Source: Natrinema sp. DC36 (GTDB lineage Archaea; Halobacteriota; Halobacteria; Halobacteriales; Natrialbaceae). From it: DNA of 64,000 nt. The notes under the pieces are model-generated. The model made no database searches, had not been told where the DNA came from, and worked only from the letters and a program-made list of their open reading frames with translations. Position numbers and translations under genes: made by a program. The stretch is taken from NCBI RefSeq assembly GCF_020405225.1, contig NZ_CP084472.1:2666001-2730000 (forward strand), given 5' to 3'. Shown here piece by piece: positions 1-64,000 of this stretch (position 1 is its first letter; the number at the start of each line of letters is the position of its first letter).

Positions 1-672
1 GGCAAACCGCGCGGGACGAACGTGGTCTACGACCGGGAGAACACCGCGGTTGCGACCGCTGAGGCTCGCGAACTCGACATCGACCGGATTCAGGACGCCC
101 GGGTCTTCTTCACCACCGGGATCACCCCCGCACTCTCCTCGACGCTCCGGGACACGACGTTGAAGCTGCTCAAAGCGGCCCGCAAAGGCGGGACGACGAC
201 CGCCTTCGACTTCAACTACCGGCGCAAGCTCTGGTCGCCCGACGAGGCCAGGGAGACGCTGACGCGGCTGTTTCCGGGGATCGACGTCCTCGTGATCGCC
301 GCCCGCGACGCGCGGACCGTCCTCGGGTTCGAGGGCGATCCGCGCCAGCTCGCGCACAAGCTCGGCTCGCAGTACGAGTTTACGACCGTCGTCGTCACTC
401 GCGGCGCTGAGGGCGCGGTCGGCTGGCACGACAGCGTCGTCCACGACCACGACGCCTACGAGACCGACACCGTCGACCCGATCGGCACCGGCGACGCCTT
501 CACGGGGGCGTTCATCGCCCGCCGGCTCGAGGGTGACGACGTTTCGGACGCCCTCGAGTACGCCGCGGCGACGGCGGCGCTCAAGCGGACGATCCCCGGC
601 GACGTCGCGCTCGTCACGGCCGAGGAAGTCGAGGCCGTCGTCAACCAGCGGGGCGAAGATATCTCGCGGTAG
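1..672 (+). CDS. kdgK: PfkB-family sugar kinase, probably 2-keto-3-deoxygluconate kinase (5' end missing)
   Basis: This is the C-terminal 223 residues of a ribokinase/PfkB-family kinase; the frame is open from base 1, so the start lies outside the window. The PfkB signature 2 region DPIGTGDAFTGAF (around residues 159-171 of the fragment) carries the anion-hole GTGD and the catalytic Asp. The earlier DFNYRRKLW segment is typical of KDG kinases, which phosphorylate 2-keto-3-deoxygluconate in the semiphosphorylative Entner-Doudoroff pathway used by haloarchaea for glucose. A full-length enzyme is about 315-320 residues, so roughly 95 are missing. Family membership is clear; the exact sugar is inferred. 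Confidence 0.8.
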   Translation, partial: GKPRGTNVVYDRENTAVATAEARELDIDRIQDARVFFTTGITPALSSTLRDTTLKLLKAARKGGTTTAFDFNYRRKLWSPDEARETLTRLFPGIDVLVIAARDARTVLGFEGDPRQLAHKLGSQYEFTTVVVTRGAEGAVGWHDSVVHDHDAYETDTVDPIGTGDAFTGAFIARRLEGDDVSDALEYAAATAALKRTIPGDVALVTAEEVEAVVNQRGEDISR

Positions 673-836
673 CGCAACAGCGGCAGTGACGGGCGATCTT
701 CCGTCGCTTTTTGCCGTTCGACGCTCGCGAGTTCGGGTCCGATCGTCCGGTTCGAATCGCTCGAGGAACCGAACGCGGTTCGGGGCTCGAGCCGAGCGAT
801 GATCACGGATAGTTGGACGGTTCTGCCAGAAGCGCC

Positions 837-842
837 TTTATA
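837..842 (+). promoter_or_regulatory. TATA box of the surface-protein gene
   Basis: TTTATA is centred about 27 bases before the ATG at 866, so transcription should begin at or next to the start codon (leaderless), as is common in haloarchaea. Confidence 0.6.
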
Positions 843-865
843 CACCGCTCCGATCCGTCGAGTGC

Positions 866-2080
866 ATGAATCGAATCACAGCTGTCGTACTCGCCATTCT
901 CGTCACGACGGCGGCCCTCCCGCTTGCCGTCGCTGGCGTGGGTGCGAGCGCAGCATCGTCCTCCCAACAGAACGACGCGACCGACGCGAGCGCCTACGCC
1001 GGCACGCACGTCGCGTTCGACACCTCGAGCAACGCCATCCTCGACTACCGCGTCGACGGCGAGCGGGTGTTCGAGAACGTGAGCGTCGCGTCCCAGAGCG
1101 ACCACCAGAGTCGAACCGGGTTCGGCTCGAACGCCGAGCTCGACGCCGTGGTGAACCTCTCCGGGATCGGCCTCGAGATCGCCGCCCAGTCCGAGACGCG
1201 CGCCGATATCGCGACCGACGGCTCCGCGTCACTGTCGGCCCACGACAGCAATCGCGGGATCCTGACCGTCGATGCCGGCGACGAGGCCCAGTACGTCAAA
1301 GCGGACCTCGCGGCCGACGCGACGGCCGAGACCGAGAGCGACGACCGCGTCGTCGTCGATAGCGGCGAACGCACCGGCGCGTTCGTCGTCGTCGGCGACG
1401 GCGACGTGACCGTCAACGAGGACGGCGACGTCGTCGCCGACCTCGAGAGCGACTCGACGCTCGTCTTCCGCTCGTACGCCGAGGGCGAGCGCGACGAGGC
1501 CGCGAAGGAACAGGAATCGCTGATCGCCGACGGCACGGCGACGGCCGAGGTCTACGCCGAGGAACGCGACGGCGAGCGCGTTGCGGACGTCGCGACCTAC
1601 GGCCAGGACATCACCGTCGAGACCGCCGCCGAGAGCCAGGACCGCCTCGAGATGACCGTCGAACGCGCGCAGAGCGACGGGACGGTCGTCATCACGAGCG
1701 TCTCCGAGGCCGCCGTCGCGGGGGCCGAGAGCGCCGACGACCTCGCGGTGACCGTCGACGGCGAGGCCGCCGCAGAGGCGTCGTCGTACAGCGAACTCGC
1801 GGGCGGCATCGGGAGCGACGAGTCCCGCTACACGGTGACCCAGTCCAGCGACGCCTCGGCGACGGCCGACGTGCTCGTGGCGGTCAACCACTTCTCGGAG
1901 CGAGACGTCGCGATCCAGAGCGCCGACGGTGACAATTCGGACGGTGACGGTTCCGACGGTAACGATTCGGACGGTGACGACGGCGGCAGCGACGACGGCG
2001 ACGACAGCGTCCCCGGATTCGGTGCCGGAGCCGCGCTGATCGCCCTGCTGACCGGGACCGCCGCCCGGATTCGACGGTAA
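866..2080 (+). CDS. Secreted surface protein with PGF-CTERM-like anchor
   Basis: The 404-residue protein starts with a Sec-type signal peptide (hydrophobic residues about 5-30, ending near ASA). It has a very acidic, Ala/Asp/Glu-rich body of about 330 residues with no recognised catalytic motif. Then comes a Ser-Asp-Gly repeat linker (about 352-378) and a C-terminal PGFGAG motif followed by a hydrophobic helix and the basic end RIRR. That tripartite tail is the PGF-CTERM sorting signal, processed by archaeosortase A with lipid attachment. The protein is therefore probably exported, anchored to the membrane lipid and glycosylated on the linker. Its function is unknown. A TATA box 27 bases upstream supports the start at 866. 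Confidence 0.75.
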   Translation: MNRITAVVLAILVTTAALPLAVAGVGASAASSSQQNDATDASAYAGTHVAFDTSSNAILDYRVDGERVFENVSVASQSDHQSRTGFGSNAELDAVVNLSGIGLEIAAQSETRADIATDGSASLSAHDSNRGILTVDAGDEAQYVKADLAADATAETESDDRVVVDSGERTGAFVVVGDGDVTVNEDGDVVADLESDSTLVFRSYAEGERDEAAKEQESLIADGTATAEVYAEERDGERVADVATYGQDITVETAAESQDRLEMTVERAQSDGTVVITSVSEAAVAGAESADDLAVTVDGEAAAEASSYSELAGGIGSDESRYTVTQSSDASATADVLVAVNHFSERDVAIQSADGDNSDGDGSDGNDSDGDDGGSDDGDDSVPGFGAGAALIALLTGTAARIRR

Positions 2081-2167
2081 CGAGCCGCTCCGGTCTTCCG
2101 CGTTTTCGATCCGCCAGAACGGACAATCCGAACAAACGTCTTTTTGCGTCGGCCCCGAACGACCGCT

Positions 2168-3688
2168 ATGGTACACGTTGCGATCGTCGGTACATACGGC
2201 AGTGCTGGCGTCGCCGTCGCCGACGAACTCCGCGAGCGACGCGACGAATTCACCGACGATCTCGAGCTGACGCTGATCGACGACGGCGATCCCGGCGGCG
2301 GACTCTGCATTCTCCGCGGCTGCATGCCGTCGAAGGACGTCCTCTCGGCCGGCGAGCATCGGTATCTGGCGCGTCACGACGACCGGCTCGAGGGCGTCCC
2401 CGAGGCCGATCCCGAGCGAATCGTCGCCCGCAAGGACGAGCACGTCTCGAACTTCGCCGAACACCGCCGGAGCCACGTCCACGACCTCGCCGATCGAGAC
2501 GGCGTCGAACTCCTCCGCGATACCGCCCGCTTCGTCGACGACCGCGTGCTCGACGTGGGGGGACGGCGGCTCGAGCCCGATTACGTCGTCGTCGCGACCG
2601 GCTCCGTGCCAAACATTCCCGATCTGCCGGGGATCGACGAGGTCCCCACTCGGACCAGTACGGACGTCCTCGACGCGACCGCGTTTCCGGACTCGGGGAT
2701 CGTGCTGGGCAACGGCTACATCAGCCTCGAACTCGGCCCGTACCTCAGCGAGATCGGCGACGTCGACCTCACCGTGATCGAGCACGACGAGCGCCCGCTC
2801 GAGGAGATGGAAGACGCGTACGGCGAGACGGTTCTCGACATCTACCGCGATCAGTTCGGTATCGAGGTCCTGACGAACACGGACGAAAAACGACTCGAAT
2901 CGACCGCCGACGGCGGCGTCCGGCTGATCGCCGAACAGACGGACAGTGTCGAACGGGAGGGCGGCGGCGACGGCGAAGGCGATGGCGAGCGTGCGGGCGA
3001 TGTCGAGGAGATAACCGTCGAAGCCGACGAACTCTACTGCTTTACCGGCCGTCGGCCGAATCTCGACGGGCTGGGACTGGAGAACACCCAACTTGAACCC
3101 GGCGACGGCTGGGTCACGTCGACGATGCAGGCCCGCGACGACGAGCGCGTGTTCGTCGTCGGTGACGCCAACGGCCGCGAGCCGATCCTGCACGTCGCCA
3201 AGGAACAGGGGTTCGCGGCCGGCGAAAATATCGTCCACCACCGGCGAGGTGAGGCGTGCGAGCCCTACGCGAACGTCCCGCATCACGTGATTTTCTCGGG
3301 GCTGGGCGTCTATCCGTTCGCCCGCATCGGGCACACGCCGGCGACCGCCGCGGCGACGCACATGGACGAAATCGTCGTCACCCGCGAGGCCTCGTCGGAC
3401 GGCGTCTTCGCGACGAAAGGCCATCCCGAGGGCCGGGCGACGCTGATCGTCAGCGCCGACGACGGCACCGTGTTGGGGTATCAGGGGCTGCACCGTCACG
3501 CGGACGTGATGGCCAAGACGATGCAGGTCGTCGTCGAGATGGGACTGGACGTCCGCGAGGTACCCAAGCGGGCCTACCACCCGACGACGCCCGAAATCCT
3601 CGACGGCCTCTTCCGAGCGGCGTGTGCCGAATTGGCGGATCGCGAGGATTGCGTCGCCGAGACCGATTCGGCGAATATGATTCCCTAA
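2168..3688 (+). CDS. Class I pyridine nucleotide-disulfide oxidoreductase (dihydrolipoyl dehydrogenase-like)
   Basis: The 506-residue flavoenzyme has an N-terminal FAD-binding Rossmann segment (VAIVGTYGSAG). A redox-active disulfide, CILRGC, lies near residues 46-51 in the usual GG-C-x4-C-MPSK context of lipoamide, mercuric and glutathione reductases. An NAD(P)-binding segment follows (GIVLGNGYISLEL), then the second FAD site FVVGDANGREP and a C-terminal dimerisation domain. A glycine/glutamate-rich insert near 2960-3010 enlarges the NAD domain. No lipoyl-complex E1/E2 genes are nearby, so it is more likely a stand-alone reductase than a 2-oxoacid dehydrogenase E3. The ATG at 2168 is chosen because a CTTTTTG promoter element lies 25 bases upstream and the FAD motif begins immediately. 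Confidence 0.8.
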   Translation: MVHVAIVGTYGSAGVAVADELRERRDEFTDDLELTLIDDGDPGGGLCILRGCMPSKDVLSAGEHRYLARHDDRLEGVPEADPERIVARKDEHVSNFAEHRRSHVHDLADRDGVELLRDTARFVDDRVLDVGGRRLEPDYVVVATGSVPNIPDLPGIDEVPTRTSTDVLDATAFPDSGIVLGNGYISLELGPYLSEIGDVDLTVIEHDERPLEEMEDAYGETVLDIYRDQFGIEVLTNTDEKRLESTADGGVRLIAEQTDSVEREGGGDGEGDGERAGDVEEITVEADELYCFTGRRPNLDGLGLENTQLEPGDGWVTSTMQARDDERVFVVGDANGREPILHVAKEQGFAAGENIVHHRRGEACEPYANVPHHVIFSGLGVYPFARIGHTPATAAATHMDEIVVTREASSDGVFATKGHPEGRATLIVSADDGTVLGYQGLHRHADVMAKTMQVVVEMGLDVREVPKRAYHPTTPEILDGLFRAACAELADREDCVAETDSANMIP

Positions 3689-3821
3689 GCTCGTCGTACT
3701 CCCTCGAGGGGAAGCGGCAACTCGTTCGGGTCGTCCCCTCGGATTCGTCGCGTCCGGCGACGGTAACGGATCGATGGCGGTCGGGTACCGCTTTTTACCG
3801 GCTGCCGTGATAGCCGTTTCC

Positions 3822-4379
3822 GTGACTCGAGTCGTTCGACGGGCGACGATCGACGACGTCTGGGCCGTTCACGAGATCGCGCGGGAGAGCTGGCACGCCG
3901 CCTACGACGACGTTCTCGGCCCCGAGACGGTCGACGAGGTCGTCGACGACTGGTACGCGATCGGCGATCTCGAGTCCGCGATTACGGACATCAGCGGCCG
4001 CGAGGACGCCGCGTTTCTCGTCGCCGAACGAGCGCCGGGGCAGTCGTCCCCTGCCGGAACCGAGCGCCGATCCGAGCCTCGCGGCTTCGCCCACGCCGTC
4101 CCGTGGCCGGAAGATACAGCTGTGGCGTTTCTCGCGCGCCTGTACGTCCGACCCGAACACTGGAACGAAGGGATCGGAACCGCGTTGATCGAGCGCCTCG
4201 AGGCCGCTCTCTCGCCGGCGTTCGATCGGATTCGGTTGGCCGTCCTCACCGCCAACGAGGTCGGCATCTCCTTCTACGAATCCCGCGGCTTCGACCGTGT
4301 CGCGACCCGCCCGTCCGATCTGGCGGCGGGGCTCGAGGAGCACGTCTACGAACGGCAGCTATCGACCGCGGACGAGTGA
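3822..4379 (+). CDS. GNAT-family N-acetyltransferase
   Basis: About 185 residues form a single GNAT fold. The N-terminal beta strand VVRRATIDDVWAVHEIARESW is the standard opening of the family. The acetyl-CoA pyrophosphate loop (motif A) reads LYVRPEHWNEGIGTAL near residues 106-121, and motif B is VLTANEVGISFYESRGF, containing the usual Asn and the FYES-RGF turn. The acceptor substrate cannot be told. The GTG start at 3822 is preferred over the ATG at 3774 because a CTTTTTA box lies about 28 bases before it and the GNAT fold starts there; the extra 16 residues upstream look like promoter DNA translated. Confidence 0.8.
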   Translation: MTRVVRRATIDDVWAVHEIARESWHAAYDDVLGPETVDEVVDDWYAIGDLESAITDISGREDAAFLVAERAPGQSSPAGTERRSEPRGFAHAVPWPEDTAVAFLARLYVRPEHWNEGIGTALIERLEAALSPAFDRIRLAVLTANEVGISFYESRGFDRVATRPSDLAAGLEEHVYERQLSTADE

Positions 4380-4484
4380 ACGCGTCACCGTCGCCGAGCG
4401 GGCCGCCGCCGCTCGATCGACGCGATCGGCGTTCCCGCGAACCGGTCCAAACTGTTACGTATCCGATGCGTGTATTGGCATCCC

Positions 4485-5267
4485 ATGCCAACTGGAGCGA
4501 CGTTCGATTCTGACGGCGTTCGTCTCGCATACGACGACCTGATCCCCGAGGGAGACCGCGGGGCCGCCGAACCGATCGTTCTCGTCCACGGCTTCGCCTC
4601 GAGCCGGCACGAGAACTGGCGCGACCGCGAGTGGTACGACACGTTGCTCGAGGCGGGGCGTCGCGTGATCGCACTGGACTGTCGGGGTCACGGCGAAAGC
4701 GAGAAACCCCACGACCCGGCGGCCTACGAGACGGACATCATGGCGGCGGACCTGGTCCGGCTGCTCGATCACCTCGAGATCGACCGGGCTGATTTCCTCG
4801 GCTATTCGATGGGCGGTCGGATAGGCACCGAAGCGCTGTACCGCCATCCGGAGCGGTTCAACGCCGGCGTCTTGGCCGGCATCGGGGCGGCGACGATCGA
4901 GCCGAGCGACGCCGGTGACCGGATCGCCAATGGGTTGCTGGCCGACGACCCGGACGACATCACGGACCCGCTCGGCAAGCGGTTTCGGGTCTTCGCCGAG
5001 ACGACCGACAACGATCTCGAGGCGCTGGCGGCCTGCGCCCGGACGCGAACGGCACCCGCGGACTGGGACGAGATCGCGCAGGTCGAGCACCCGGTGGTGA
5101 TCGTGGCTGGCGAGCACGACGATATTACGGGCGACCCCGAACCGCTCGCGGAGGGATTTCCCAACGGCGAGGCGGTCGTCGTCGACGACGCCGACCACCT
5201 GACGACCGTCCCCGACGAGCGGTTTACGGCGGCCGTGCTCGAGTTCCTCGAGCGGGATGGATTGTAG
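4485..5267 (+). CDS. Alpha/beta hydrolase
   Basis: The 260-residue protein has the full alpha/beta-hydrolase pattern: oxyanion-hole segment LVHGFASSRHENW, nucleophile elbow GYSMGG (Ser near residue 110), an acid-bearing segment GEHDDITGD, and the histidine in DADHLTTVP near the C-terminus. Such proteins are esterases, lipases or C-C hydrolases; the substrate is unknown. The start at ATG 4485 is chosen over the upstream GTG 4470 because the fold begins directly after it. It is a single gene between an acetyltransferase and a palindrome-rich spacer, with no operon context. Confidence 0.8.
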   Translation: MPTGATFDSDGVRLAYDDLIPEGDRGAAEPIVLVHGFASSRHENWRDREWYDTLLEAGRRVIALDCRGHGESEKPHDPAAYETDIMAADLVRLLDHLEIDRADFLGYSMGGRIGTEALYRHPERFNAGVLAGIGAATIEPSDAGDRIANGLLADDPDDITDPLGKRFRVFAETTDNDLEALAACARTRTAPADWDEIAQVEHPVVIVAGEHDDITGDPEPLAEGFPNGEAVVVDDADHLTTVPDERFTAAVLEFLERDGL

Positions 5268-5777
5268 TTCGACCGAGGTTCCGCTCGTTCTCTCACGAGC
5301 GGCTGTCCCACCCTCGTTTTTGCAGCGATTATCGGTATCTCGAGGGCGTTTCTTGGTGGCCCGAGGGCGTTTCTTGATAACTCGAGGACGCTGCTCTCGT
5401 GGCAACGGGGAATCGCCACGCCCTCCCCAACCGATTTCTCCTCACGGGTGCAATGCACCCGTTCGGATGGTCCGCGGGACCGCAGGTCCCGCGCTAACGT
5501 TCGCGCCTCGCGGCGCTCACTCATCCACCGGAAGGCGCGACGCGCCTTCCGAGCCATTCGTTCGCTTCTCACGAAGACCTCGCACGGCTTCGAGCCGCGG
5601 CTCACCGGTGGTTCGCGGCTCCCTCCGGTCACCGCTCACACCATCGAGGCCTTCACTTCGTTCAGGCCTCGCGATTCGCCGCGGCCCAGCGCGCGCCACA
5701 GCATGCCGGATAGTCGGTCTGGAGCGATACGTCGCTCCCCTGCTCTGGGCAGACGTACAGATCGAACTACTGGAGAC
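5268..5777. repeat. Palindrome-rich intergenic spacer
   Basis: There is no credible gene in these 510 bases. Between 5445 and 5670 the sequence holds a run of perfect inverted repeats: 5445-5461 (8-base arms), 5474-5492 (8-base arms around GCA), 5530-5550 (10-base arms GGAAGGCGCG around a single A), 5592-5603 (a 12-base perfect palindrome) and 5646-5670 (7-base arms). Several share the style of alternating GCG/CGC blocks seen again at 30.7-30.9 kb. They may be a dispersed repeat element, RNA hairpins or protein-binding sites. The spacer lies between two convergent genes (the hydrolase and the HTH membrane protein), so some hairpins could act in 3'-end formation. Confidence 0.6.
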
Positions 5778-6563
5778 TCAGTACGTCGGGCGGTACCAGT
5801 ACCAGTAGAGTACCACCGCGAGCAGGACGACGAGCCCGCCGAGGAAGAAGAGCAATCCGGGCGGCACGGTTTGGAACACCGCCTCCGCCGCCTCCACACC
5901 GCCGTCGGATGCGTTCTGGGCCGTCTCGTTGCCGCTGTCGACCGCCGAACCGGACGTGCCCGCATCGCCGCTATCGGACCCCTCAGTTCCGTTAACGGAG
6001 GAGGTTCCGATGTCCCCACCGCTCGAGCCGTTTTCCGCCCCGGTAGTCGTCTCCCCGTTCCCCGTCGGCTGCGATCCGCCGTTACTCGCCGGTTGCGATC
6101 CGCTGTTGCCCGTTCCGGTCGGCCCGAGCCAGCGCGTGAGAGCGTGCTGCACCAGCAGACTCCCGCCCGCGAGCACGGCAACGCCGCCGATTAGCCGCGA
6201 GAGCGCCTCCTTGAGCTTCGTCGCCGTCGACTCGTCGCTCGTCACGATCAGCGGTCCGTCCGTCGTCGCGTAGACGCTCATCTCGTTGCCGCGCGAGGAG
6301 TACCAGGTGTCGACCACCTCGACGAGACCCGCGCCCTCGAGGTTTTCGAGGTGGTAGCGAACGTTCTGGATCGACGAGTCGACCGCGTCGGCGACGTCGC
6401 TGGGCGTCCCGGGTTCCTCGTCGAGACGCGCGTAGATCCGCCGGGCCGTCGTGGAGGAAAGGGCGCTGAAGACCGCGTCGGCGTCCTCGCCCTCGAGGTC
6501 GACGACGCGAGGCTGGCCCTCTTCGGCGGCCGTCTCGGAGCGAAAGGGGAACAACCGGGCCAT
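5778..6563 (-). CDS. Membrane-anchored ArsR-type HTH regulator with Ser/Gly/Thr-rich loop
   Basis: In this 261-residue protein a winged-helix domain of the ArsR/HTH_20 type covers about residues 25-110 (DAVFSALSSTTARRIYARL, then SIQNVRYHLENLEGAGLVE as the recognition helix and wing). One membrane helix follows near 127-147, then about 85 residues rich in Gly, Ser, Asn and Thr with several N-x-S/T sites, and a second helix near 232-254 ending in YWYWYRP. The layout implies a cytosolic DNA-binding head held at the membrane by a hairpin whose glycosylatable loop faces outside. Such proteins are common in haloarchaea but their signal and targets are unknown. The start is followed directly by the conserved MARLFPFRSE segment. 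Confidence 0.75.
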   Translation of the reverse strand: MARLFPFRSETAAEEGQPRVVDLEGEDADAVFSALSSTTARRIYARLDEEPGTPSDVADAVDSSIQNVRYHLENLEGAGLVEVVDTWYSSRGNEMSVYATTDGPLIVTSDESTATKLKEALSRLIGGVAVLAGGSLLVQHALTRWLGPTGTGNSGSQPASNGGSQPTGNGETTTGAENGSSGGDIGTSSVNGTEGSDSGDAGTSGSAVDSGNETAQNASDGGVEAAEAVFQTVPPGLLFFLGGLVVLLAVVLYWYWYRPTY

Positions 6564-6739
6564 ATCGAGTTCGATCTCTACTCTCTGTCAAACTCATATA
6601 CCCTTTTTCCTCGGTGAAAGATCGATTTTAGCTAGTGGAAACCGATGGACGTGACCGCGATCCGGAACTGATGAACAATTCTCTTCGATATCGTCGATCG
6701 AACAGTAAGAACTACCCACGTCGGGACGAACCCTCGCGT

Positions 6740-7018
6740 ATGCGCCGAACCGAACTGGGGAGCTGGATCGCGGTCGCGGTCGTCCTCGCCGGACTGGCGG
6801 TACCGTGGTTCCTGTGGGGATCGGCGACCGTCGTCGCCGGCCTGCCGGTGTGGCTCTGGTGGCACGTCGGCTGGATGGGGCTCACGTCGGTCGTCTTCTG
6901 GATATTCGCCCAACGGGCGTGGGGGATCGGCATCGAAACGGCGGGGGACTCGAGCGAGTCCCAACCGGAACGGGCCGATCCCGGACGGCGAACGAACGCC
7001 GGGGGCGATCCGCCGTGA
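6740..7018 (+). CDS. DUF3311 small membrane protein
   Basis: The 92-residue protein has two membrane helices (about 8-30 and 34-58) with the pattern VPWFLWGS and WHVGWMGLTSVVFWIF, characteristic of DUF3311 proteins. These are typically encoded directly before a sodium:solute symporter and are thought to be a small partner of it, by analogy with PanF-type systems. Here its TGA stop overlaps the GTG start of the symporter by four bases (GTGA), implying translational coupling. The ATG at 6740 is chosen because the longer upstream reading would add a hydrophilic extension not expected in the family. Confidence 0.75.
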   Translation: MRRTELGSWIAVAVVLAGLAVPWFLWGSATVVAGLPVWLWWHVGWMGLTSVVFWIFAQRAWGIGIETAGDSSESQPERADPGRRTNAGGDPP

Positions 7019-8493
7019 GGGCGATCACAATCCAACTGACGATCATCGTGGGCTACCTCCTGATCGCGCTCGCGGTCGGATTGGTCGCCTACCGGCTGAC
7101 CGACCGCACCGCCGAGGACTTCTATCTCGCGAGCAGAACGCTCGGGACGGTCGTTCTGCTGTTTACGACGTTCGCGACGCTACTGTCGGCCTTTACCTTC
7201 TTCGCCGGGCCGAACATCGCCTACGCGCAGGGGCCCGAGTGGATCCTGGTCATGGGGCTGATGGACGGCATCATCTTCGCCGTCCTCTGGTACGTGATCG
7301 GCTACAAGCAGTGGCTGCTCGGCCGGCGCTACGGCTACGTCACCCTCGGGGAGATGCTGGGCGACCGCTTCGGCTCGCGGCGACTCCGCGGCCTCGTCGC
7401 CGGCGTCAGTCTCCTGTGGCTCTTCCCCTACGTCATGCTCCAGCAGGTCGGGGCCGGCACCGCGCTCGAGGCGCTGACCGATGGCGCGGTCTCCTACGCC
7501 GCGGGTGCCGGGCTGATCACCGCGTTCATGATCCTCTACGTCGTCGCCGCCGGGATGCGCGGGATCGCCTGGACCGACACGCTGCAGGGTGCGTTCATGC
7601 TGATCACGACCTGGGTCGCGTTGCTGTGGGTCCTCGCGGCCGTCGGCGGCCCCGGCGCTGCGACCGAGGCCCTCGCGTCGAACCCGGACACCGGCGGATT
7701 CCTCTCGCTGGGCGGCGATTATTACACGGTTCCGTGGATCCTCTCGACGGCGATCACGATCGGCTTCGGCGTCGCGATGTTCCCGCAGGTCAACCAGCGT
7801 TTCTTCGCCGCGGGCTCGAAAACGGTTCTCAAACGCACCTTCGCCCTCTGGCCGATTCTCTGCGTCCTCCTCTTCGTCCCCTCGTTCATGCTCGGCGCGT
7901 GGGCCGCCGGCCTCGAGGTCGCGGTCCCGGAGGGCGCGAACGTCCTGCCGCTGGTCCTCGCGGAGTACACGCCGACGTGGTTCGCCGCGCTGGTCATCGC
8001 CGGCGCGATGGCCGCGATGATGTCCTCCTCGGACTCGATGCTGCTCTCGGGGTCGTCGTACTTCACGCGGGACCTCTATCGCCCGTTCGTCGAGCGTGAT
8101 CTCTCCGACCGCCGGGAGGACCTGCTGGCCCGCGGCGGCGTCGTGATCTTCGCGACCGCGGCGTTCGTCGGTAGTCTACTCGAGCCGGCGGGGCTGTTCG
8201 AACTCGGTGAGGCGGCCTTCAGCGGCTTCGCCCAGCTCGCACTCCCGGTCCTGCTCGCGCTCTACTGGCGGAAGATCACGCGAGCCGGCATCACCGCCGG
8301 CGTCGTCGTCAGTCAGCTCTTCTACATCTCGAGTCTCTTCCTCGCGTTCGTGCCGGGTACCTACGCGGGCTGGACGGCCGGCATCGTCGGGATGGGGCTC
8401 GGGCTGGTCGTCACCGTCGTCGTCTCGCTGCTCACGTCGCCGGCGGCCGACGAACGGCGCGCGATTTACTTCGACGGGTTGAGCGCGGACTGA
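7015..8493 (+). CDS. Sodium:solute symporter (SSS family)
   Basis: The 492-residue membrane protein has about 13 predicted helices. Typical SSS features are the N-terminal DRTAEDFYLASRTLG segment, the FATLLSAFTFFAGPNIAYAQG stretch in the first long helix pair, and the sodium-site region AMAAMMSSSDSMLLSGSSYFTRDLYRPF around residues 329-358. It imports an organic solute (a carboxylate, sugar or vitamin) with Na+; the solute is not readable. It is coupled to the DUF3311 gene by a 4-base overlap, which fixes the GTG start at 7015. The haloarchaeal habitat supplies a steep Na+ gradient for such carriers. Confidence 0.85.
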   Translation: MRAITIQLTIIVGYLLIALAVGLVAYRLTDRTAEDFYLASRTLGTVVLLFTTFATLLSAFTFFAGPNIAYAQGPEWILVMGLMDGIIFAVLWYVIGYKQWLLGRRYGYVTLGEMLGDRFGSRRLRGLVAGVSLLWLFPYVMLQQVGAGTALEALTDGAVSYAAGAGLITAFMILYVVAAGMRGIAWTDTLQGAFMLITTWVALLWVLAAVGGPGAATEALASNPDTGGFLSLGGDYYTVPWILSTAITIGFGVAMFPQVNQRFFAAGSKTVLKRTFALWPILCVLLFVPSFMLGAWAAGLEVAVPEGANVLPLVLAEYTPTWFAALVIAGAMAAMMSSSDSMLLSGSSYFTRDLYRPFVERDLSDRREDLLARGGVVIFATAAFVGSLLEPAGLFELGEAAFSGFAQLALPVLLALYWRKITRAGITAGVVVSQLFYISSLFLAFVPGTYAGWTAGIVGMGLGLVVTVVVSLLTSPAADERRAIYFDGLSAD

Positions 8494-8573
8494 TCGGATA
8501 GGAGGCCGTCACGCGGAACCGATCGAGCGCGGAACCGCCACGCCGAAAGGCCCGACCGACGTACGCGCCGTCA

Positions 8574-9215
8574 ATGGCTATCGACCTGCCGTCCGCCGTC
8601 GCCGACGACTGGCGTCGCCTCGGCGACCGAACCGACGAACGCAGCCTCTCGCTCGCGACGGTCACCGCCGAGACGACCGTTTTCGAACACCGGCCGACCG
8701 CCGACGCCCTCGAGCGGCTCCGTTCCGGCGGCGACATCCCGGCTCGATCGCTGTTCACCGTCGATCTGCAGATCAGCCCCTCGCTGTCGGCTATCGGCCT
8801 CGAGCCGGCTGCCGCCCTCGAGATGGCGGCTCCGAAAGCCCGCGATCAGTTCGTCGATACGATCGAAGACGACGGCATCGCGGTCGGCGCGGAACGCGCG
8901 AGCGAGTACATCGACCGGCCCGACGGGGCCGTCGGCCATCTCACCGTGCTCGAGGTCGCGTATCCGACTGATTCGGGCGCGGCGACTGACGGCGGAGAAG
9001 GAAACCCCGAAACGACATCGCTCAACGCCGAGGCCCACGTCGCCGTCTGGCCCGCCGCCGACGCGTACGTGATGGCCGGCGGGATCCTCCCGCTCGAGGC
9101 CCCCGACGGCGCGGACCTGCTCGGGGCCGCCCTCGACGTGGACCCGGCTCGAGATCGGGAGGCGATCGTAGATCTGTTTCGGGGGCTCGAACTCGAGGAC
9201 GCGGGAGACGACTGA
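8574..9215 (+). CDS. Conserved haloarchaeal protein of unknown function
   Basis: The 213-residue soluble, acidic protein has no signal peptide or membrane helix. A beta-rich pattern (LSLATVTAETTVFEH, LFTVDLQISPSL, HLTVLEVAYPT, EAHVAVWPAADAYVMAGG) suggests an alpha/beta sandwich. I recognise the style of a haloarchaea-specific family (possibly DUF6517-related) but cannot name a function. It sits alone between the symporter and a CARF-like regulator. The start at ATG 8574 fits a TATA-poor, GC-rich upstream region only loosely, so the start is moderately certain. Confidence 0.6.
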   Translation: MAIDLPSAVADDWRRLGDRTDERSLSLATVTAETTVFEHRPTADALERLRSGGDIPARSLFTVDLQISPSLSAIGLEPAAALEMAAPKARDQFVDTIEDDGIAVGAERASEYIDRPDGAVGHLTVLEVAYPTDSGAATDGGEGNPETTSLNAEAHVAVWPAADAYVMAGGILPLEAPDGADLLGAALDVDPARDREAIVDLFRGLELEDAGDD

Positions 9216-9289
9216 TCGTCCCGCCATCGAAATTAGTAACGCGGACGTCGACTCGGAGCTTTTGTAACGGCTCCGCCTAACTGTCGATT

Positions 9290-10192
9290 ATGCAAACCCA
9301 CATCGTCCCGGTCGGCTTCGACTACGACCGGCTGATCGCGCCGCTGGTGCGCGATCAGATCGACGTCGACAGCGTCATCCTCCTCGAGGGAGCCGTCGGC
9401 AGCGAGGCTAACGTCGAGTACTCCCGACACCTCTCGAAGAAACTCGAGACGGACTTCGAGAACCTGCTGGGTGCCCGAACGGAGCGGTTCGTCCTCGAGG
9501 ACGTCTACAACTACGACGACGCCTTCGAGCAGGCTTACGAGCTCATCACGGCGGAGCTCGATTCGGGCAACGAGGTCTGGGTCAACGTCGCCGCGATGCC
9601 CCGGACCGTGAGCTTCGCGTTCGCCAACGCGGCCCACTCCCTCATGGTCGAACGCCAGGAGGACCGCGAGGGGATCCACACCTACTACACCGCCCCCGAG
9701 AAGTATCTCGAGACCGAACTCGCCGAGGAGCTTCGCGAACAGATCTCGCTGCTCGAGGATCTCCGCGACGAGGACGACCGGACCGACGACGACCGCCTCG
9801 CGGAGCGCCTCGAGAGCGCTCGCAACCTGCTAGCCGAGTTCGACGAACGCGGGACGACCATCGGCGCGAAGGAGATCGACGGCAAGCACATCGTCGAGTT
9901 ACCGGTCGCCTCCTTCTCGAACGTCAAACCCTTCGAGGAACTCATTCTCTACAAACTCGGCGAGGACGGCGAGTTCGACTCCGTTTCCGAACTCGCCGAA
10001 TCGCTGGCCCGCGAGTTGAACGAGGAGTACACCGACAGCTTCCGATCGAAGGTCATCTACAACGTCGATCGGCTGGGCCCCGGCGGGAAGGGCTACATCG
10101 AGCGCGAGGAACACGGCAAATCGTACCGGACCCGACTGTCGCGGATCGGCGAACTGTGGGTGCGGGCTCACTCCGACGGCACCGAGGAGTGA
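9290..10192 (+). CDS. HFX_2341-family transcriptional regulator (CARF-like sensor plus winged helix)
   Basis: The 300-residue protein has an N-terminal Rossmann-like domain (about 1-150). It begins MQTHIVPVGFDYDRLIAPL, has VILLEGAVGSE after the second strand and the ligand-site stretch VWVNVAAMPRTVSFAFA; this matches the DUF6293/HFX_2341 family, related to CARF domains. A charged helical linker follows (about 150-185), then a winged-helix domain (about 215-295: EELILYKLGE, SVSELAESLARELNE, GKGYIEREEHGKSYRTRLSRIGELWV). By analogy with Csa3-type proteins it may sense a nucleotide ligand and control transcription, but no CRISPR locus is in the window. A CTTTTGTAAC box about 27 bases upstream supports the ATG at 9290. 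Confidence 0.8.
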   Translation: MQTHIVPVGFDYDRLIAPLVRDQIDVDSVILLEGAVGSEANVEYSRHLSKKLETDFENLLGARTERFVLEDVYNYDDAFEQAYELITAELDSGNEVWVNVAAMPRTVSFAFANAAHSLMVERQEDREGIHTYYTAPEKYLETELAEELREQISLLEDLRDEDDRTDDDRLAERLESARNLLAEFDERGTTIGAKEIDGKHIVELPVASFSNVKPFEELILYKLGEDGEFDSVSELAESLARELNEEYTDSFRSKVIYNVDRLGPGGKGYIEREEHGKSYRTRLSRIGELWVRAHSDGTEE

Positions 10193-10292
10193 GCGCCCGA
10201 CGCCGACGACTCGAGACGCTGCCCGAGCGGCCGGTCGCGGACACTGCCGGTCTCATCCTTACAACCGACCGCCGTGTACCGACACGCGAGCG

Positions 10293-11816
10293 ATGAATGT
10301 GCTGGTCGTTCTCGGCCATCCCCGGACCGATAGCTTCTGTGCCGCGTTAGCCGACTCCTACGTCGACGGCGCACGCGAGGCCGGCGTCGACGTCCGTCGG
10401 CTCGACCTCGCCGCACTCGAGTTCGATCCCGACGTCCGAACCGAAAGTCCCGAGGACCAACCACTCGAGGACGACCTCGAGATGGCCCAGCGCCAGATCG
10501 AGTGGGCGGACCACCTCGCGTTCGTCTATCCGAACTGGTGGGGGACGATGCCAGCGCTGTTGAAGGGGTTTTTCGACCGCGTCTTCACGCCGGGCTTCGC
10601 GTTCTCGCACTACGACGAGGGTGAGGGTGCGGGCCACCGGAAGTTGCTGAACGACAAAACCGCGGAACTGCTCGTGACGATGGACACGCCGAAGTGGGTG
10701 TACCGCTGGATCCTCCGACAACCGGGCACCAACGCCGTCAAGCGCGCCACGCTGGGATACGCCGGCGTTCGAACCACGCGCGTCACGAACATCGGCCCCG
10801 TCGAGGACTCGAGTCCGGCGGAGCGCGACGAGTGGCTCGAGCAGGCGACGCGGCTGGGCCGACAGTCGGCCGACGGCCCGGAGTCACCGACGACGCGAAC
10901 GAAACGTCGCGTCACGACGTGGCTCAAAGCGCTGCGACTCCAGTTCTACCCGATGGCGTGGATCGCCTACACCGTCGGTGCGCTGGCCGCGACCGGTTCG
11001 GACGGAATCTTCACGTCGGCGATCTACTGGGCGGGATTTTGTTTCCTCTTCTTCCTCGAGGCATCGACCGTGCTGAGCAACGAGTACTTCGACTACGAGA
11101 CGGATCGGCAGAATACGTTCGCGGGACCGTTTACGGGCGGCTCTCGAGTCCTGGTCGACGGTGAACTCGATCGATCGTCGCTTCGGGCCGGGATTCGGAA
11201 CGCCATCGTCCTCACCGCGATTGCCGCACTCGCCGCCCTCGCGTTCGGCGTCGGCTCGTCCCTCACGATGGCCGCCGTAATGGGGATCCTGGCAGTGCTA
11301 GCGCTCGGCTACACGGTGCCGCCGTTACAGCTGTCGTATCGCACGCTCGGCGAACTCGACGTCGCCGCGACCCACAGCGTCGGCGTCCTGCTCCTGGGGT
11401 TCGTCGCGTTCGGCGGCTCCTGGCGCGATCCGCTCCCGTGGCTGCTCGGCTTGCCGTTTTTCCTATCGATTCTGCCGTCGATCACCCTCGCGGGAGTGCC
11501 GGATTACGAGGCCGACCGCGCCGCCGGCAAGGAGACGCTCGCCGTCCGACTCGGTATCGACGGGGCGACGACGGTCGCGGCCGCGACGGCACTGTTCGCT
11601 GCGACGGCGGGAGTGGTACTGCTCGTGCTCGAGGCGTTCCCCCGCGCGTACGGTCCGCTCGTCGCCCTCAGCGTTCCTCACGCGCTCGTGATCGGCTGGC
11701 TGGTACGGGATCGGCTCGAGGCGTCGGCGATGCCGGACCGGATCGACGGAGCGATGGCCGCCTCGCTGTCCTATATCGTCTGGTTCGGTATCGTCCCGCT
11801 GGTCGAACTGCTCTGA
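10293..11816 (+). CDS. Fusion: flavodoxin-fold NAD(P)H:quinone reductase + UbiA-family prenyltransferase
   Basis: One 507-residue frame joins two families. Residues 1-190 are an NQO/MdaB-type FMN oxidoreductase: VVLGHPRTDSFCAAL phosphate loop, FVYPNWWGTMPALLKGFFDRVF flavin site and a Gly-Tyr motif. Residues 210-507 are a polytopic UbiA prenyltransferase with about eight helices; its first Asp-rich motif NEYFDYETD lies near 263-271, followed by GPFTGGSRVLVDGEL, and the second is DYEADRAAGKETLAVRLG near 403-420. UbiA enzymes attach polyprenyl chains to quinone, haem or glycerol-type acceptors. Fusion to a quinone reductase suggests coupled reduction and prenylation of a quinone-like substrate, perhaps in menaquinone metabolism. 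This coupling is an inference. No stop or frame break is visible at the joint. Confidence 0.8.
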   Translation: MNVLVVLGHPRTDSFCAALADSYVDGAREAGVDVRRLDLAALEFDPDVRTESPEDQPLEDDLEMAQRQIEWADHLAFVYPNWWGTMPALLKGFFDRVFTPGFAFSHYDEGEGAGHRKLLNDKTAELLVTMDTPKWVYRWILRQPGTNAVKRATLGYAGVRTTRVTNIGPVEDSSPAERDEWLEQATRLGRQSADGPESPTTRTKRRVTTWLKALRLQFYPMAWIAYTVGALAATGSDGIFTSAIYWAGFCFLFFLEASTVLSNEYFDYETDRQNTFAGPFTGGSRVLVDGELDRSSLRAGIRNAIVLTAIAALAALAFGVGSSLTMAAVMGILAVLALGYTVPPLQLSYRTLGELDVAATHSVGVLLLGFVAFGGSWRDPLPWLLGLPFFLSILPSITLAGVPDYEADRAAGKETLAVRLGIDGATTVAAATALFAATAGVVLLVLEAFPRAYGPLVALSVPHALVIGWLVRDRLEASAMPDRIDGAMAASLSYIVWFGIVPLVELL

Positions 11817-12121
11817 TCGCGCTCGTTCCGCGTATGAGAATCCGTCTGCAGCCCGATCACGATTTCCGAGACGCGAAACAGCTAACACGATCGCCGCTCG
11901 AACTCGCACGTATGGCTGCGCCCGCCGCAGTTGCATCCGATCCGTTCGACGGCCCGCGCAGTGTCGGTTTCGTAGGGGCTCCGTAGCCCCACATTTCCAC
12001 CCCGTTTCGACGGATGTATTGTCGCCGACCAGCATTCACAGCACAACGGCCGCTTTATGGACGATAGCCAACTTCACAGCCGGACGACGCACCGACGACG
12101 CCCGCAACGGGCGGTGAGAGC
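11817..12121 (+). promoter_or_regulatory. Spacer and promoter region before valS
   Basis: No gene is seen here. A short hairpin (GGGGCT arms, loop CCGT) lies at 11975-11990. CTTTATGG near 12051-12058 could be the valS TATA box, which would leave a 5' leader of roughly 40 bases before the ATG at 12122, longer than for most genes in the window. Confidence 0.4.
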
Positions 12122-14785
12122 ATGAGCATGGACGCGCCGGAACAGGACGATGAACCCACCCTCGAGGGCGGCTACGATCCCGACGCAGTCGAATCCCGCT
12201 GGCAACGGCGCTGGATCGACGAGGACGTCTACGCCTACGAGGCCGACGAGGAGCGGGACCCGAACACGGTCTACGCGATCGACACGCCGCCGCCGACGGT
12301 TTCGGGCAGCCTGCACATGGGCCACCTCTACGGCTCGACCCTGCAGGATTTCGCGGCGCGCTTCCAGCGGATGCACGACGGCGACGTGCTCTTTCCCTTC
12401 GGCTACGACGATAACGGGATCGCGAGCGAGCGCCTGACCGAATCGGAACTGGACATCCGCCATCAGGACTACGAGCGCCGCGAGTTTCAGGAACTTTGCC
12501 GCGAGGTCTGTGCGGAGTACGAGGCCGAGTTTACGGAGAAGATGCAGGATCTCGGGACCTCGATCGACTGGAACAACACCTACAAGACGATCGAACCGCG
12601 CGTTCAACGCATCTCGCAGCTGTCCTTCCTCGACCTCTACGAGAAGGGGCGCGAGTACCGCAAGAAGGCGCCCGCGATCTGGTGTCCGGAGTGCGAAACG
12701 GCCATCTCGCAGGTCGAGATGGAAGACGAGGAGCGCGCCTCGCACTTCAACGACATCGCGTTCGAACTAGTTGGCGACGACGCACCGCGAGAGGAGTTCG
12801 TCATCTCGACGACGCGTCCGGAGCTCATCCCGGCCTGCGTCTCCGTCTTCGTCCACCCCGACGACGAGGAGAATCGAGACCTCATCGGAGAGACCGCCCG
12901 GATTCCCCTGTTCGACCACGAAGTGCCGATCATCGAGGACGAGCGCGTCGACATGGAGAAAGGCAGCGGCGTCGTGATGTGCTGTACCTTCGGCGACCAG
13001 AACGATATCGAGTGGTACCAGGCCCACGACCTCCCGCTCCGGGTGGCCATCGACGAGTCCGCGACGATGACCGACCTCGCCGGTCCCTACGAGGGCATGT
13101 CCACCGAGGAAGCCCGCGAGGCCATCGTCGAAGACCTCGAGGACGAGGGCTCCCTTCGCGATCGCTGGGAGATTTCCCACGCGGTCCAGGTCCACGAACG
13201 CTGTGACACCGCCGTCGAGTACCGCGTCTCCAAGCAGTGGTACGTCGAGATCCTGGACCACAAGGAGGAGTACCTCGAGGCCGGTCGGGAGATGGACTGG
13301 TACCCCGAGAAGATGTTCACCCGCTACGAGCACTGGATCGAGGGCCTCGAGTGGGACTGGCTCATCTCGCGCCAGCGCGACTCGGGCATTCCGTTCCCGG
13401 TCTGGTACTGCGCGGACTGCGATCACGAGATCATGGCCGAGCGGGCGGACCTGCCAGTCGACCCGCTGAGCGACGAACCACCGGTCTCGGCCTGTCCCGA
13501 GTGCGGGGGCGACGAGTTCGAGGCCGAGGAGGACGTCTTCGACACGTGGGCGACCTCCTCGCTGACGCCGCTGATCAACGCCGGCTGGGACTGGAACGCC
13601 GACAGCGAGGAGTTCACGATGGACAACCCCGAGCTCTACCCGTTCGATCTGCGCCCGCAGGGCCACGACATCATCTCCTTCTGGCTGTTCCACACCGTCG
13701 TCAAGTGCTACGAGCACACCGGCGAGGTGCCCTTCGACGCGACGATGATCAACGGCCACGTCCTCGACGAGAACCGCGAGAAGATGTCCAAATCGCGGGG
13801 GAACGTCGTCGAACCCGACGAAGTGCTCTCGGAGTACCCAGTCGACGCCGTCCGGTTCTGGGCCGCCAGCGCCGCCGTCGGCGACGACTTCCCGTACCAG
13901 GAGAAGGACCTCACCGCGGGCGAGAAGCTTCTGCGAAAGCTCTGGAACGCCTCGAAGCTCGTCGACACGCTCGCACCCGCCGATCCCGACGAGCCCGCCG
14001 AGCTCGAGGCGATCGATCGCTGGCTCCTCGCGGAACTCGACGACGCCGTCGCGGATCTGACCGCACACCTCGAAGAGTACGAGTTCGCGAAGGCCCGCGA
14101 CCGCCTGCGGACGTTCTTCTGGAACACCTTCTGCGACGACTACCTCGAGATCGCCAAGACGCGCGAAGACAATCCGTCGACGCAGTACGCGCTGCGGACC
14201 GCGCATCGGACGTTCCTCGAGCTGTGGGCCCCGTTCTTGCCCCACGCGACGGAGGAGATCTGGCAGGCCGTCTACAGCGACGGTGGCGAGAATCTCGACA
14301 GGAGCAGCATCCACACCCGCGAGTGGCCCAGTCCGCAGGGGTACGAGGCGGACCTCGCGGCCGGCGAGACCGCCATGGAGGTCATCTCCGCGCTGCGACG
14401 CTACAAGAGCGAGCACCAGTTGCCGCTGAACGAAGACCTCGAGTCCGTTTCCGTCTACGGCCCGATCGACGGCTTCGAAGACGCGATCCAGCACGTGATG
14501 CACGTACAGGATCTCGCGGTGCTCGAGGAACCGCCGGAGATCACGACCGAAGTCGCGTCGATCGATCTCGACTACTCGTCGGTCGGCCCGAAGTTCGGGT
14601 CGAAGGTCGGCGAGATCGACGCCGGAATCGAGAGCGGCGAGTACGAGATCGACGACGACGAGGGCGTGCTTCGGGTCGCCGGCGAAGAACTCGAAGACGA
14701 CCTCTTCGAGGTCGAACTCGAGCGGACCTACTCGGGCGAGGGCGAGATGATCGAGACCGAGTCGGCGGTTCTCATCCTCGAGTAG
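12122..14785 (+). CDS. valS: Valyl-tRNA synthetase
   Basis: The 887-residue class I synthetase charges tRNA-Val. The catalytic HIGH-type motif reads HMGH (residues 62-65, in PPPTVSGSLHMGHLYG), and the KMSKS loop is complete (EKMSKSRGN, near 556-564). Between them lie the large CP1 editing insertion and a zinc-finger-like CPEC...CPECGG pair; HDIISFWLFH typifies ValRS. The anticodon-binding helical domain follows (about 620-790), with a C-terminal acidic extension. The length is normal for the archaeal enzyme. ATG 12122 is chosen because the protein then starts with the usual short acidic leader; ATG 12128 is also possible. Confidence 0.95.
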   Translation: MSMDAPEQDDEPTLEGGYDPDAVESRWQRRWIDEDVYAYEADEERDPNTVYAIDTPPPTVSGSLHMGHLYGSTLQDFAARFQRMHDGDVLFPFGYDDNGIASERLTESELDIRHQDYERREFQELCREVCAEYEAEFTEKMQDLGTSIDWNNTYKTIEPRVQRISQLSFLDLYEKGREYRKKAPAIWCPECETAISQVEMEDEERASHFNDIAFELVGDDAPREEFVISTTRPELIPACVSVFVHPDDEENRDLIGETARIPLFDHEVPIIEDERVDMEKGSGVVMCCTFGDQNDIEWYQAHDLPLRVAIDESATMTDLAGPYEGMSTEEAREAIVEDLEDEGSLRDRWEISHAVQVHERCDTAVEYRVSKQWYVEILDHKEEYLEAGREMDWYPEKMFTRYEHWIEGLEWDWLISRQRDSGIPFPVWYCADCDHEIMAERADLPVDPLSDEPPVSACPECGGDEFEAEEDVFDTWATSSLTPLINAGWDWNADSEEFTMDNPELYPFDLRPQGHDIISFWLFHTVVKCYEHTGEVPFDATMINGHVLDENREKMSKSRGNVVEPDEVLSEYPVDAVRFWAASAAVGDDFPYQEKDLTAGEKLLRKLWNASKLVDTLAPADPDEPAELEAIDRWLLAELDDAVADLTAHLEEYEFAKARDRLRTFFWNTFCDDYLEIAKTREDNPSTQYALRTAHRTFLELWAPFLPHATEEIWQAVYSDGGENLDRSSIHTREWPSPQGYEADLAAGETAMEVISALRRYKSEHQLPLNEDLESVSVYGPIDGFEDAIQHVMHVQDLAVLEEPPEITTEVASIDLDYSSVGPKFGSKVGEIDAGIESGEYEIDDDEGVLRVAGEELEDDLFEVELERTYSGEGEMIETESAVLILE

Positions 14786-14824
14786 GAATTCGCCGTCGTC
14801 CGTTCGCGACCGTCTCGCCGTCGG

Positions 14825-15538
14825 CTACGGCTGATTCCGGGCGGCTTCGCACTTTTTGACCCGGATGGCGAGCGCGAGAAACAGCGCCAGGAGGACGAAC
14901 GTGACTTCGCCGGCGGCGATCACGCCCAGCGCGTCGGCCTCGAGAAACACGGCCGCGTCGCGCTCGACGGGGATGATCGTGTGGTGGGGCTCGCCGACGA
15001 TGGGGACGAAGTAGTCGACGACCAGGTTGCTCCAGTACCAGAGGGCGGCGACGGCGACGGCCCACACCGGAAAGTCGCTGATCCGGTAGAGGACGAAGGC
15101 CTGCACGACCATCGCGAGGTGACTCCAGAATAGGAACTGGTACATCACCGGGGAGAGGTACGCGTAGGAGTCGGCGAACGCGAGCAGCGTGTAGGGCGTC
15201 CACAGTCCGAGGACGATATTACCGAAGAAGGCCAGCGCGGTGAGCCACGGCTGCTCGCGACCCAGCTTCCAGCAGGCGATCGCCAGCGCGATGAACAGCG
15301 TCGCGAGCGGGCTGTCCGGAACCCAGGGCCAGAGCACGGCCGCGGTCTCGGTGAACTGTCCCGAGTAATACCAGAAGCCGAATGCCGTCCCCGCGAGGTT
15401 GATCGCCACGACGAGCCACGCGAATCGCAATCCGAGGTCCTCGAGCGTGCGCGGAACGGGCGCGAGATACGCCGGAAGGGACGTATCGTCGTCGCGCTCG
15501 CGATCCGACAACCGGCCGCTCGAGGTCGACGCAGTCAT
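14825..15538 (-). CDS. DUF1405 multi-pass membrane protein
   Basis: The 237-residue protein has six or seven predicted helices. Family marks are the first helix with NLAGTAFGFWYYSGQF, the WVPDSPLATLFIALAI segment, LWTPYTLLAF and the WSHLAMVVQAFVLY helix; these fit DUF1405, whose function is unknown (a small transporter or membrane-bound enzyme has been suggested only by topology). The start at 15538 begins with a polar 36-residue tail before the first helix; earlier starts would add about 50 residues of arginine-rich translated promoter. It faces the acetoacetate decarboxylase-like gene head to head, sharing a 99-base divergent control region. Confidence 0.75.
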   Translation of the reverse strand: MTASTSSGRLSDRERDDDTSLPAYLAPVPRTLEDLGLRFAWLVVAINLAGTAFGFWYYSGQFTETAAVLWPWVPDSPLATLFIALAIACWKLGREQPWLTALAFFGNIVLGLWTPYTLLAFADSYAYLSPVMYQFLFWSHLAMVVQAFVLYRISDFPVWAVAVAALWYWSNLVVDYFVPIVGEPHHTIIPVERDAAVFLEADALGVIAAGEVTFVLLALFLALAIRVKKCEAARNQP

Positions 15539-15637
15539 TGTCCGGCGCGACGGACGGAGTCCGCAAAACAGTAGCGGTCCTCGTCGCCGACGGCCGAGAT
15601 CCGTACTACTACGACCGGTCCCGTCGTACCGTCGGCC

Positions 15638-16399
15638 ATGACTACCGGCGACGAACGGACGCGACGACGGCTTTCGACCGGCCACGTGGTTGACCTCCCG
15701 CTCGAGCTATCGTTCGCGATGGGTGGCGTGACGGTCCCCGCGCGTCGCAGTCGGCTCGAGGCAGTCCTCCCGGAGGGGCTTTCGTCGCTCGCGATCGCCC
15801 CCGGCGTCGGCTGCGTCGCACTCATCGGGATTCAGTACCACCAGGTCGGTGGCGGGGATCGAGGCGAGACGGGCCTCGAGCCCTACGACGAGTTCGCCGT
15901 CATCATCCCGGCGGTCCGCGGGAGTCGAACGACCCTCCCCCTCGCACAGCTCGCGGACGGCGAGATCGGCGGCTACGTGCACTGGCTCCCGGTCACGACC
16001 GATCCCTCGGTCGCGCTCGGCCGCGAGTGCTGGGGCTATCCCAAGGAACGGGCCGACATCACGGTGACCGACGGCCCGAACGGGGTTCGAGCCGTCGTCG
16101 ACGGCGGCCGCTACGGCGGGCGCGAGACCGTCCGACTCGAGGTCTCCCGGCCCCGACTCAGTCCGCAGGCGCGCGACTGGACGATGGCCAGTTTCACGCG
16201 CAAAGACGGCGCTCTCCTGCGGACGAACGCCCAGATTCGGGGTGAGGTGGCGATCGGGATCGGACCGTCGGTCGGGACGCGTCTCGAGGTCACGGGGGAG
16301 CTGGCACGGGAGCTCGGACTGTGGCGACGGCCGCTCACCCGGCTGTACGGGTCGGACGTTCGAGCGCGTCTGTTCGAGGGCGAACGGGTCCTCGAGTGA
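15638..16399 (+). CDS. Acetoacetate decarboxylase-family protein
   Basis: The 253-residue protein belongs to the ADC-like beta-cone family. The diagnostic segment GRECWGYPKERADI near residues 128-141 carries the lysine position that, in acetoacetate decarboxylase, forms the Schiff base with the 2-oxo/3-oxo acid. A preceding YDEFAVIIPA strand and the HWLPVTTDPSVALGRE stretch are also typical. The second lysine of the classical Lys-Lys pair is Glu here, so the pKa-tuned decarboxylase chemistry may differ; many relatives are aldolase-dehydratases or of unknown use. It is followed after 72 bases by pdxS, with no obvious functional link. Confidence 0.75.
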   Translation: MTTGDERTRRRLSTGHVVDLPLELSFAMGGVTVPARRSRLEAVLPEGLSSLAIAPGVGCVALIGIQYHQVGGGDRGETGLEPYDEFAVIIPAVRGSRTTLPLAQLADGEIGGYVHWLPVTTDPSVALGRECWGYPKERADITVTDGPNGVRAVVDGGRYGGRETVRLEVSRPRLSPQARDWTMASFTRKDGALLRTNAQIRGEVAIGIGPSVGTRLEVTGELARELGLWRRPLTRLYGSDVRARLFEGERVLE

Positions 16400-16471
16400 C
16401 GGATACAGGGGGTGTCGGCCGAATCGATCACAAAGAACACGCGTAAGTGCAGCGGCTCCAAACCGGGTAGT

Positions 16472-17380
16472 ATGACCGAGGAAACCGATCTCGAGGACCT
16501 CAGGCGCGGCACCGATCTCGTCAAGCGCGGCTTCGCCCGGATGCAGAAGGGCGGCGTCATCATGGACGTCGTCGACCCCGAACAGGCCCGCATCGCCGAG
16601 GAGGCCGGCGCCGTCGCGGTGATGGCGCTGGAAGCCGTCCCCGCGGACATCCGCAAGCGCGGCGGCGTCGCGCGGATGGCGGATCCCGGTGACGTCGAGG
16701 AGATCGTCAACTCGGTCTCGATCCCCGTCATGGGGAAGGCCCGCATCGGCCACACGAAGGAGGCCCAGATCCTCGAGGCCGTCGGCGTGGACATGATCGA
16801 CGAGAGCGAAGTGCTCACGCCGGCGGACGACGCCTACCACATCGACAAGCGCGACTTTACCGCGCCGTTCGTCTGCGGCGCGCGCGACCTCGGCGAGGCG
16901 CTGCGCCGGATCGACGAGGGCGCAGCGATGATCCGGACCAAGGGCGAGGCCGGCACCGGCGACGTCAATCAGGCCGTCCACCACCAGCGGACGATCAAGG
17001 GTGCCATCCGGAAACTCGAGGGCATGAGCCACGAGGAACGGGAGGCCTTCGCCCGCGATATCGAAGCGCCGGCGGAACTGGTCCACGAGACCGCCGAGAT
17101 GGGGCGGCTGCCGGTCGTCAACTTCGCGGCGGGCGGGATCGCGACGCCCGCCGACGCCGCGCTCATGATGCATCACGAGTGCGACGGCATCTTCGTGGGC
17201 AGCGGAATCTTCGGCGCGGAGAACCCGCCCGAAATGGCCGACGCGATCGTTCAGGCGACGAACAACTGGGACGAACCCGAGACGCTCGCCGAGATCTCGA
17301 AGCACCTCGGCAAGGGGATGAAAGGCGACGCGAACGTCGACCTCCCCGAGGAAGAGAAGCTGCAGGGCCGCGGCGTTTAG
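16472..17380 (+). CDS. pdxS: Pyridoxal 5'-phosphate synthase lyase subunit PdxS
   Basis: The 302-residue TIM-barrel enzyme makes PLP from ribose 5-phosphate, glyceraldehyde 3-phosphate and ammonia. Signature segments are all present: [52 protein letters not shown] with the Schiff-base lysine, [10 protein letters not shown] with the second catalytic lysine, and [17 protein letters not shown] with the phosphate-binding loop GIFGAENP. The glutaminase partner PdxT is not in the window. ATG 16472 gives the family-typical N-terminus. A CGTAAGTG element lies about 27-30 bases upstream. Confidence 0.95.
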
Positions 17381-17455
17381 CTGACTGACGACTGATCCGT
17401 GTTCGCGTACTGACGCTCCGGAATCGGAACTGGAATCGATCAGCAAGCACGCTCG

Positions 17456-17461
17456 TTTTAT
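17456..17461 (+). promoter_or_regulatory. TATA box before the 17484 gene
   Basis: TTTTAT is centred about 26 bases before the ATG at 17484, indicating an independent leaderless transcript not co-transcribed with pdxS. Confidence 0.5.
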
Positions 17462-17483
17462 CCGTCTCCCGCGTCCCGACCGC

Positions 17484-18263
17484 ATGAGCCAGACAACGTC
17501 CCCGACCGGCGTCGAGCAACTCGCCGACCGGATCACGGCGGGAACCGAGCGATTGCTCCGGGAAACCGCAACCGACGGTTCGGACGACGCGCTGGCGGCG
17601 ACGGCGGCCGAACTCTGGGACGTCGTCGCGGAAGTCGACGACCTCCTCGAGACGATCGATTTCGAGAATTTGCCGGACACCGTCGACATGTCGGCGCTGC
17701 CGGATCTCGTCGAGCCGGATCAGCTCCCGAACGCAATCCGCGAGACGGATCTGGACCAGATACTGGATCTCAGCTCGATTCGGGACGCCATCGAACTGCG
17801 CGAACTCTGGAATACCGTCGATCTCGTTGATTTCCGGACGGAGCTGCAACAATTGCGGAGCGAACTCGAGGACGTGGTCGGCTCCGACGCGTTCGAGTCC
17901 TCGGGCGACTCCGAGGCGGCGGCCAAAGTCAGAGAGTTCGTCGACGACGTGAAACCCGACGCGACGAACGCGGCCCTGCAGCAAGAAGCGAAAAAGGCCG
18001 CGAAGGCGGCTCGCAACGGCGTCATCGACGGCCATTCGAAATTCGAGAAACTATACGAGTCGACGCAGCGCGGTCCCGGCTACGCCGGCCGGAAACCGAT
18101 CTCGAACAACCCGACTGCGGTCTCGTCGGTGCCGTACGGCCCGCTCCCGGCGAGCGTTTCCACGAGAGTCTCGACCGTGCCGACGAACGTCCGACAGGCA
18201 CCCGTCGATGCCTTGCCCCGTATCTACGGTCGCCGCTGGAAGACGGCCGCTCGCCCGAGGTGA
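17484..18263 (+). CDS. Helical protein of unknown function with LP-rich repeats
   Basis: The 259-residue acidic protein is not recognised. Residues 50-115 contain a run of short amphipathic units, each with a Leu-Pro or Ile-Asp start (FENLPDTVD, SALPDLVE, DQLPNAIRE, DQILDLSS), so a solenoid-like helical stack is plausible. Residues 145-185 are a Lys/Ala-rich helix (EAKKAAKAARNGVIDG), and the last 70 residues are basic and Pro/Ser-rich, probably disordered. There is no signal peptide or membrane segment. It has its own TATA box and is convergent with the small membrane protein at 18272, only 8 bases away. Confidence 0.55.
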   Translation: MSQTTSPTGVEQLADRITAGTERLLRETATDGSDDALAATAAELWDVVAEVDDLLETIDFENLPDTVDMSALPDLVEPDQLPNAIRETDLDQILDLSSIRDAIELRELWNTVDLVDFRTELQQLRSELEDVVGSDAFESSGDSEAAAKVREFVDDVKPDATNAALQQEAKKAAKAARNGVIDGHSKFEKLYESTQRGPGYAGRKPISNNPTAVSSVPYGPLPASVSTRVSTVPTNVRQAPVDALPRIYGRRWKTAARPR

Positions 18264-18271
18264 GGCCACCG

Positions 18272-18634
18272 TCACGAGTCCGACCCCCACCACGTCTCCA
18301 ACGGCGGGAGAACCCCCATCCAGAGGAGCGCGAGAAAGACGAGATAGGTCACCGTCGCGCCACAGCACAGCGACAGCGCTATTTCCGGTGCGATTCGGGC
18401 ACCGATGGCGGCCCCGCCGATCGCCACCGCGAGCGACGCGAACTGGACGGGGCGGCGTTCCCAGTAGTCGCGGACGGGCGCGGGGTCCCGAGCGGCGAGC
18501 AGTTCGAAACAAATCGTCGCGGTACCGCCGACGAGCAGGAAGCCTATTGAGAGCGATGCGTCGACGAGGACGACGAGGCCCGCGAACGCGGCGAGTGCGA
18601 CCAGCGCGAGCGCGCCGTCGGTTCTCGTCCCCAT
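18272..18634 (-). CDS. Small four-helix membrane protein, unknown
   Basis: The 120-residue protein has four hydrophobic stretches (about 8-27, 30-47, 65-82 and 88-110) and a short acidic end. A polar loop carries the DPAPVRDYWERRP segment between helices two and three. No family is recognised. It starts seven bases after the stop of the homoserine kinase gene on the same strand and is probably co-transcribed with it, although a functional link is not evident. Confidence 0.6.
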   Translation of the reverse strand: MGTRTDGALALVALAAFAGLVVLVDASLSIGFLLVGGTATICFELLAARDPAPVRDYWERRPVQFASLAVAIGGAAIGARIAPEIALSLCCGATVTYLVFLALLWMGVLPPLETWWGSDS

Positions 18635-18640
18635 CCGTGA

Positions 18641-19528
18641 CTACGAGTCGTCCCGGTACAGCGTCGCCCCCTCGCTGATCGCGGTCTGATAGGCCCGACT
18701 CTCGACGCCGGCCGCGTCGAAGGCGTCGACCATGGCCGACGCGATCGCGCGTCGATCCCCGCGGTGACAGACCGCCAGAATCCCGGGGCCGGCACCGCTG
18801 ACCGTCACGCCGGTCGCGCCCGCCTCGAGGGCGGCCTCGCGAACGTCCTCGTAGCCCGTGATGAGCTTGGTCCGTTCGGGCGTAACGATATCGTCGTTCA
18901 TCCCTCGGCCGACGAGCTCGGGGTCGTCTCGAGTCATGCCGACGGTCAGCGTCGCCGCGTTGCCGACCGTGGTGACGACCTCGTCCATGGTAGCCGACTC
19001 GGGGACGACGCCGCGTGCGTCTCGCGTCGAGACGGATATCTCGGGGAGACAGGCGACGACCGGGACGGACGCGTCGACCTGCGTGACGCCGTCGTCGGTG
19101 ACGACGGTGAAGCCGCCGAGCAGGGAGGGAGCGACGTTGTCCGCGTGGGCCTCGCCGGAGACGACCTCCTCGCCCTTGGCGGCGACGCTGACGAGGTCCT
19201 CGCGGGTGCGGCCGCGGTCGTAGAGGGCGTTGAGCGCGACGGCGGCGGCGGCCGCGCTCGCGGCCGACGAGCCCAACCCCGAGGAGGGGCGGACGCCCTT
19301 GTCGATTCGAATGCGGGCCGGAGCGTTCAGGGCCTCGGCGACCGCACCGACGGTGTTCTTGGCCGGGTCTTCGGGGATGTACTCGCTACCGGCTCCGGTA
19401 ACCGTAATCGTCGTCTCCGGGGCGCGCTCGACCCGAACGATGTCGGCGGGCGTTCCGAGAGCGAGGCCGAAGACGTCGAAGCCACTCCCGAGGTTCGCAC
19501 TCGTCGCCGGTGCCCGCACGGTGAGCAT
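18641..19528 (-). CDS. thrB: Homoserine kinase (GHMP family)
   Basis: The 295-residue GHMP kinase phosphorylates homoserine on the way to threonine. The N-terminus VRAPATSANLGSGFDVFGLAL is the homoserine-kinase signature, and the ATP-binding loop RPSSGLGSSAASAAAAAVAL lies near residues 79-98. The C-terminal GHMP motif is VTVSGAGPGILAV, near 252-264. The start at 19528 is supported by a CTTTTTGAC element about 27 bases upstream; a longer reading to 19555 would place the promoter inside the gene. The threonine synthase gene is not adjacent. Confidence 0.9.
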   Translation of the reverse strand: MLTVRAPATSANLGSGFDVFGLALGTPADIVRVERAPETTITVTGAGSEYIPEDPAKNTVGAVAEALNAPARIRIDKGVRPSSGLGSSAASAAAAAVALNALYDRGRTREDLVSVAAKGEEVVSGEAHADNVAPSLLGGFTVVTDDGVTQVDASVPVVACLPEISVSTRDARGVVPESATMDEVVTTVGNAATLTVGMTRDDPELVGRGMNDDIVTPERTKLITGYEDVREAALEAGATGVTVSGAGPGILAVCHRGDRRAIASAMVDAFDAAGVESRAYQTAISEGATLYRDDS

Positions 19529-19582
19529 GCCGATTCCTTCCGAGACGGCAGTCAAAAAGGTAGCGAACGAGACCGACGCCGA

Positions 19583-22500
19583 TTACTCGTCGTCTTCGTC
19601 ACTCGCCGTGCCGAACGTGAACACGTCGTCGCTTTCGGTCGGCTCGTCATCGTCATCCGCGCTCTCGGCCGCGTCGTCGTCGGCCGGCGATCCGTCGGCG
19701 GTCGTCGATTCGTCTGGTTCGGTGTCACCGTCGTCTCCGGCAGTCGATCCCTGCTCGAGGTCGGGAGCCGAGTCGCCCGCCGGTTCGAATCCGGCGCTCG
19801 TGTCGACATCGTCATCTCCGGACGCTGCCGTCGTGTCGCGCTCGTCCTCGAGCGGCGCACTCGCGTCACTATCGTCCGCAAGTGGCTCTGCGGCCTCCGT
19901 CTCCTCCGCGAGCGGATCGGCCGTTTCCGTGGCATCTGCAAGTGGATCCATCGTCTCCTCCGCGAGCGGATCGGTCGAGCCGGGCGATCCATCGGTCGTG
20001 TCCGACGCGCCGATGTCAGTCGCACCGTCGTCACGCTCTTCGATCCCGAGGATCTCTTCCGCGCCGATCTCGCCGGCACCGCCGTCGCGTTGCCCGTCCG
20101 CGGCTGACTCGTCGGCGGCCGCCTGCTCAGGCTCGTTACCCGCTGGCTCGACGGGCTCGTCGCCCGGATCGCTCTCGAGTACATCCGCGGCCAACTGGTC
20201 ACCATCGGTTGTCTCGGCGGCCGAATCGGTCGGCTCGGCCTCGAGCGTGTCATCCGCTCCGTCGTCGAACGTGAGGAGGTCGTCCGAGTCGGGGCCGGGG
20301 TCGCTCGGATCGTCGGCCGTATCGAACGTGATCCCTCGATTCTCGTCGTCCGGTTCGTCGGTCGCCTCTGTGTCGACCTCGAACGTCGACTCGGCCGCCG
20401 CCGGCTCCGCGTCGGTGTCGATCATCGACTCGAGTTCCACGTCGTCGCGGTCGACCTCGGTATCGAACCGGTCGAGCGCTTCGGAGAGCTGTGCGGCCTG
20501 CTGGGAGAGGTTCGAGGCGGACTGCGTGACCTCGGTCAGTGCCGTGGTCTGCTCTTCGGCTGCGGCGGCGACGTTTTCGGCTTCGGAGGTGGTCTCCTCC
20601 GAGATCGTCGCGGCGTCGTCGACCATCGCGACGACCTCCTGGGTCGAGGCGGCCTGCTCTTCGGTCGCCGCGGAGATTTCCTGGACCCCCACGTTGGTCT
20701 GCTGGGCGAGGTCGGCGATCTGCTCGAGTGCGTGAACGGCCTCCTCGACCTGCTCACTGGCGTCCTCGATGTCGTCGCTCGTGCCCTCGACCTCGACGGC
20801 GGACTGCTCGGTGCGTTCTCGAATCGCCTCGAGCCGGTCTTCTGCCTCGTCGGCCGCCTCGGCGACGTCCTCGGAGAGCGCCTTGACCTCCTTCGCGACG
20901 ACGGAGAACCCTTCGTCGTCGCTGCCGCCCGCGGATCGGGAGGCCTCGATGTTGGCGTTCAGCGCCAGCATGTTGGTCTGGCGGGCGATCTCCGAAATCG
21001 TATTGATGAGTTCGTCGATCTGCTGGACTTCCTCCTCGAGTCGGCGGATCTCGCTGACGGCGCTGCCGGCTTCGCCCTCGATCTCGTCCATCGCGGTGAT
21101 CGCCGCCTGCGCGGCTTCCTGTCCGTCTCGCCCGGTGTCAACGGTCCGTTCGGCGATATCGGCCACTTCGTTCGAGGAGGCGGCGATCTCCTCGGTCGTC
21201 GTCGAGAGCCCGCTCATCTCCTGATTGACCGACTGGAGCGACTCGTTCTGACGGTCCGCGCCGTCCGAAATCTCCTGAATCGACCCGGTAACCTGCTGGG
21301 ACGCGGAGCGAACTTCCTCGCTCGAGGCGGTCACCTGCTCGGAGGCGGTCGCGACGTCGGTCGCGAACCGATTGAGTTCGGCGACCGTTCGCTCGATCTC
21401 CTCGAGCATCTCGTTGAAGTCCGCGGCGATCTCGGCCATCGCCTCGTTCTCGCCGTCGGCTTCCATCCGCGCGGTCAGGTCGCCGTCTGCGGCCGCTTCC
21501 ATCACGTCGCTGTATTCGGCGGCCTTCTCCTCGAGGTGGCCGTTGATCTCTTGGACGCGCTCGCGTTCGCGTTCGGCCTCCTCCCGGGCGGCTTCGGCTT
21601 CCTCGATCTGCTCGCGCAAGGCGACGCGCATCGAGTCGAAGCCGTCGTAGAGCCGGCCGATGTTGTCGATCCGCTTGGTCTCGAGGTCGACGTCGAGATT
21701 GCCCTCCTCCATCTGACCGGCCTTGTCGGTGAGCCGGTCGATCGAGACGGCGGTGTTCCGACCGAGGACGGCACCGACCATGCCGATCATGAGGACGCCG
21801 AGGATCGTCGCGTAGACACCGTACTGGTTAATCGAGGTGACGTACCCGAGCGCCTGACTGGCCGGTTCATGGGTCACGACGACCCAGTCCGTCCCGAACA
21901 CGCGCGCTGAACTGGTGACGTACTTGCTCTCGTCGAAGTCGTAGGCGGTAGTCTCGAGCGAGCCGAAGTCGAAGTCGGCGCCCGAAACCTGTCGCGTGGA
22001 CGCGCCTTCGGTTCGCGCGTCGCTCAGAACGGCGCTGTCGCCGCCGTACGCGAGCCCGAACGTTTCGTGGTTCTCGCCGTACCCCTGATTGTCGAGCATG
22101 ACCTCGTCGTCACCGTCGACGACCATCGTCGTGACGCCCTCGTCCTGTTGCAACTGGTTCGCGTACGCCTCGATGTTGGCCGTGTAGACGACCGCGCGAT
22201 TCTCGCTTTCGGCGGAGAGCTGGACGTAGGTGATGACGGTGGTGTTCTGTCCGAACTCGCCCTGCGCGGTGTAAGCGTCGGAGACCCAGGGGACATTCGT
22301 CGTCGCCTCCGAGTAGGCCTCGCTCGGGACGTTGTTCAGTTCGCTGGTGGGTACACCACGGTAGGCTCCGTTGGTGCTTGCCGTCACCGTCTCGTTGGTG
22401 AGGTCGACATAGGAGATATCGAACGTGTCGGTATCGAGGTGCTCCTGCCAGTCGAGGAATCGCTGTTGGATCGCCTGCGGATCGTCACTGGCGACGACGT

Positions 22501-22747
22501 CCGATCTGACGATCGTCCCGACCGTATGTTCGTTCTGCTCGTTCCACATCTGCAGACTCTGTGCTTCCTGACTGGCCGAAGACGCGTGATCGGTCTGTAC
22601 GCGATCCTCGACTTGGTTAGTGATCCCTGCAGTTGCCCCGTATCCGATCAGGCCGACCGACAGCCCGAGAATAAGCAGCGCGATCCCGAACTTGACCGCG
22701 TACCTGCGTCGGATAGCTGTCGGTACCAATCGTCTAACGATATCCAT
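19583..22747 (-). CDS. Methyl-accepting chemotaxis transducer with extracellular sensor and long acidic tail
   Basis: The 1054-residue haloarchaeal transducer has a first membrane helix near 18-40, an extracellular sensor of about 260 residues (dCache-like strands such as FDISYVDLTNETV and TTMVVDGDDEVMLDNQG) and a second helix near 308-328. A HAMP domain follows (about 328-382), then a second HAMP-like unit around 405-450, and the coiled-coil signalling domain with the conserved tip EIARQTNMLALNANIEASR near 585-603. After about residue 762 a 290-residue Asp/Glu-rich disordered tail follows, longer than usual. It presumably controls CheA. It is divergent from two binding lipoproteins, an arrangement like BasT/BasB of Halobacterium. 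A TATA-like ATTTATGTA lies about 30 bases upstream of the start. Confidence 0.85.
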   Translation of the reverse strand: MDIVRRLVPTAIRRRYAVKFGIALLILGLSVGLIGYGATAGITNQVEDRVQTDHASSASQEAQSLQMWNEQNEHTVGTIVRSDVVASDDPQAIQQRFLDWQEHLDTDTFDISYVDLTNETVTASTNGAYRGVPTSELNNVPSEAYSEATTNVPWVSDAYTAQGEFGQNTTVITYVQLSAESENRAVVYTANIEAYANQLQQDEGVTTMVVDGDDEVMLDNQGYGENHETFGLAYGGDSAVLSDARTEGASTRQVSGADFDFGSLETTAYDFDESKYVTSSARVFGTDWVVVTHEPASQALGYVTSINQYGVYATILGVLMIGMVGAVLGRNTAVSIDRLTDKAGQMEEGNLDVDLETKRIDNIGRLYDGFDSMRVALREQIEEAEAAREEAERERERVQEINGHLEEKAAEYSDVMEAAADGDLTARMEADGENEAMAEIAADFNEMLEEIERTVAELNRFATDVATASEQVTASSEEVRSASQQVTGSIQEISDGADRQNESLQSVNQEMSGLSTTTEEIAASSNEVADIAERTVDTGRDGQEAAQAAITAMDEIEGEAGSAVSEIRRLEEEVQQIDELINTISEIARQTNMLALNANIEASRSAGGSDDEGFSVVAKEVKALSEDVAEAADEAEDRLEAIRERTEQSAVEVEGTSDDIEDASEQVEEAVHALEQIADLAQQTNVGVQEISAATEEQAASTQEVVAMVDDAATISEETTSEAENVAAAAEEQTTALTEVTQSASNLSQQAAQLSEALDRFDTEVDRDDVELESMIDTDAEPAAAESTFEVDTEATDEPDDENRGITFDTADDPSDPGPDSDDLLTFDDGADDTLEAEPTDSAAETTDGDQLAADVLESDPGDEPVEPAGNEPEQAAADESAADGQRDGGAGEIGAEEILGIEERDDGATDIGASDTTDGSPGSTDPLAEETMDPLADATETADPLAEETEAAEPLADDSDASAPLEDERDTTAASGDDDVDTSAGFEPAGDSAPDLEQGSTAGDDGDTEPDESTTADGSPADDDAAESADDDDEPTESDDVFTFGTASDEDDE

Positions 22748-23022
22748 CGATAGAACACGCGTGATGTTGTCACTACATAAATGATGTTCCGAAGTTATCG
22801 GTGCTGATAATCGGGAGAGGAGAGTTCGTAGTGTCTAAACGACCACTCTATTCCGCCACCCACCCACGTTACGAGGGTAATATACATAATTTAACGCTGG
22901 AATGGATCTCTCCCGCTAAAAGATGAAAAATCAGCTACTGATGGTACTTCACACACATTCGTAACTCTCCGATGATATTCTTCGCAAACGTTAAGAAAGA
23001 TAGGTCGAAACGACTGGCCAAT
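22748..23022. promoter_or_regulatory. AT-rich divergent control region between transducer and binding protein
   Basis: This is 275 bases of noticeably AT-rich DNA between divergent genes. On the minus side ATTTATGTA (22774-22782) serves the transducer. On the plus side CGTTAAGAAAG (22989-22999) lies about 30 bases before the lipoprotein ATG at 23023. The 38 bases from 22989 match 27 of 38 bases of 24551-24588, before the second lipoprotein, with the ATG in register. Confidence 0.5.
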
Positions 23023-24357
23023 ATGACCGACTCTCACGCCCATCGTGAGGCCGCAGACAACACCGTCGGCTCGAGCCGACGGCGCGGCTTCGATCGCCGG
23101 CACGTCCTCAAAACGACCGCGGGTAGCGCTGCCGGACTCTCCCTTGCAGGGTGTCTCGAGACCGCCGGATCGATCCTCGGGAGCGACGACGTTGAACCGG
23201 TGACGATCGGGGTTCTCGCACCGAATCCGGACAGCGACTCCACCGGGCGCTCGATCGTTCAGGGCGCACGGACCGCCGTCGACGAACTGAAGAAAGCCGG
23301 CGGGATCAACGGCCGCGACGTGGAGATGGCCGTCGGCGACACGAACTCGAGCCCGCAGGAGGCTCGTCGTCAGTACCAGCGGCTCGTCCTCGAGGAGGGT
23401 GCCGACGTCACGGTTGGCATCTCCACGAGCGAGGCGCTCGTCCCGCTGATGGACGACATCGCCGAGCAGGAGACGCTCCACCTCACGGCCGGTTCGGCGA
23501 CGACAACGGCCAGCCAGAAGGTCAACGAGGAGTACGAGAAGTACAAGCACCACTTTCGCGTCGGCCCGGTCAACGGTTCGAACCTCGCGCAGGCCCAGAT
23601 CGAGTTTCTGACCGAGAAGGGGGGCGATATCGGCTGGAACTCCATCGCCGTGCTCGCCGAAGACTACGACTGGACCGAGGGGCTGTGGTCGTTCTATCAG
23701 AGCCGCTTCAGTGATCTCGACATCGATGTGACGATGTGGAACCGGTATCCGCCGGCAACCGACGATTTCTCGTCGATTTACGACGATGTCGAGGCGTCGG
23801 ATGCTGATGCGGCGTTCATCTCGACGGCTCACACCGGTACCAAGGCCATACGCGACTGGGGACCGGCGCAGCGGGAGTTCGCCTTCGGCGGCATTCACGT
23901 TCCGATGCAGCTCCCGTCGTACTACCGGCTGACCGACGGCGCGTGCCGGTTTGCCGTGGGCTACGCCAGCGCCACGGCGACGAGCGAACTCACCGACAAG
24001 ACGCAGCCGTTCGTCAAGATGTACCAGAACAGGTACGGTGGGCAGAGTCCCGTCTATACGGGCTTCATCTCCTACGACGCGGTCAAGCTATTCGCGGACG
24101 CCGCCGGACGGGCCGGGACGGTCGACTCCGAGACGCTGGTCGGCACGCTCGAGGATACCAGCTTCACCGGGACGACCGGCACGCTCGAGTTCCACGGGCC
24201 GGACCACCAGTTCGCCCACGACGTTATCTACGGGGAGGAGAACGTCCAACCCATCTACTTCCAGTGGCAGGAAACCGACGACGGTGAGGGCGTCCAGGAA
24301 GTCATCTGGCCCGATGAGCATGCGTCCGCCGAGTACGTCGATCCGACCTGGTTCTAG
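23023..24357 (+). CDS. Twin-arginine lipoprotein binding protein, Leu/Ile/Val-urea type (copy 1)
   Basis: The 444-residue receptor has a Tat signal RRHVLKTTAGSAAGLSLAGC; the Cys at the lipobox (near residue 43) should carry the lipid anchor. The mature part is a type I periplasmic-binding fold (Peripla_BP_6): VTIGVLAPNPDSD, DTNSSPQEARRQYQRLVLEEGADVTVG, YDWTEGLWSFYQ and PVYTGFISYDAVKLFADAAGRAG. Such proteins bind branched-chain amino acids, amides or urea outside the cell. No ABC permease or ATPase is adjacent; the nearest partner is the divergent transducer, so a chemotactic rather than transport role is likely. It is a tandem paralogue of exactly equal length to the gene at 24585. Confidence 0.85.
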   Translation: MTDSHAHREAADNTVGSSRRRGFDRRHVLKTTAGSAAGLSLAGCLETAGSILGSDDVEPVTIGVLAPNPDSDSTGRSIVQGARTAVDELKKAGGINGRDVEMAVGDTNSSPQEARRQYQRLVLEEGADVTVGISTSEALVPLMDDIAEQETLHLTAGSATTTASQKVNEEYEKYKHHFRVGPVNGSNLAQAQIEFLTEKGGDIGWNSIAVLAEDYDWTEGLWSFYQSRFSDLDIDVTMWNRYPPATDDFSSIYDDVEASDADAAFISTAHTGTKAIRDWGPAQREFAFGGIHVPMQLPSYYRLTDGACRFAVGYASATATSELTDKTQPFVKMYQNRYGGQSPVYTGFISYDAVKLFADAAGRAGTVDSETLVGTLEDTSFTGTTGTLEFHGPDHQFAHDVIYGEENVQPIYFQWQETDDGEGVQEVIWPDEHASAEYVDPTWF

Positions 24358-24584
24358 GGGAATCGGCGTCCCCGGAGCACTCGTGGGGACCGTCGGTTCC
24401 GCGATGGCTCTCGCCGAGAACTGCGTTGACTTTCGTTACGCACGGTCGCTTGAGCGGCGGCGTCACCGTTTCCGATCGGTTTCCAACTGGTGGGCAGGTA
24501 TCTCTGGTGTGCCGATTGCTACCACCCACTCTTTGATAAGTTGCCACAATTGTTAAGAGACTGAGGTCAAAATGACTGGTCGAG

Positions 24585-25919
24585 ATGCATGAATGTGGTG
24601 GGGCTGATAACGAACCAAGCCTCGCGACCGATCAACGTACTCGACGAAGCGGTCTCCAGCGGCGACACGTCCTCGCGACGGCCGGCAGTGCGGTCAGCCT
24701 TTCGACCGCTGGGTGTGTAGGGACGCTCGGGTCGATCACCGGGGGATCCGGAAGCGAGGACCCGATCACGATCGGTGTTCTCGCACCGAATCCGGACAGC
24801 GACTTCATCGGCCGATCGATAGTGCGCGGTGCACAGGTTGCCGTCAACGAACTGCAGGAGGCGGACGGAATCGGTGGTCGAGACGTCGAGATGGTCGTCG
24901 GCGACACGAACTCGAGCCCGCTCGAGGCGCGTCGCCAGTATCAGCGGCTCATCCTCGAAGAAGATGCGGACGTTACGGTCGGCGTCTTCGCCAGTGAATC
25001 GCTGATGGCTCTCATGGACGACATCGCGGAGCAGCAGACGATTCATCTCACGTCCGGCGCGGCGACGGCGGAGGCGAGTCGGCTGGTCAGCGAGCAGTAC
25101 GACAAGTACAAGTATCACTTCCGCGCGGGGCCGACGAACAACTACGACCTCGGCAGGACGCAGGTCGACTTTATCGACGCGATGGGATCCGACATCGGCT
25201 GGAACTCCCTCGCCGTGCTCGTCGAGGACTACCAGTGGACCTCCGAGCCGTGGACGGTCTACCAGAACCAACTCGCGGACACGGGCGCCGATGTCGTGAT
25301 GCAAGAGCGGTATCCGCCGGCGACCGACGACTTCTCGGGAATTTACGACGAGGTCCAGGCGGCAGGGGCGGACGTGGCTTTTATTACGACGGCCCACACC
25401 GGGACTGCCGCGCTGCTCGACTGGGTGACGCCCCAACCACGTCCGTTCGCGTTCGGCGGGATCCACGTCCCGATGCAGTTGCCGGGCTACTACGACATGG
25501 TCGGCGGTGCCTGCCGCTTCGGCGTGGGGCAGTCCAGCGCGACGGCAACCAGCACGCTCACCGACAAGACGCAGCCGTTCGTGCAAGCGTATCAGAACCA
25601 GTTCAACGGGAACAAACCCGTCTACACGGGCTACCACACGCACGACGCGATCGCTCTGTTCGCCAACGCCGTCGAGAACACCGGCTCGCTCGATTCGGAC
25701 ACGCTGATCCCGGAGCTGGAGGCCGCGTCGTTTACCGGAACCACTGGCACGGTCGAGTTCTACGACAAGGATCACGAGTTCGCTCACGACCTCAAGTACA
25801 TGCGAGACGAGACCGTCTACTTCCAGTGGCAGGAAAACGACGAGGGCGAGGGTGTACAGGAGATCATCTACCCGGAGAAGCACGCGACCTCGGAGTACAT
25901 CACGCCGCCCTGGCTCTGA
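24585..25919 (+). CDS. Twin-arginine lipoprotein binding protein, Leu/Ile/Val-urea type (copy 2)
   Basis: This 444-residue paralogue of the preceding gene has the same domain order. The Tat signal is RRHVLATAGSAVSLSTAGC; the mature part keeps TIGVLAPNPDSDF, DTNSSPLEARRQYQRLILEED, FGGIHVPMQLPGYY and TDKTQPFVQAYQNQF. Differences cluster in surface and pocket-side segments (for example MQERYPPATDDF against MWNRYPPATDDF), so the two may bind different ligands. The ATG at 24585 is set by alignment of the upstream region with that of copy 1. The 227-base gap between the copies contains no gene. It is convergent with the MFS transporter. Confidence 0.85.
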   Translation: MHECGGADNEPSLATDQRTRRSGLQRRHVLATAGSAVSLSTAGCVGTLGSITGGSGSEDPITIGVLAPNPDSDFIGRSIVRGAQVAVNELQEADGIGGRDVEMVVGDTNSSPLEARRQYQRLILEEDADVTVGVFASESLMALMDDIAEQQTIHLTSGAATAEASRLVSEQYDKYKYHFRAGPTNNYDLGRTQVDFIDAMGSDIGWNSLAVLVEDYQWTSEPWTVYQNQLADTGADVVMQERYPPATDDFSGIYDEVQAAGADVAFITTAHTGTAALLDWVTPQPRPFAFGGIHVPMQLPGYYDMVGGACRFGVGQSSATATSTLTDKTQPFVQAYQNQFNGNKPVYTGYHTHDAIALFANAVENTGSLDSDTLIPELEAASFTGTTGTVEFYDKDHEFAHDLKYMRDETVYFQWQENDEGEGVQEIIYPEKHATSEYITPPWL

Positions 25920-25974
25920 CTCCCGCAGCGGGGCACCTTTTCTCCAGTCGTACTCCGTCCGTCCTCCGACGCCG

Positions 25975-27252
25975 TCAGTCGTCCGCGTTCGCCTCGAGCG
26001 TCTCCGCCGTCCCCGCGAACCGATCGCCGCCGACCAGCAGCGCGCCCGCGAACAGGCCGCCGATACCCGCGAACGCGGCGATCATCGCGAAAAACACCGT
26101 CTGAGAGAACTCGCCGAGGACGAACCCGCCGAGAGCGATGCTCGCCGAGCCGAACCCGAACTCGGCGAGATAGGTGTAGCCGTAGGAGAGCCCGCGAGCG
26201 TCCGGCGGCGTGAAGACCGCGACGGCGTTCTGGTAGAACGGCTGGATGGCGAAGAGGAAAAAGCCCAACAGCCCGCAGAGCGCGACGATCGGGGCGAGTC
26301 CGACCCCCGACGCCGTCACCGGCACGAACGCGAGCGCGAGGACCGCGAGGACGGCGAAAATTGCCGCGAGTCCGCGCGCCGGTGCGATGCGGTTCGTCAG
26401 TTTCCCGCCAGCGTACTGCCCCGCCATCCCGACGACCAGCAGGCCGACGTAGATGTAGTCGGCCGGCTGGATCCCCTCGAGGCCGGCCGGCAGCGCGAGG
26501 GACTCGATCGCCGGCAGGCCGTGGAGGATCTCGGGGAGATACGTGAGGGTTCCGCGGTAGTAGAGCCCCTCGAACGTGACGAGGACGAAGACGACGGCGA
26601 AGGCGCTGGCGAACAGCGTTCGCGAGTCGCTGAAGAGAGCCGCCGGCGACAGCGCCTCGTCGGGGCCGGCGTCGGCGTCGTCCGCCACGGCCGCGGTCGG
26701 ATCGAACTCCGCGCCGAGGCCGTAGAGAACCGCGAGGACGCCCGGGACGGCGAGTACCGCCGCGACGACGGACCACTCGAGGAAGATCAACAGGGTAGCG
26801 GCGACGAACGGGCCGAGCGCGATGCCGGCGTTGCCGGCGATCCCGTGCCAGGCGAAGACGGTGCCCCGGTCCTCGACGCCGGTGCTGATGAGCGCGAGTC
26901 CGGCAGGGTGGTAGACGCTGGCGGCGATCCCCCACAGGATCAGGCCGGCCGCGATAGCGTAGATCGAACTCGCGGCAGCGAGGACGAGAAAGGCGAGGCT
27001 CATCCCGCCGAGACACGCCAACACGAGGGGGCGAGTACCGTAGCGATCCGCGAGGATCCCCCCCGGGAGCGCCCCCAGCCCGAACGGGGCGTAGCCGAGC
27101 GCGACGACGACGCCGAACAGGGCGACGCCCACGTCGAACTCGGCCAGCCAGACGACCAGAAAGATCGGAATCGAAGTTTCGAACCAGTGGACGAGGGCGT
27201 GGCCCGCCATCGTAAACGCCGCGATCGACCGATCGTTCGCGTTCAGAGACAT
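25975..27252 (-). CDS. MFS transporter
   Basis: The 425-residue carrier has 12 predicted helices. The MFS loop motif is GGILADRYGTRPLVLACLGG between helices 2 and 3. The segment ASVYHPAGLALISTGVEDRGTVFAWHGIAGNAGIALGPF resembles the fosmidomycin-resistance (Fsr) and sugar-efflux branch. It is probably an exporter of a small organic compound, but the substrate is not readable. It ends 56 bases from the stop of the second binding lipoprotein on the opposite strand, so the two are convergent. Confidence 0.85.
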   Translation of the reverse strand: MSLNANDRSIAAFTMAGHALVHWFETSIPIFLVVWLAEFDVGVALFGVVVALGYAPFGLGALPGGILADRYGTRPLVLACLGGMSLAFLVLAAASSIYAIAAGLILWGIAASVYHPAGLALISTGVEDRGTVFAWHGIAGNAGIALGPFVAATLLIFLEWSVVAAVLAVPGVLAVLYGLGAEFDPTAAVADDADAGPDEALSPAALFSDSRTLFASAFAVVFVLVTFEGLYYRGTLTYLPEILHGLPAIESLALPAGLEGIQPADYIYVGLLVVGMAGQYAGGKLTNRIAPARGLAAIFAVLAVLALAFVPVTASGVGLAPIVALCGLLGFFLFAIQPFYQNAVAVFTPPDARGLSYGYTYLAEFGFGSASIALGGFVLGEFSQTVFFAMIAAFAGIGGLFAGALLVGGDRFAGTAETLEANADD

Positions 27253-27607
27253 ACGGTCGTTGCTCGAACTCGAGTCGTCCGCCCACTTAGCGGCTTGGGA
27301 ACCGGTGTACCCGAACGACAGTGTTCGCGTCGCAGACCGCTACCGGAAAAACTCCCGCTCGAGGCCGGACGGCAGGCTCACGTCGAGCTCGCCGGCGCAC
27401 TCGAGGCTCGTGCTCGGCGCACCTCGGACGGACTCCCGTCATCCGGTCTCAGCACACCCGCGATCGCGATGCGGGTGCGTCGGGACACAGTGACAGCAGA
27501 TCGTTGCAGAGGGAGTATCGGACACGTTCAGAGCGTCGGAATACAGGACCGAGAGACGCGACCGAGACGTGAATCACGAACCGTCCGGGTGGCTCCGATA
27601 CTCCCTC
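27253..27607. other. Non-coding spacer with one palindrome
   Basis: No gene is supported in this 355-base gap. It carries the MFS gene's upstream region on the minus strand. An inverted repeat at 27455-27477 has 7-base arms CACCCGC/GCGGGTG enclosing ATCGCGAT, itself a palindrome. Its role is unknown. Confidence 0.4.
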
Positions 27608-28186
27608 TCAGTCGTCCTCGTTCTCGACCGCCTGCGAGACGTCGACGTCCGCCGCTTCGCGACCGCCGACGACGAGCTCGCCGTCGTCCGTCTCGACGTA
27701 GACGTCGTCGGCGAAGCCGCCCTCGGCGTGGGGGTGCTCGGGGTCCTCGAGGCGTTCGGGCGTCGACGGTGCTTCGGGAAGGCCCTCGGGCGGAGCGAAC
27801 TGGCCCAGCGGCTCGTCGATCGTCACGTCCCACCGGTCGAAGAACTCGCGGTAGCGGTCGTAGTGGGCCTCGAGTTCGTCCGCGGGGAACTCCATCATCT
27901 CCGTCCAGCCGTGATTGTAGAAGTCGAAGTTGGCCTGAATGTGCGTGATCTCGCGGGCCTCGGCCTCGGAGTAGCCCTCCTGGAGCGCCCGCAGGTAGGC
28001 GTCCATCGTCGCGTCGAAGAGCCCCTCGAGGTGAGCCCGCCGCTCCTCGGCGCGGTCGGGATCGGCCTTACCGGTGAAGATTTTGGTGTGGAGTTTGACC
28101 AGCCCCGCGTTCGCGATCGAGCGGATGCCCGGCGTCTCGAGCGATTTCCGATAGGCGAAGTGTTTCGCGTTCTGTCGGAGTTTCAT
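27608..28186 (-). CDS. DUF6149-type haloarchaeal protein
   Basis: The 192-residue acidic soluble protein starts MKLRQNAKHFAYRKSLETPG and contains LVKLHTKIF, a helical stretch with EGYSEAEAREITHIQANFDFYNHGWTEMMEFP, and an acidic, probably disordered end with VYVETDDGELVVGG. I associate this pattern with the haloarchaeal family DUF6149, of unknown function. The start at 28186 matches the family's typical MKLRQN opening; the open frame continues upstream to 28462 but that part looks non-coding. It is divergent from the flavoprotein at 28496. Confidence 0.7.
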   Translation of the reverse strand: MKLRQNAKHFAYRKSLETPGIRSIANAGLVKLHTKIFTGKADPDRAEERRAHLEGLFDATMDAYLRALQEGYSEAEAREITHIQANFDFYNHGWTEMMEFPADELEAHYDRYREFFDRWDVTIDEPLGQFAPPEGLPEAPSTPERLEDPEHPHAEGGFADDVYVETDDGELVVGGREAADVDVSQAVENEDD

Positions 28187-28495
28187 GCCGTCCTGTTCGG
28201 ACGGGATAGTGAAGAACGGTTCGGACGACACCGTTCTGGATAACCGTCCGGCGGGGCATCGCCGCTCGAGGTCGCCCGTGTTTCCCGATTCGGTCGCTCG
28301 ACGAGAGCCGAAGTTGTTCGTCAGAGATACCAGCAATCCTTGCTCTTCCAAAATATGGTGTCCGAATAGGGGCCGAGGAGTTATTCTGGTAGGGAGATTC
28401 GCCACAGAGTTTACGTCCGTTGGATCCTCCCGGCCGGTCTGGCAAAATAGACGAGATAGCAACCCACTTTAACCCGCATTACGAACGTTCGGGAT
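28187..28495. promoter_or_regulatory. Divergent promoter region
   Basis: A 309-base gap lies between divergent genes. CTTTAA at 28467-28472 is placed about 27 bases before the flavoprotein ATG (leaderless). On the other side, GTTCGGACG occurs twice as direct repeats (28195-28203 and 28219-28227, 24 bases apart) just upstream of the DUF6149 start, which could be an operator. No gene is visible. Confidence 0.45.
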
Positions 28496-29734
28496 ATGAC
28501 TCAGTACGTCATCATCGGTGACGGGATCTCGGGTAGTTCGGCCGCCGAGACCCTCCGGGAGGAAGACCCGGACGCGAAGATTACCGTCATCACCGATGAG
28601 GGGGAGCCGCTGTATAATCGGATTCTTATCAAAGAACACGCGAAAGGCAAACTCCCCGAAGCCCCCATCTCGATCCACGACGAAGAGTGGTACGAGGACC
28701 GCGACATCGAACTCTCGCTGAACACGTACGTGACGAGCGTCGACACGGACGCGAACGTCGTTCACACGCACGACAGCGGCGAGCTCTCCTACGACAAGCT
28801 GCTCGTCGCGACCGGCGGGACGCCGACGCAGTTGCCCGTCGAACACAGCGATGCCGACGGCGTCCATCACTTCTGGACGTTTCAGGACGCCCGCGCCATC
28901 CGCGAGCACGCCGAACGGGCAGACACGGGCGTCATCGTCGGTGCCGGCCTGCTGGGTATCGACTTCGCGGCCGTCTGCGGGGCGCAGGGAATCGACGCCG
29001 ACTTCCTGATGCGCGGCGACCGCTGGTGGCGGTACGCGCTCTCGGCCGACGGGGCCGAGATCATGCACGAGGGCATGCGCGGGGTCGGCGTCGACCCCGT
29101 CTTCGACAGCGGCGTCGATCGCTTCGAGACGGACGACGACGGCCACGTCACCGCCGCCGTCGACCCCAACGGCGACCGCTACGAGTGCGACTTCGTCGGG
29201 GCCGCCATCGGGCTGACCTTCAACACCGAGTTCCTCCGCGGGGCCGACCTCGAGGAGGACAACGGGATCGTCGTCGACGAGTACATGCAGACGTCCGTCG
29301 ACGACATCTACGCGGCCGGCGACCTCACCCGCTTCTACGACGTCTTGCTGGGCGAGCAGGCCCAGAACGGCTCGTGGGGCTCGGCCAAGGAACAGGGGCG
29401 GGTCGCGGCGATCAACATGGCCGCCGACGAGGAGTCCGAGGAGTTCCAGTGGGTCTCCTCGTACTCCATTACACACTTCGACTTCCCGTTCCTCTCCTTC
29501 GGCCACCCGACGCTGGGCGACGAACACGCCGAACGACGCTACAGCGACACCGAGTGGCGACGCGTCGCCTTCAAGGACGGGAAGATCGTCGGCGGCGTCC
29601 TCATCGGTGACCTCTCGCCCCAGAGCAAGTTCAAACAGCTGATGCGCGAACAACGCGTCGTCGCCGATCAGGCCGACGTGCTCATGGAACCCTCCGTCGA
29701 CCTCGACGACCTCGCACCGGCACAGGAACAGTAG
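28496..29734 (+). CDS. NAD(P)/FAD-dependent oxidoreductase (NirB/rubredoxin-reductase type)
   Basis: The 412-residue flavoprotein has the FAD motif YVIIGDGISGSSAAETLRE at the N-terminus, followed by EPLYNRILIKEHAKGK, which is typical of the nitrite-reductase-large-subunit/rubredoxin-reductase branch. LLVATGGTPTQLPV closes the FAD half, GVIVGAGLLGIDFAAVCG binds NAD(P)H, and DDIYAAGDLTRFYD is the second FAD motif. There are no redox-active cysteines in disulfide spacing, so it should pass electrons to a separate carrier. The partner is not encoded next to it. The start is supported by a TATA element 27 bases upstream. Confidence 0.85.
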   Translation: MTQYVIIGDGISGSSAAETLREEDPDAKITVITDEGEPLYNRILIKEHAKGKLPEAPISIHDEEWYEDRDIELSLNTYVTSVDTDANVVHTHDSGELSYDKLLVATGGTPTQLPVEHSDADGVHHFWTFQDARAIREHAERADTGVIVGAGLLGIDFAAVCGAQGIDADFLMRGDRWWRYALSADGAEIMHEGMRGVGVDPVFDSGVDRFETDDDGHVTAAVDPNGDRYECDFVGAAIGLTFNTEFLRGADLEEDNGIVVDEYMQTSVDDIYAAGDLTRFYDVLLGEQAQNGSWGSAKEQGRVAAINMAADEESEEFQWVSSYSITHFDFPFLSFGHPTLGDEHAERRYSDTEWRRVAFKDGKIVGGVLIGDLSPQSKFKQLMREQRVVADQADVLMEPSVDLDDLAPAQEQ

Positions 29735-29907
29735 CCCCTCGTCTCGAGCCCTCGTTTTCGTTGGAATCACCGTTCTCACTGCGATCACTGTTTCCAGTAG
29801 TCTCGTCATTCCCGCCGTTCTCGGCGGAACCGTGAGTACTCGTGATCGATCGCTCGACGAGCCAGGGAAACGGTTAAGTCCATGAATGACATTCGGTACC
29901 AATAATC

Positions 29908-30129
29908 ATGGCCGCCAGTACACTCCGGTCCCGTTCACTGACGCTCGAGCGCGTCGAGTCCGTCGAACGGAACGCGACCGTTCGACACGTCGACCAACTC
30001 GACTCGGAGACGCTGGCGGCGTTTTATGGGGCCGTCACGGGCGACCGGGCCGTCCCGGTCACAGCGACGGATCTCGAGCCGGGAGAGGTGATCGTCTTCA
30101 CGGAGTACTACCGCGTCGAACGCGTCTGA
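29908..30129 (+). CDS. Small conserved-looking haloarchaeal protein
   Basis: The 73-residue hydrophilic protein is rich in charged residues (ERVESVERNATVRHVDQLDSETLAAFYG, then LEPGEVIVFTEYYRVERV). It has no cysteines, signal or membrane helix. A GGTTAAG element about 30 bases upstream fits a leaderless promoter and supports it as a real gene. Its function is unknown; the beta-like C-terminal strands could form a small domain. Confidence 0.6.
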   Translation: MAASTLRSRSLTLERVESVERNATVRHVDQLDSETLAAFYGAVTGDRAVPVTATDLEPGEVIVFTEYYRVERV

Positions 30130-30213
30130 ACGGTCCCCCATCGCGTCGGGTCCGCCGAGTGCGACGCTACACGTATCGAAGTCGTTTTCCCGCGTGCCGG
30201 CGTTCGGACACGC

Positions 30214-30624
30214 ATGAACGGCGACAGCGACATGACCCTGGCCTTCGAACTCGAGGCGCTCAAAGAGGTCGCCTCGCCCGAGCGCGTGTTCGAAGACGCA
30301 AGAGGCTGGACCGAGTACATCGGCGTCGTCTCGGAGAAGCCGACCTACGTCGTGACGAACTTCACGCGGAAGAACCGCATCCGACAGGACTTCTTCTCCG
30401 GCCCCCGGGGGAAAGCGGAGAGTCTCGAGGGCGTCAAAGATCAGTTCGACACCGACCGCTACGTCTACGTCGGTGCCGACGAGGCGGACGAGCAGTTAGC
30501 AGACGAAGTCGGCTGGGAGTATCTCGCCGTCGAGGACGCCGCCGAGGCGGCCGACTGGATTCTGGCGACCCACGCCGAGGACGAAGAGGACGACGCGGAG
30601 CAGGTCCGCGACGACTGGCCCTGA
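30214..30624 (+). CDS. Conserved haloarchaeal protein, unknown function
   Basis: The 136-residue acidic protein has a Rossmann-like beginning (MTLAFELEALKEVASPERVFEDARGW, then YIGVVSEKPTYVVTNFTRKNRIRQDFF) and later RYVYVGADEADEQLADEVGWEYLAVEDAAEAADWIL, before an acidic tail. I believe it belongs to a haloarchaea-specific family (DUF7124-like), without known function. The alternating strand/helix pattern and the YVYVGADEADE segment suggest a small nucleotide- or DNA-related alpha/beta fold, but this is speculative. CGTTTTCCC lies about 28 bases upstream. Confidence 0.6.
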   Translation: MNGDSDMTLAFELEALKEVASPERVFEDARGWTEYIGVVSEKPTYVVTNFTRKNRIRQDFFSGPRGKAESLEGVKDQFDTDRYVYVGADEADEQLADEVGWEYLAVEDAAEAADWILATHAEDEEDDAEQVRDDWP

Positions 30625-31032
30625 AACGCGGCGCGATGCATCCGCGGCGAATCGATCGTCGAACGTGACCGTTTTCGCGGGGTCGAGAATCTCCCCCGTT
30701 GCTCGAGACAGGTGAAGGCGTTACCGCTGCGGAGGGATCGCAATCGTAGCACCCGCGAACGAGCGAAGCGAGTGAGCGGCCTTTTTGGCGTAGATTTTTG
30801 CGCCCAACGAGGGACGCGAGACGTCCCTCGAGCCGTGCGAGCGGGTCTCCGGCCCGCGAGCAGAGAGAGGTGAGCGAGCAACGCGAGCGAACCCGAAGTG
30901 GAAAAAGGTACTTCTACAGTTCTACCGAACGCGGATTTTATCCGAATCCGCCTGGGGAACAGATGTTGGGCGGAGCCACCGACCAGCGTCTCGCACCTAC
31001 GTATTAGAGCAGTAGCCCGAGTCGTCGCCCTT
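30625..31032. repeat. Palindrome-rich spacer
   Basis: A 408-base gap without a supported gene. Between 30750 and 30900 it contains GAGCGAAGCGAGTGAGCGGCC-type direct repeats, then a T-rich CCTTTTTGGCGTAGATTTTTGC stretch, a hairpin with 9-base arms at 30808-30830 (CGAGGGACG, loop of five) and a GC-rich imperfect hairpin at 30841-30857. The composition resembles the spacer at 5.4-5.7 kb. ACGTATTA near 31000 is a plausible TATA box for the gene starting at 31033. Confidence 0.5.
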
Positions 31033-31593
31033 ATGGCCGACCCACACGAAGCGATAGCAATGGCAGACACCCCCGTTCCGGGTGCCGACGGCGACGGGCT
31101 CGAGCTTCCCTGCGGGGAGACCGTCGACCCCCACGAGATCGATCTGGGCATGCGCGAGTACACCTGTTCCTGCGGCGACGTCCACGCCGTCGTGACTGAC
31201 GTCCATCCGCCCTCGCGATTCTTCCCGGAATCGCTCGTGGCCGTGCTCGAGGAGACGATCGACACCGACGACGAGTTCGAGTCGTTCGGGACGCCGCACC
31301 TGCTGGGGATCGTCCTCGAGGAGTTTCCCGAGAAAGTTTCCGTCCACGACGCGAGCGACGACGGTGCCGTCGGCTACACGCTGTTGTGGATGACCGACTT
31401 CGACGCCCGGCGGCTCCACGAGATCGTCGTCGAACTCGTCGTCGAACTCATGGAACACGCCGTCAGTCACGCCGACGACGACGCCGCGATCACCGAGTTC
31501 GAGTCCCAGATGCTCGAGTTCGACGTGGGCGAGTTCGTCGACCAGTACCGGCGACAGCGCGAGTTCGAGAGCGAACACGACCAGCCGCTCTGA
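31033..31593 (+). CDS. DUF5815-type haloarchaeal protein
   Basis: The 186-residue protein has a cysteine-bearing N-terminal part (LELPCGETVDPHEIDLGMREY followed by CSCGDVHAVV), which could bind a metal. After it come helical segments: RFFPESLVAVLEETIDTDDEF, TPHLLGIVLEEFPEKV and a C-terminal VGEFVDQYRRQREF. The opening pattern matches the haloarchaeal family DUF5815; the function is unknown. Two starts are possible: ATG 31033, supported by a TATA-like ACGTATTA about 28 bases upstream, and ATG 31060, which would give the N-terminus I expect for the family. Confidence 0.7.
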   Translation: MADPHEAIAMADTPVPGADGDGLELPCGETVDPHEIDLGMREYTCSCGDVHAVVTDVHPPSRFFPESLVAVLEETIDTDDEFESFGTPHLLGIVLEEFPEKVSVHDASDDGAVGYTLLWMTDFDARRLHEIVVELVVELMEHAVSHADDDAAITEFESQMLEFDVGEFVDQYRRQREFESEHDQPL

Positions 31594-31657
31594 CTCGGTA
31601 TCCGGTCCCGCGCCGTTCCGTTCTCTCCGCTCGTCGTTCGAGCGGCGAGTTCGGCCG

Positions 31658-32215
31658 TCAGTGGTGTTTCGCTCCCTTTTCAGCGTGGCGTTCGGTCCAG
31701 TCGACGTCGTTGATATCGGCCACCCACTCGCGACCGCTCGCCCCCTCGTCGTCCTTGACGTCCTCGAGGTGGAACGTCTCATCGTCTATCCTCACCTCGG
31801 CGCGGTTTCCGAACTGAACCGCGTTGAAATCCGCTCGAGAAATACCGGTGTTCCGACAGCCGAAATCGTCGTCCGAATCGAACTCGTCGCCACAGAATCC
31901 GACGACGTACTCGACGGTCTCGAACTCCCGTTCCAACTCGTCGTGGACGTCCACCGAGACGGTGATTTCGGCGGGGTTCGAAGCCAGTCGCGAGTACTCG
32001 CGCACGACGCTGCCGGATATCTCGCTGTCCCCGTCGGAGTGGAGTTGAAGGAGTTAGTCCCTGTAGGAGCGCCCGTCGTGAGTCCGCGTGACTGTGATCG
32101 CTTTCAGTTGGAGTAACTCGGCCGAGAGGGTGTCCGTCGTCGAGAGGCAGCCGCCGGTCGCGGTCGCTGAAAGGACGGTACTCGACGTCGCGAGCAACGC
32201 TCGTCTGGAGGGCAT
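31658..32215 (-). pseudogene. Lipoprotein gene interrupted by one in-frame stop
   Basis: Reading 186 codons from the ATG at 32215 gives a twin-arginine-like lipoprotein start (PSRRALLATSSTVLSATATGGC, lipobox TGGC), then ELLQLKAITVTRTHDGRSYRD. A TAA at 32054-32056 follows, and the same frame continues without another stop for 131 residues (LLQLHSDGDSEISGSVV, EITVSVDVHDELEREFETVEYVVGF and so on) to a stop at 31658. A single base change from GAA or CAA would restore a 185-residue protein, so this looks like a recently inactivated secreted lipoprotein of unknown function. A sequencing error is the main alternative. Confidence 0.65.
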
Positions 32216-32520
32216 CGGGTTCCACGTTGGTGTCGGGGATAATATGTGTTTCCTGAACGGTCTGTGATACCTGCCATTCGTTCGCCTGCACGTCACCCCG
32301 CGAGCAAAACGGCCAACCGAAGGTCGCCGGCATCACTCTCGCCGTCGGCTGTGGATGGGAGAGGATCACACGCAGTCGGGAGAATCGGCTGCTGGTCTGG
32401 GAATCGATGCGTCTCGGGGCGAGTGGACCGCTTCAGGTTCGAATTTCGAAAAGCCATTTCGAGATTCGTACTGTATCGTGGGGCTTATTACGATGTGCGA
32501 ACTCCACTCCGACAAGACAA
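32216..32520 (+). promoter_or_regulatory. Spacer with carB promoter
   Basis: A 305-base gap between the disrupted lipoprotein gene (minus) and carB (plus). CTTATTA near 32485-32491 lies about 32 bases before the carB ATG and is the likely TATA box, leaving a leader of only a few bases. No other feature is seen. Confidence 0.4.
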
Positions 32521-35500
32521 ATGAGTACGGACACCGCCGCAGACGGCGAGACGGGTGACGGACGCACGATCCTGTTGATCGGGAGCGGCCCGATCCAGAT
32601 CGGACAGGCCGCCGAGTTCGACTACTCGGGCGCACAGGCCTGCCGGGCGCTTCGAGAGGAAGGTGCCCGCGTCGTCCTGGTCAACTCGAACCCCGCGACG
32701 ATCATGACGGATCCGGAGATGGCCGACGAGGTCTACATCGAGCCGATCACGACCGACGCCATCGCCGAGATCATCCGCAAGGAGCGACCCGACGGCGTCA
32801 TCGCCGGCCTGGGCGGCCAGACCGGGCTGAACGTCACCGCCGAACTCGCCGAGGAGGGCGTCCTCGAGGAGTACGACGTCGAGATCATGGGCACGCCGCT
32901 GGACACGATCTACGCGACGGAGGACCGCGACCTCTTCCGCCAGCGCATGGAGAAGATCGGCCAGCCGGTTCCCGCCTCGACCACGATTTCGCTCGAGGAG
33001 GGCGAGGAGGTCTCGGAACTGACCGAAGCGGACCTGAAAGAGCGCGTCCAGGCCGCCGTCGACGAGGTCGGCGGACTGCCGGTCATCGCCCGGACGACCT
33101 ACACGCTGGGCGGGTCCGGTTCTGGCGTCGTCGGCGAGATGGACGAACTCCTCCGCCGCGTCCGCAAGGGACTGCGCCTCTCCCGGAACAGCGAGGTCCT
33201 CATCACCGAGTCGATCGCCGGCTGGGTCGAGTACGAGTACGAAGTGATGCGCGACGCCGACGACTCGTGTATCATCATCTGCAACATGGAGAACATCGAC
33301 CCGATGGGGATCCACACGGGCGAGTCGACGGTCGTCACGCCCTCCCAGATCGTCCCCGACGAGGGGCACCAGGAGATGCGCACCGCCGCGCTCGACGTCA
33401 TCCGCGAACTCGGCATTCAGGGCGGGTGTAACATCCAGTTCGCCTGGCGCGACGACGGCACCCCCGGCGGCGAGTACAGAGTGGTTGAGGTCAACCCGCG
33501 CGTCTCGCGTTCCTCCGCGCTCGCCTCCAAGGCGACCGGGTATCCGATCGCCCGCGTGACCGCGAAGGTCGCGCTGGGCAAGCGCCTTCACGAGATCACG
33601 AACGAGATTACGGGCGAGACGACCGCCGCCTTCGAGCCCGCCATCGACTACGTGGTGACGAAGGTTCCCCGCTGGCCCATCGACAAGTTCGACGACGTCG
33701 ACTTCGAACTGACGACGGCCATGAAGTCGACCGGCGAAGCGATGGCTATCGGTCGCACCTTCGAGGAGAGCCTGTTGAAGGCGCTTCGCTCGAGCGAGTA
33801 CGAACCCGACGTCGACTGGGCCGAACTCAGCGACGCGGAACTCGAGGAGCAGTACCTCGAGCGGCCGTCGCCGGACCGTCCCTACGCGATGTTCGAGGCC
33901 TTCGAACGCGGCTACACCGTCGACGAAGTCGTCGAACTGACCGGTATCTTCGAGTGGTACACCGAGCGCTACAAGAACATCGCGGACTCGACGCTCGCCG
34001 CCCAGGAAGGCGACTTCACCGAGGCCGCGATCGCCGGGCACACCAACGCGACGATCGCCGCCGCCGCCGGCGCGGAGGTCGACACCGTCGAGACGGACGT
34101 CCCCGGTCGCACCTACAAGCAGGTCGACACCTGTGCGGGCGAGTTCGAGGCCGAAACGCCGTACTATTACTCCTCGCGCAAGTCCGAGTTCGAATCCGGC
34201 CCGCTACTGGGCGACGCCGCCGCGGGCGAACTCGAGGTCGATCGCGACATCGAAAGCGTGATCGTCGTCGGCGGCGGTCCGATCCGCATCGGACAGGGCG
34301 TCGAGTTCGACTACTGTTCGGTCCACGCGGTCCGCGCGCTGCGCGAACTCGGCATCGACGCCTACGTCGTCAACAACAACCCCGAGACCGTCTCGACGGA
34401 CTACGACACCTCCGACGGCCTGTTCTTCGAACCGATCACCGCCGAGGAGGTCGCCGACGTCGCAGAGGCGACCGGTGCCGACGGCGTGATGGTCCAGTTC
34501 GGCGGCCAGACCTCCGTCAACATCGGCGAACCGCTCGAGGACGAACTAAAGCGCCGCGGGCTCGACTGCGAGGTCATGGGAACGAGCGTCGAGGCGATGG
34601 ACCTCGCGGAGGACCGCGACCGCTTCAACGCCCTGATGGACGAACTGGGCATCGCCCAGCCCGAGGGCGGCACCGCCTTCTCGAAGGAAGAGGCGCTGGA
34701 ACTCGCCCACGACATCGGCTACCCCGTCCTCGTCCGCCCCTCCTACGTGCTGGGCGGGCGCGCGATGGACGTCGTCTACGACGACGACGAACTCGAGACC
34801 TACATCGAGGAGGCCGTCCGCGTCAGTCCCGAGAAACCGATCCTGGTCGACGACTTCCTCGAGGACGCGATCGAACTCGACGTGGACGCGGTCTCGGACG
34901 GCCGCAACGTCATCATCGGCGGCATCATGGAACACGTCGAGACCGCGGGCGTCCACTCCGGCGACTCCGCCTGCATGATCCCGCCGCGCTCGCTGGACGA
35001 GGAGACGCTCGAGCGCGTCCGCGAGGTCACCGAGGACATCGCGTCGGCGCTGAAGACGAAGGGGCTGCTGAACGTCCAGCTGGCCGTTCGTGACGGGGAG
35101 GTCTACGTCCTCGAGGCCAACCCGCGCTCCTCGCGGACCGTCCCGTTCGTCTCGAAGGCGACCGGCGTCCCGATCGCCAAACTCGCCGCGAAGGTCATGG
35201 CCGGCGAGACCCTCGAGAGTCTCGAGGTCGACGAACAGATCCCCGATCACACCTCGATCAAGGAGGTCGTCCTGCCCTTCGACCGCCTGCCGGGATCGGA
35301 TCCCCGCCTCGGCCCGGAAATGAAGTCCACGGGCGAGGTCATGGGGACCGCCAGCGAGTTCGGCACGGCCTACTGGAAGGCCCAGCAGGCCGCCGGCAAC
35401 GCCGTCAGCGAGGGGACCGCCGTCGTCGACCTTGACGTCGACGGCTTCGAGAACCACTTCGAAGTGACCGAGTTCGACGACGTCCCGCAGGCCATCCGCG

Positions 35501-35697
35501 AAAGCGAGGTCGACTTCATCGTCAGCCGCGACCGCGACTCCCTCGAGATGGCCGTCGAGGAGGAGATTCCGTATCTGTCGACCGAAGCCAGCGCGAAAGC
35601 GTACGTCGAAGCGCTCGATACGTTCGATGGTAACCTCGAGGTCGAATCGGTGTCCGACCGTCCGAAGCGCGTGGCCGACTGGGGCAAGTCCGAATAG
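32521..35697 (+). CDS. carB: Carbamoyl-phosphate synthase large subunit
   Basis: The 1058-residue protein makes carbamoyl phosphate for pyrimidine and arginine synthesis from bicarbonate, ammonia and two ATP. It shows the expected duplication: the N-half starts [21 protein letters not shown], and the C-half [20 protein letters not shown] begins near residue 580. Each half has an ATP-grasp domain ([31 protein letters not shown]). The oligomerisation domain lies between them, and the allosteric domain is the last 130 residues ([22 protein letters not shown]). The small subunit carA is not adjacent. The start at 32521 gives the usual short leader before the first Rossmann strand. Confidence 0.95.
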   Translation: [1058 protein letters not shown]

Positions 35698-35743
35698 ATC
35701 GCGGTCGTCGGCTCGAGATCGATTTCCTCGAGTGCGGATCGTC

Positions 35744-36544
35744 CTATTTCTGAACCGTTTCCGCCGTTTCACCGGTACACGCGAGTATCAACTGCGTCGC
35801 CTCCTCGGGTGCGTCCCAGTGAGGATAGTGTCCGGCACCCTCGAACCAGTACAATCTCGCGTTCGGGAACCGTTTCGCGGCGCGTTTCGCCTGCCGCGGA
35901 AGGGTGACTCGATCCTTGCGGCCCCAGCCGAACACGACCGGTCCCGGAGTGTCCGCCGCGCCTTCTTGACCGGGTCCGAAGGCCAATCGACGTAGCAGTT
36001 CGTCGAACGAGGGCGAGTCCGCGAAGGTTCGCATCTCCTCGAGCGCGACGTCGGCGGACAGCTCCCAGGGACGCGCCGAGAGCTGGGCCAGGAGCAGCGT
36101 GCGACCGACGGCACTTCCCATGAGCCGCCCCATCACTGGCTGGAGCAGGCGAACGAGGCGGATCGACGGGGCAAGCGTTGCGTAAAAGAAGTACCGCTCC
36201 CATCCTTTCCAAAACCCGCCGGGATCGAGCGCAACGGTCGCGCCGACATCGCCCCGCCGTGCCAGTTCGAGCACGAGGCGCCCTCCCATCGAGTTCCCGA
36301 CCACGTCGATCCCCTCGAGGTCGTTCGCCGTCAGAAACGAGGCGACGTCGTCGGCGAGGGTGTCGACGGACGCCTCGCCGGACGACGGCGGCGTTCCACC
36401 GTGACCGGGGAGGTCCACGGCGATCACCTCGCGCTCGGCAGCCAGCGACTCGAGCACGGGTCGCCACGTTCGCCAGCTACCGCCCAGTCCGTGAACGAGG
36501 AGCAACGGCTCGCCGGTTCCACGACGGACGTGATTCAGTTCCAT
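35744..36544 (-). CDS. Alpha/beta hydrolase
   Basis: The 266-residue hydrolase starts LNHVRRGTGEPLLLVHGLGGSWRTW (oxyanion region), with the nucleophile elbow VVGNSMGGRLVLEL (Ser near residue 95), acid segment VFGWGRKDRVTLP and catalytic His in FEGAGHYPHWDAPEE. A helical cap (FWKGWERYFFYATLAPSIRLVRLL) lies between. The pattern resembles haloalkane-dehalogenase/esterase-type hydrolases, but the substrate is unknown. The start at 36544 follows the family's usual opening; 13 residues more upstream are possible. It is convergent with carB, 46 bases apart. Confidence 0.8.
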   Translation of the reverse strand: MELNHVRRGTGEPLLLVHGLGGSWRTWRPVLESLAAEREVIAVDLPGHGGTPPSSGEASVDTLADDVASFLTANDLEGIDVVGNSMGGRLVLELARRGDVGATVALDPGGFWKGWERYFFYATLAPSIRLVRLLQPVMGRLMGSAVGRTLLLAQLSARPWELSADVALEEMRTFADSPSFDELLRRLAFGPGQEGAADTPGPVVFGWGRKDRVTLPRQAKRAAKRFPNARLYWFEGAGHYPHWDAPEEATQLILACTGETAETVQK

Positions 36545-36660
36545 AGTCGACACACGGACGCGGAGCGTGTAGGCCCTCTGCATCGATTTTGATACGTTCG
36601 CCCGCGAGTAGTTGCGAAGCGTGATCGACTCATCCGTGGCCGTCTCGATCGAACTTCGAT

Positions 36661-37094
36661 CTACTCTCCGTCGTAGGTCAGCGGGTCCCGATCCGTGGCG
36701 ACACCGGACTCCCAGTCGATAGCGCTGTCGGCGGCCGGCGGCGTCTCGTTCTCGTCGATCGACCGGACGCCGCTCGCCGAGTCCAACTTCCGGAGGGTGT
36801 CGGGACGACCGATCGCAAACAGCTGCTCGCCCGCCCGAATCACCCGGTCGCGCTTCGGAATCGTGCCCACGTCGTCACCGGAGGACCGAATCGCGATGAT
36901 CGTGGCGTCGAGGGCAGCGACGGACACGCCCACGAGTGCACTCTCCGAGCTGATTTCGACGATACTCATGGTTTCGTCCCCACGCCGGAGCATCGCTGCG
37001 AACTCCCGATCGGCGTGTGAAACGCCGGAAATATGCCCGCGAGGAGGCCGAGATACACCCCGACGAGGATCTCCGAGACGGGTATCGAAGTCAT
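36661..37094 (-). pseudogene. Remnant of a TrkA-C membrane protein
   Basis: Two pieces in different frames appear to be the ends of one gene. From ATG 37094 the reading MTSIPVSEILVGVYLGLLAGIFPAF is the first membrane helix typical of haloarchaeal TrkA-C membrane proteins, but the frame runs on into a nonsense tail and stops at 36966. In another frame, from about 36990 to 36661, comes a TrkA-C (RCK_C) domain: SIVEISSESALVGVSVAALDATIIAIRSSGD followed by VIRAGEQLFAIGRPDTLRKL. The several hundred residues normally between these ends are absent, so a large internal deletion is likely. The C-terminal piece could still be expressed alone from ATG 36993 or 36969 as a 102-110 residue RCK_C protein. 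Confidence 0.5.
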
Positions 37095-37234
37095 GACGAA
37101 TAATCTGTGATCCCGGTTGTATAGAAATACAGGTTTCGAGCTTCCCGCCGGAGTAGCCGTGGTTTTCACGTCTGCAGGTCTATCACCGGTCGGAACGCGG
37201 CTTCTGCGTGGTGGCGATGGTCTCCCTCTCCGAC

Positions 37235-38896
37235 TCACTCGAGTGCGTACCAGTCGAACCGTTCAACAGCGTAGTAATAAGCGACGACCGGCGCGATCAG
37301 TCCCGAGATCAGGACGATCCAGGCGCCGACGGTGATGGCGCGGGCGGAGATCGAAACGTCGGGAAGCGGCGTCCACGCGGAAACCGACGAAACGAAGCCG
37401 GCGATCAGTTCGGGGGCCTCGAGATACAACACGACGGCGGCGACCGTCGGGAGCGCGATCGCGAACGTGTAGACGACGAACGACGTCTTGCTCGGCATCA
37501 CCGCCTCGCGCTTGTTGGTGAGTTTGACGCTGCCAAAGCGGGGAAACGCCGAGCCGACCCCGGCGGCCAGCGCCGGCGTGACGACCGCGCCGACGACGGT
37601 GCCGGCGGTCAGCGCGGCGGTGTGCTCGAGCGAGAGCGGGCTGACGATTCCGAATGCGAGCGACACGAAAAGGGCGAGCGGAACGGCGACGAGCGCACCG
37701 GCGAGCATGCGGCCGCGGATCGCCTGCCGGCCGGTGAGCGTCGACGTGACGACGGCGGGCAGGGCCGGTCCGAGGTCGCCGAGCGGGTTGAGCGTGAACA
37801 GGACGCCGGCCGCCCAGACCACGTACAGACAGAACATGACGGCCATGAACGAGGGCACCGTGCCGGTCTCGATAATCTGCTGGATGAAGCCGAGCGCGCC
37901 GAGCAGCGGGTAGCCGGCGTACGCCAACTGGATCGGTGCTCGCTTCGTCCGACGAACCGCCGTCACCGCCACCGTCCGGACCGGTTGCGAGACGATTCCC
38001 GAGAGGAGCCCGGCGAGTCGATCGGACGACGTCTCTTCGTCGATCTCGTCGTCATCCGTGCGGGCCGGATCCGCGAACCAGTGGCGCTGTGCGGAGGGGA
38101 CGGCGGCGAGGAAGGCGAGTCCGACGAGGAGGGCGGATCCGGCGACCGTACCGGCGATGCCGACCGTCGACGGATCGATACCGGGGACCCCGACCAGCAG
38201 CAGATGGCCGGGCCACCCGAGCGGGCTGGTCTGTAACGTCGTGAACAGCGACCACATGACCACGTTCAGTCCGCCGGTCGCGATCGCGCCGAAGTAGACG
38301 ACCCAGAACGCGGCGAACAGCAACGTTCGATACCGGGCGACCGGCTCGTAGACGGTGATCAGGTGACGGACCCAGATGCCGACGACGAATCCGACGGGGA
38401 TGGCGGTGACCAGGAGGAGGGCGACCAGCAACGGTGCGACGAGTACCGGAAGCACCGTCCCCGCGCCGGACGCGAACGCGGCGGCGAAAAGCACCGTAAA
38501 AGGGAGCAGAACGGCCGCGTAGAGTGCGGTTTCTGCGGCGACGATACCGACAACGGTGTTCCGAACCGCCGTCGACAGCAGGAGAAAGGCCGGTTTGTCC
38601 ACGTCGGCGACGGTCGTCACGGTCCGCATGATCGACATCATCATCAGGAACACCCACAGAACCGCAACGCCGCCGGTCACGTACTCGGTCACTGTTACGG
38701 CGGTCTCCGCGGTGAGGGATGCGGCGGCGGCCTGCTCGCCCAGTTCCGGCAACAGGAATAGTCCGACGGCCGTCATCGGGCCGAGCACGACCAGCGCGAC
38801 CACTGCGATCGTGAGCAGTTTCGTCCGACTGCTGACGACCGCTCGGACGGTCCGTCGGAGCTCGATTCCAGCGACGGTAGCGGACGCGTGAGCCAT
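37235..38896 (-). CDS. ABC exporter-type permease
   Basis: The 553-residue integral membrane protein has about 12 predicted helices arranged as two similar halves, separated by a charged cytoplasmic loop near residues 270-300 (ARTDDDEIDEETSSDR). The N-terminus IELRRTVRAVVSSRTKLLTI is typical of ABC-2 style permeases. The divergent ABC ATPase 240 bases away is its likely partner. Cargo is unknown; relatives export drugs, lipids or peptides. The ATG at 38896 gives the normal amphipathic start; the frame is open to 39073 but that stretch overlaps promoter DNA. Confidence 0.75.
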   Translation of the reverse strand: MAHASATVAGIELRRTVRAVVSSRTKLLTIAVVALVVLGPMTAVGLFLLPELGEQAAAASLTAETAVTVTEYVTGGVAVLWVFLMMMSIMRTVTTVADVDKPAFLLLSTAVRNTVVGIVAAETALYAAVLLPFTVLFAAAFASGAGTVLPVLVAPLLVALLLVTAIPVGFVVGIWVRHLITVYEPVARYRTLLFAAFWVVYFGAIATGGLNVVMWSLFTTLQTSPLGWPGHLLLVGVPGIDPSTVGIAGTVAGSALLVGLAFLAAVPSAQRHWFADPARTDDDEIDEETSSDRLAGLLSGIVSQPVRTVAVTAVRRTKRAPIQLAYAGYPLLGALGFIQQIIETGTVPSFMAVMFCLYVVWAAGVLFTLNPLGDLGPALPAVVTSTLTGRQAIRGRMLAGALVAVPLALFVSLAFGIVSPLSLEHTAALTAGTVVGAVVTPALAAGVGSAFPRFGSVKLTNKREAVMPSKTSFVVYTFAIALPTVAAVVLYLEAPELIAGFVSSVSAWTPLPDVSISARAITVGAWIVLISGLIAPVVAYYYAVERFDWYALE

Positions 38897-39136
38897 CAGG
38901 GCCCACCTCGACTCGAGCGGTCGACAGACGATATGGCGGCGTGCATAGTCGAATCCGCGTCGTGCTGCCAGTAAACCCTTTGGATTTCTGTCATCCGATT
39001 CCGCCGGTCGGCTCGGCCGAGTCGTCGTCCCGCTTCGGACGGCCGTCGAGTCGGACGCTCTCCCGCCCGCCACAGCGGTCGCCGACGGCGATCAAACATG
39101 ACACACCTTTAATTATACGCCGACGAAAAGACGCGT
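38897..39136. promoter_or_regulatory. Divergent promoter of the ABC pair
   Basis: 240 bases separate the permease (minus) and ATPase (plus). TTTAATTATA at 39108-39117 is the strongest TATA box here, about 25 bases before the ATPase ATG at 39137. ACACACC just before it and TTTCTG/AAACCC tracts near 38970-38990 could serve the other direction. Confidence 0.5.
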
Positions 39137-39919
39137 ATGAGCCCTGTCGACGCCCTCGCCATCGAAACCGACGGACTGACGAAACGGTACGGCGAGACGA
39201 CCGCCGTCGACGATCTCACGATGGACGTCGAGCGAGGATCAGTCTACGGCTTCCTTGGTCCGAACGGCGCGGGGAAGACGACCACGATGCGTATGCTGAC
39301 GACGCTGACCAAACCGACGGCGGGGACGGCCCGCGTCGCCGGCCACTCGATCGGAGAGCGCGAATCCGTCACCCCACACATCGGCTACCTGCCGGAGGAA
39401 CCCCCGGTCTACGACGAACTCACCGGCCGGGAACAGCTCGAGTACGCCGCCGGCCTCCGCGATATGCCCGAATCGGAGGCGAACGAGCGCATCGAGTCGC
39501 TGCTCCAGCGCTTCGACCTCCTCGAGGACGCGAACAAGCGCATCGAGGACTATTCGAAGGGGATGCGCCAGAAGGTCGGCGTCATTCAGGCGGTGTTGCA
39601 CGAACCCGACGTCGCCTTCCTCGACGAACCGACCAGCGGACTCGATCCGCGCGCGGCCCGGACCATGCGAGACACGATCGCCGACCTCGCCGATCGAGAG
39701 ATGACGATCTTCCTCTCGACGCACATCCTCCCTGTCGTCGACGAACTGGCCGACGAGATCGGCGTCCTCCACGACGGGAAACTCGTCGCCGAGGGCGACC
39801 CAGAGACGCTCAAGACCCGCGCCGAGACCGGCGACGCCCGGAGTCTCGAGGACGCATTCCTCGAGATCACCCGTGAGCACGGCGAAGACGGTCTCGCGAG
39901 GGAGCGACCCGCCGAGTGA
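39137..39919 (+). CDS. ABC transporter ATP-binding protein
   Basis: The 260-residue ATPase has Walker A GPNGAGKTTT (residues 42-51), a Q-loop region around IGYLPEEPP, the signature YSKGMRQKVGV in place of LSGGQ (normal for ABC-2/CcmA-type exporters), Walker B VAFLDEPTSGLDP and the switch His in LSTHILPVVDE. The C-terminal 50 residues form a regulatory helix. It should drive the divergent 12-helix permease. Such pairs export drugs, lipids or antimicrobial peptides; no target is readable. Confidence 0.9.
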   Translation: MSPVDALAIETDGLTKRYGETTAVDDLTMDVERGSVYGFLGPNGAGKTTTMRMLTTLTKPTAGTARVAGHSIGERESVTPHIGYLPEEPPVYDELTGREQLEYAAGLRDMPESEANERIESLLQRFDLLEDANKRIEDYSKGMRQKVGVIQAVLHEPDVAFLDEPTSGLDPRAARTMRDTIADLADREMTIFLSTHILPVVDELADEIGVLHDGKLVAEGDPETLKTRAETGDARSLEDAFLEITREHGEDGLARERPAE

Positions 39920-40108
39920 CGCCGAGCCATCGGTCGACGAGTTCGCCCGAATCGGATCCGATCGACGCGGAGCGGTGACGGAACGGATGCCTTCGTTCAC
40001 TTAGACCCGATAAGATTGTCGGAGATGGGCACAGATGCGTTCTGAGTCGTTCGATGCCGAATGGTTTTAGTGGACCGCAGTCGTACGGCCGTCCGGAGGT
40101 GAGAACGA

Positions 40109-40351
40109 ATGGTGCGGAGAGAGATCACTGGCATCGGCAGCGTCGCTCGGCTCGCCGAATACGTCTCGGCGATCGACCGATACGATCTCTTGCTCGGACT
40201 GATTCCGATCGCGTTCGCGGTCGCCGGCCTCGCCGGTCACGTCCTCGGTCTCCCCCTCGAGGCGACCCTGCTCGGCGGCGTCGCCATCGCCTCGCTCGCC
40301 CTGTTCAACGGGCTGTTCTTCCGCCCGCCAAACGGGCTGCAAGGTGCGTGA
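40109..40351 (+). CDS. Small two-helix membrane protein
   Basis: The 80-residue protein has an N-terminal amphipathic stretch (IGSVARLAEYVSAIDRYD), two hydrophobic helices (LLGLIPIAFAVAGLAGHVLG and ATLLGGVAIASLALFNGLFF) and a short end RPPNGLQ. It resembles small haloarchaeal membrane proteins of unknown role. No operon partner is near; the preceding ABC gene ends 190 bases upstream. Confidence 0.55.
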   Translation: MVRREITGIGSVARLAEYVSAIDRYDLLLGLIPIAFAVAGLAGHVLGLPLEATLLGGVAIASLALFNGLFFRPPNGLQGA

Positions 40352-40461
40352 TTCTCGTTCGTCGCGTCCGGATGGCTCGCGACCGAGCGGTCGGTGACTC
40401 TCGGGTGACAGACCTGCCGCTCCCGAACTTCCGATAGCGACGCGTATTTTCGTTCGACGAA

Positions 40462-40833
40462 TTACGGATCGAAGACTCCGCGCTCGAGCCCCTCCCGGAC
40501 GGGCTCGTGCTCGGCGTCGGTCGGCGGCGGACTCGTGACGAGCAGCGCCTCGAGTCGGCCGTCCTCGTCGGCTCGAACGCCCCGGTCGACGTTCGCCTCG
40601 ACGACGACCACGTCGTCGGGACCGACGACGTGTTCCGTCTCGTCCTCGCGGACGACGCCGGTGCCGGATCGGACGCAGATCGTCACGTCGCTGCCGGGGG
40701 CGTGAACCGGGATGAACTGACCCGGTTCGAAGTAGCCGAGGACGACCTTCATCCGGTCGCTCCGAAAGACGGACCGTGCGCTGAATCGATCATCGTCGTA
40801 CGTCCGTTCGGCGTCGAAGTCGGTTACTGGCAT
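40462..40833 (-). CDS. Cupin-domain protein
   Basis: The 123-residue single-domain cupin has the barrel pattern: MKVVLGYFEPGQFIPVHAPGSDVTICVRSGTGVV is the first cupin motif, with the usual G-x5-H-x3 layout, and the second motif is replaced by VGPDDVVVVEANVDRGVRAD. Only one histidine lies in the first motif and the second motif has lost its His, so metal binding is doubtful. Such small cupins often bind or sense a ligand. The start at 40833 gives MPVTDFDAERTY; the upstream reading into 41013 is unlike a cupin. It is divergent from folCP. Confidence 0.7.
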   Translation of the reverse strand: MPVTDFDAERTYDDDRFSARSVFRSDRMKVVLGYFEPGQFIPVHAPGSDVTICVRSGTGVVREDETEHVVGPDDVVVVEANVDRGVRADEDGRLEALLVTSPPPTDAEHEPVREGLERGVFDP

Positions 40834-41039
40834 CCGCGACCACCGCCGACTGGGCTTCGTGGCTCGTCTCGAGACATATTCGAACGGATGATTCCGGTCG
40901 GGGTCGGTCTTCTCCCGAACATATCGGGTCTCGTCGACGGTCGAGTCGCGAATCCGGCGATCGGCTCCGAACCGCTGCGAGTCGCGGTGACTGTCTCCGA
41001 ACAGAATACTCAAAAACGATCGGATACTCTGGTCCCTAT

Positions 41040-43628
41040 ATGGAGTATCACGAGGCGGCGGACTTCTTATTCGATCTGCGGCGCTTCCGCCCGAAGCCGG
41101 GCACCGAGTCGACGGCCCGGCTGCTGGCCCACCTCGAGGACCCCCACGAAACCGTCGATTTCGTTCAGATCGCCGGCTCCAACGGGAAGGGGAGCACGGC
41201 TCGAATGCTCGAGCGAACCCTGCGAGAGGCGGGCCACTCCGCCGGCCTCTACACCTCGCCGCACCTCGAGGACCTCCGCGAGCGGGTCCGCGTCGACGGC
41301 CGAAAGATCCCCCGGTCGGCCGTCTGCGAGTACGTCGAGGCGGTTCGCGAGTACGCCACCGAACGAGCCGCCGACGGCGAGTCGCCCACCTTCTTCGAGG
41401 CGATGACCGCGATGGCGCTGTGGCACTTCGGCCGCGAGGACGTCGATATCGCCGTCCTCGAGGTCGGCATCGGCGGCAAGTACGACGCCACGAGCGTCGT
41501 CGATCCCGTCGCGAGCGCGGTCACGAGCGTGACCTTAGAGCACACGGGAATCCTCGGTGACACCGTCGAAGAGATCGCCCACGACAAGGCCCACGTCGTC
41601 CCCGAAAACGTACCGCTCGTGACGGGCGTCACCGGGAGCGCGCTCGAGGCGGTCCGCGACATCGCCGGCGACGTCGTGACCGTCGGCACGGAGCCGGCGG
41701 GCGACGCGAGCGACGGCGACGATTGCAGACCGGACGTCCGCGTCGCGTACGGCGGTCGAACGAACCACACGGAAGCGGCCGTCTCGATCGACGCCGGCGA
41801 CTGGGATCTCGAGACGCGAATCCCGCTGCTGGGCGAACATCAGGCCAAAAACGCCGGCATTGCCGCCACCCTCGCCCGGCAGGTCGGCGTCGGAGACGTC
41901 GCCGACCTCGAGCGCGGGCTGCGAAGCGCCCACTGGCCGGGCCGGTTCGAAGTGATGGATACCGGACCGCTAGTCGTTCTGGACGGTGCGCACAATCCGG
42001 GTGCCTGCGAGGGACTCGCGGAGACGCTCGAGACGTACGAGTACGACGAGCTCCACGTCGTCTTCGGGGCGATGCACGACAAGGACCACCGCGCGATGGC
42101 CGACGCGCTGCCGACGCCCGACACCGTCGTCGCGACCGAACCGATGCTCGATCGCGCCGAAGACCGGGCGGTCCTCGCGGAAGTGTTCGCCGACGCCGGT
42201 GCCGGAACGGTCGGGACCGAGACGGCGGTTCAGGACGCCCTCGCGACGGCGCTCGGGGCCGCCGGATCCGACGACTGCGTGCTCGTCACCGGCTCGCTGT
42301 TCGCGGTCGCGGAGGCCCGTTCTCGGTGGACCCGGACCGACGTTCCCAAACGCGTCCGAAACCTCGCCGACGCCCGCGACGCGCTCGAGGGAGCGAACGT
42401 CGCCCCGGGCGAGGTCGAGCGGCTGGACGGTGACGCCGTCCACCGTGTCGTCAGGACGGCGCTGCGGGACGGACAGGCGACCGTCCTCAAGGAGGAACTC
42501 CTCCGACTCGGGGGGGAGTGTGCCCTCTCCGGGCTCGAGCGGGACGACGAAACCGTCGACGCCGTGCTGATGGGGACGCTCGCTCAGTTCGAGGCGCTCG
42601 TCGAGGCGCTCGAGGATCGCTCCCGGCCCCACGGGCTGGCCGACGTCGCGCGGGAACTGCGGGACACCCTCGCGCTCGAGGCCGACGCCGATATCGGTGC
42701 CGAGGGTGCGGCGACCGACGCCGAGGACGGGGACGAATCGACGCAGCCGGCGAGTCGGACGGCGGGACGATCCAGATCGTCCGTCGACTCGGCCGCCGAC
42801 GCGGGCGAGTATCCCTGGGCCGACCGGACGGCCGTGATGGGAATCCTGAACGTCACCCCCGACAGCTTCCACGACGGCGGAGAGTACGACGCCCTCGAGG
42901 ACGCCGTCGATCGGGCCGAAGCGATGATCGACGCGGGCGTAGACGTGATCGACGTCGGCGGGGAGTCCACCCGACCGGGTGCGGATCCCGTCTCGGTCGA
43001 GGAGGAACTGGACCGGGTCGTCCCCGTCGTCGAGCGGATCGCCGACCTCGACGCGCACGTCTCGGTCGACACCCGACGGGCCGCGGTCGCCGACGCGGCG
43101 CTCGAGGCCGGCGCGGACATCATCAACGACGTCTCGGGGCTCGAGGACCCCGAGATGCGCTTCGTCGCCGCCGAGCACGACGCGGGGCTCGTGGTGATGC
43201 ACAGCATCGACGCGCCGGTCGTGCCCGACCGCGACGTCGAGTACGACGACGTGGTCGCGGACGTGATCGATCACCTCTCCGAACGGGTGTTGCTGGCCGA
43301 GAAGGCGGGGCTCGATCGGGAGCAGATCATCGTCGATCCCGGCATCGGTTTCGGCAAGTCCGCCGCCGAGAACTTCGAACTCCTCGACCGGATCGACGAG
43401 TTCCACGCGCTCGGCTGTCCGGTGTTGTTCGGCCACTCCCACAAGTCCATGTTCGCACGGATCGGCCGCGACCGCGACGAGCGGCTCGAGGCGACCGTCG
43501 CTGCCACGGCGCTGGCGTCCGACCGCGGGGCCGACATCGTCCGCGTCCACGACGTCCGCGAGAACGTCGCCGCCGTCCGGACGGCGCTGGCGGCACGCGA
43601 TCCGCAGCGATTCGAGTGGGACTCGTAA
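41040..43628 (+). CDS. folCP: Bifunctional folylpolyglutamate synthase/dihydropteroate synthase
   Basis: One 862-residue gene fuses two folate enzymes. Residues 1-430 are FolC, which adds glutamate to folates: P-loop GSNGKGSTARMLE (near 42-54), VTSVTLEHTGILGDT and DGAHNPGACEGL. Residues 430-560 are a helical N-extension of FolP with ATVLKEELLRLGGECALSG, and residues 597-862 are dihydropteroate synthase: GILNVTPDSFHDGG, DVGGESTRPGADPVSVEEE, DINDVSGLEDP-type strand and DPGIGFGKSAAENFELL. The fusion is known in haloarchaea. The joining linker is Asp/Glu/Ser-rich and probably flexible. It is preceded by an AT-rich ACTCAAAAACG element about 40 bases upstream. Confidence 0.92.
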   Translation: MEYHEAADFLFDLRRFRPKPGTESTARLLAHLEDPHETVDFVQIAGSNGKGSTARMLERTLREAGHSAGLYTSPHLEDLRERVRVDGRKIPRSAVCEYVEAVREYATERAADGESPTFFEAMTAMALWHFGREDVDIAVLEVGIGGKYDATSVVDPVASAVTSVTLEHTGILGDTVEEIAHDKAHVVPENVPLVTGVTGSALEAVRDIAGDVVTVGTEPAGDASDGDDCRPDVRVAYGGRTNHTEAAVSIDAGDWDLETRIPLLGEHQAKNAGIAATLARQVGVGDVADLERGLRSAHWPGRFEVMDTGPLVVLDGAHNPGACEGLAETLETYEYDELHVVFGAMHDKDHRAMADALPTPDTVVATEPMLDRAEDRAVLAEVFADAGAGTVGTETAVQDALATALGAAGSDDCVLVTGSLFAVAEARSRWTRTDVPKRVRNLADARDALEGANVAPGEVERLDGDAVHRVVRTALRDGQATVLKEELLRLGGECALSGLERDDETVDAVLMGTLAQFEALVEALEDRSRPHGLADVARELRDTLALEADADIGAEGAATDAEDGDESTQPASRTAGRSRSSVDSAADAGEYPWADRTAVMGILNVTPDSFHDGGEYDALEDAVDRAEAMIDAGVDVIDVGGESTRPGADPVSVEEELDRVVPVVERIADLDAHVSVDTRRAAVADAALEAGADIINDVSGLEDPEMRFVAAEHDAGLVVMHSIDAPVVPDRDVEYDDVVADVIDHLSERVLLAEKAGLDREQIIVDPGIGFGKSAAENFELLDRIDEFHALGCPVLFGHSHKSMFARIGRDRDERLEATVAATALASDRGADIVRVHDVRENVAAVRTALAARDPQRFEWDS

Positions 43629-43737
43629 CCGGCGCGCCGCGAGTTGTACTCGAAGACCGTCTTCCAGCACCGAGGAGACGAGAATCTCGGTATCGTGAGC
43701 CCGGTTGTAGCCCTGATTCTCGATTTCCGGGTCCGAC

Positions 43738-46700
43738 TCAGTCGTCCCCCGCTAGGTCGATCTCGGGCGCGTACTCCGCCGGCCCACAGCCCAGCGACCG
43801 GTGCGGACAGTGCCGACAGTGCTCGCCGGGCGACGTCTCCGCGAACGACGGCTCGTCGACCGTCTCGAGCGTCTCCCGGACCGCCTCCCACGGCGGAAGA
43901 TCAGCGGGCTCGAGGAGATCCACGCGGGGATCGTCGTCTCCGTCGAGGGCGCCGACGTACACGTAGCCCGCCGCCGCGATCGGTTCGTCGAACCGGTCCT
44001 CGCAGGCCCGGCGGTAGAGCGACAGCTGCACGGCGTCGTCGGGTGCGATCCGCTCGGCGGTGGCCTTGTAGTCGAGGACGGCGAGGCCGCCGTCGGGCAG
44101 CCGCCGGATCGAGTCGACGTAGCCCACTACGTCACCCGTCACGCCAGAGACGTCCTCGAGCGAGAAGGAGAGTTCCGCGGCCAGCGGTTCCCACTCGGCG
44201 ATCGGGCGGTCGAAGGCGGGTGCGCTCGCCGCGAAGTAGCGGTCGACGCACGCGAGGACGGCCTCGCGGTGCTCGATCAGATCCCGCGCGGTGAGCTGTC
44301 GGACGGCGGCGTCGCGCCACGCCTCTCGGGTTCGGTACTCGCGGTGAAAGGCCTCCTCCGCGACGTCGTGGAAGACGGTGCCGACGAGCCGCGACGCCGA
44401 GTCGTCGGTCGCTGCGGGCGTTCCGCCGTTGGTCTCGGTCGGCGAGGTGACCTCGCCGTCGGTCTCCGACGATCCCTCATCACTGCGACCGGCTACCGTG
44501 AGCGGATCGTCGAACGCACGAACCGCGTGATCGAGGTAGTGTTTCCGGGGACAGGTCTCGTGGGTGTCCATCGCGGAGTAGCTGTGGCGCATCGCGACCG
44601 GCAGTTCGGTCGCCGACGCGAGCGTCTCGACCGGGAAGCGGACGGTGTCGGTCGTCAGCGCGGACGGCCGGCGACCGCTGGGCACGCGGAGATTCGACCC
44701 CTCATCTGCCACATCTTCGCCGAGATCGCCGCCGTGGCTCGCCGCGTCGGCTGCCGGCAACAGCGTGCCGTCGCGGAGCTGCCGGCCCAGTCGATGGACG
44801 GTCTCGATCGCCGCTCGAGTCTCGAGCGGTTCGACGGGTCGGTCGTCGTAGTCGGCGTAGTACGTGATCGTCCCCGGACTCTCGCCGGCCGAGGCAGCGA
44901 TCTCGTCGGTTCGGTCGACCACGGTTTCGGGGTAGGTCTCCCGAACCCGCTCGAAGCTCTCGATCAGCGACGACCAGAGGTCCATTCGCTGTCCGGTCAC
45001 CGACCACTCGACGTCGCTCGCGAGACAGGCCTCGGCCGTCGACGCGGCGAGTTCGTCCTCGTCGCCGTCGTACTCGTACTCCGACCCGAACAGGAACAGG
45101 TGGTTCTCGGCTCGGGTGAGCGCGACGTGGAGCACGCGCCACTCCTCGCCGACCCGCTCGGCGGCGAGATCCGCGAGCAAGGGGGAATCGATATCGGCGT
45201 CGAGCGCAGCAGCCAGCAGCCGGTATCGGGCCCGCTCGACGTAGTCGCCGTCGACGCACCACTCCTCGTCCGTGAGGTAGGGGGCGAGGACGGTATCGAA
45301 CTCGAGGCCCTTGGCCTGATGAACCGTCATCACGTCGACGCTGTCGGCGGATCTCGTCCCGCGGGTTCGATCGCTCCCGCCGCCCCGAAGCGTCGCCGCG
45401 AGCGCGTCGACGAACTCGGTCGACAGCGACTGGACGACGCCATCGGAGTCGTAGGCCTCGACGAACCGCTCGAGGCGGTCGAATTCGGATCGCTCCTCGC
45501 TCGCACAGAACCACTCGATTCGGGTCAACTCCCGGAACCGGCGGACGAATCCGGAGAGGGGGTAGACGTCCCGGAAGCGCTCGAGCGCCTCGAGGTGGTT
45601 TCGCACTCGCTCGAGTTGGTCGGGTCCCTCGAGATCGAGCGCGTCCGGATCGGGGTCCATCACGGCGTCGTACAGCGACCCGTCGCGCCGTTGCAGCGTC
45701 GCGAGATCGGCCTCCGTGAGCCGGTACCGGTAGAGGAGCACGCGCCGGAGGTGGGCGTCCGCCTCCGGCTCCACGAGGACCCGGAGGTACGAGAGCACCG
45801 TCTCGATGCCGGGCGAGACCTCGCCGCGGGGCGAACCGGAGATTTCGTATGGGATCCGCAGCTCCCGAAGCTCGTCCGCGACCGCCTGCGCGTGACGGTT
45901 GGTCCGGACGATGACCGCGATATCGCCCAGCGAGCGCTGGGGGACGTTCGCAGCCTCGCCGTTGAGCAGCCGCGAGACCGTCGTCGCGACCTGTTCCGGC
46001 GTCGACCCCGGCACGTCGTCGCTCTCGACTTTGACGACGCGGTCCGGCGGTTCGTCCTCGTCGTACGCGCCGGCCGTTCGGCCGTCCTCCCGCAGCGTCT
46101 TCGAGGATTGCGGCCCGTACTCGCAGGCGTTGGTCAGGTCGAGGATTTCCTGTCTCGAGCGGAAGTTGAGTTCGAGTTCGATCGCCTCGTGGTCGTCGTA
46201 GGCGTCGGCCAGCCGGTCGAGTCCCTCGCGGTCGGTGCCGCGCCAGCCGTAGATCGCCTGATCCTTGTCGCCGATCGCGAGCAGGTCCGGCCGGTCCGGG
46301 CCGTCCGTGAGTTCGGTGAGCAGCGAGAACTGAGTCGCGTCGGTGTCCTGGAACTCGTCGCAGTAGACCTGCGTCCACTGGTCGGTGATTTCGTCGGCGA
46401 TTGACGAATCCTCCAGTAAGCCGGTCGCCGTCCGCACCAACTCGTCGAAATCCAGCGCCCGCTCGGCCTCGAGGGCGTCGTGATAATCCGTGTAGACGTC
46501 GGTATAGTGGCGGGCCAGCCGGAGGAACTCGACGTAGTGTTTCAGCCGACCGAAGGGCGTCTGTTCGATCCGGCTCGTGGCCGTCCCCCAGATCCGGTTA
46601 CCGAACAGCGCCCGCGGAAGGTGTTTCGTCGTCGCGTCGTCCAGCGAGAGCGCCTCGATCGTGTTCGTCACGCACTGCTGAAGGACCCGGAGGTAGCGAT

Positions 46701-47550
46701 CGACGTCGCGAACGAACTCGTCGTCGCGGAAGGCCGCCGGCGCTTCCGCGATCTTCTCACGGCAGTACGAGACGAGTTTCCCGTAGTCGATCAGCGACTC
46801 TCGGGCCGCCTCGCAGTGCTCGTCCCGATTGAAGTAACGCAGCGCCTCGTTGTCGAAGGACAGCTCCTCGCCGGCGGTCCGCTCGAGCCAGAGGACGAAC
46901 TCGTTGCACAGCTCGAGGGTACGCACCGGCGGCAGTCCCGACTGAAGCTGTTCGGGTGTGATGTTCTCCTGGCTCATGGACTGGATGAACCGGTCGACCG
47001 CGTCCGTGAGGTCGGTCGGCGACCCGTCGTTGCGTCCCGAATCGGCCGCGAAGCCGTAGTCGGTTTCGGCGAGCAGTCGACCGATGAGCCGCCGGCGCGT
47101 GCGTTCGGTGACGACGTCGAACTCGGGCGAGTAGCCCAGGTAGTAGGCGTACTCGCGGACGAGCCGGTAGCAAAACGAGTGGTAGGTGTAGACGTCGATC
47201 GCCGCCGCGGCGTCCGGCTCGAGTCGCTCGGAGACCGCCGCCCGGATGCTCGCGGCGGCCTCGTTCGCGAAGGTCAACACGAGCACGTCGTCGGGATCGA
47301 CGTCACCTCGATCGATGGCGCGCTCGATCCGAACGAGCATCGTCGTCGTCTTCCCGGTGCCGGCTCCCGCGTCGACGGAGGTACAGGCCGCCTGGCTGTC
47401 GATGACCGCCTCCTGATTTCCCTTGGGCTCGATGTCGGCGGCGGACGCGAGGCCGGAGATATCCGCAGTCTCGAGATCGTCGTCAGTCGGGCCGGCTCTC
47501 GGATCGAGGGTCCGTTCTTCTCCGCCGTCCCGCGGTGATCCGTTATCCAT
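43738..47550 (-). CDS. AddA-like UvrD helicase with C-terminal Fe-S PD-(D/E)XK nuclease
   Basis: The 1270-residue protein joins two enzymes. An SF1A/UvrD helicase fills residues 45-850: Walker A GAGTGKT (62-68), Walker B DEFQ near 398, motif III AIGDKDQAIYGWRG, motif V MTVHQAKGLEFD and motif VI HVALTRAENHLFLF. A RecB/AddA-type nuclease lies at about 990-1270: CPRKHYLDHAV starts it, GTVFHDVAEEAF provides the histidine, VLDYKAT is the catalytic Asp-x-Lys near 1161, QLSLYRR is the Q motif, and CRHCPHRSLGCG supplies three more cysteines for a 4Fe-4S pin. It should unwind and degrade or resect DNA ends. It overlaps the upstream gene by 8 bases (start ATGG inside the stop TAA) and is the last gene of a three-gene operon. 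Confidence 0.85.
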   Translation of the reverse strand: MDNGSPRDGGEERTLDPRAGPTDDDLETADISGLASAADIEPKGNQEAVIDSQAACTSVDAGAGTGKTTTMLVRIERAIDRGDVDPDDVLVLTFANEAAASIRAAVSERLEPDAAAAIDVYTYHSFCYRLVREYAYYLGYSPEFDVVTERTRRRLIGRLLAETDYGFAADSGRNDGSPTDLTDAVDRFIQSMSQENITPEQLQSGLPPVRTLELCNEFVLWLERTAGEELSFDNEALRYFNRDEHCEAARESLIDYGKLVSYCREKIAEAPAAFRDDEFVRDVDRYLRVLQQCVTNTIEALSLDDATTKHLPRALFGNRIWGTATSRIEQTPFGRLKHYVEFLRLARHYTDVYTDYHDALEAERALDFDELVRTATGLLEDSSIADEITDQWTQVYCDEFQDTDATQFSLLTELTDGPDRPDLLAIGDKDQAIYGWRGTDREGLDRLADAYDDHEAIELELNFRSRQEILDLTNACEYGPQSSKTLREDGRTAGAYDEDEPPDRVVKVESDDVPGSTPEQVATTVSRLLNGEAANVPQRSLGDIAVIVRTNRHAQAVADELRELRIPYEISGSPRGEVSPGIETVLSYLRVLVEPEADAHLRRVLLYRYRLTEADLATLQRRDGSLYDAVMDPDPDALDLEGPDQLERVRNHLEALERFRDVYPLSGFVRRFRELTRIEWFCASEERSEFDRLERFVEAYDSDGVVQSLSTEFVDALAATLRGGGSDRTRGTRSADSVDVMTVHQAKGLEFDTVLAPYLTDEEWCVDGDYVERARYRLLAAALDADIDSPLLADLAAERVGEEWRVLHVALTRAENHLFLFGSEYEYDGDEDELAASTAEACLASDVEWSVTGQRMDLWSSLIESFERVRETYPETVVDRTDEIAASAGESPGTITYYADYDDRPVEPLETRAAIETVHRLGRQLRDGTLLPAADAASHGGDLGEDVADEGSNLRVPSGRRPSALTTDTVRFPVETLASATELPVAMRHSYSAMDTHETCPRKHYLDHAVRAFDDPLTVAGRSDEGSSETDGEVTSPTETNGGTPAATDDSASRLVGTVFHDVAEEAFHREYRTREAWRDAAVRQLTARDLIEHREAVLACVDRYFAASAPAFDRPIAEWEPLAAELSFSLEDVSGVTGDVVGYVDSIRRLPDGGLAVLDYKATAERIAPDDAVQLSLYRRACEDRFDEPIAAAGYVYVGALDGDDDPRVDLLEPADLPPWEAVRETLETVDEPSFAETSPGEHCRHCPHRSLGCGPAEYAPEIDLAGDD

Positions 47551-48628
47551 CGAAGCGCACCTCCGCTGAAATGTACTCCTGGCAGCAGACGGTGTACTCA
47601 CAATCCGGACAGGAGTTGTCCGCGATCCGGTCCCATCGATCGGACGGGTCGAACGGTCCCGACAGCAGGCTCGCGGCGACCGCCGCGAGTCGGTCGTCGA
47701 CGGTCCCGTTTCGGTGCTCGTGAGTCATTCCGAAGGTGTGGTGGTCGACGTAGACGTCGGTCAGATCGACGATCTCGAGGCTCGCTTCGACGGTATCACG
47801 GACCCAGTTCACCGCCGTTCCCGACCGATCGGCCAGCGGGATCTGGACGTATCGGCAGGTTCGGTCGCCCAGCTCGAGTCGATCGCGAAGGTCGCGAAGC
47901 CCGTCGAGGACGACGGCGGTCTCGAGGAGCGCGCCGACGGGATCCGGTTCGAACGTCGTCGAATCGGCGTCGAAGTGCTCGGTGAAGAGGTCCTCGACGT
48001 CTCCTTCCCAGTCGGAGCGGTAGCGCAGGAGACCTAGGGGTGCGAGCGTCGGGACGAACCGGACGCCGACGATCGACGAGCCGTCGCCGTAGACGTAGTC
48101 AACCGCGGTGTCGATCGTCACCGCGTCCGGTTCGACCGCCTGCGGAGGTAGCTCGATCGTACTCGAGAGCGGCAGCCCCGGCCCGATCAGTTCACCGCGG
48201 GCGGCTTCGGCGTCCAGTCGCGCGATCCCAGCGGCGTGATCGACCCCGACTCGCTCGAGGTACGCCGAAAGCGTCGCCTCGAGCACCCGCCGTTCGTGAC
48301 GGCGCTGGGCAACGGAATGAAAGCGCTCGTCGTACTCGTTCCAGCGAGCCGAGAGTCGATCGCGGGCGGCGCTCTCGACCGCCTCCCGTTCCGTCTCGCC
48401 GCTTCGGAGCGCGTCGCAGAGAGCGCTCCGCAGGAGGGAAACGCGGTCCTCGACGGTGCGATCGTCGTCGCTGCCCTCGAGACCGTGGACGTGTGCGAAC
48501 TCGTACCGGCGGGGGCAGTGCAGGGCGGTTCGGAGGCCGTCGACCGATAGCGAGGGAGGGGCTGTAGCGGCGTCGGCATTGGCGTCAGCCTTGGCGTCAT
48601 CGTCGGCGTTGCCGCCGATATCAGTCAT
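47543..48628 (-). CDS. Cysteine-cluster protein resembling a degenerate RecB/AddB nuclease domain
   Basis: The 361-residue protein has an N-terminal LRTALHCPRRYEFAHVHGLEG, like the first Cys segment of Fe-S PD-(D/E)XK nucleases (AddB, Cas4). Near its end is NSCPDCEYTVCCQEY, matching the C-terminal cysteine triplet. Thus four conserved cysteines probably bind an Fe-S cluster. However, the central strand that should carry the Asp-x-Lys reads DTAVDYVYGDGSSIVGVRFVPT, with no lysine at that place, so nuclease activity is probably lost. It sits between the AddB-like and AddA-like genes and overlaps each by exactly 8 bases. I infer it is the separated nuclease half of an AddB-like subunit. A different fold sharing the Cys pattern is possible. 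Confidence 0.7.
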   Translation of the reverse strand: MTDIGGNADDDAKADANADAATAPPSLSVDGLRTALHCPRRYEFAHVHGLEGSDDDRTVEDRVSLLRSALCDALRSGETEREAVESAARDRLSARWNEYDERFHSVAQRRHERRVLEATLSAYLERVGVDHAAGIARLDAEAARGELIGPGLPLSSTIELPPQAVEPDAVTIDTAVDYVYGDGSSIVGVRFVPTLAPLGLLRYRSDWEGDVEDLFTEHFDADSTTFEPDPVGALLETAVVLDGLRDLRDRLELGDRTCRYVQIPLADRSGTAVNWVRDTVEASLEIVDLTDVYVDHHTFGMTHEHRNGTVDDRLAAVAASLLSGPFDPSDRWDRIADNSCPDCEYTVCCQEYISAEVRFDG

Positions 48629-50987
48629 TTCGGACCACCTCGCCCGCGGCGAACTCGAACTGCGAACGGACCGCTTCGGCGAGTTCGGGATCGATATCCA
48701 CCTCCTCGAGCACCACCGCGATCTCCTCGAACAGCGCCTCGGTCTCGCCGAGGTCGGCCTCGCCGCCGGTGCTGGCCTCCCGGAGCACGCGCTCGAGTTC
48801 GCCGCGGGGTTGGACGAGCAGCGCCTCGAGGGCGTTCGTCTCGCCGTGGATCGCCGCGTCGGCGGCGGCGTCGACGTCCTCGAGTTCGAGCCCGGGCGTC
48901 GCGTCGATCAGTTGCAGGTAGCGCGACTCGTCGTAGCTCTGGCGCAGGCCGCCGGCTCCCCGTTCGTACGAACAGCAGTAGAGGGCGCAGTCGGCAGCGC
49001 GGGCACCGAGCGCGAGCCGCCGGCGGGACCGCTGGGCGTGGTAGGTCTCGAATGGATCGCCGATGTCGGCAGCGTCCGCAGAACGCTTTGCGTTCTGCTG
49101 GGCTGCGGAAGACGACTCTGTCGTCTTCCGAACGTCGACCGTCGCGAACGTGTCCACGATCGATTCGGGCGACGGATTCGTCACCGCGGGATAGGCCGGC
49201 ATTTCCCGGAGCCACGCCGTCGGAAAGAGCTGCGTGAGGAACTGCTCGCCCGGGTACGTCTCGTCGATCAGATCCAGGAGGAAGACCGCCTTGCGCGAGT
49301 CGTACTTCAGGTCGTCGACGGCACAGACCGTGACGCCGCCGGTCGGCGGCCGCGTCTCGACCGCGTGGACGTAGGGCGCGTCGTACTGGATCGTCCGCCG
49401 GAGCATCCGGCGCAGCCCCTGCCAGTCCGGCCCGACGAGGTCCGTCTCCTCGACGAAGCTGGCGATCTCGAGCACCCGACGAACCCCCTCGTACTGCTCC
49501 CGGGCATCGACCCACGCCTCCTCGCGGGCGATCCGTCCCTTGAGGTCGGTGCGGCGGATCCATCGCTCGAGCGAGCGACGGACGCTCGCACCGGCGGTTT
49601 CCGCGAGCAGCTCGGTCGAAAAATCGGGGGTCCGGGCCCGGAGACGGTCCAGGGAGACCGCTCGCGGATCGCTCGAGTCCCGCGTCGGCTCGGCGGGATC
49701 GATCCGCTCGAGTCCGTTGCCATCGCGCTCCCGTTCGCACTGGCAGGTGACGACCGCGTAGAGTTCGTTCACCGCGGGATCATCCGCGAGCGAAGGGGTG
49801 CCGATCGTCGCGGTCGGGACGCCGGCGTCGCGGAGCCGCCGTCTGGTCTCGGGGACCCGTTCGATCCGCGGGACGGCAACGGCGAACTCGTCGTACGACC
49901 AGTCGTGGCGGTCGCACAGCGACTGGATCTCGGTCGCGACCGCTCGGAGCTGCTCGCGGGCGGTTCCGGTACGAATGCGTCTCGCTCGGCCTCTCGAGTC
50001 CGTCTCCGACGAGTGCGCGCCCGCCGAGTCCGCGTCCGTCGAGTCTGCGTCCGGCGACTCCGCTCCGTCGCCGACGGCGGCAGATCGATCCGGAGAGTCG
50101 CCCGTGGCCAGAAACCGTGCTATCGGCTGGTGTGGCGGCTCGGTGTCGGTATCTCCGTTACGGATTGCTCCGGGAGCAATCGTCTCGACCGCGAGTCCCG
50201 CGTCGGTCGCGATATCGTCGATGCGGCCCGGCTCGACGCGCGTCCGTTCGACGCTGGCGTGTCGTTCGCCGACACAGACGAGCTCCGCATCGCGCGTGAG
50301 TGCCGCGAGGTACCGACGGTCGAGTCGGCGGTACTCCTCGAATTCGACGGCGAGAACGGCGTCGAACGAACTGGTGACCCGCGTTCGGAGTCCGTCCGCG
50401 TTCGCCTCGAGTCGCTCGACGGCCTGCGGGATCACGTCGGCCCGTTCGACGTACCCCCGGTCGTCGATCTCGGCGTGGAATCGGTCGTTCATCGCGTACA
50501 GAAAGGCGAGACAGTCGTGGGGATCGTCGAGGCCGTCGAGTCGGATACGTTGGCGAGTCGCCTCGAGCAACAGTTGGCCGACGTCGCGGGGGAAGCTCTC
50601 GTGGGCGGCGGCGCGCTGGAGGTAGTCGGGAACCGATCGGCTCGCGCCGTCGATCACCAGCGAGATGAGTTCGATCCGCTCCTCGTACTCGAGGCGAGAC
50701 AGCGTCGGATCGTACTCCTCGATGGTCTTCGAGGCGTGTTCCGGCAGCGACTCGATTCGGGGTGTGCGAGGGGCGTCGTGCGTCCGCTCGAGGTCGGCAT
50801 CGGTCAGCGCGTCGGTCAGGGACTCAAGACCCGCCGGATGCCGTTTCAGGACCAGCACGTTTCGCGGGCCGTATTCCGCGGCGAGGGTCGCGAATTCGGC
50901 AGTGATGGCCGCGAACACGTCGTCGCTGGGGACGGGAGCGGGGAGGAGCTTGCAGCGGCCGTCGAGCGCGGGCGGGGAAGACGCCAT
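48621..50987 (-). CDS. AddB-like protein with degenerate SF1 helicase motifs
   Basis: The 788-residue protein has no Walker A: the place of the loop reads LLPAPVPSDDVFAAI. Nevertheless, the C-terminal half keeps segments at helicase motif V and VI positions: VCAVDDLKYDSRKAVFLLDLIDETYPG and LYCCSYERGAGGLRQSYDES, reminiscent of AddB/AdnA subunits. Earlier segments (SRLEYEERIELISLVIDGASRSVPDYLQ and FDAVLAVEFEEYRRLDRRYLAAL) resemble the 1A/2A helicase cores. An inactive structural helicase subunit is inferred. A Ser/Asp/Ala-rich insert (about residues 285-330) looks disordered. It is the first gene of the operon; a palindromic TATA element ATTTAAAT lies at 51021-51028. Confidence 0.7.
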   Translation of the reverse strand: MASSPPALDGRCKLLPAPVPSDDVFAAITAEFATLAAEYGPRNVLVLKRHPAGLESLTDALTDADLERTHDAPRTPRIESLPEHASKTIEEYDPTLSRLEYEERIELISLVIDGASRSVPDYLQRAAAHESFPRDVGQLLLEATRQRIRLDGLDDPHDCLAFLYAMNDRFHAEIDDRGYVERADVIPQAVERLEANADGLRTRVTSSFDAVLAVEFEEYRRLDRRYLAALTRDAELVCVGERHASVERTRVEPGRIDDIATDAGLAVETIAPGAIRNGDTDTEPPHQPIARFLATGDSPDRSAAVGDGAESPDADSTDADSAGAHSSETDSRGRARRIRTGTAREQLRAVATEIQSLCDRHDWSYDEFAVAVPRIERVPETRRRLRDAGVPTATIGTPSLADDPAVNELYAVVTCQCERERDGNGLERIDPAEPTRDSSDPRAVSLDRLRARTPDFSTELLAETAGASVRRSLERWIRRTDLKGRIAREEAWVDAREQYEGVRRVLEIASFVEETDLVGPDWQGLRRMLRRTIQYDAPYVHAVETRPPTGGVTVCAVDDLKYDSRKAVFLLDLIDETYPGEQFLTQLFPTAWLREMPAYPAVTNPSPESIVDTFATVDVRKTTESSSAAQQNAKRSADAADIGDPFETYHAQRSRRRLALGARAADCALYCCSYERGAGGLRQSYDESRYLQLIDATPGLELEDVDAAADAAIHGETNALEALLVQPRGELERVLREASTGGEADLGETEALFEEIAVVLEEVDIDPELAEAVRSQFEFAAGEVVRND

Positions 50988-51507
50988 CGGTTGTACGTCA
51001 CCGAGTATGTTCGAATTGGTATTTAAATGTGGGCACGATTCGATTCGAGCCGTCACGCTGAGTCGACGCGTACCGATCGGGCTCGAGTACCGCTACCGTC
51101 GGCCGTCCGATCCGAATTCGATACGGGGAGTGCGTCGCTTCCTCGAGCCGATAGTATCTGAATTCAAAGATAGTAAGGATAAATATGTTAGTATTCCTGT
51201 ACTGAACATGAATAGCCGCACCAAACAGCGTATGCCGGACCAATATGGGGTTTAAAGTAGAAAGACTCGGAAAGAGGCGAAATCGAGAGATCGATCTGAC
51301 ATTTTCTTCTAGGCGGATCATATGTGGGTATCACGGACAATGAACCGATTCTACGCCCCACTACAGTTCTATAAGAAAAGGGTTGTAAAAATATATATTT
51401 CCAATACTGTTCGAGTGTTTATCATTCACACCAACTGCGTTCGGGACCGAAGAGAGACGGTCAATCGGCTGCAGATCGAGGTTCGTGACGTCGGAACCGG
51501 TCGGTTT
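50988..51507. other. AT-rich non-coding block upstream of the helicase-nuclease operon
   Basis: 520 bases hold no supported gene. Bases 51021-51028 (ATTTAAAT) are the operon's TATA box, placing transcription start near 50997. From about 51160 to 51440 the base composition is far more AT-rich than the rest of the window, with A/T runs such as GTAAAAATATATATTTCC near 51386-51403. This may be an acquired segment, a small RNA region or a regulator-binding site. Confidence 0.5.
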
Positions 51508-51942
51508 TCAGAGGACCGTAACGGGGCGGTCGGTCTCGAGGATCACTTCCTGCGTGACGCTGCCGAAGATCGCTTTGCCGACCGGTGATCGCTCGCGGGT
51601 CGGGACGACGAGCACGTCCGCGTTCCGCGAGTCGGCGCAGTCGACGATTTCCGCGGCCGCGTCGCCGTGGCGGCGAACGACCTCGACATCGAGCCCGGCG
51701 GCCTCGAGCGCCTCGTGGACCGTGACGACAGCGTCGGGCAGGTTGTCGGGGTCGAACAGTTCGTCGGAGGATACACGACCACCGTCGTCGACGGCCGTGA
51801 ACTCCTCGAAGACGTTACAGATCGTCACGGCGACCTCGTCGGGGTTCTCGATCAGTCCGTCGTCGACTAGCCCGGTTACGTAGTCGACGGCCTGCATCGC
51901 GCGCTCCTCGTCGGTATCGACGGCGATAACGATCCGGTACAT
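51508..51942 (-). CDS. Universal stress protein UspA-type
   Basis: The 144-residue single Usp domain starts MYRIVIAVDTDEERAMQAVDYVTGLV. It has the middle strand DEVAVTICNVFEEF and the C-terminal nucleotide loop region VVPTRERSPVGKAIFGSVTQEVILETDRPVTVL, close to the G-x2-G-x9-G-S/T pattern, so ATP binding is likely. Such proteins act in stress survival; here the regulated process is not readable. It stands as a single gene, divergent from the MFS gene at 52054. Confidence 0.9.
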   Translation of the reverse strand: MYRIVIAVDTDEERAMQAVDYVTGLVDDGLIENPDEVAVTICNVFEEFTAVDDGGRVSSDELFDPDNLPDAVVTVHEALEAAGLDVEVVRRHGDAAAEIVDCADSRNADVLVVPTRERSPVGKAIFGSVTQEVILETDRPVTVL

Positions 51943-52053
51943 GTGTTTGTGACGGGCTGGAACCCACTTAGTAGTACGTGCCGCTCGCGCTTCGATCGGC
52001 GTGAACGCCCGCGATCGAAACCGCTTTTCGGGCCGTCGGCGAACGGTCCGACA

Positions 52054-53226
52054 GTGAACTGGTCATACAGAAATACGGTTCTCGTTCTCTGTACGTTCGC
52101 CTTCTTCGTGACGGTGACCGCGCGGCTGGTGATCAGTCCGGTCGTCCCCGATATCGTCGACACGTTCGCCGTCAGCACCGGCGCGGTCGGGCTGGCGCTA
52201 TCGGGCATGTGGGCCGCCTACGCGCTCTCGCAGTTTCCGAGCGGGCTGCTCGGGGATCGCTTCGGCGAGCGGCGGATCATTCTGACCGCGATCGGCGGCA
52301 CGGCGGTCGCGAGCGCACTGCTCGCGCTGTCGCCGACGTACGTCGCCTTCCTGCTGTTCGCGATCGTCCTCGGCGCGGCGGCCGGCCTTCATTACAGCGT
52401 CGCGACGACGCTGCTCACCCGGCTGTTCGATCGAACGGGTCGCGCGATCGGGATCCACGTCTCCGGGGCCCCGATCGCCGGCCTCGCCGCACCGGTCCTC
52501 GCGGCCCTCGCCGCCGAACGGTACGGGTGGCGCGCGGCGATCGCCGTCGGGACCGCCGTCGCGATTCCGATCGTCGTCCTCTTTTTCCTCCGGACGCGAC
52601 CGACCGAGCCGCGATACCCGGATCGACGGATGCGAGACCAGATCGAGCCCGCGCTCCTCTCGCAGTTGCTGACCCGGCCCAGCGTCGCCTACACGACCGT
52701 CCTCTGTGCGATGGGTGCCTTCACCTGGCAGGCCACCGCCTCGTTTCTGCCCACGTTCCTCGAGGTCGGCTACGGGCTCTCTCGGACGACGGCCGGATTG
52801 CTGTTCTCGCTGTACTTCCTCGTCAACGGCGGCATCCAGCCGTTGATTGGGTCGCTGTCCGACCGTTACTCGCGCGACGCCGCGGCCGCAACGACGATGA
52901 CGGCGGGAGTGGTCGGCTTCGCGGTGTTGGTCACCGGCGACGGACTGGTCGAAGCGGTCGCCGGCGTCGCCTGCGTCGGCGTCGCGATGACGTGGGGTGC
53001 GCCGCTGCAGTCGCGGTTCATGGACGTCCTCTCGTCATCCGAACGCGGTCTTGGCTTCGGCCTCGTTCGAACCGCCTACATGACCCTCGGTGCGACCGGA
53101 AGCGTCGCGGTCGGATCGGCCGCGGACCTGTTCGGCTGGACGGTCGCGTTCGGCCTCCTCTCGGGAATCATGGCCCTCGCGCTGCTCACGATCGTCGCGA
53201 ACAACGCGCTCTCGCTGGGCTACTGA
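52054..53226 (+). CDS. MFS transporter
   Basis: The 390-residue carrier has 12 helices: LVLCTFAFFVTVTARLVISPVVPDI starts the first, and the MFS motif A loop is FPSGLLGDRFGERRIILTAIGG between helices 2 and 3. Helix 4 has AGLHYSVATTLLTRLFDRTGRAIGIH. It fits the nitrate/drug-type or sugar-efflux branch (DHA1-like); substrate unknown. The GTG start at 52054 is taken because an upstream ATG at 51943 would add 37 arginine-rich residues lying on the stress gene's promoter. Confidence 0.85.
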   Translation: MNWSYRNTVLVLCTFAFFVTVTARLVISPVVPDIVDTFAVSTGAVGLALSGMWAAYALSQFPSGLLGDRFGERRIILTAIGGTAVASALLALSPTYVAFLLFAIVLGAAAGLHYSVATTLLTRLFDRTGRAIGIHVSGAPIAGLAAPVLAALAAERYGWRAAIAVGTAVAIPIVVLFFLRTRPTEPRYPDRRMRDQIEPALLSQLLTRPSVAYTTVLCAMGAFTWQATASFLPTFLEVGYGLSRTTAGLLFSLYFLVNGGIQPLIGSLSDRYSRDAAAATTMTAGVVGFAVLVTGDGLVEAVAGVACVGVAMTWGAPLQSRFMDVLSSSERGLGFGLVRTAYMTLGATGSVAVGSAADLFGWTVAFGLLSGIMALALLTIVANNALSLGY

Positions 53227-53274
53227 CCGCTGTGAGGAGGCGAGACGACACCGGTATCGCGTCGAGCGGACCCT

Positions 53275-54918
53275 CTAGTCGCTCATCCAGTCGCTCGCCT
53301 GCGGCTCGCCCGGATCGGTCGGTACCTCGACGAGCACCGGTTCGTCCGCGTCGATTACGGACTCGAGCGTCGATCGAATCGCGGACGGCGTCTCCGCGCG
53401 CTCGGCTCGCAGCCCGAGACTCGCCGCGAGGGTCGCGAAGTCGATCGGCGCGTTCGTCCAGTTGTACTCGCCGGTCTCGAGATCGTAGTTCCGCTCGGCG
53501 TCGTCGCTGATGATGGCGTAATCCTCGTTGGTAAAGACGACGACGGTGATCGGCAAGTCCTCGGCGACGATCGTGTGGAGCTCGTGGACACACATCATGA
53601 GCCCGCCGTCGCCGGTCAACACGAGGACGTCGTCCTCGGGATTGGCCAACTGCGCGCCGATCCCCGACGGGAGACCGGTCCCCATCGTCGCCCACGAGCC
53701 CGGATTGACGTACGATCGCGGGCCAGCGGCCTCGAAGACGTTCAGGCCCCAGACCCGGAACCCGCCGGCGTCGGCTGCGACGATCGCTTCCCGCGGGACC
53801 GCGTCTCGGATCGCCTCGAGCGCGCTGACGGACGTCAGAGGTGCCGACGAGACGCGAAGGTCCTCGACCCGCTCGCTCGTGGCCGTCCTGACGACACTCG
53901 CGCGTTCGATGGCGTCGCCGGTCGAGACCGCTCGATCGGAGAGCGCTTCCTCGAGCGCCGACAGCGCGTTCCGGGCGTCGGCGACGATGCCGACGGACGG
54001 CGCGTAGCCGGTCCCGAGGTCGTCGGGGTCGAGCGTGACGTGGACGAGGGTCTCCGGCACGTCCACGGACCAGGCCCGAGTCGCGACCGCGTCGAAGTCC
54101 GTACCGACCGCGAGCGCCGCGTCCGCGTTCGCGAGGAGGGAGAACAGTTCGGGTGACGCGCTGCCCGACAGCGTTCCGGCGACGTATCCGTCGGAACCGT
54201 CGGGGAGGACGCCTTTCCCCTTGTAGGTGGTGACGACGGGCGCCCCGAGGCGGTCGGCGACGCGACGGAGCTCGTCGCTCGCGTTCGCGGCTCGGATGCC
54301 GCCGCCGGCGACGATCACCGGGTTATCGGCCCCGGCGAGCCGATCGGCAGCGGCCTCGACGTCGCTGTCCGCAACGCCCGAGACGGCGTTGCGACTGTAG
54401 TCCGCCGGCGTCGCGAGCGCCACGTCCATCGCCAGGAAGTTCTTCGGAATTCCAACGCGGACGGGTCCCTTCGGTGCTGTCTCCGCAGCTGCGATCCCCT
54501 CCTCGAGGACGGCGATCGTGCTCCCGGGCCGCTCGACGAGCAGGTTTTCTTTGACGACGTTGTCGTAGGTGTCCGGCGGGGTCTCGTGGATACCGTCGCC
54601 GCCCCGAATCGCGGGCTCGGTCTCGACGGCGATGTGGACGAGCGGCGTGCAGTCGTTGAGCGCGTTCTTCAGCCCGTTCATCGCGTTCATGTCTCCCGGT
54701 CCGGGAACGACGGCCGTCGCCGCGAGCTCGCCGCTGGTTTCCGCGTATCCCCACGCCTGATGGGTGACGGCGGTCTCGTGACGCGCCACGACGAACCGAA
54801 TGTCGTCTCGCGCCCCGATCGCCTCGTTCAGCGGAAGCGTCTGTTTCCCGGGAATACCGAACACGGTGTCGATCCCATCGCCCGCCAGTCGCTCGATGAC
54901 TGCTCGGCCAACATTCAT
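53275..54918 (-). CDS. Thiamine-diphosphate enzyme, acetolactate synthase-like
   Basis: The 547-residue enzyme has the three domains of the ALS/POX/decarboxylase family: ThDP-Pyr domain (GIDTVFGIPGKQTLPLNEAI, and the catalytic Glu in RHETAVTHQAWGYAE near residue 48), a central Rossmann domain (AGADNPVIVAGGGIRAANASDEL), and the ThDP-PP domain with GDGGLMMCVHELHTIVAEDLPITVVVFTNED (GDG near 434, Asn about 28 residues on). It could be acetolactate synthase, a 2-oxoacid decarboxylase or oxalyl-CoA decarboxylase-like; the residues that would separate these are not conclusive. A leaderless promoter (AATAAAT on the minus strand, 54941-54947) lies 26 bases before the start. Confidence 0.8.
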   Translation of the reverse strand: MNVGRAVIERLAGDGIDTVFGIPGKQTLPLNEAIGARDDIRFVVARHETAVTHQAWGYAETSGELAATAVVPGPGDMNAMNGLKNALNDCTPLVHIAVETEPAIRGGDGIHETPPDTYDNVVKENLLVERPGSTIAVLEEGIAAAETAPKGPVRVGIPKNFLAMDVALATPADYSRNAVSGVADSDVEAAADRLAGADNPVIVAGGGIRAANASDELRRVADRLGAPVVTTYKGKGVLPDGSDGYVAGTLSGSASPELFSLLANADAALAVGTDFDAVATRAWSVDVPETLVHVTLDPDDLGTGYAPSVGIVADARNALSALEEALSDRAVSTGDAIERASVVRTATSERVEDLRVSSAPLTSVSALEAIRDAVPREAIVAADAGGFRVWGLNVFEAAGPRSYVNPGSWATMGTGLPSGIGAQLANPEDDVLVLTGDGGLMMCVHELHTIVAEDLPITVVVFTNEDYAIISDDAERNYDLETGEYNWTNAPIDFATLAASLGLRAERAETPSAIRSTLESVIDADEPVLVEVPTDPGEPQASDWMSD

Positions 54919-55828
54919 ACGCACACCTCGTAAACCAGCTATTTATTCCCTCCCTTCGGATCAGTCCCGATCGCTGGTCGGTCCGTGCGATCCCCGCCCG
55001 TTCCACTTCGATCACCGATCCCGTCCAAACGACGCGTGATCTCCAGCTGCACGACCGATTTACATGGTATGGTTTCTCATATCGAAACAGAGTCGAATTC
55101 GTGACACTGTTCGAGCGGGCCGAACGGAACGAAACCGATCGTTCGAGACGATTGTTTCGCGGGCGTCGCTGTGATTGTATCCCGTTCGCCCGCCGCCTTC
55201 AGTCGAAATCGACTGTTCGGACCCGATAGCGACAGCGACGACCGGCTGGGAACCGTCCGATTTTGATGTTTCGGTAGTTGAAACGCCCGTCCTCGAGCAC
55301 ACAATACCTGGATTTGTTGCGTGTTACTTCCCCATGGTATTCGGTATCACTCTACTACCATTCGATTCGGATTACAATCATATTTGTGTAAATCGATTCT
55401 CGCCCCATCGCTCGACCTTCATCGCTCCGGCGTGCGGTTAGCGGGTCGAACGAACTCACAGACGCGTTACAATCTGCAACGTGTGTATGATTCCGGCAGG
55501 TCGCGGTTCTCACGTACACCGTCGCCCGGAAGACCCGGTCGAATCAACTGGTTTCCGTACTCGCCGCTCGATTCGATCGTCGGTTCGACCGACCTGCCGG
55601 CCGCCTATCGCAAGTATTGCCACCCGACCGCCGTTCGTTTCGAATAACGAAACAATGCTCGGCTACCGTTCTCCAACAGAAACCATGCGCGAGATGGGCT
55701 CTCCCTCGGCGGGCTCGTCCCGCTGCTGCCTCTCTGCGGTATCGCGGTAAGCAGTCGATACCGATCGCGACGCGAACCGTCGAGAGAACGTGCAGACCGA
55801 TCGAAACAACGGCTGGCCGGTCCTCCGA
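54919..55828. other. 910-base gap without a supported gene
   Basis: The gap separates two minus-strand genes. It includes the ThDP enzyme's promoter (54941-54947). Short open frames on both strands show no recognisable protein. A 17-base palindrome GTTTCG-AATAA-CGAAAC lies at 55637-55653. The middle (55300-55450) is more AT-rich than surrounding genes. It may be a decayed gene or a long control region. Confidence 0.5.
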
Positions 55829-57007
55829 TCAAACGATGTCGTCTGACTCGAGGGCCGCGATCTCGTCCGCCGAGTAGCCGAGCTCGTCGAGGATCTCGCG
55901 CGAGTGTTGGCCGAGATCAGGCGGTGCTCCCTCGTGAGTGGTTTCGAGCGAGGAGAAGTTGACCGGGTTCGCGGGCGATTTCAGCGTCCCGTGTTCGGGA
56001 TGTTCCATCTCGGCGATCATGTCGTGGGACTCTATGTGTGGGTCGTTAACGACGTCTTCGACGTCGTTGACGGGCGTACAAGGGACATCGAACTCCCGGA
56101 GGTGCTCGACCCACTCGTCGGTCGTCAGTTCGGCGAAGATCTCCTCGAGGCGGGTATCGAGTTCGTCTCGGTTCTCGACCCGAGTCTCGAACGTGTCGAA
56201 CCGCTCGTCGTCGATCCACTCCTCCCGATCGAGCGCGTGACAGAGGTTCGGCCAGATGCCCTCGCTGATCACGCCGACGACGACGTGCGAGTCGGCCGTC
56301 TCGATCGCCTGATAGGGCGCGAGGTTGGGATGTTTGGTCCCCATTCGGCGCGGGACGTCGCCGGAGGCGAAGTAATTGGTCACGTGATAGAGCAGCCACT
56401 GGAAACTCGTATCGTACAGCGCGAGCTCGATGTGTTGCCCCTCGCCCGTCCGCTCGCGATGATAGAGCGAGGTCAGGATGGCGTACGTCGCCGTCATGGC
56501 ACCGGAGACGTCACAGATGGAGATTCCGACCCGCGCCGGTTCGTCTTCGCTTCCGGTAATACTCATCATACCGGCTTCGCCCTGTAACACGATGTCGAAG
56601 GACTTGCGCCCGCTGTAGGGGCTGTTCGTCCCGTACCCGGAGACGTCGCAGTAGATCAGGTCGTCGCTCAGTGCCGAGAGCGTCTCGTGGTCGGCCCCGA
56701 ACTCCTCGGCCTTCCCGGGGCTGAAGTTCTGCATAAAGACGTCGGCGTCCTCGATCAGGTCGTGGAGAACAGCTTGCCCTTCCTCGCTGGTCAGGTCGAG
56801 CGTGAGGCTTCGCTTGTTTCGATTCAGACTGACGAAGTACGCCGACAGCCCCTCGTACTCCGGCTGGTAGGCGCGCGTGAGGTCACCGTGACCCGGTCGT
56901 TCGATCTTGATGACGTCGGCACCGAGGTCGCCGAACGTTTGCGTTGCCATCGGTCCGACGAGCGCCTGTGTCGCGTCGATAACGGTAATGTCCTCTAGAG
57001 GCCGCAT
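55829..57007 (-). CDS. Class III CoA-transferase (CaiB/BaiF family)
   Basis: The 392-residue CoA-transferase moves CoA between carboxylic acids. Family marks are the N-terminus ITVIDATQALVGPMATQTFGDLGADVIKIERPGHGD, the SLNRNKRSLTLDLTSEEGQ strand, and ISICDVSGAMTATYAILTSL with the catalytic Asp near residue 165. A late stretch FDVPCTPVNDVEDVVNDPH is also typical. Relatives include formyl-CoA:oxalate and succinyl-CoA:mesaconate/benzylsuccinate enzymes; the acid is not readable. A TATAAA box on the minus strand at 57032-57037 lies 28 bases before the start. It is divergent from the TRAP transporter genes. Confidence 0.9.
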   Translation of the reverse strand: MRPLEDITVIDATQALVGPMATQTFGDLGADVIKIERPGHGDLTRAYQPEYEGLSAYFVSLNRNKRSLTLDLTSEEGQAVLHDLIEDADVFMQNFSPGKAEEFGADHETLSALSDDLIYCDVSGYGTNSPYSGRKSFDIVLQGEAGMMSITGSEDEPARVGISICDVSGAMTATYAILTSLYHRERTGEGQHIELALYDTSFQWLLYHVTNYFASGDVPRRMGTKHPNLAPYQAIETADSHVVVGVISEGIWPNLCHALDREEWIDDERFDTFETRVENRDELDTRLEEIFAELTTDEWVEHLREFDVPCTPVNDVEDVVNDPHIESHDMIAEMEHPEHGTLKSPANPVNFSSLETTHEGAPPDLGQHSREILDELGYSADEIAALESDDIV

Positions 57008-57173
57008 ACCACCGTCCTAGACACACCTCCGTTTATACGTTCCGCTCACAGCAGTCCGATCACGGGGACCGGAGTGCGTCGTTCCTGTCATTCGTCAGTA
57101 ATGTGAGGCTGTTTGCTCACCCCTATCTACAATACTTAATCATTCCTTTCATACAGATAGCATGTTCCCAAAG

Positions 57174-57180
57174 ATTTAAT
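57174..57180 (+). promoter_or_regulatory. TATA box of the TAXI-TRAP operon
   Basis: ATTTAAT is centred about 29 bases before the ATG at 57206. It lies in the 198-base region shared with the divergent CoA-transferase gene, whose own TATAAA is at 57032-57037. Confidence 0.6.
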
Positions 57181-57205
57181 TGGTACGGATACACGGTTAG
57201 GCTGT

Positions 57206-58261
57206 ATGAGTCTCAATAGACGTCGGGACGTTCTGAAAGCAGTTGGTGGACTCGGTGCAGTCGGACTGGCCGGCTGCCTCGGTGGTGGCGGCGATACGAC
57301 ATCCCTCAGCGTCGGAATTCCGAGCTCGGCCACGACGACCGGACAGGCAAGCAACTCCTTCCAGCGGGTCGTTCAAGAGCAATCGGGTGACACCGAACCG
57401 GCCGGCGAGATCCGCTGGCAGAATCAGGAGACCGGCGGCGACCCGCCGAGCCTCCGCCAGCACGCTCGCGGCAACCTGCAGGGGCTGACGGCCGGGAACT
57501 TCATCGTCGCGTCGGCACAGCAAGACCTGCCGCCGTTCGAGGAGGAGCCCCTCGACGCGCTTCCCCAGCAGATGTTCTCGATCACCCCGCTGCACATGCA
57601 CGTCCTCTCGTTAACGGGGTCGGGCATCGAGACGACCGACGACCTCGTCGGGAGCAACTTCTGGCCGCTCCCGCCGGAGTGGGGCCTCCGCCAGCAGGCC
57701 CAGTCCGTCTTCACGAACGCCGGTCTCTGGAGCGATCTCGAGGACAGCGACTCCATCGTCAACGCCGGTACCGGCGAAGTGGCCGGCCGTATCGAGGAAG
57801 GTGACGTCGACGCGCTGGTCGCCTACGGCGCGGGATTCGCGAACCTCGCGGGCTGGGCGACGGAGGTCGACGCCCGCGCGGACCTGCAGCTCGTCGAATT
57901 CACCGACAGCTTCATCGAGGGCGTCAACAGCACGCGCGGTACCAGTCACAGCCAGATCGACACGTACGGCTGGGAGCAACAGAGCTTCGGCCAGGACCAG
58001 ATGGACGTCTACGGCGCGGACTTCCAGTTCTGGCTCAACAGCGAGGTCTCGCGCGACGTCGGCTACGAGCTCGCGCGGATCAGCCACGAGAACACGGAGT
58101 CGATTCAGGAGGGACAGCCGGCCTATCTCGACCACAGCGACGCGGAGACCATGGCGTCGCTTTACCTCGATGACGTCCCGATCCACCCCGGCCCGTACGA
58201 CTTCCTCGAGGAGCAAGACGTCGACATGAGCGCCTATACGCGCGGCGAGACCAGCGAATAG
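57206..58261 (+). CDS. TAXI-family TRAP transporter binding lipoprotein
   Basis: The 351-residue lipoprotein has the Tat signal RRRDVLKAVGGLGAVGLAGC, which should put the Cys near residue 24 on a lipid anchor. It then has the TAXI binding fold: LSVGIPSSATTTGQASNSFQRVVQE, ARGNLQGLTAGNFIVASAQQD and TDDLVGSNFWPLPPEWGLRQQAQSVF. TAXI receptors deliver a solute (often a dicarboxylate or aromatic acid) to a fused TRAP permease, which follows after 7 bases and is surely co-transcribed. The solute is not readable, but the CoA-transferase neighbours point to an organic acid. Confidence 0.85.
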   Translation: MSLNRRRDVLKAVGGLGAVGLAGCLGGGGDTTSLSVGIPSSATTTGQASNSFQRVVQEQSGDTEPAGEIRWQNQETGGDPPSLRQHARGNLQGLTAGNFIVASAQQDLPPFEEEPLDALPQQMFSITPLHMHVLSLTGSGIETTDDLVGSNFWPLPPEWGLRQQAQSVFTNAGLWSDLEDSDSIVNAGTGEVAGRIEEGDVDALVAYGAGFANLAGWATEVDARADLQLVEFTDSFIEGVNSTRGTSHSQIDTYGWEQQSFGQDQMDVYGADFQFWLNSEVSRDVGYELARISHENTESIQEGQPAYLDHSDAETMASLYLDDVPIHPGPYDFLEEQDVDMSAYTRGETSE

Positions 58262-58268
58262 ACCGAGC

Positions 58269-60275
58269 ATGAGCGAGACCCAGAGCGAACCGCCCGTCTG
58301 GTCGCCACTGGATTTCCAGCGCGAGCACCTGCTGAACAATCTCGTCCTGGTCGTGTCTCTCCTGTTCTGGCTGCGGATCTTGCTGTATGCGGTGATACAG
58401 GACGCCCCGCGAGCGAAGTACGGGGCCGTCTTCCTCGCCGGTGGGATACTGGTGTACGTCATCAAAGAGCTCCACGACCTCGACGGGGCCAAACGCCTCG
58501 AGCGGGTGGGACTGTGGCTCTGCGGGCTCGTCGGCGTCGCCGTCCCGAGCTACGTGTGGCTGAACTACGAGGTGCTCGAGACGACCCGCGTCGGCTACGC
58601 ATTAGACCACGAGTACCTGATCGGGGGGCTGTTCGCGCTCGTGATCCTCTATCTGACCTACCGGGCGTTCGGGGCTGCCTTCGCGGCCGTGATGATTCTG
58701 GCGGTACTCTACGCCCATTACGGGAACCTCATTACCGGACTGTTGGGCCACGGTGGGATCGGAGTCGAACAGATCATCAACGTCCTGACGATGGAGTTCG
58801 ACGGCTTCTTCGGCTCGATCACCCAGGTCGTCGCCGTCAAAGTCGCGCTGTTTCTCCTGTACGCGGGCCTGATGCGCGGCTACGGGGCCTTCGAACTCAT
58901 CATGCGACTCTCCTTCCAGACGGCGAAGTATCTCCGTTCGGGAGTCGCCCAGTCGGCGGTGACCTCGAGTCTGATCGTCGGCTCGATCAACGGCGCGCAG
59001 ACGGCCAACGCCGCGATGACCGGCTCCTTTACCATTCCGCTGATGAAAGAGAGCGGGATGCGGTCCGAATCGGCGGGCGGCATCGAGGCAGTCGCCTCGT
59101 CGGGCGGACAGATCATGCCGCCGGTCATGGGCGCGGCCGCGTTCGTGATGGCATCGCTCATTCCCGGTATCGGCTACGTCGACGTCCTCGTCGCGGGCAT
59201 CATCCCGGCGCTGGTATTCTACATCTCGGTCGCCGTCGGCGTCCACTACATGGCGATCAAGCAACTGCCGGACAGCGGCATCGACATCGAAAGCCGCATC
59301 GGCGACATTCCGGAGGGGTACCATCCCGCGATCGAGGCGATCCGGTTCGGCGTTCCGTTCGCCGTGCTCCTCTACACGCTCGGTATCGCGCAGTGGACGG
59401 TCCTCACGTCCGCACTGTACACCTGCGTCGCGATGATCGCGACCGGTGCCGGCGTTCCCCTGATCCTCAGCCTCGTCCGCAGCGACGTCGGTTTCGCCGA
59501 GACCGGTTGGGAGGCCCTGACGAACACGGTCTCCGGGTTCAAGTTCGGCGCGGTCTCGATCGCTCCGATCGTCATCATCATCGCGGCCGTCAACGGCATC
59601 GTCGACCTGCTGAACGCGACCGGCCTCCCCGGCAAACTCTCGCTGGCGATGGTCAGCGTCGCCGGGGGTGTGTTACTGTTCACGGTCATCCTCGCGATGG
59701 CGGTCTGTCTCGTCCTCGGGCTCGGCATGCCCACGGTCGCGGCCTACACCATCGTCGCGCTGCTCATCGCACCGACCCTGACCGGCGAGTTCGGCATCGA
59801 CCCCCTCGCAGCACACTTCTTCGTGCTCTACGCGGCCATCCTCTCGGGAATCACCCCCCCGATCGCAATCGCGGTCGTGGTGACGACCGGCATCGCGGAG
59901 TCGAACTTCTGGAAAACGGCGCTCGAGGCGCTGAAGCTCGGGCTACCGCTGTTCATCCTGCCCTTTACGTTCGTCTACAATCCCGAGATCGTGACGGACG
60001 GGTTCAGTCTCGCGACCGCGGGCTCCGGGCTGGTCGTCCTCCTCGGTGCGATCGCCATCACTCACGGACTCAACTGTGCACCCCGTCCGTTCGGCATTCC
60101 GTCGCCAATCGGCTACGGGGCGCGGGCAGTGTACGTCGCACTCGGGATCTTCGCGATGGTCTGGCCGACGCTGATGCCGCGGCTCGGTGCCGTGGTCGTC
60201 GCGCTCGTCCTCATGGCGCTCCAGACGGTCGTTCCCCGAGAAGCCACCGTCGACACCGTCGCACAGGGCGACTGA
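58269..60275 (+). CDS. TRAP transporter permease (fused small and large subunits)
   Basis: The 668-residue membrane protein joins both TRAP permease subunits. The N-terminal part (about 20-130) is the four-helix DctQ-like portion; the rest is the larger DctM-like channel with about 12 more helices. Signature segments are SVAQSAVTSSLIVGSINGAQTANAAMTGSFTIPLMKESGM and ASSGGQIMPPVMGAAAFVMA, and in the second half GLGMPTVAAYTIVALLIAPTL and SGITPPIAIAVVVTTGIAESNFWKTA. It imports the solute bound by the TAXI lipoprotein using the Na+ gradient. The convergent gene 60441 ends 165 bases downstream. Confidence 0.9.
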   Translation: MSETQSEPPVWSPLDFQREHLLNNLVLVVSLLFWLRILLYAVIQDAPRAKYGAVFLAGGILVYVIKELHDLDGAKRLERVGLWLCGLVGVAVPSYVWLNYEVLETTRVGYALDHEYLIGGLFALVILYLTYRAFGAAFAAVMILAVLYAHYGNLITGLLGHGGIGVEQIINVLTMEFDGFFGSITQVVAVKVALFLLYAGLMRGYGAFELIMRLSFQTAKYLRSGVAQSAVTSSLIVGSINGAQTANAAMTGSFTIPLMKESGMRSESAGGIEAVASSGGQIMPPVMGAAAFVMASLIPGIGYVDVLVAGIIPALVFYISVAVGVHYMAIKQLPDSGIDIESRIGDIPEGYHPAIEAIRFGVPFAVLLYTLGIAQWTVLTSALYTCVAMIATGAGVPLILSLVRSDVGFAETGWEALTNTVSGFKFGAVSIAPIVIIIAAVNGIVDLLNATGLPGKLSLAMVSVAGGVLLFTVILAMAVCLVLGLGMPTVAAYTIVALLIAPTLTGEFGIDPLAAHFFVLYAAILSGITPPIAIAVVVTTGIAESNFWKTALEALKLGLPLFILPFTFVYNPEIVTDGFSLATAGSGLVVLLGAIAITHGLNCAPRPFGIPSPIGYGARAVYVALGIFAMVWPTLMPRLGAVVVALVLMALQTVVPREATVDTVAQGD

Positions 60276-60440
60276 GAGCCCCGACTATCGACGGACCGCC
60301 GTCTCGCCCCGTCGGTTTCGCAGCTCCGTCGGCGGCCCGATTTCCGTTCACGTCCGGTTCTGTTTCTCGACCGATTTGACGAACGACCGGAAGCGGACAC
60401 CGACAGTCACTCGGACAAAAAAGCGCGATGGTCGCTCCGA

Positions 60441-61199
60441 TCAGTCGTCGAGGTAGACGCCGTCGGGGTCGAGCTCCTCACGAATGAGTCGGATCTCGTC
60501 GTCGGTCGGTGTCCGCGTCCGCTCGAGGTCGTCGGCGAACTGGATGTCCCAGCCGACCAACGCCCGCACCTCGTCGGCCGTCACGCCCGGGTGGAGGCTC
60601 TCGACGATCAGCTCGCCGTCGTCATCGAACCCCATGAGCGCCTTGTCGGTGATGACGGTCTCGGGCCCGCCGCGCAGCCCCAGCTCCTCGCGATCCGTCT
60701 CGGCGTCGAGATAGCCCGGGCTCGTGACGAAGTCGACTTCCTCGGGGAACCGCCGTTCCTCGAGCGGCGAGACGATAATCGTCCGGTGGGCGTTGCTGGC
60801 GATCTCGCAGGCCCCGCCGCTGCCGGGCAGCCGCACCGCGGGATCGTCGTAGTCGCCGATCACGGTGGAGTTGATGTTGCCGTAGCGGTCGACCTGCGCA
60901 CCGCCGAGGAAGCCGACGTCGATCCGGCCGCCCTGCAGGTAGTACGAAAAGCCGTTCAGCATCGATTCGACGCTCGTCGCCCCCGACGCCAGCACCGGAT
61001 CGCCGATCGACAGCGGGAGCGAACTCGGGTTCGACCCGATCGTCCCCGACTCGTAGATCATCTCGAGGTCCGGCGCGTGACTTCGCTTGGCGAGGTTACA
61101 GGCCAGATTCGGCACGCCAATCCCGACCAGTACCGAGTCGTCGTCTTCGAGCTGTTCCGCCGCCGCGGTCACCATGAGCTCCGTGTCCGTGTACTCCAT
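60441..61199 (-). CDS. Class I CoA-transferase, beta subunit
   Basis: The 252-residue subunit resembles glutaconate CoA-transferase B, 3-oxoadipate CoA-transferase B and the IpdB hydrolase. It has DSVLVGIGVPNLACNLAKRSHAPDLEMIYESGTIGSNP, where the Glu near 51 in YESG is the catalytic-type residue, and a late GACEIASNAHRTIIV motif. It forms a heteromer with the product of the gene just before it. Start ATG 61197-61199 overlaps the alpha stop by one base (TGATG), so the pair is translationally coupled. It transfers CoA onto an organic acid or, as in IpdAB, opens a ring; the choice is open. Confidence 0.85.
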   Translation of the reverse strand: MEYTDTELMVTAAAEQLEDDDSVLVGIGVPNLACNLAKRSHAPDLEMIYESGTIGSNPSSLPLSIGDPVLASGATSVESMLNGFSYYLQGGRIDVGFLGGAQVDRYGNINSTVIGDYDDPAVRLPGSGGACEIASNAHRTIIVSPLEERRFPEEVDFVTSPGYLDAETDREELGLRGGPETVITDKALMGFDDDGELIVESLHPGVTADEVRALVGWDIQFADDLERTRTPTDDEIRLIREELDPDGVYLDD

Positions 61200-62110
61200 C
61201 AGTAGTCACCCATATCGATCGCCGTCGCGTACTGCGAGTCGACCCCGAGATCGAGCAGCCGCTTCGCGCCGAGCTTCTCGAGGTACTCCCGTCGGTTCTC
61301 GACGCCGTAGACCCACTCGTCGAGCCAGTCTTGGATGTCTTCGTGGCGCTTCGAGATCTCTTCCCACTCGATGTACGCATCGTTGTCCCGCTGGTAGTAT
61401 CCCTGGGCGTACGACGGATGAGCGCCGTAGGGCTCCCTGACGACGTAGTCGACGGCGTCGGCCGTGAACAGCGTCCGGTTGGGGTCGCTCCGGATCGTCT
61501 CGGTCGAGCACAGCTCTTCGACGCAGCAGACGACCGTATCGGCCGCGAGCGCAGCTTCCTTCTGTTCGCCGGGGATCCCCCAGAGGTGGGCGTTTCCGTC
61601 CTCGTCGCTTCGCTGTGCGGACACGATCGCGACGTCCGGATTGATCGGCGGCACGACCGGGATCTCGTCGTCACCGTACGGGCTCTCGACGGACCTGATC
61701 GCGTCGTTGTGTTCGACGAGGTCCGACCCGGCGAACGTCCGCACGGGCATGAACGGCAGGTTCGCCGCGCCGGCGTGGAGCGCCGCGACCATCCCGTAGT
61801 GGGTGTACTCCTCGAGTTTGATCGGGTTCGGGACCCCGTCCTCGACTGCTCGTCTGAACGCCCGGAGGCTGCCGACGCCCGGATTCCCGGCCCACGAGAA
61901 GACGACCTTCGAGACGCAGCCCGCAGCGATCAGCTGGTCGTAGACCAGATCCGGCGTCGCCCGAATCAGCTCGAGGTCGCTGTATCCGCCGCGGATGATC
62001 TCGTGTCCCGCCGCGAATGGAATGAGATGGGTAAATCCCGCGAGATACAGACTGTCTCCGTCGTCAACGGCGTCCTCGATCGCTGACGCCATCGTCGTCA
62101 CTTGTGCCAT
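61199..62110 (-). CDS. Class I CoA-transferase, alpha subunit
   Basis: The 303-residue partner has DGDSLYLAGFTHLIPFAAGHEIIRGGYSDLELIRATPDLVYDQLIAAGCVSKVVFSWAGNPGVGS, with the G-x-G-x2-P-type oxyanion region partly changed (LAGFTHLIP). The middle VAIVSAQRSDEDGNAHLWGIPGEQ and the end LGVDSQYATAID are typical of the GctA/IpdA alpha chains. The start at 62110 gives MAQVTTMASAIEDAVDDGD, the usual N-terminus. TATA-like CTTATA lies about 34 bases upstream. It is divergent from the IclR regulator, which probably controls the pair. Confidence 0.85.
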   Translation of the reverse strand: MAQVTTMASAIEDAVDDGDSLYLAGFTHLIPFAAGHEIIRGGYSDLELIRATPDLVYDQLIAAGCVSKVVFSWAGNPGVGSLRAFRRAVEDGVPNPIKLEEYTHYGMVAALHAGAANLPFMPVRTFAGSDLVEHNDAIRSVESPYGDDEIPVVPPINPDVAIVSAQRSDEDGNAHLWGIPGEQKEAALAADTVVCCVEELCSTETIRSDPNRTLFTADAVDYVVREPYGAHPSYAQGYYQRDNDAYIEWEEISKRHEDIQDWLDEWVYGVENRREYLEKLGAKRLLDLGVDSQYATAIDMGDY

Positions 62111-62254
62111 CGGTTCTAGACGCACCCACCGCGGGCAATCGTATAAGCGCACCTCTTTCCGAGCGCCGTCGACGGAGCGATCCTCGAACCGATACCGACA
62201 GCCGCCCCTATCGGACAGCGAAATCGTTCGCCGATTCGTTTCTCATCGGTGAAC

Positions 62255-62262
62255 CTTTTAAG
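62255..62262 (+). promoter_or_regulatory. TATA box of the IclR regulator
   Basis: CTTTTAAG lies about 28 bases before the ATG at 62287. The 176-base divergent region 62111-62286 holds this and the opposite promoter of the CoA-transferase genes, so IclR may regulate both. Confidence 0.6.
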
Positions 62263-62286
62263 GCTTCGTGCGCTATACAGTACGTC

Positions 62287-63078
62287 ATGTCCCGAAACGA
62301 CGCCGGGAATCAGGACCGCGGACCGGGCTCCCCGACCATCAAGAGCGTCGAAACCTCGCTCGCGATCGTCGACGAGTTGCAGGCTCGAGACGGGGGCGGG
62401 GTTTCGGAGTTGGCCGACGCGACGGGGAAATCGAAGGGGACGGTCCACAAACACCTGATCACCCTTCTCAAACACGATTACGTCGTCAAGGAGGGCGACA
62501 CCTATCGGATCGGCCTGCGATTCCTTGACGTTGGCGGGTACGCTCTCCATCAGATCGAGGGGCTGCAGTACATCGAGCCGAAGATCCGGGAGCTGGCCGA
62601 TCTCACGGGGGAAACGGTTCAGTTCTCGATCGAGCAGCGCGGCCGATCCGTCGTCCTCGACCGAAAGGCCGGGCAGAAAGGCGTCTTCAGCCGCGCTCGG
62701 ATCGGCAAGCGGTTCTATATGCATCAGGTCGCCGGGGGCAAGGTAATTCTGGCGAACCTACCCGACGAGCGCGTCCGCGAGATCGTCGCCCGCCACGGGC
62801 TGCCGCCCGCGACCGACGAGACGATCACGACCGAAGCCGACCTGTTCGACGAACTCGAGGCGGTCCGCGAACGTGGATACGCGTTCAACATCGACGAGAG
62901 CACGCAGGGATTACACGCCGTCGCCGTCCCGCTGACGAGTCCCGAGGGCGGGGTCCTCGGTGCGTTCGCCGTCGCCGGCCCGAGCCACCGGATGCGCGGC
63001 GAGCGGTTCGAAGACGAGATTCCGGATATGACTCGCAGTATCGTGAACGAGCTCGAGCTGAACCTCGCCCACTCTTGA
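62287..63078 (+). CDS. IclR-family transcriptional regulator
   Basis: The 263-residue regulator has an N-terminal winged helix-turn-helix (SVETSLAIVDELQ, GVSELADATGKSKGTVHKHLITLLKHDYVVKEGDTYRIG, about residues 20-85) and the IclR effector domain (about 95-255). Landmarks are GETVQFSIEQRGRSVVLDRKAG, FYMHQVAGGKVILANLPDERVREIV and RERGYAFNIDESTQGLHAVAVPL. Effectors of such regulators are usually the organic acid or CoA ester handled by the nearby genes. The start at 62287 gives a short polar leader and sits behind a TATA element. It is divergent from the CoA-transferase pair. Confidence 0.9.
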   Translation: MSRNDAGNQDRGPGSPTIKSVETSLAIVDELQARDGGGVSELADATGKSKGTVHKHLITLLKHDYVVKEGDTYRIGLRFLDVGGYALHQIEGLQYIEPKIRELADLTGETVQFSIEQRGRSVVLDRKAGQKGVFSRARIGKRFYMHQVAGGKVILANLPDERVREIVARHGLPPATDETITTEADLFDELEAVRERGYAFNIDESTQGLHAVAVPLTSPEGGVLGAFAVAGPSHRMRGERFEDEIPDMTRSIVNELELNLAHS

Positions 63079-63711
63079 GACCGGTCCCGTGACCGCCGTT
63101 CAAGGAGGAGTTGACCCGTTCTGGGACCAGCTACCGAGTACAGTGACGGCCGCTGACGGACTCCTCTGACTGCGCGACTCTCCGGAGGTCCGCTGCGTCG
63201 CGACCGTTTTCCGAAGACCAACCAATAAGACATTATACCAGTTAGAAATACATTTTTTAGCCATCATGTTCGACACGGATCCTCTTTCTGGAAACGTATC
63301 GGGGGCAAATATGCGTTTTTACGGGCTGAAAGGAGCTAATTCTGGCACCACTCTCTCCTAGTTGGACGTGCACCGCCGAGATCGACACCGGTTCGAACCA
63401 CGTTCTAATTAATTCCGATATCGCCTCTTAGAGGGTGCAATAGCGGCACTGATACCGTTTTTCGATAAGCGAGGCTGTATCCAACGGTTTAGACGCTACT
63501 CTGACTATATCGACAATACATATATTTTCAAATGATTTTTATCGGCGCTCGAGCCGACCCGGACTCGAGCACCGCGCGGATCGAAGATTCGCCGTGCCGA
63601 CTGCGTCGGTCCCACGACTGATCCCCCGGTCCGTCGGCTCCGACTCGGAATGCGCTCTCGAGCGGATTCGGTTCGACAATTCTTATAGTGGTTCCCGCGT
63701 ACGATTATGGT
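63079..63711. other. AT-rich spacer before the CBS gene
   Basis: 633 bases between two plus-strand genes. The stretch 63220-63540 is AT-rich (for example ATACATTTTTTAG near 63249 and ATATATTTTCAAATG near 63520). No credible gene is visible. CTTATA at 63682-63687 is the TATA box of the CBS gene. It might be a recombination scar or control region. Confidence 0.5.
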
Positions 63712-64000
63712 ATGGAGGATATTTTCGTCGCTCGAGTCATGTCCACGGCGGTACGAACGGTGGCTCCGGACACGCTCGTCGAGGATGCCGCCAACACGAT
63801 GCTCGAGAACGGAATCGGATCGGTCGTCGTCGTCGACGACGAGAACCAACTCGAGGGGATCCTGACGACCACGGACTTCGTTCGAATCGTCGCCGAGCGG
63901 CAGCCGAAGGATCGGACGCCGGTCTCGGAGTACATGAGCACGGACGTCGTCACGGCATCGGCCCAGGACAGTATCCGCGACGCCGCGGACGTGATGGTCG
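63712..64000 (+). CDS. CBS-domain protein (3' end missing)
   Basis: The first 96 residues of a protein with tandem CBS domains: VMSTAVRTVAPDTLVEDAANTMLENGIGSVVVVDDENQLEGILTTTDFVRIV is one full CBS unit, and EYMSTDVVTASAQDSIRDAADVMV begins the second. CBS pairs bind adenosyl ligands (AMP, ATP, S-adenosylmethionine) and regulate attached or partner proteins. The frame runs off the window at 64000, so any further domain is unseen. The start at 63712 has a TATA box 28 bases upstream (leaderless). Confidence 0.85.
   Translation, partial: MEDIFVARVMSTAVRTVAPDTLVEDAANTMLENGIGSVVVVDDENQLEGILTTTDFVRIVAERQPKDRTPVSEYMSTDVVTASAQDSIRDAADVMV

Follow-up and report, generated by a model that had tools for sequence, protein, structure and literature searches.

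What is encoded by three overlapping haloarchaeal genes of which only the last looks like a complete helicase-nuclease? The genes lie in the window (the whole 64,000-nucleotide stretch of Natrinema sp. DC36 DNA that was analysed), and an earlier note on this sequence had read them as an AddAB- or AdnAB-like operon whose AddB chain has been cut in two and has lost its nuclease. On the evidence below the three genes probably code for an archaeal DNA-end helicase-nuclease of the AddAB type, with AddB split into two proteins and, as in RecBC, one motor and one nuclease.

The operon and its AddA-like subunit

The genome carrying the window is haloarchaeal and 5.1 Mb in size; at the operon locus Natrinema zhouii is the closest named relative, its large subunit being 93% identical. 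P0003, P0002 and P0001 are consecutive on the minus strand, with adjoining genes overlapping by 8 bp (Table 1); an in-frame GTG at 51056 is a possible alternative start for P0003. All three open reading frames are present and run head to tail as had been described, and at the thresholds used they were found in the same 35 of 61 relatives (the tally for P0002 takes in a few weak matches). In all of the approximately 125 Halobacteria loci surveyed the genes have the same order on one strand and are never fused, and an 8- or 4-bp overlap joins the first two genes at 98 of 125 loci and the last two at 102 of 125. The three genes therefore stay together across the Halobacteria, on which the earlier reading had depended. 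A P0003-P0002 fusion, raised by open frames of 999-1359 aa, was considered and rejected: in the 1359-aa case (L119/L187) the middle protein has an ORF of its own, and the extra length is upstream read-through in GC-rich DNA.

Table 1. Genes of the operon and their diagnostic features (positions are those of the window)
Feature	Position	Strand	Remark
P0003	48621..50987	-	788 aa; AddB-type helicase-like subunit without Walker A
P0002	47543..48628	-	361 aa; separate AddB-type Fe-S nuclease domain, active site lost, 4 Cys kept
P0001	43738..47550	-	1270 aa; AddA-like SF1 helicase + C-terminal four-Cys PD-(D/E)XK nuclease
P0003/P0002 overlap	48621..48628	-	8 bp
P0002/P0001 overlap	47543..47550	-	8 bp
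P0002 C38	48515..48517	-	first of four putative Fe-S cysteines
P0002 D177	48098..48100	-	sole acidic active-site residue retained; 126/126 sequences
P0002 RFV, residues 190-192	48053..48061	-	in place of catalytic DYK
P0002 C340, C343, C349	47582..47611	-	other three putative Fe-S cysteines
P0001 Walker A GTGKT, residues 64-68	47347..47361	-	near-invariant in P0001 alignment
P0001 DEFQD, residues 398-402	46345..46359	-	SF1 motif II; invariant in P0001 alignment
P0001 DYK, residues 1160-1162	44065..44073	-	nuclease motif; invariant

P0001 matches the Pfam families UvrD-helicase (1.3e-52), UvrD_C (3.1e-25) and PDDEXK_1 (2e-18), and a profile search places PcrA, AdnB and AddA among its best PDB relatives. 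All the motifs sought were found (GAGTGKT, DEFQD, HxxxE, GxxD, DYK, Q and the four cysteines), so that by sequence P0001 has both the complete SF1 motifs and the Fe-S PD-(D/E)XK domain ascribed to it earlier, and has what characterizes AddA, namely SF1A helicase motifs and a C-terminal RecB-family nuclease. Among 121 AddA chains that are full-length and readable at every position, every tested motif is kept in 120; the remaining chain has Ala for the Glu of HxxxE. In a plasmid cassette of Halobacterium sp. DL1 (L172/L204) the AddA gene is shortened to about 540 aa. Is the operon a Gabija system? PADLOC does match P0001 to GajB/UvrD, but this, like its other PADLOC matches, is generic UvrD similarity; P0002 and P0003 have no GajA match, the ATPase-TOPRIM partner of GajB was thus not found, and this assignment was rejected.

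Two proteins that match the parts of AddB

P0003 has no Pfam match above threshold, and Pfam, NCBIfam and PADLOC alone fail to identify it. When a profile of its relatives was used, the best PDB chain was AddB (3u44_B, E 9.1e-6). P0002 matches only the first part of the Pfam model PDDEXK_1 (E 4.2e-7) and its profile gave only spurious matches in the PDB; a fold search succeeded. For this, AF2 models of both proteins were built from the window and genome-contig sequences and compared with the PDB. The P0003 model (mean pLDDT 77.5) aligns with residues 2-768 of AddB 4cej_B (VIA-align: Z 20.8, 628 aligned, rmsd 6.4), UvrD, PcrA and AdnAB chains fitting it about as well. The P0002 model (pLDDT 83.5) aligns with residues 785-1137 of the same AddB chain (Z 14.7, 276 aligned) and with AdnA 789-1039 (Z 14.8), AddB and AdnA coming ahead of most other nucleases. 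Since the two alignments to AddB follow one another, the models cover adjacent, non-overlapping parts of that chain, with the division at residues ~770-785. The folds thus agree with the earlier proposal that P0003 and P0002 are an AddB chain cut in two, the one matching the helicase-like and the other the nuclease fold; neither model proved to be unrelated to AddB.

The Walker A motif is absent from P0003 and from all its relatives at all loci examined, the three GK[ST] triplets among the relatives being chance occurrences deep inside the chain. Fold and missing Walker A together fit the helicase-like domain of AddB, which has no motor function, and uphold the description of P0003 as helicase-like but without Walker A. 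AdnAB was weighed as another assignment: it too is built of a pair of UvrD-like chains that both carry a RecB-family nuclease, and fold scores are similar. Both AdnAB chains, however, carry helicase motifs, and as P0003 and its relatives have no Walker A this membership was rejected.

In AddAB the AddB subunit is a single chain, whereas in all ~125 haloarchaeal loci it corresponds to two genes. Are there unsplit forms in Archaea? Of 148 genomes of the phylum, 18 have matches to the AddB model; these all score under the curated cut-off, and none comes from the haloarchaeal order. At 11 of the 14 non-haloarchaeal loci fetched, an AddB-like chain of 1027-1069 aa is followed directly by an AddA-like chain, forming two-gene operons within the same phylum (L208-L217 and L221); our guess is that these genomes are methanogens. 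The unsplit archaeal AddB has the CPF, motif His, GRVDR, DYK, Q and C-terminal cysteines, and finds Bacillus subtilis AddB with an E value of 2.2e-42. With hhalign, the P0003 profile falls on its N-terminal columns 28-591 (98.3%, E 1.7e-14) and the P0002 profile on its C-terminal columns 739-1044 (93.7%, E 1.9e-7), so that the profile searches suggested in the earlier note lead to AddB for both proteins, through 3u44_B in the case of P0003 and through the unsplit archaeal chain in both. Because the parts and the genes have the same order in the unsplit pair, fission of AddB is the straightforward explanation of the haloarchaeal arrangement, and the split marks a place where AddB can be cut without losing parts. 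In a class-wide draw, 139 of 391 genomes, belonging to 51 of 86 genera, contained a relative of P0003; a draw across the phylum yielded none beyond the haloarchaeal order.

The operon in the window shares with B. subtilis AddAB and with the archaeal AddB-AddA pair the order of the genes (AddB then AddA), an AddA that is both motor and nuclease, and an AddB that combines a motor-less helicase fold with an Fe-S nuclease fold. It differs in that its AddB is two proteins and that the nuclease site is lost in its clade. The haloarchaeal AddA nuclease is itself distinctive in its four conserved cysteines, a pattern that a regular expression detected in two of the 11 archaeal AddA partners inspected.

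Lost and intact nuclease sites and the proposed machine

Is the nuclease domain of AddB dead? The earlier note had described P0002 as a four-cysteine protein lacking the nuclease lysine, and this is what Table 1 records. The motif His and second Asp are both replaced by R, Lys by V, Gln by E and Tyr by V. By fold P0002 is still the four-cysteine nuclease domain of AddB, with a putative Fe-S cluster, and the four cysteines are kept in 125 of 126 P0002-like sequences. These sequences take two forms. In the intact form (48 loci) the His is present at 47, both Asp, the Lys, the Gln and the Tyr at all 48, and each of the four cysteines at 47 or 48. In the lost form (78 sequences, including that of the window) neither the Lys nor the His occurs even once, the second Asp occurs in two, and D177 and all four cysteines occur in every one. 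Since the genomes are a sample and close relatives are over-represented among the loci fetched, the ratio of 48 to 78 is not a frequency. Judged by motif, then, the claim of a dead AddB nuclease holds for the clade of the window but not for the sister clade, and the two active nucleases that mark AddAB are present at the 48 sister loci and absent from the 78 lost-form sequences. That the dead nuclease is a property of a clade was missed in the earlier note, as were the unsplit archaeal pair and the parallel with RecC taken up below.

A single branch (SH-aLRT 100) parts the intact from the lost form in both the AddA tree and the P0003 tree. With unsplit archaeal AddA as outgroup both forms are clades (97 and 95), the deep splits being less sure on account of long branches and quick searches. 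As the AddB nuclease of the outgroup is intact, it is simplest to suppose that the site was lost once, along a single branch. The median omega among Natrinema is 0.21 for P0003, 0.25 for P0002 and 0.20 for P0001; such low values indicate that the dead P0002 domain is kept by selection, and this purifying selection on the middle gene, together with the constant order and strand of the genes at all ~125 loci, argues that the operon is not a chance arrangement.

What might a dead nuclease domain be kept for? One explanation is that P0002 has ceased to be a subunit and become an independent Fe-S protein, DNA-binding or regulatory, which has simply remained in the operon. Its divergence would suit such a change, since it has 20-25% identity with the intact forms and the Natrinema versions are about 60 residues longer. 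We regard it as unlikely, however, because P0002 is never lost or moved in ~125 loci, is translationally coupled to both neighbours, and is still folded like the AddB nuclease domain. That P0002 has kept nuclease activity with its active site rearranged is in our judgement very improbable: the invariance of D177 speaks for it and could allow a weak or altered activity, but in the window, as in almost all 78 lost-form sequences, the His, second Asp, Lys, Gln and Tyr have given way to non-equivalent residues, and these same residues are kept in the sister clade.

The reading that we prefer, a split AddAB-type machine, leaves one motor and one nuclease, as had been supposed, P0001 alone having the complete motifs of both. 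Its nearest functional parallel is RecC (PMC1185551). RecBCD likewise has one nuclease, in the RecB/AddA chain, and a partner whose helicase and nuclease domains are both dead; the inactivated nuclease domain of RecC is a hoop for one strand and is part of a single chain (PMC1185551). The operon differs in that the RecC-type partner is two chains at all loci and that P0002 keeps its four cysteines, and no RecD-like gene was seen in the operon or next to the cassette. Rigden proposed a step leading to RecC from an AddAB-like state, and of this step the dead-nuclease clade would provide a second example, one in which the cysteines are kept.

How would such a machine work? AddAB has one SF1A motor, its AddA nuclease cuts the 3' strand and its AddB nuclease the 5' strand, and the helicase-like part of AddB binds Chi and acts as a scanner (PMC4824097); the integrity of the nuclease domain depends critically on the Fe-S iron staple (PMC7430649). 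We infer that the three proteins assemble into one complex that would load on double-strand ends, unwind them, and degrade DNA with one nuclease. P0001 would be its sole motor and sole nuclease. The motor-less P0003 would hold and scan the unwound strand at the place where AddB and RecC bind Chi, perhaps under some Chi-like control, and P0002, dead but held by its putative iron staple, would bind the DNA end and guide a strand, as the corresponding dead domain of RecC does. One difficulty is that, once the AddB nuclease is dead, resection could leave a 3' overhang only if AddA cut the other strand too. If P0001 cut both strands, as RecB does, the complex would be an analogue of RecBC; if it cut the 3' strand only, the product would be wrong for recombination and the enzyme would be destructive. 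In Natrinema the complex would probably be a chromosomal machine that processes broken or foreign linear DNA.

HerA-NurA is also an archaeal helicase-nuclease for DNA-end resection, but it has another motor (HerA) and another nuclease family, and a NurA-family gene lies elsewhere in the same genome. NurA-family genes were found in 40 of 41 relatives searched and in the Haloferax volcanii control, so the operon is not the sole candidate resection nuclease, and the idea that haloarchaea have no other was discarded. The match in the control is contrary to a 2020 review, which gives NurA as absent from H. volcanii (PMC7776575); resection in this organism rests on Mre11-Rad50, and the review lists no AddAB-type machine (PMC7776575). 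We found no description of the three-gene complex in the open-access literature. As a conserved, linked candidate whose parts have known functions, it makes DNA-end processing in Natrialbaceae directly testable.

Chromosomal, plasmid and Argonaute-linked cassettes

The window clade is a stable chromosomal locus in Natrinema. A cassette was found in all 29 searched genomes of the genus, and the neighbours in this clade are housekeeping genes (a folP fusion, Usp and a TPP enzyme), the folate-synthesis (folP) fusion gene adjoining the cassette in 22 Natrinema loci. In the window the gene beside the operon (41040-43628) codes for a fusion of a Mur-ligase-like domain of folylpolyglutamate-synthase type with dihydropteroate synthase (Pterin_bind).

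The intact clade spans several families on short branches. Relatives of its helicase-like subunit occur on 16 plasmid records, mostly close to the intact form, and none was found in phage records. Neighbours of the plasmid cassettes are BREX-5 genes, type I and type III restriction genes, conjugation genes, or a Mre11/Rad50-like pair. One plasmid branch with an intact cassette and no pAgo (L168-L174, L182, L194, L199-L201, L204-L207) has a divergent DUF4143 AAA ATPase gene upstream and, in most cases, a convergent gene of unknown function and a PLD-like gene downstream.

BLAST revealed a pAgo gene upstream of the cassette in 12 sister loci. In all 11 that were examined further the four catalytic motifs sought are present in the pAgo protein (888-895 aa), and in 10 a 706-aa PLD protein gene begins 61-64 bp after pAgo and the cassette 5 bp after PLD; at the other, L135, the PLD gene is incomplete. 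The resulting five-gene operon (pAgo, PLD, AddB-helicase, intact AddB-nuclease, AddA; gaps ~63 and 5 bp) belongs to one branch of the intact clade and is found in several haloarchaeal families (L042, L131-L133, L138, L141-L143, L147, L148, L195). In a class-wide pAgo search, closely related pAgo genes (83-92% identity) lay about 2-2.5 kb from a cassette, except in G285 where the two are on neighbouring contigs, and more distant pAgos had no cassette nearby. The earlier note had missed these ties of the intact clade to plasmids, restriction and BREX genes and an Argonaute operon.

The haloarchaeal pAgo-PLD (APAP) system restricts a plasmid and an ssDNA virus, and its authors mention nearby only 'a helicase-encoding gene' (PMC11442185). 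The pAgo-PLD pair that sister cassettes follow in one operon corresponds to this published type of system, but at E 1e-10 the genome of the window contains nothing matching the cassette-linked pAgo and so lacks the combination of long-A pAgo and AgaP PLD that defines APAP. Could the cassette nevertheless serve primarily in defence, degrading invading linear or nicked plasmid and virus DNA, with the chromosomal Natrialbaceae form a domesticated or fixed mobile cassette? The plasmid cassettes beside BREX-5, restriction and conjugation genes, the sister cassettes in an operon of a kind that gives plasmid and ssDNA virus immunity (PMC11442185), and the patchy distribution of P0003 relatives noted above all point that way. 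The housekeeping neighbours of the window's own clade point the other way, as do the presence of a cassette in every Natrinema genome searched and the lack of a relative of that pAgo in the genome of the window; PADLOC offers only the generic UvrD/GajB similarity. On balance we consider a primary role in defence possible but not probable.

RecBCD acts together with CbAgo in E. coli (PMC10164581), and the pAgo-linked sister cassette would be the dedicated AddAB of an Argonaute. We tentatively suggest, as a scheme somewhat more likely to fail than to hold, a 'split AddAB' class with two forms. The dead form would be a chromosomal RecBC of Natrialbaceae that independently repeats the step from AddB to RecC with the staple kept, and the two-nuclease form would make guides or degrade invader DNA within the Argonaute-PLD operon. 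In one genome (G312:C1:2389715-2390339) a decayed pAgo, in fragments and with an internal stop, lies beside a cassette at 2385468, which suggests that the cassette can dispense with pAgo.
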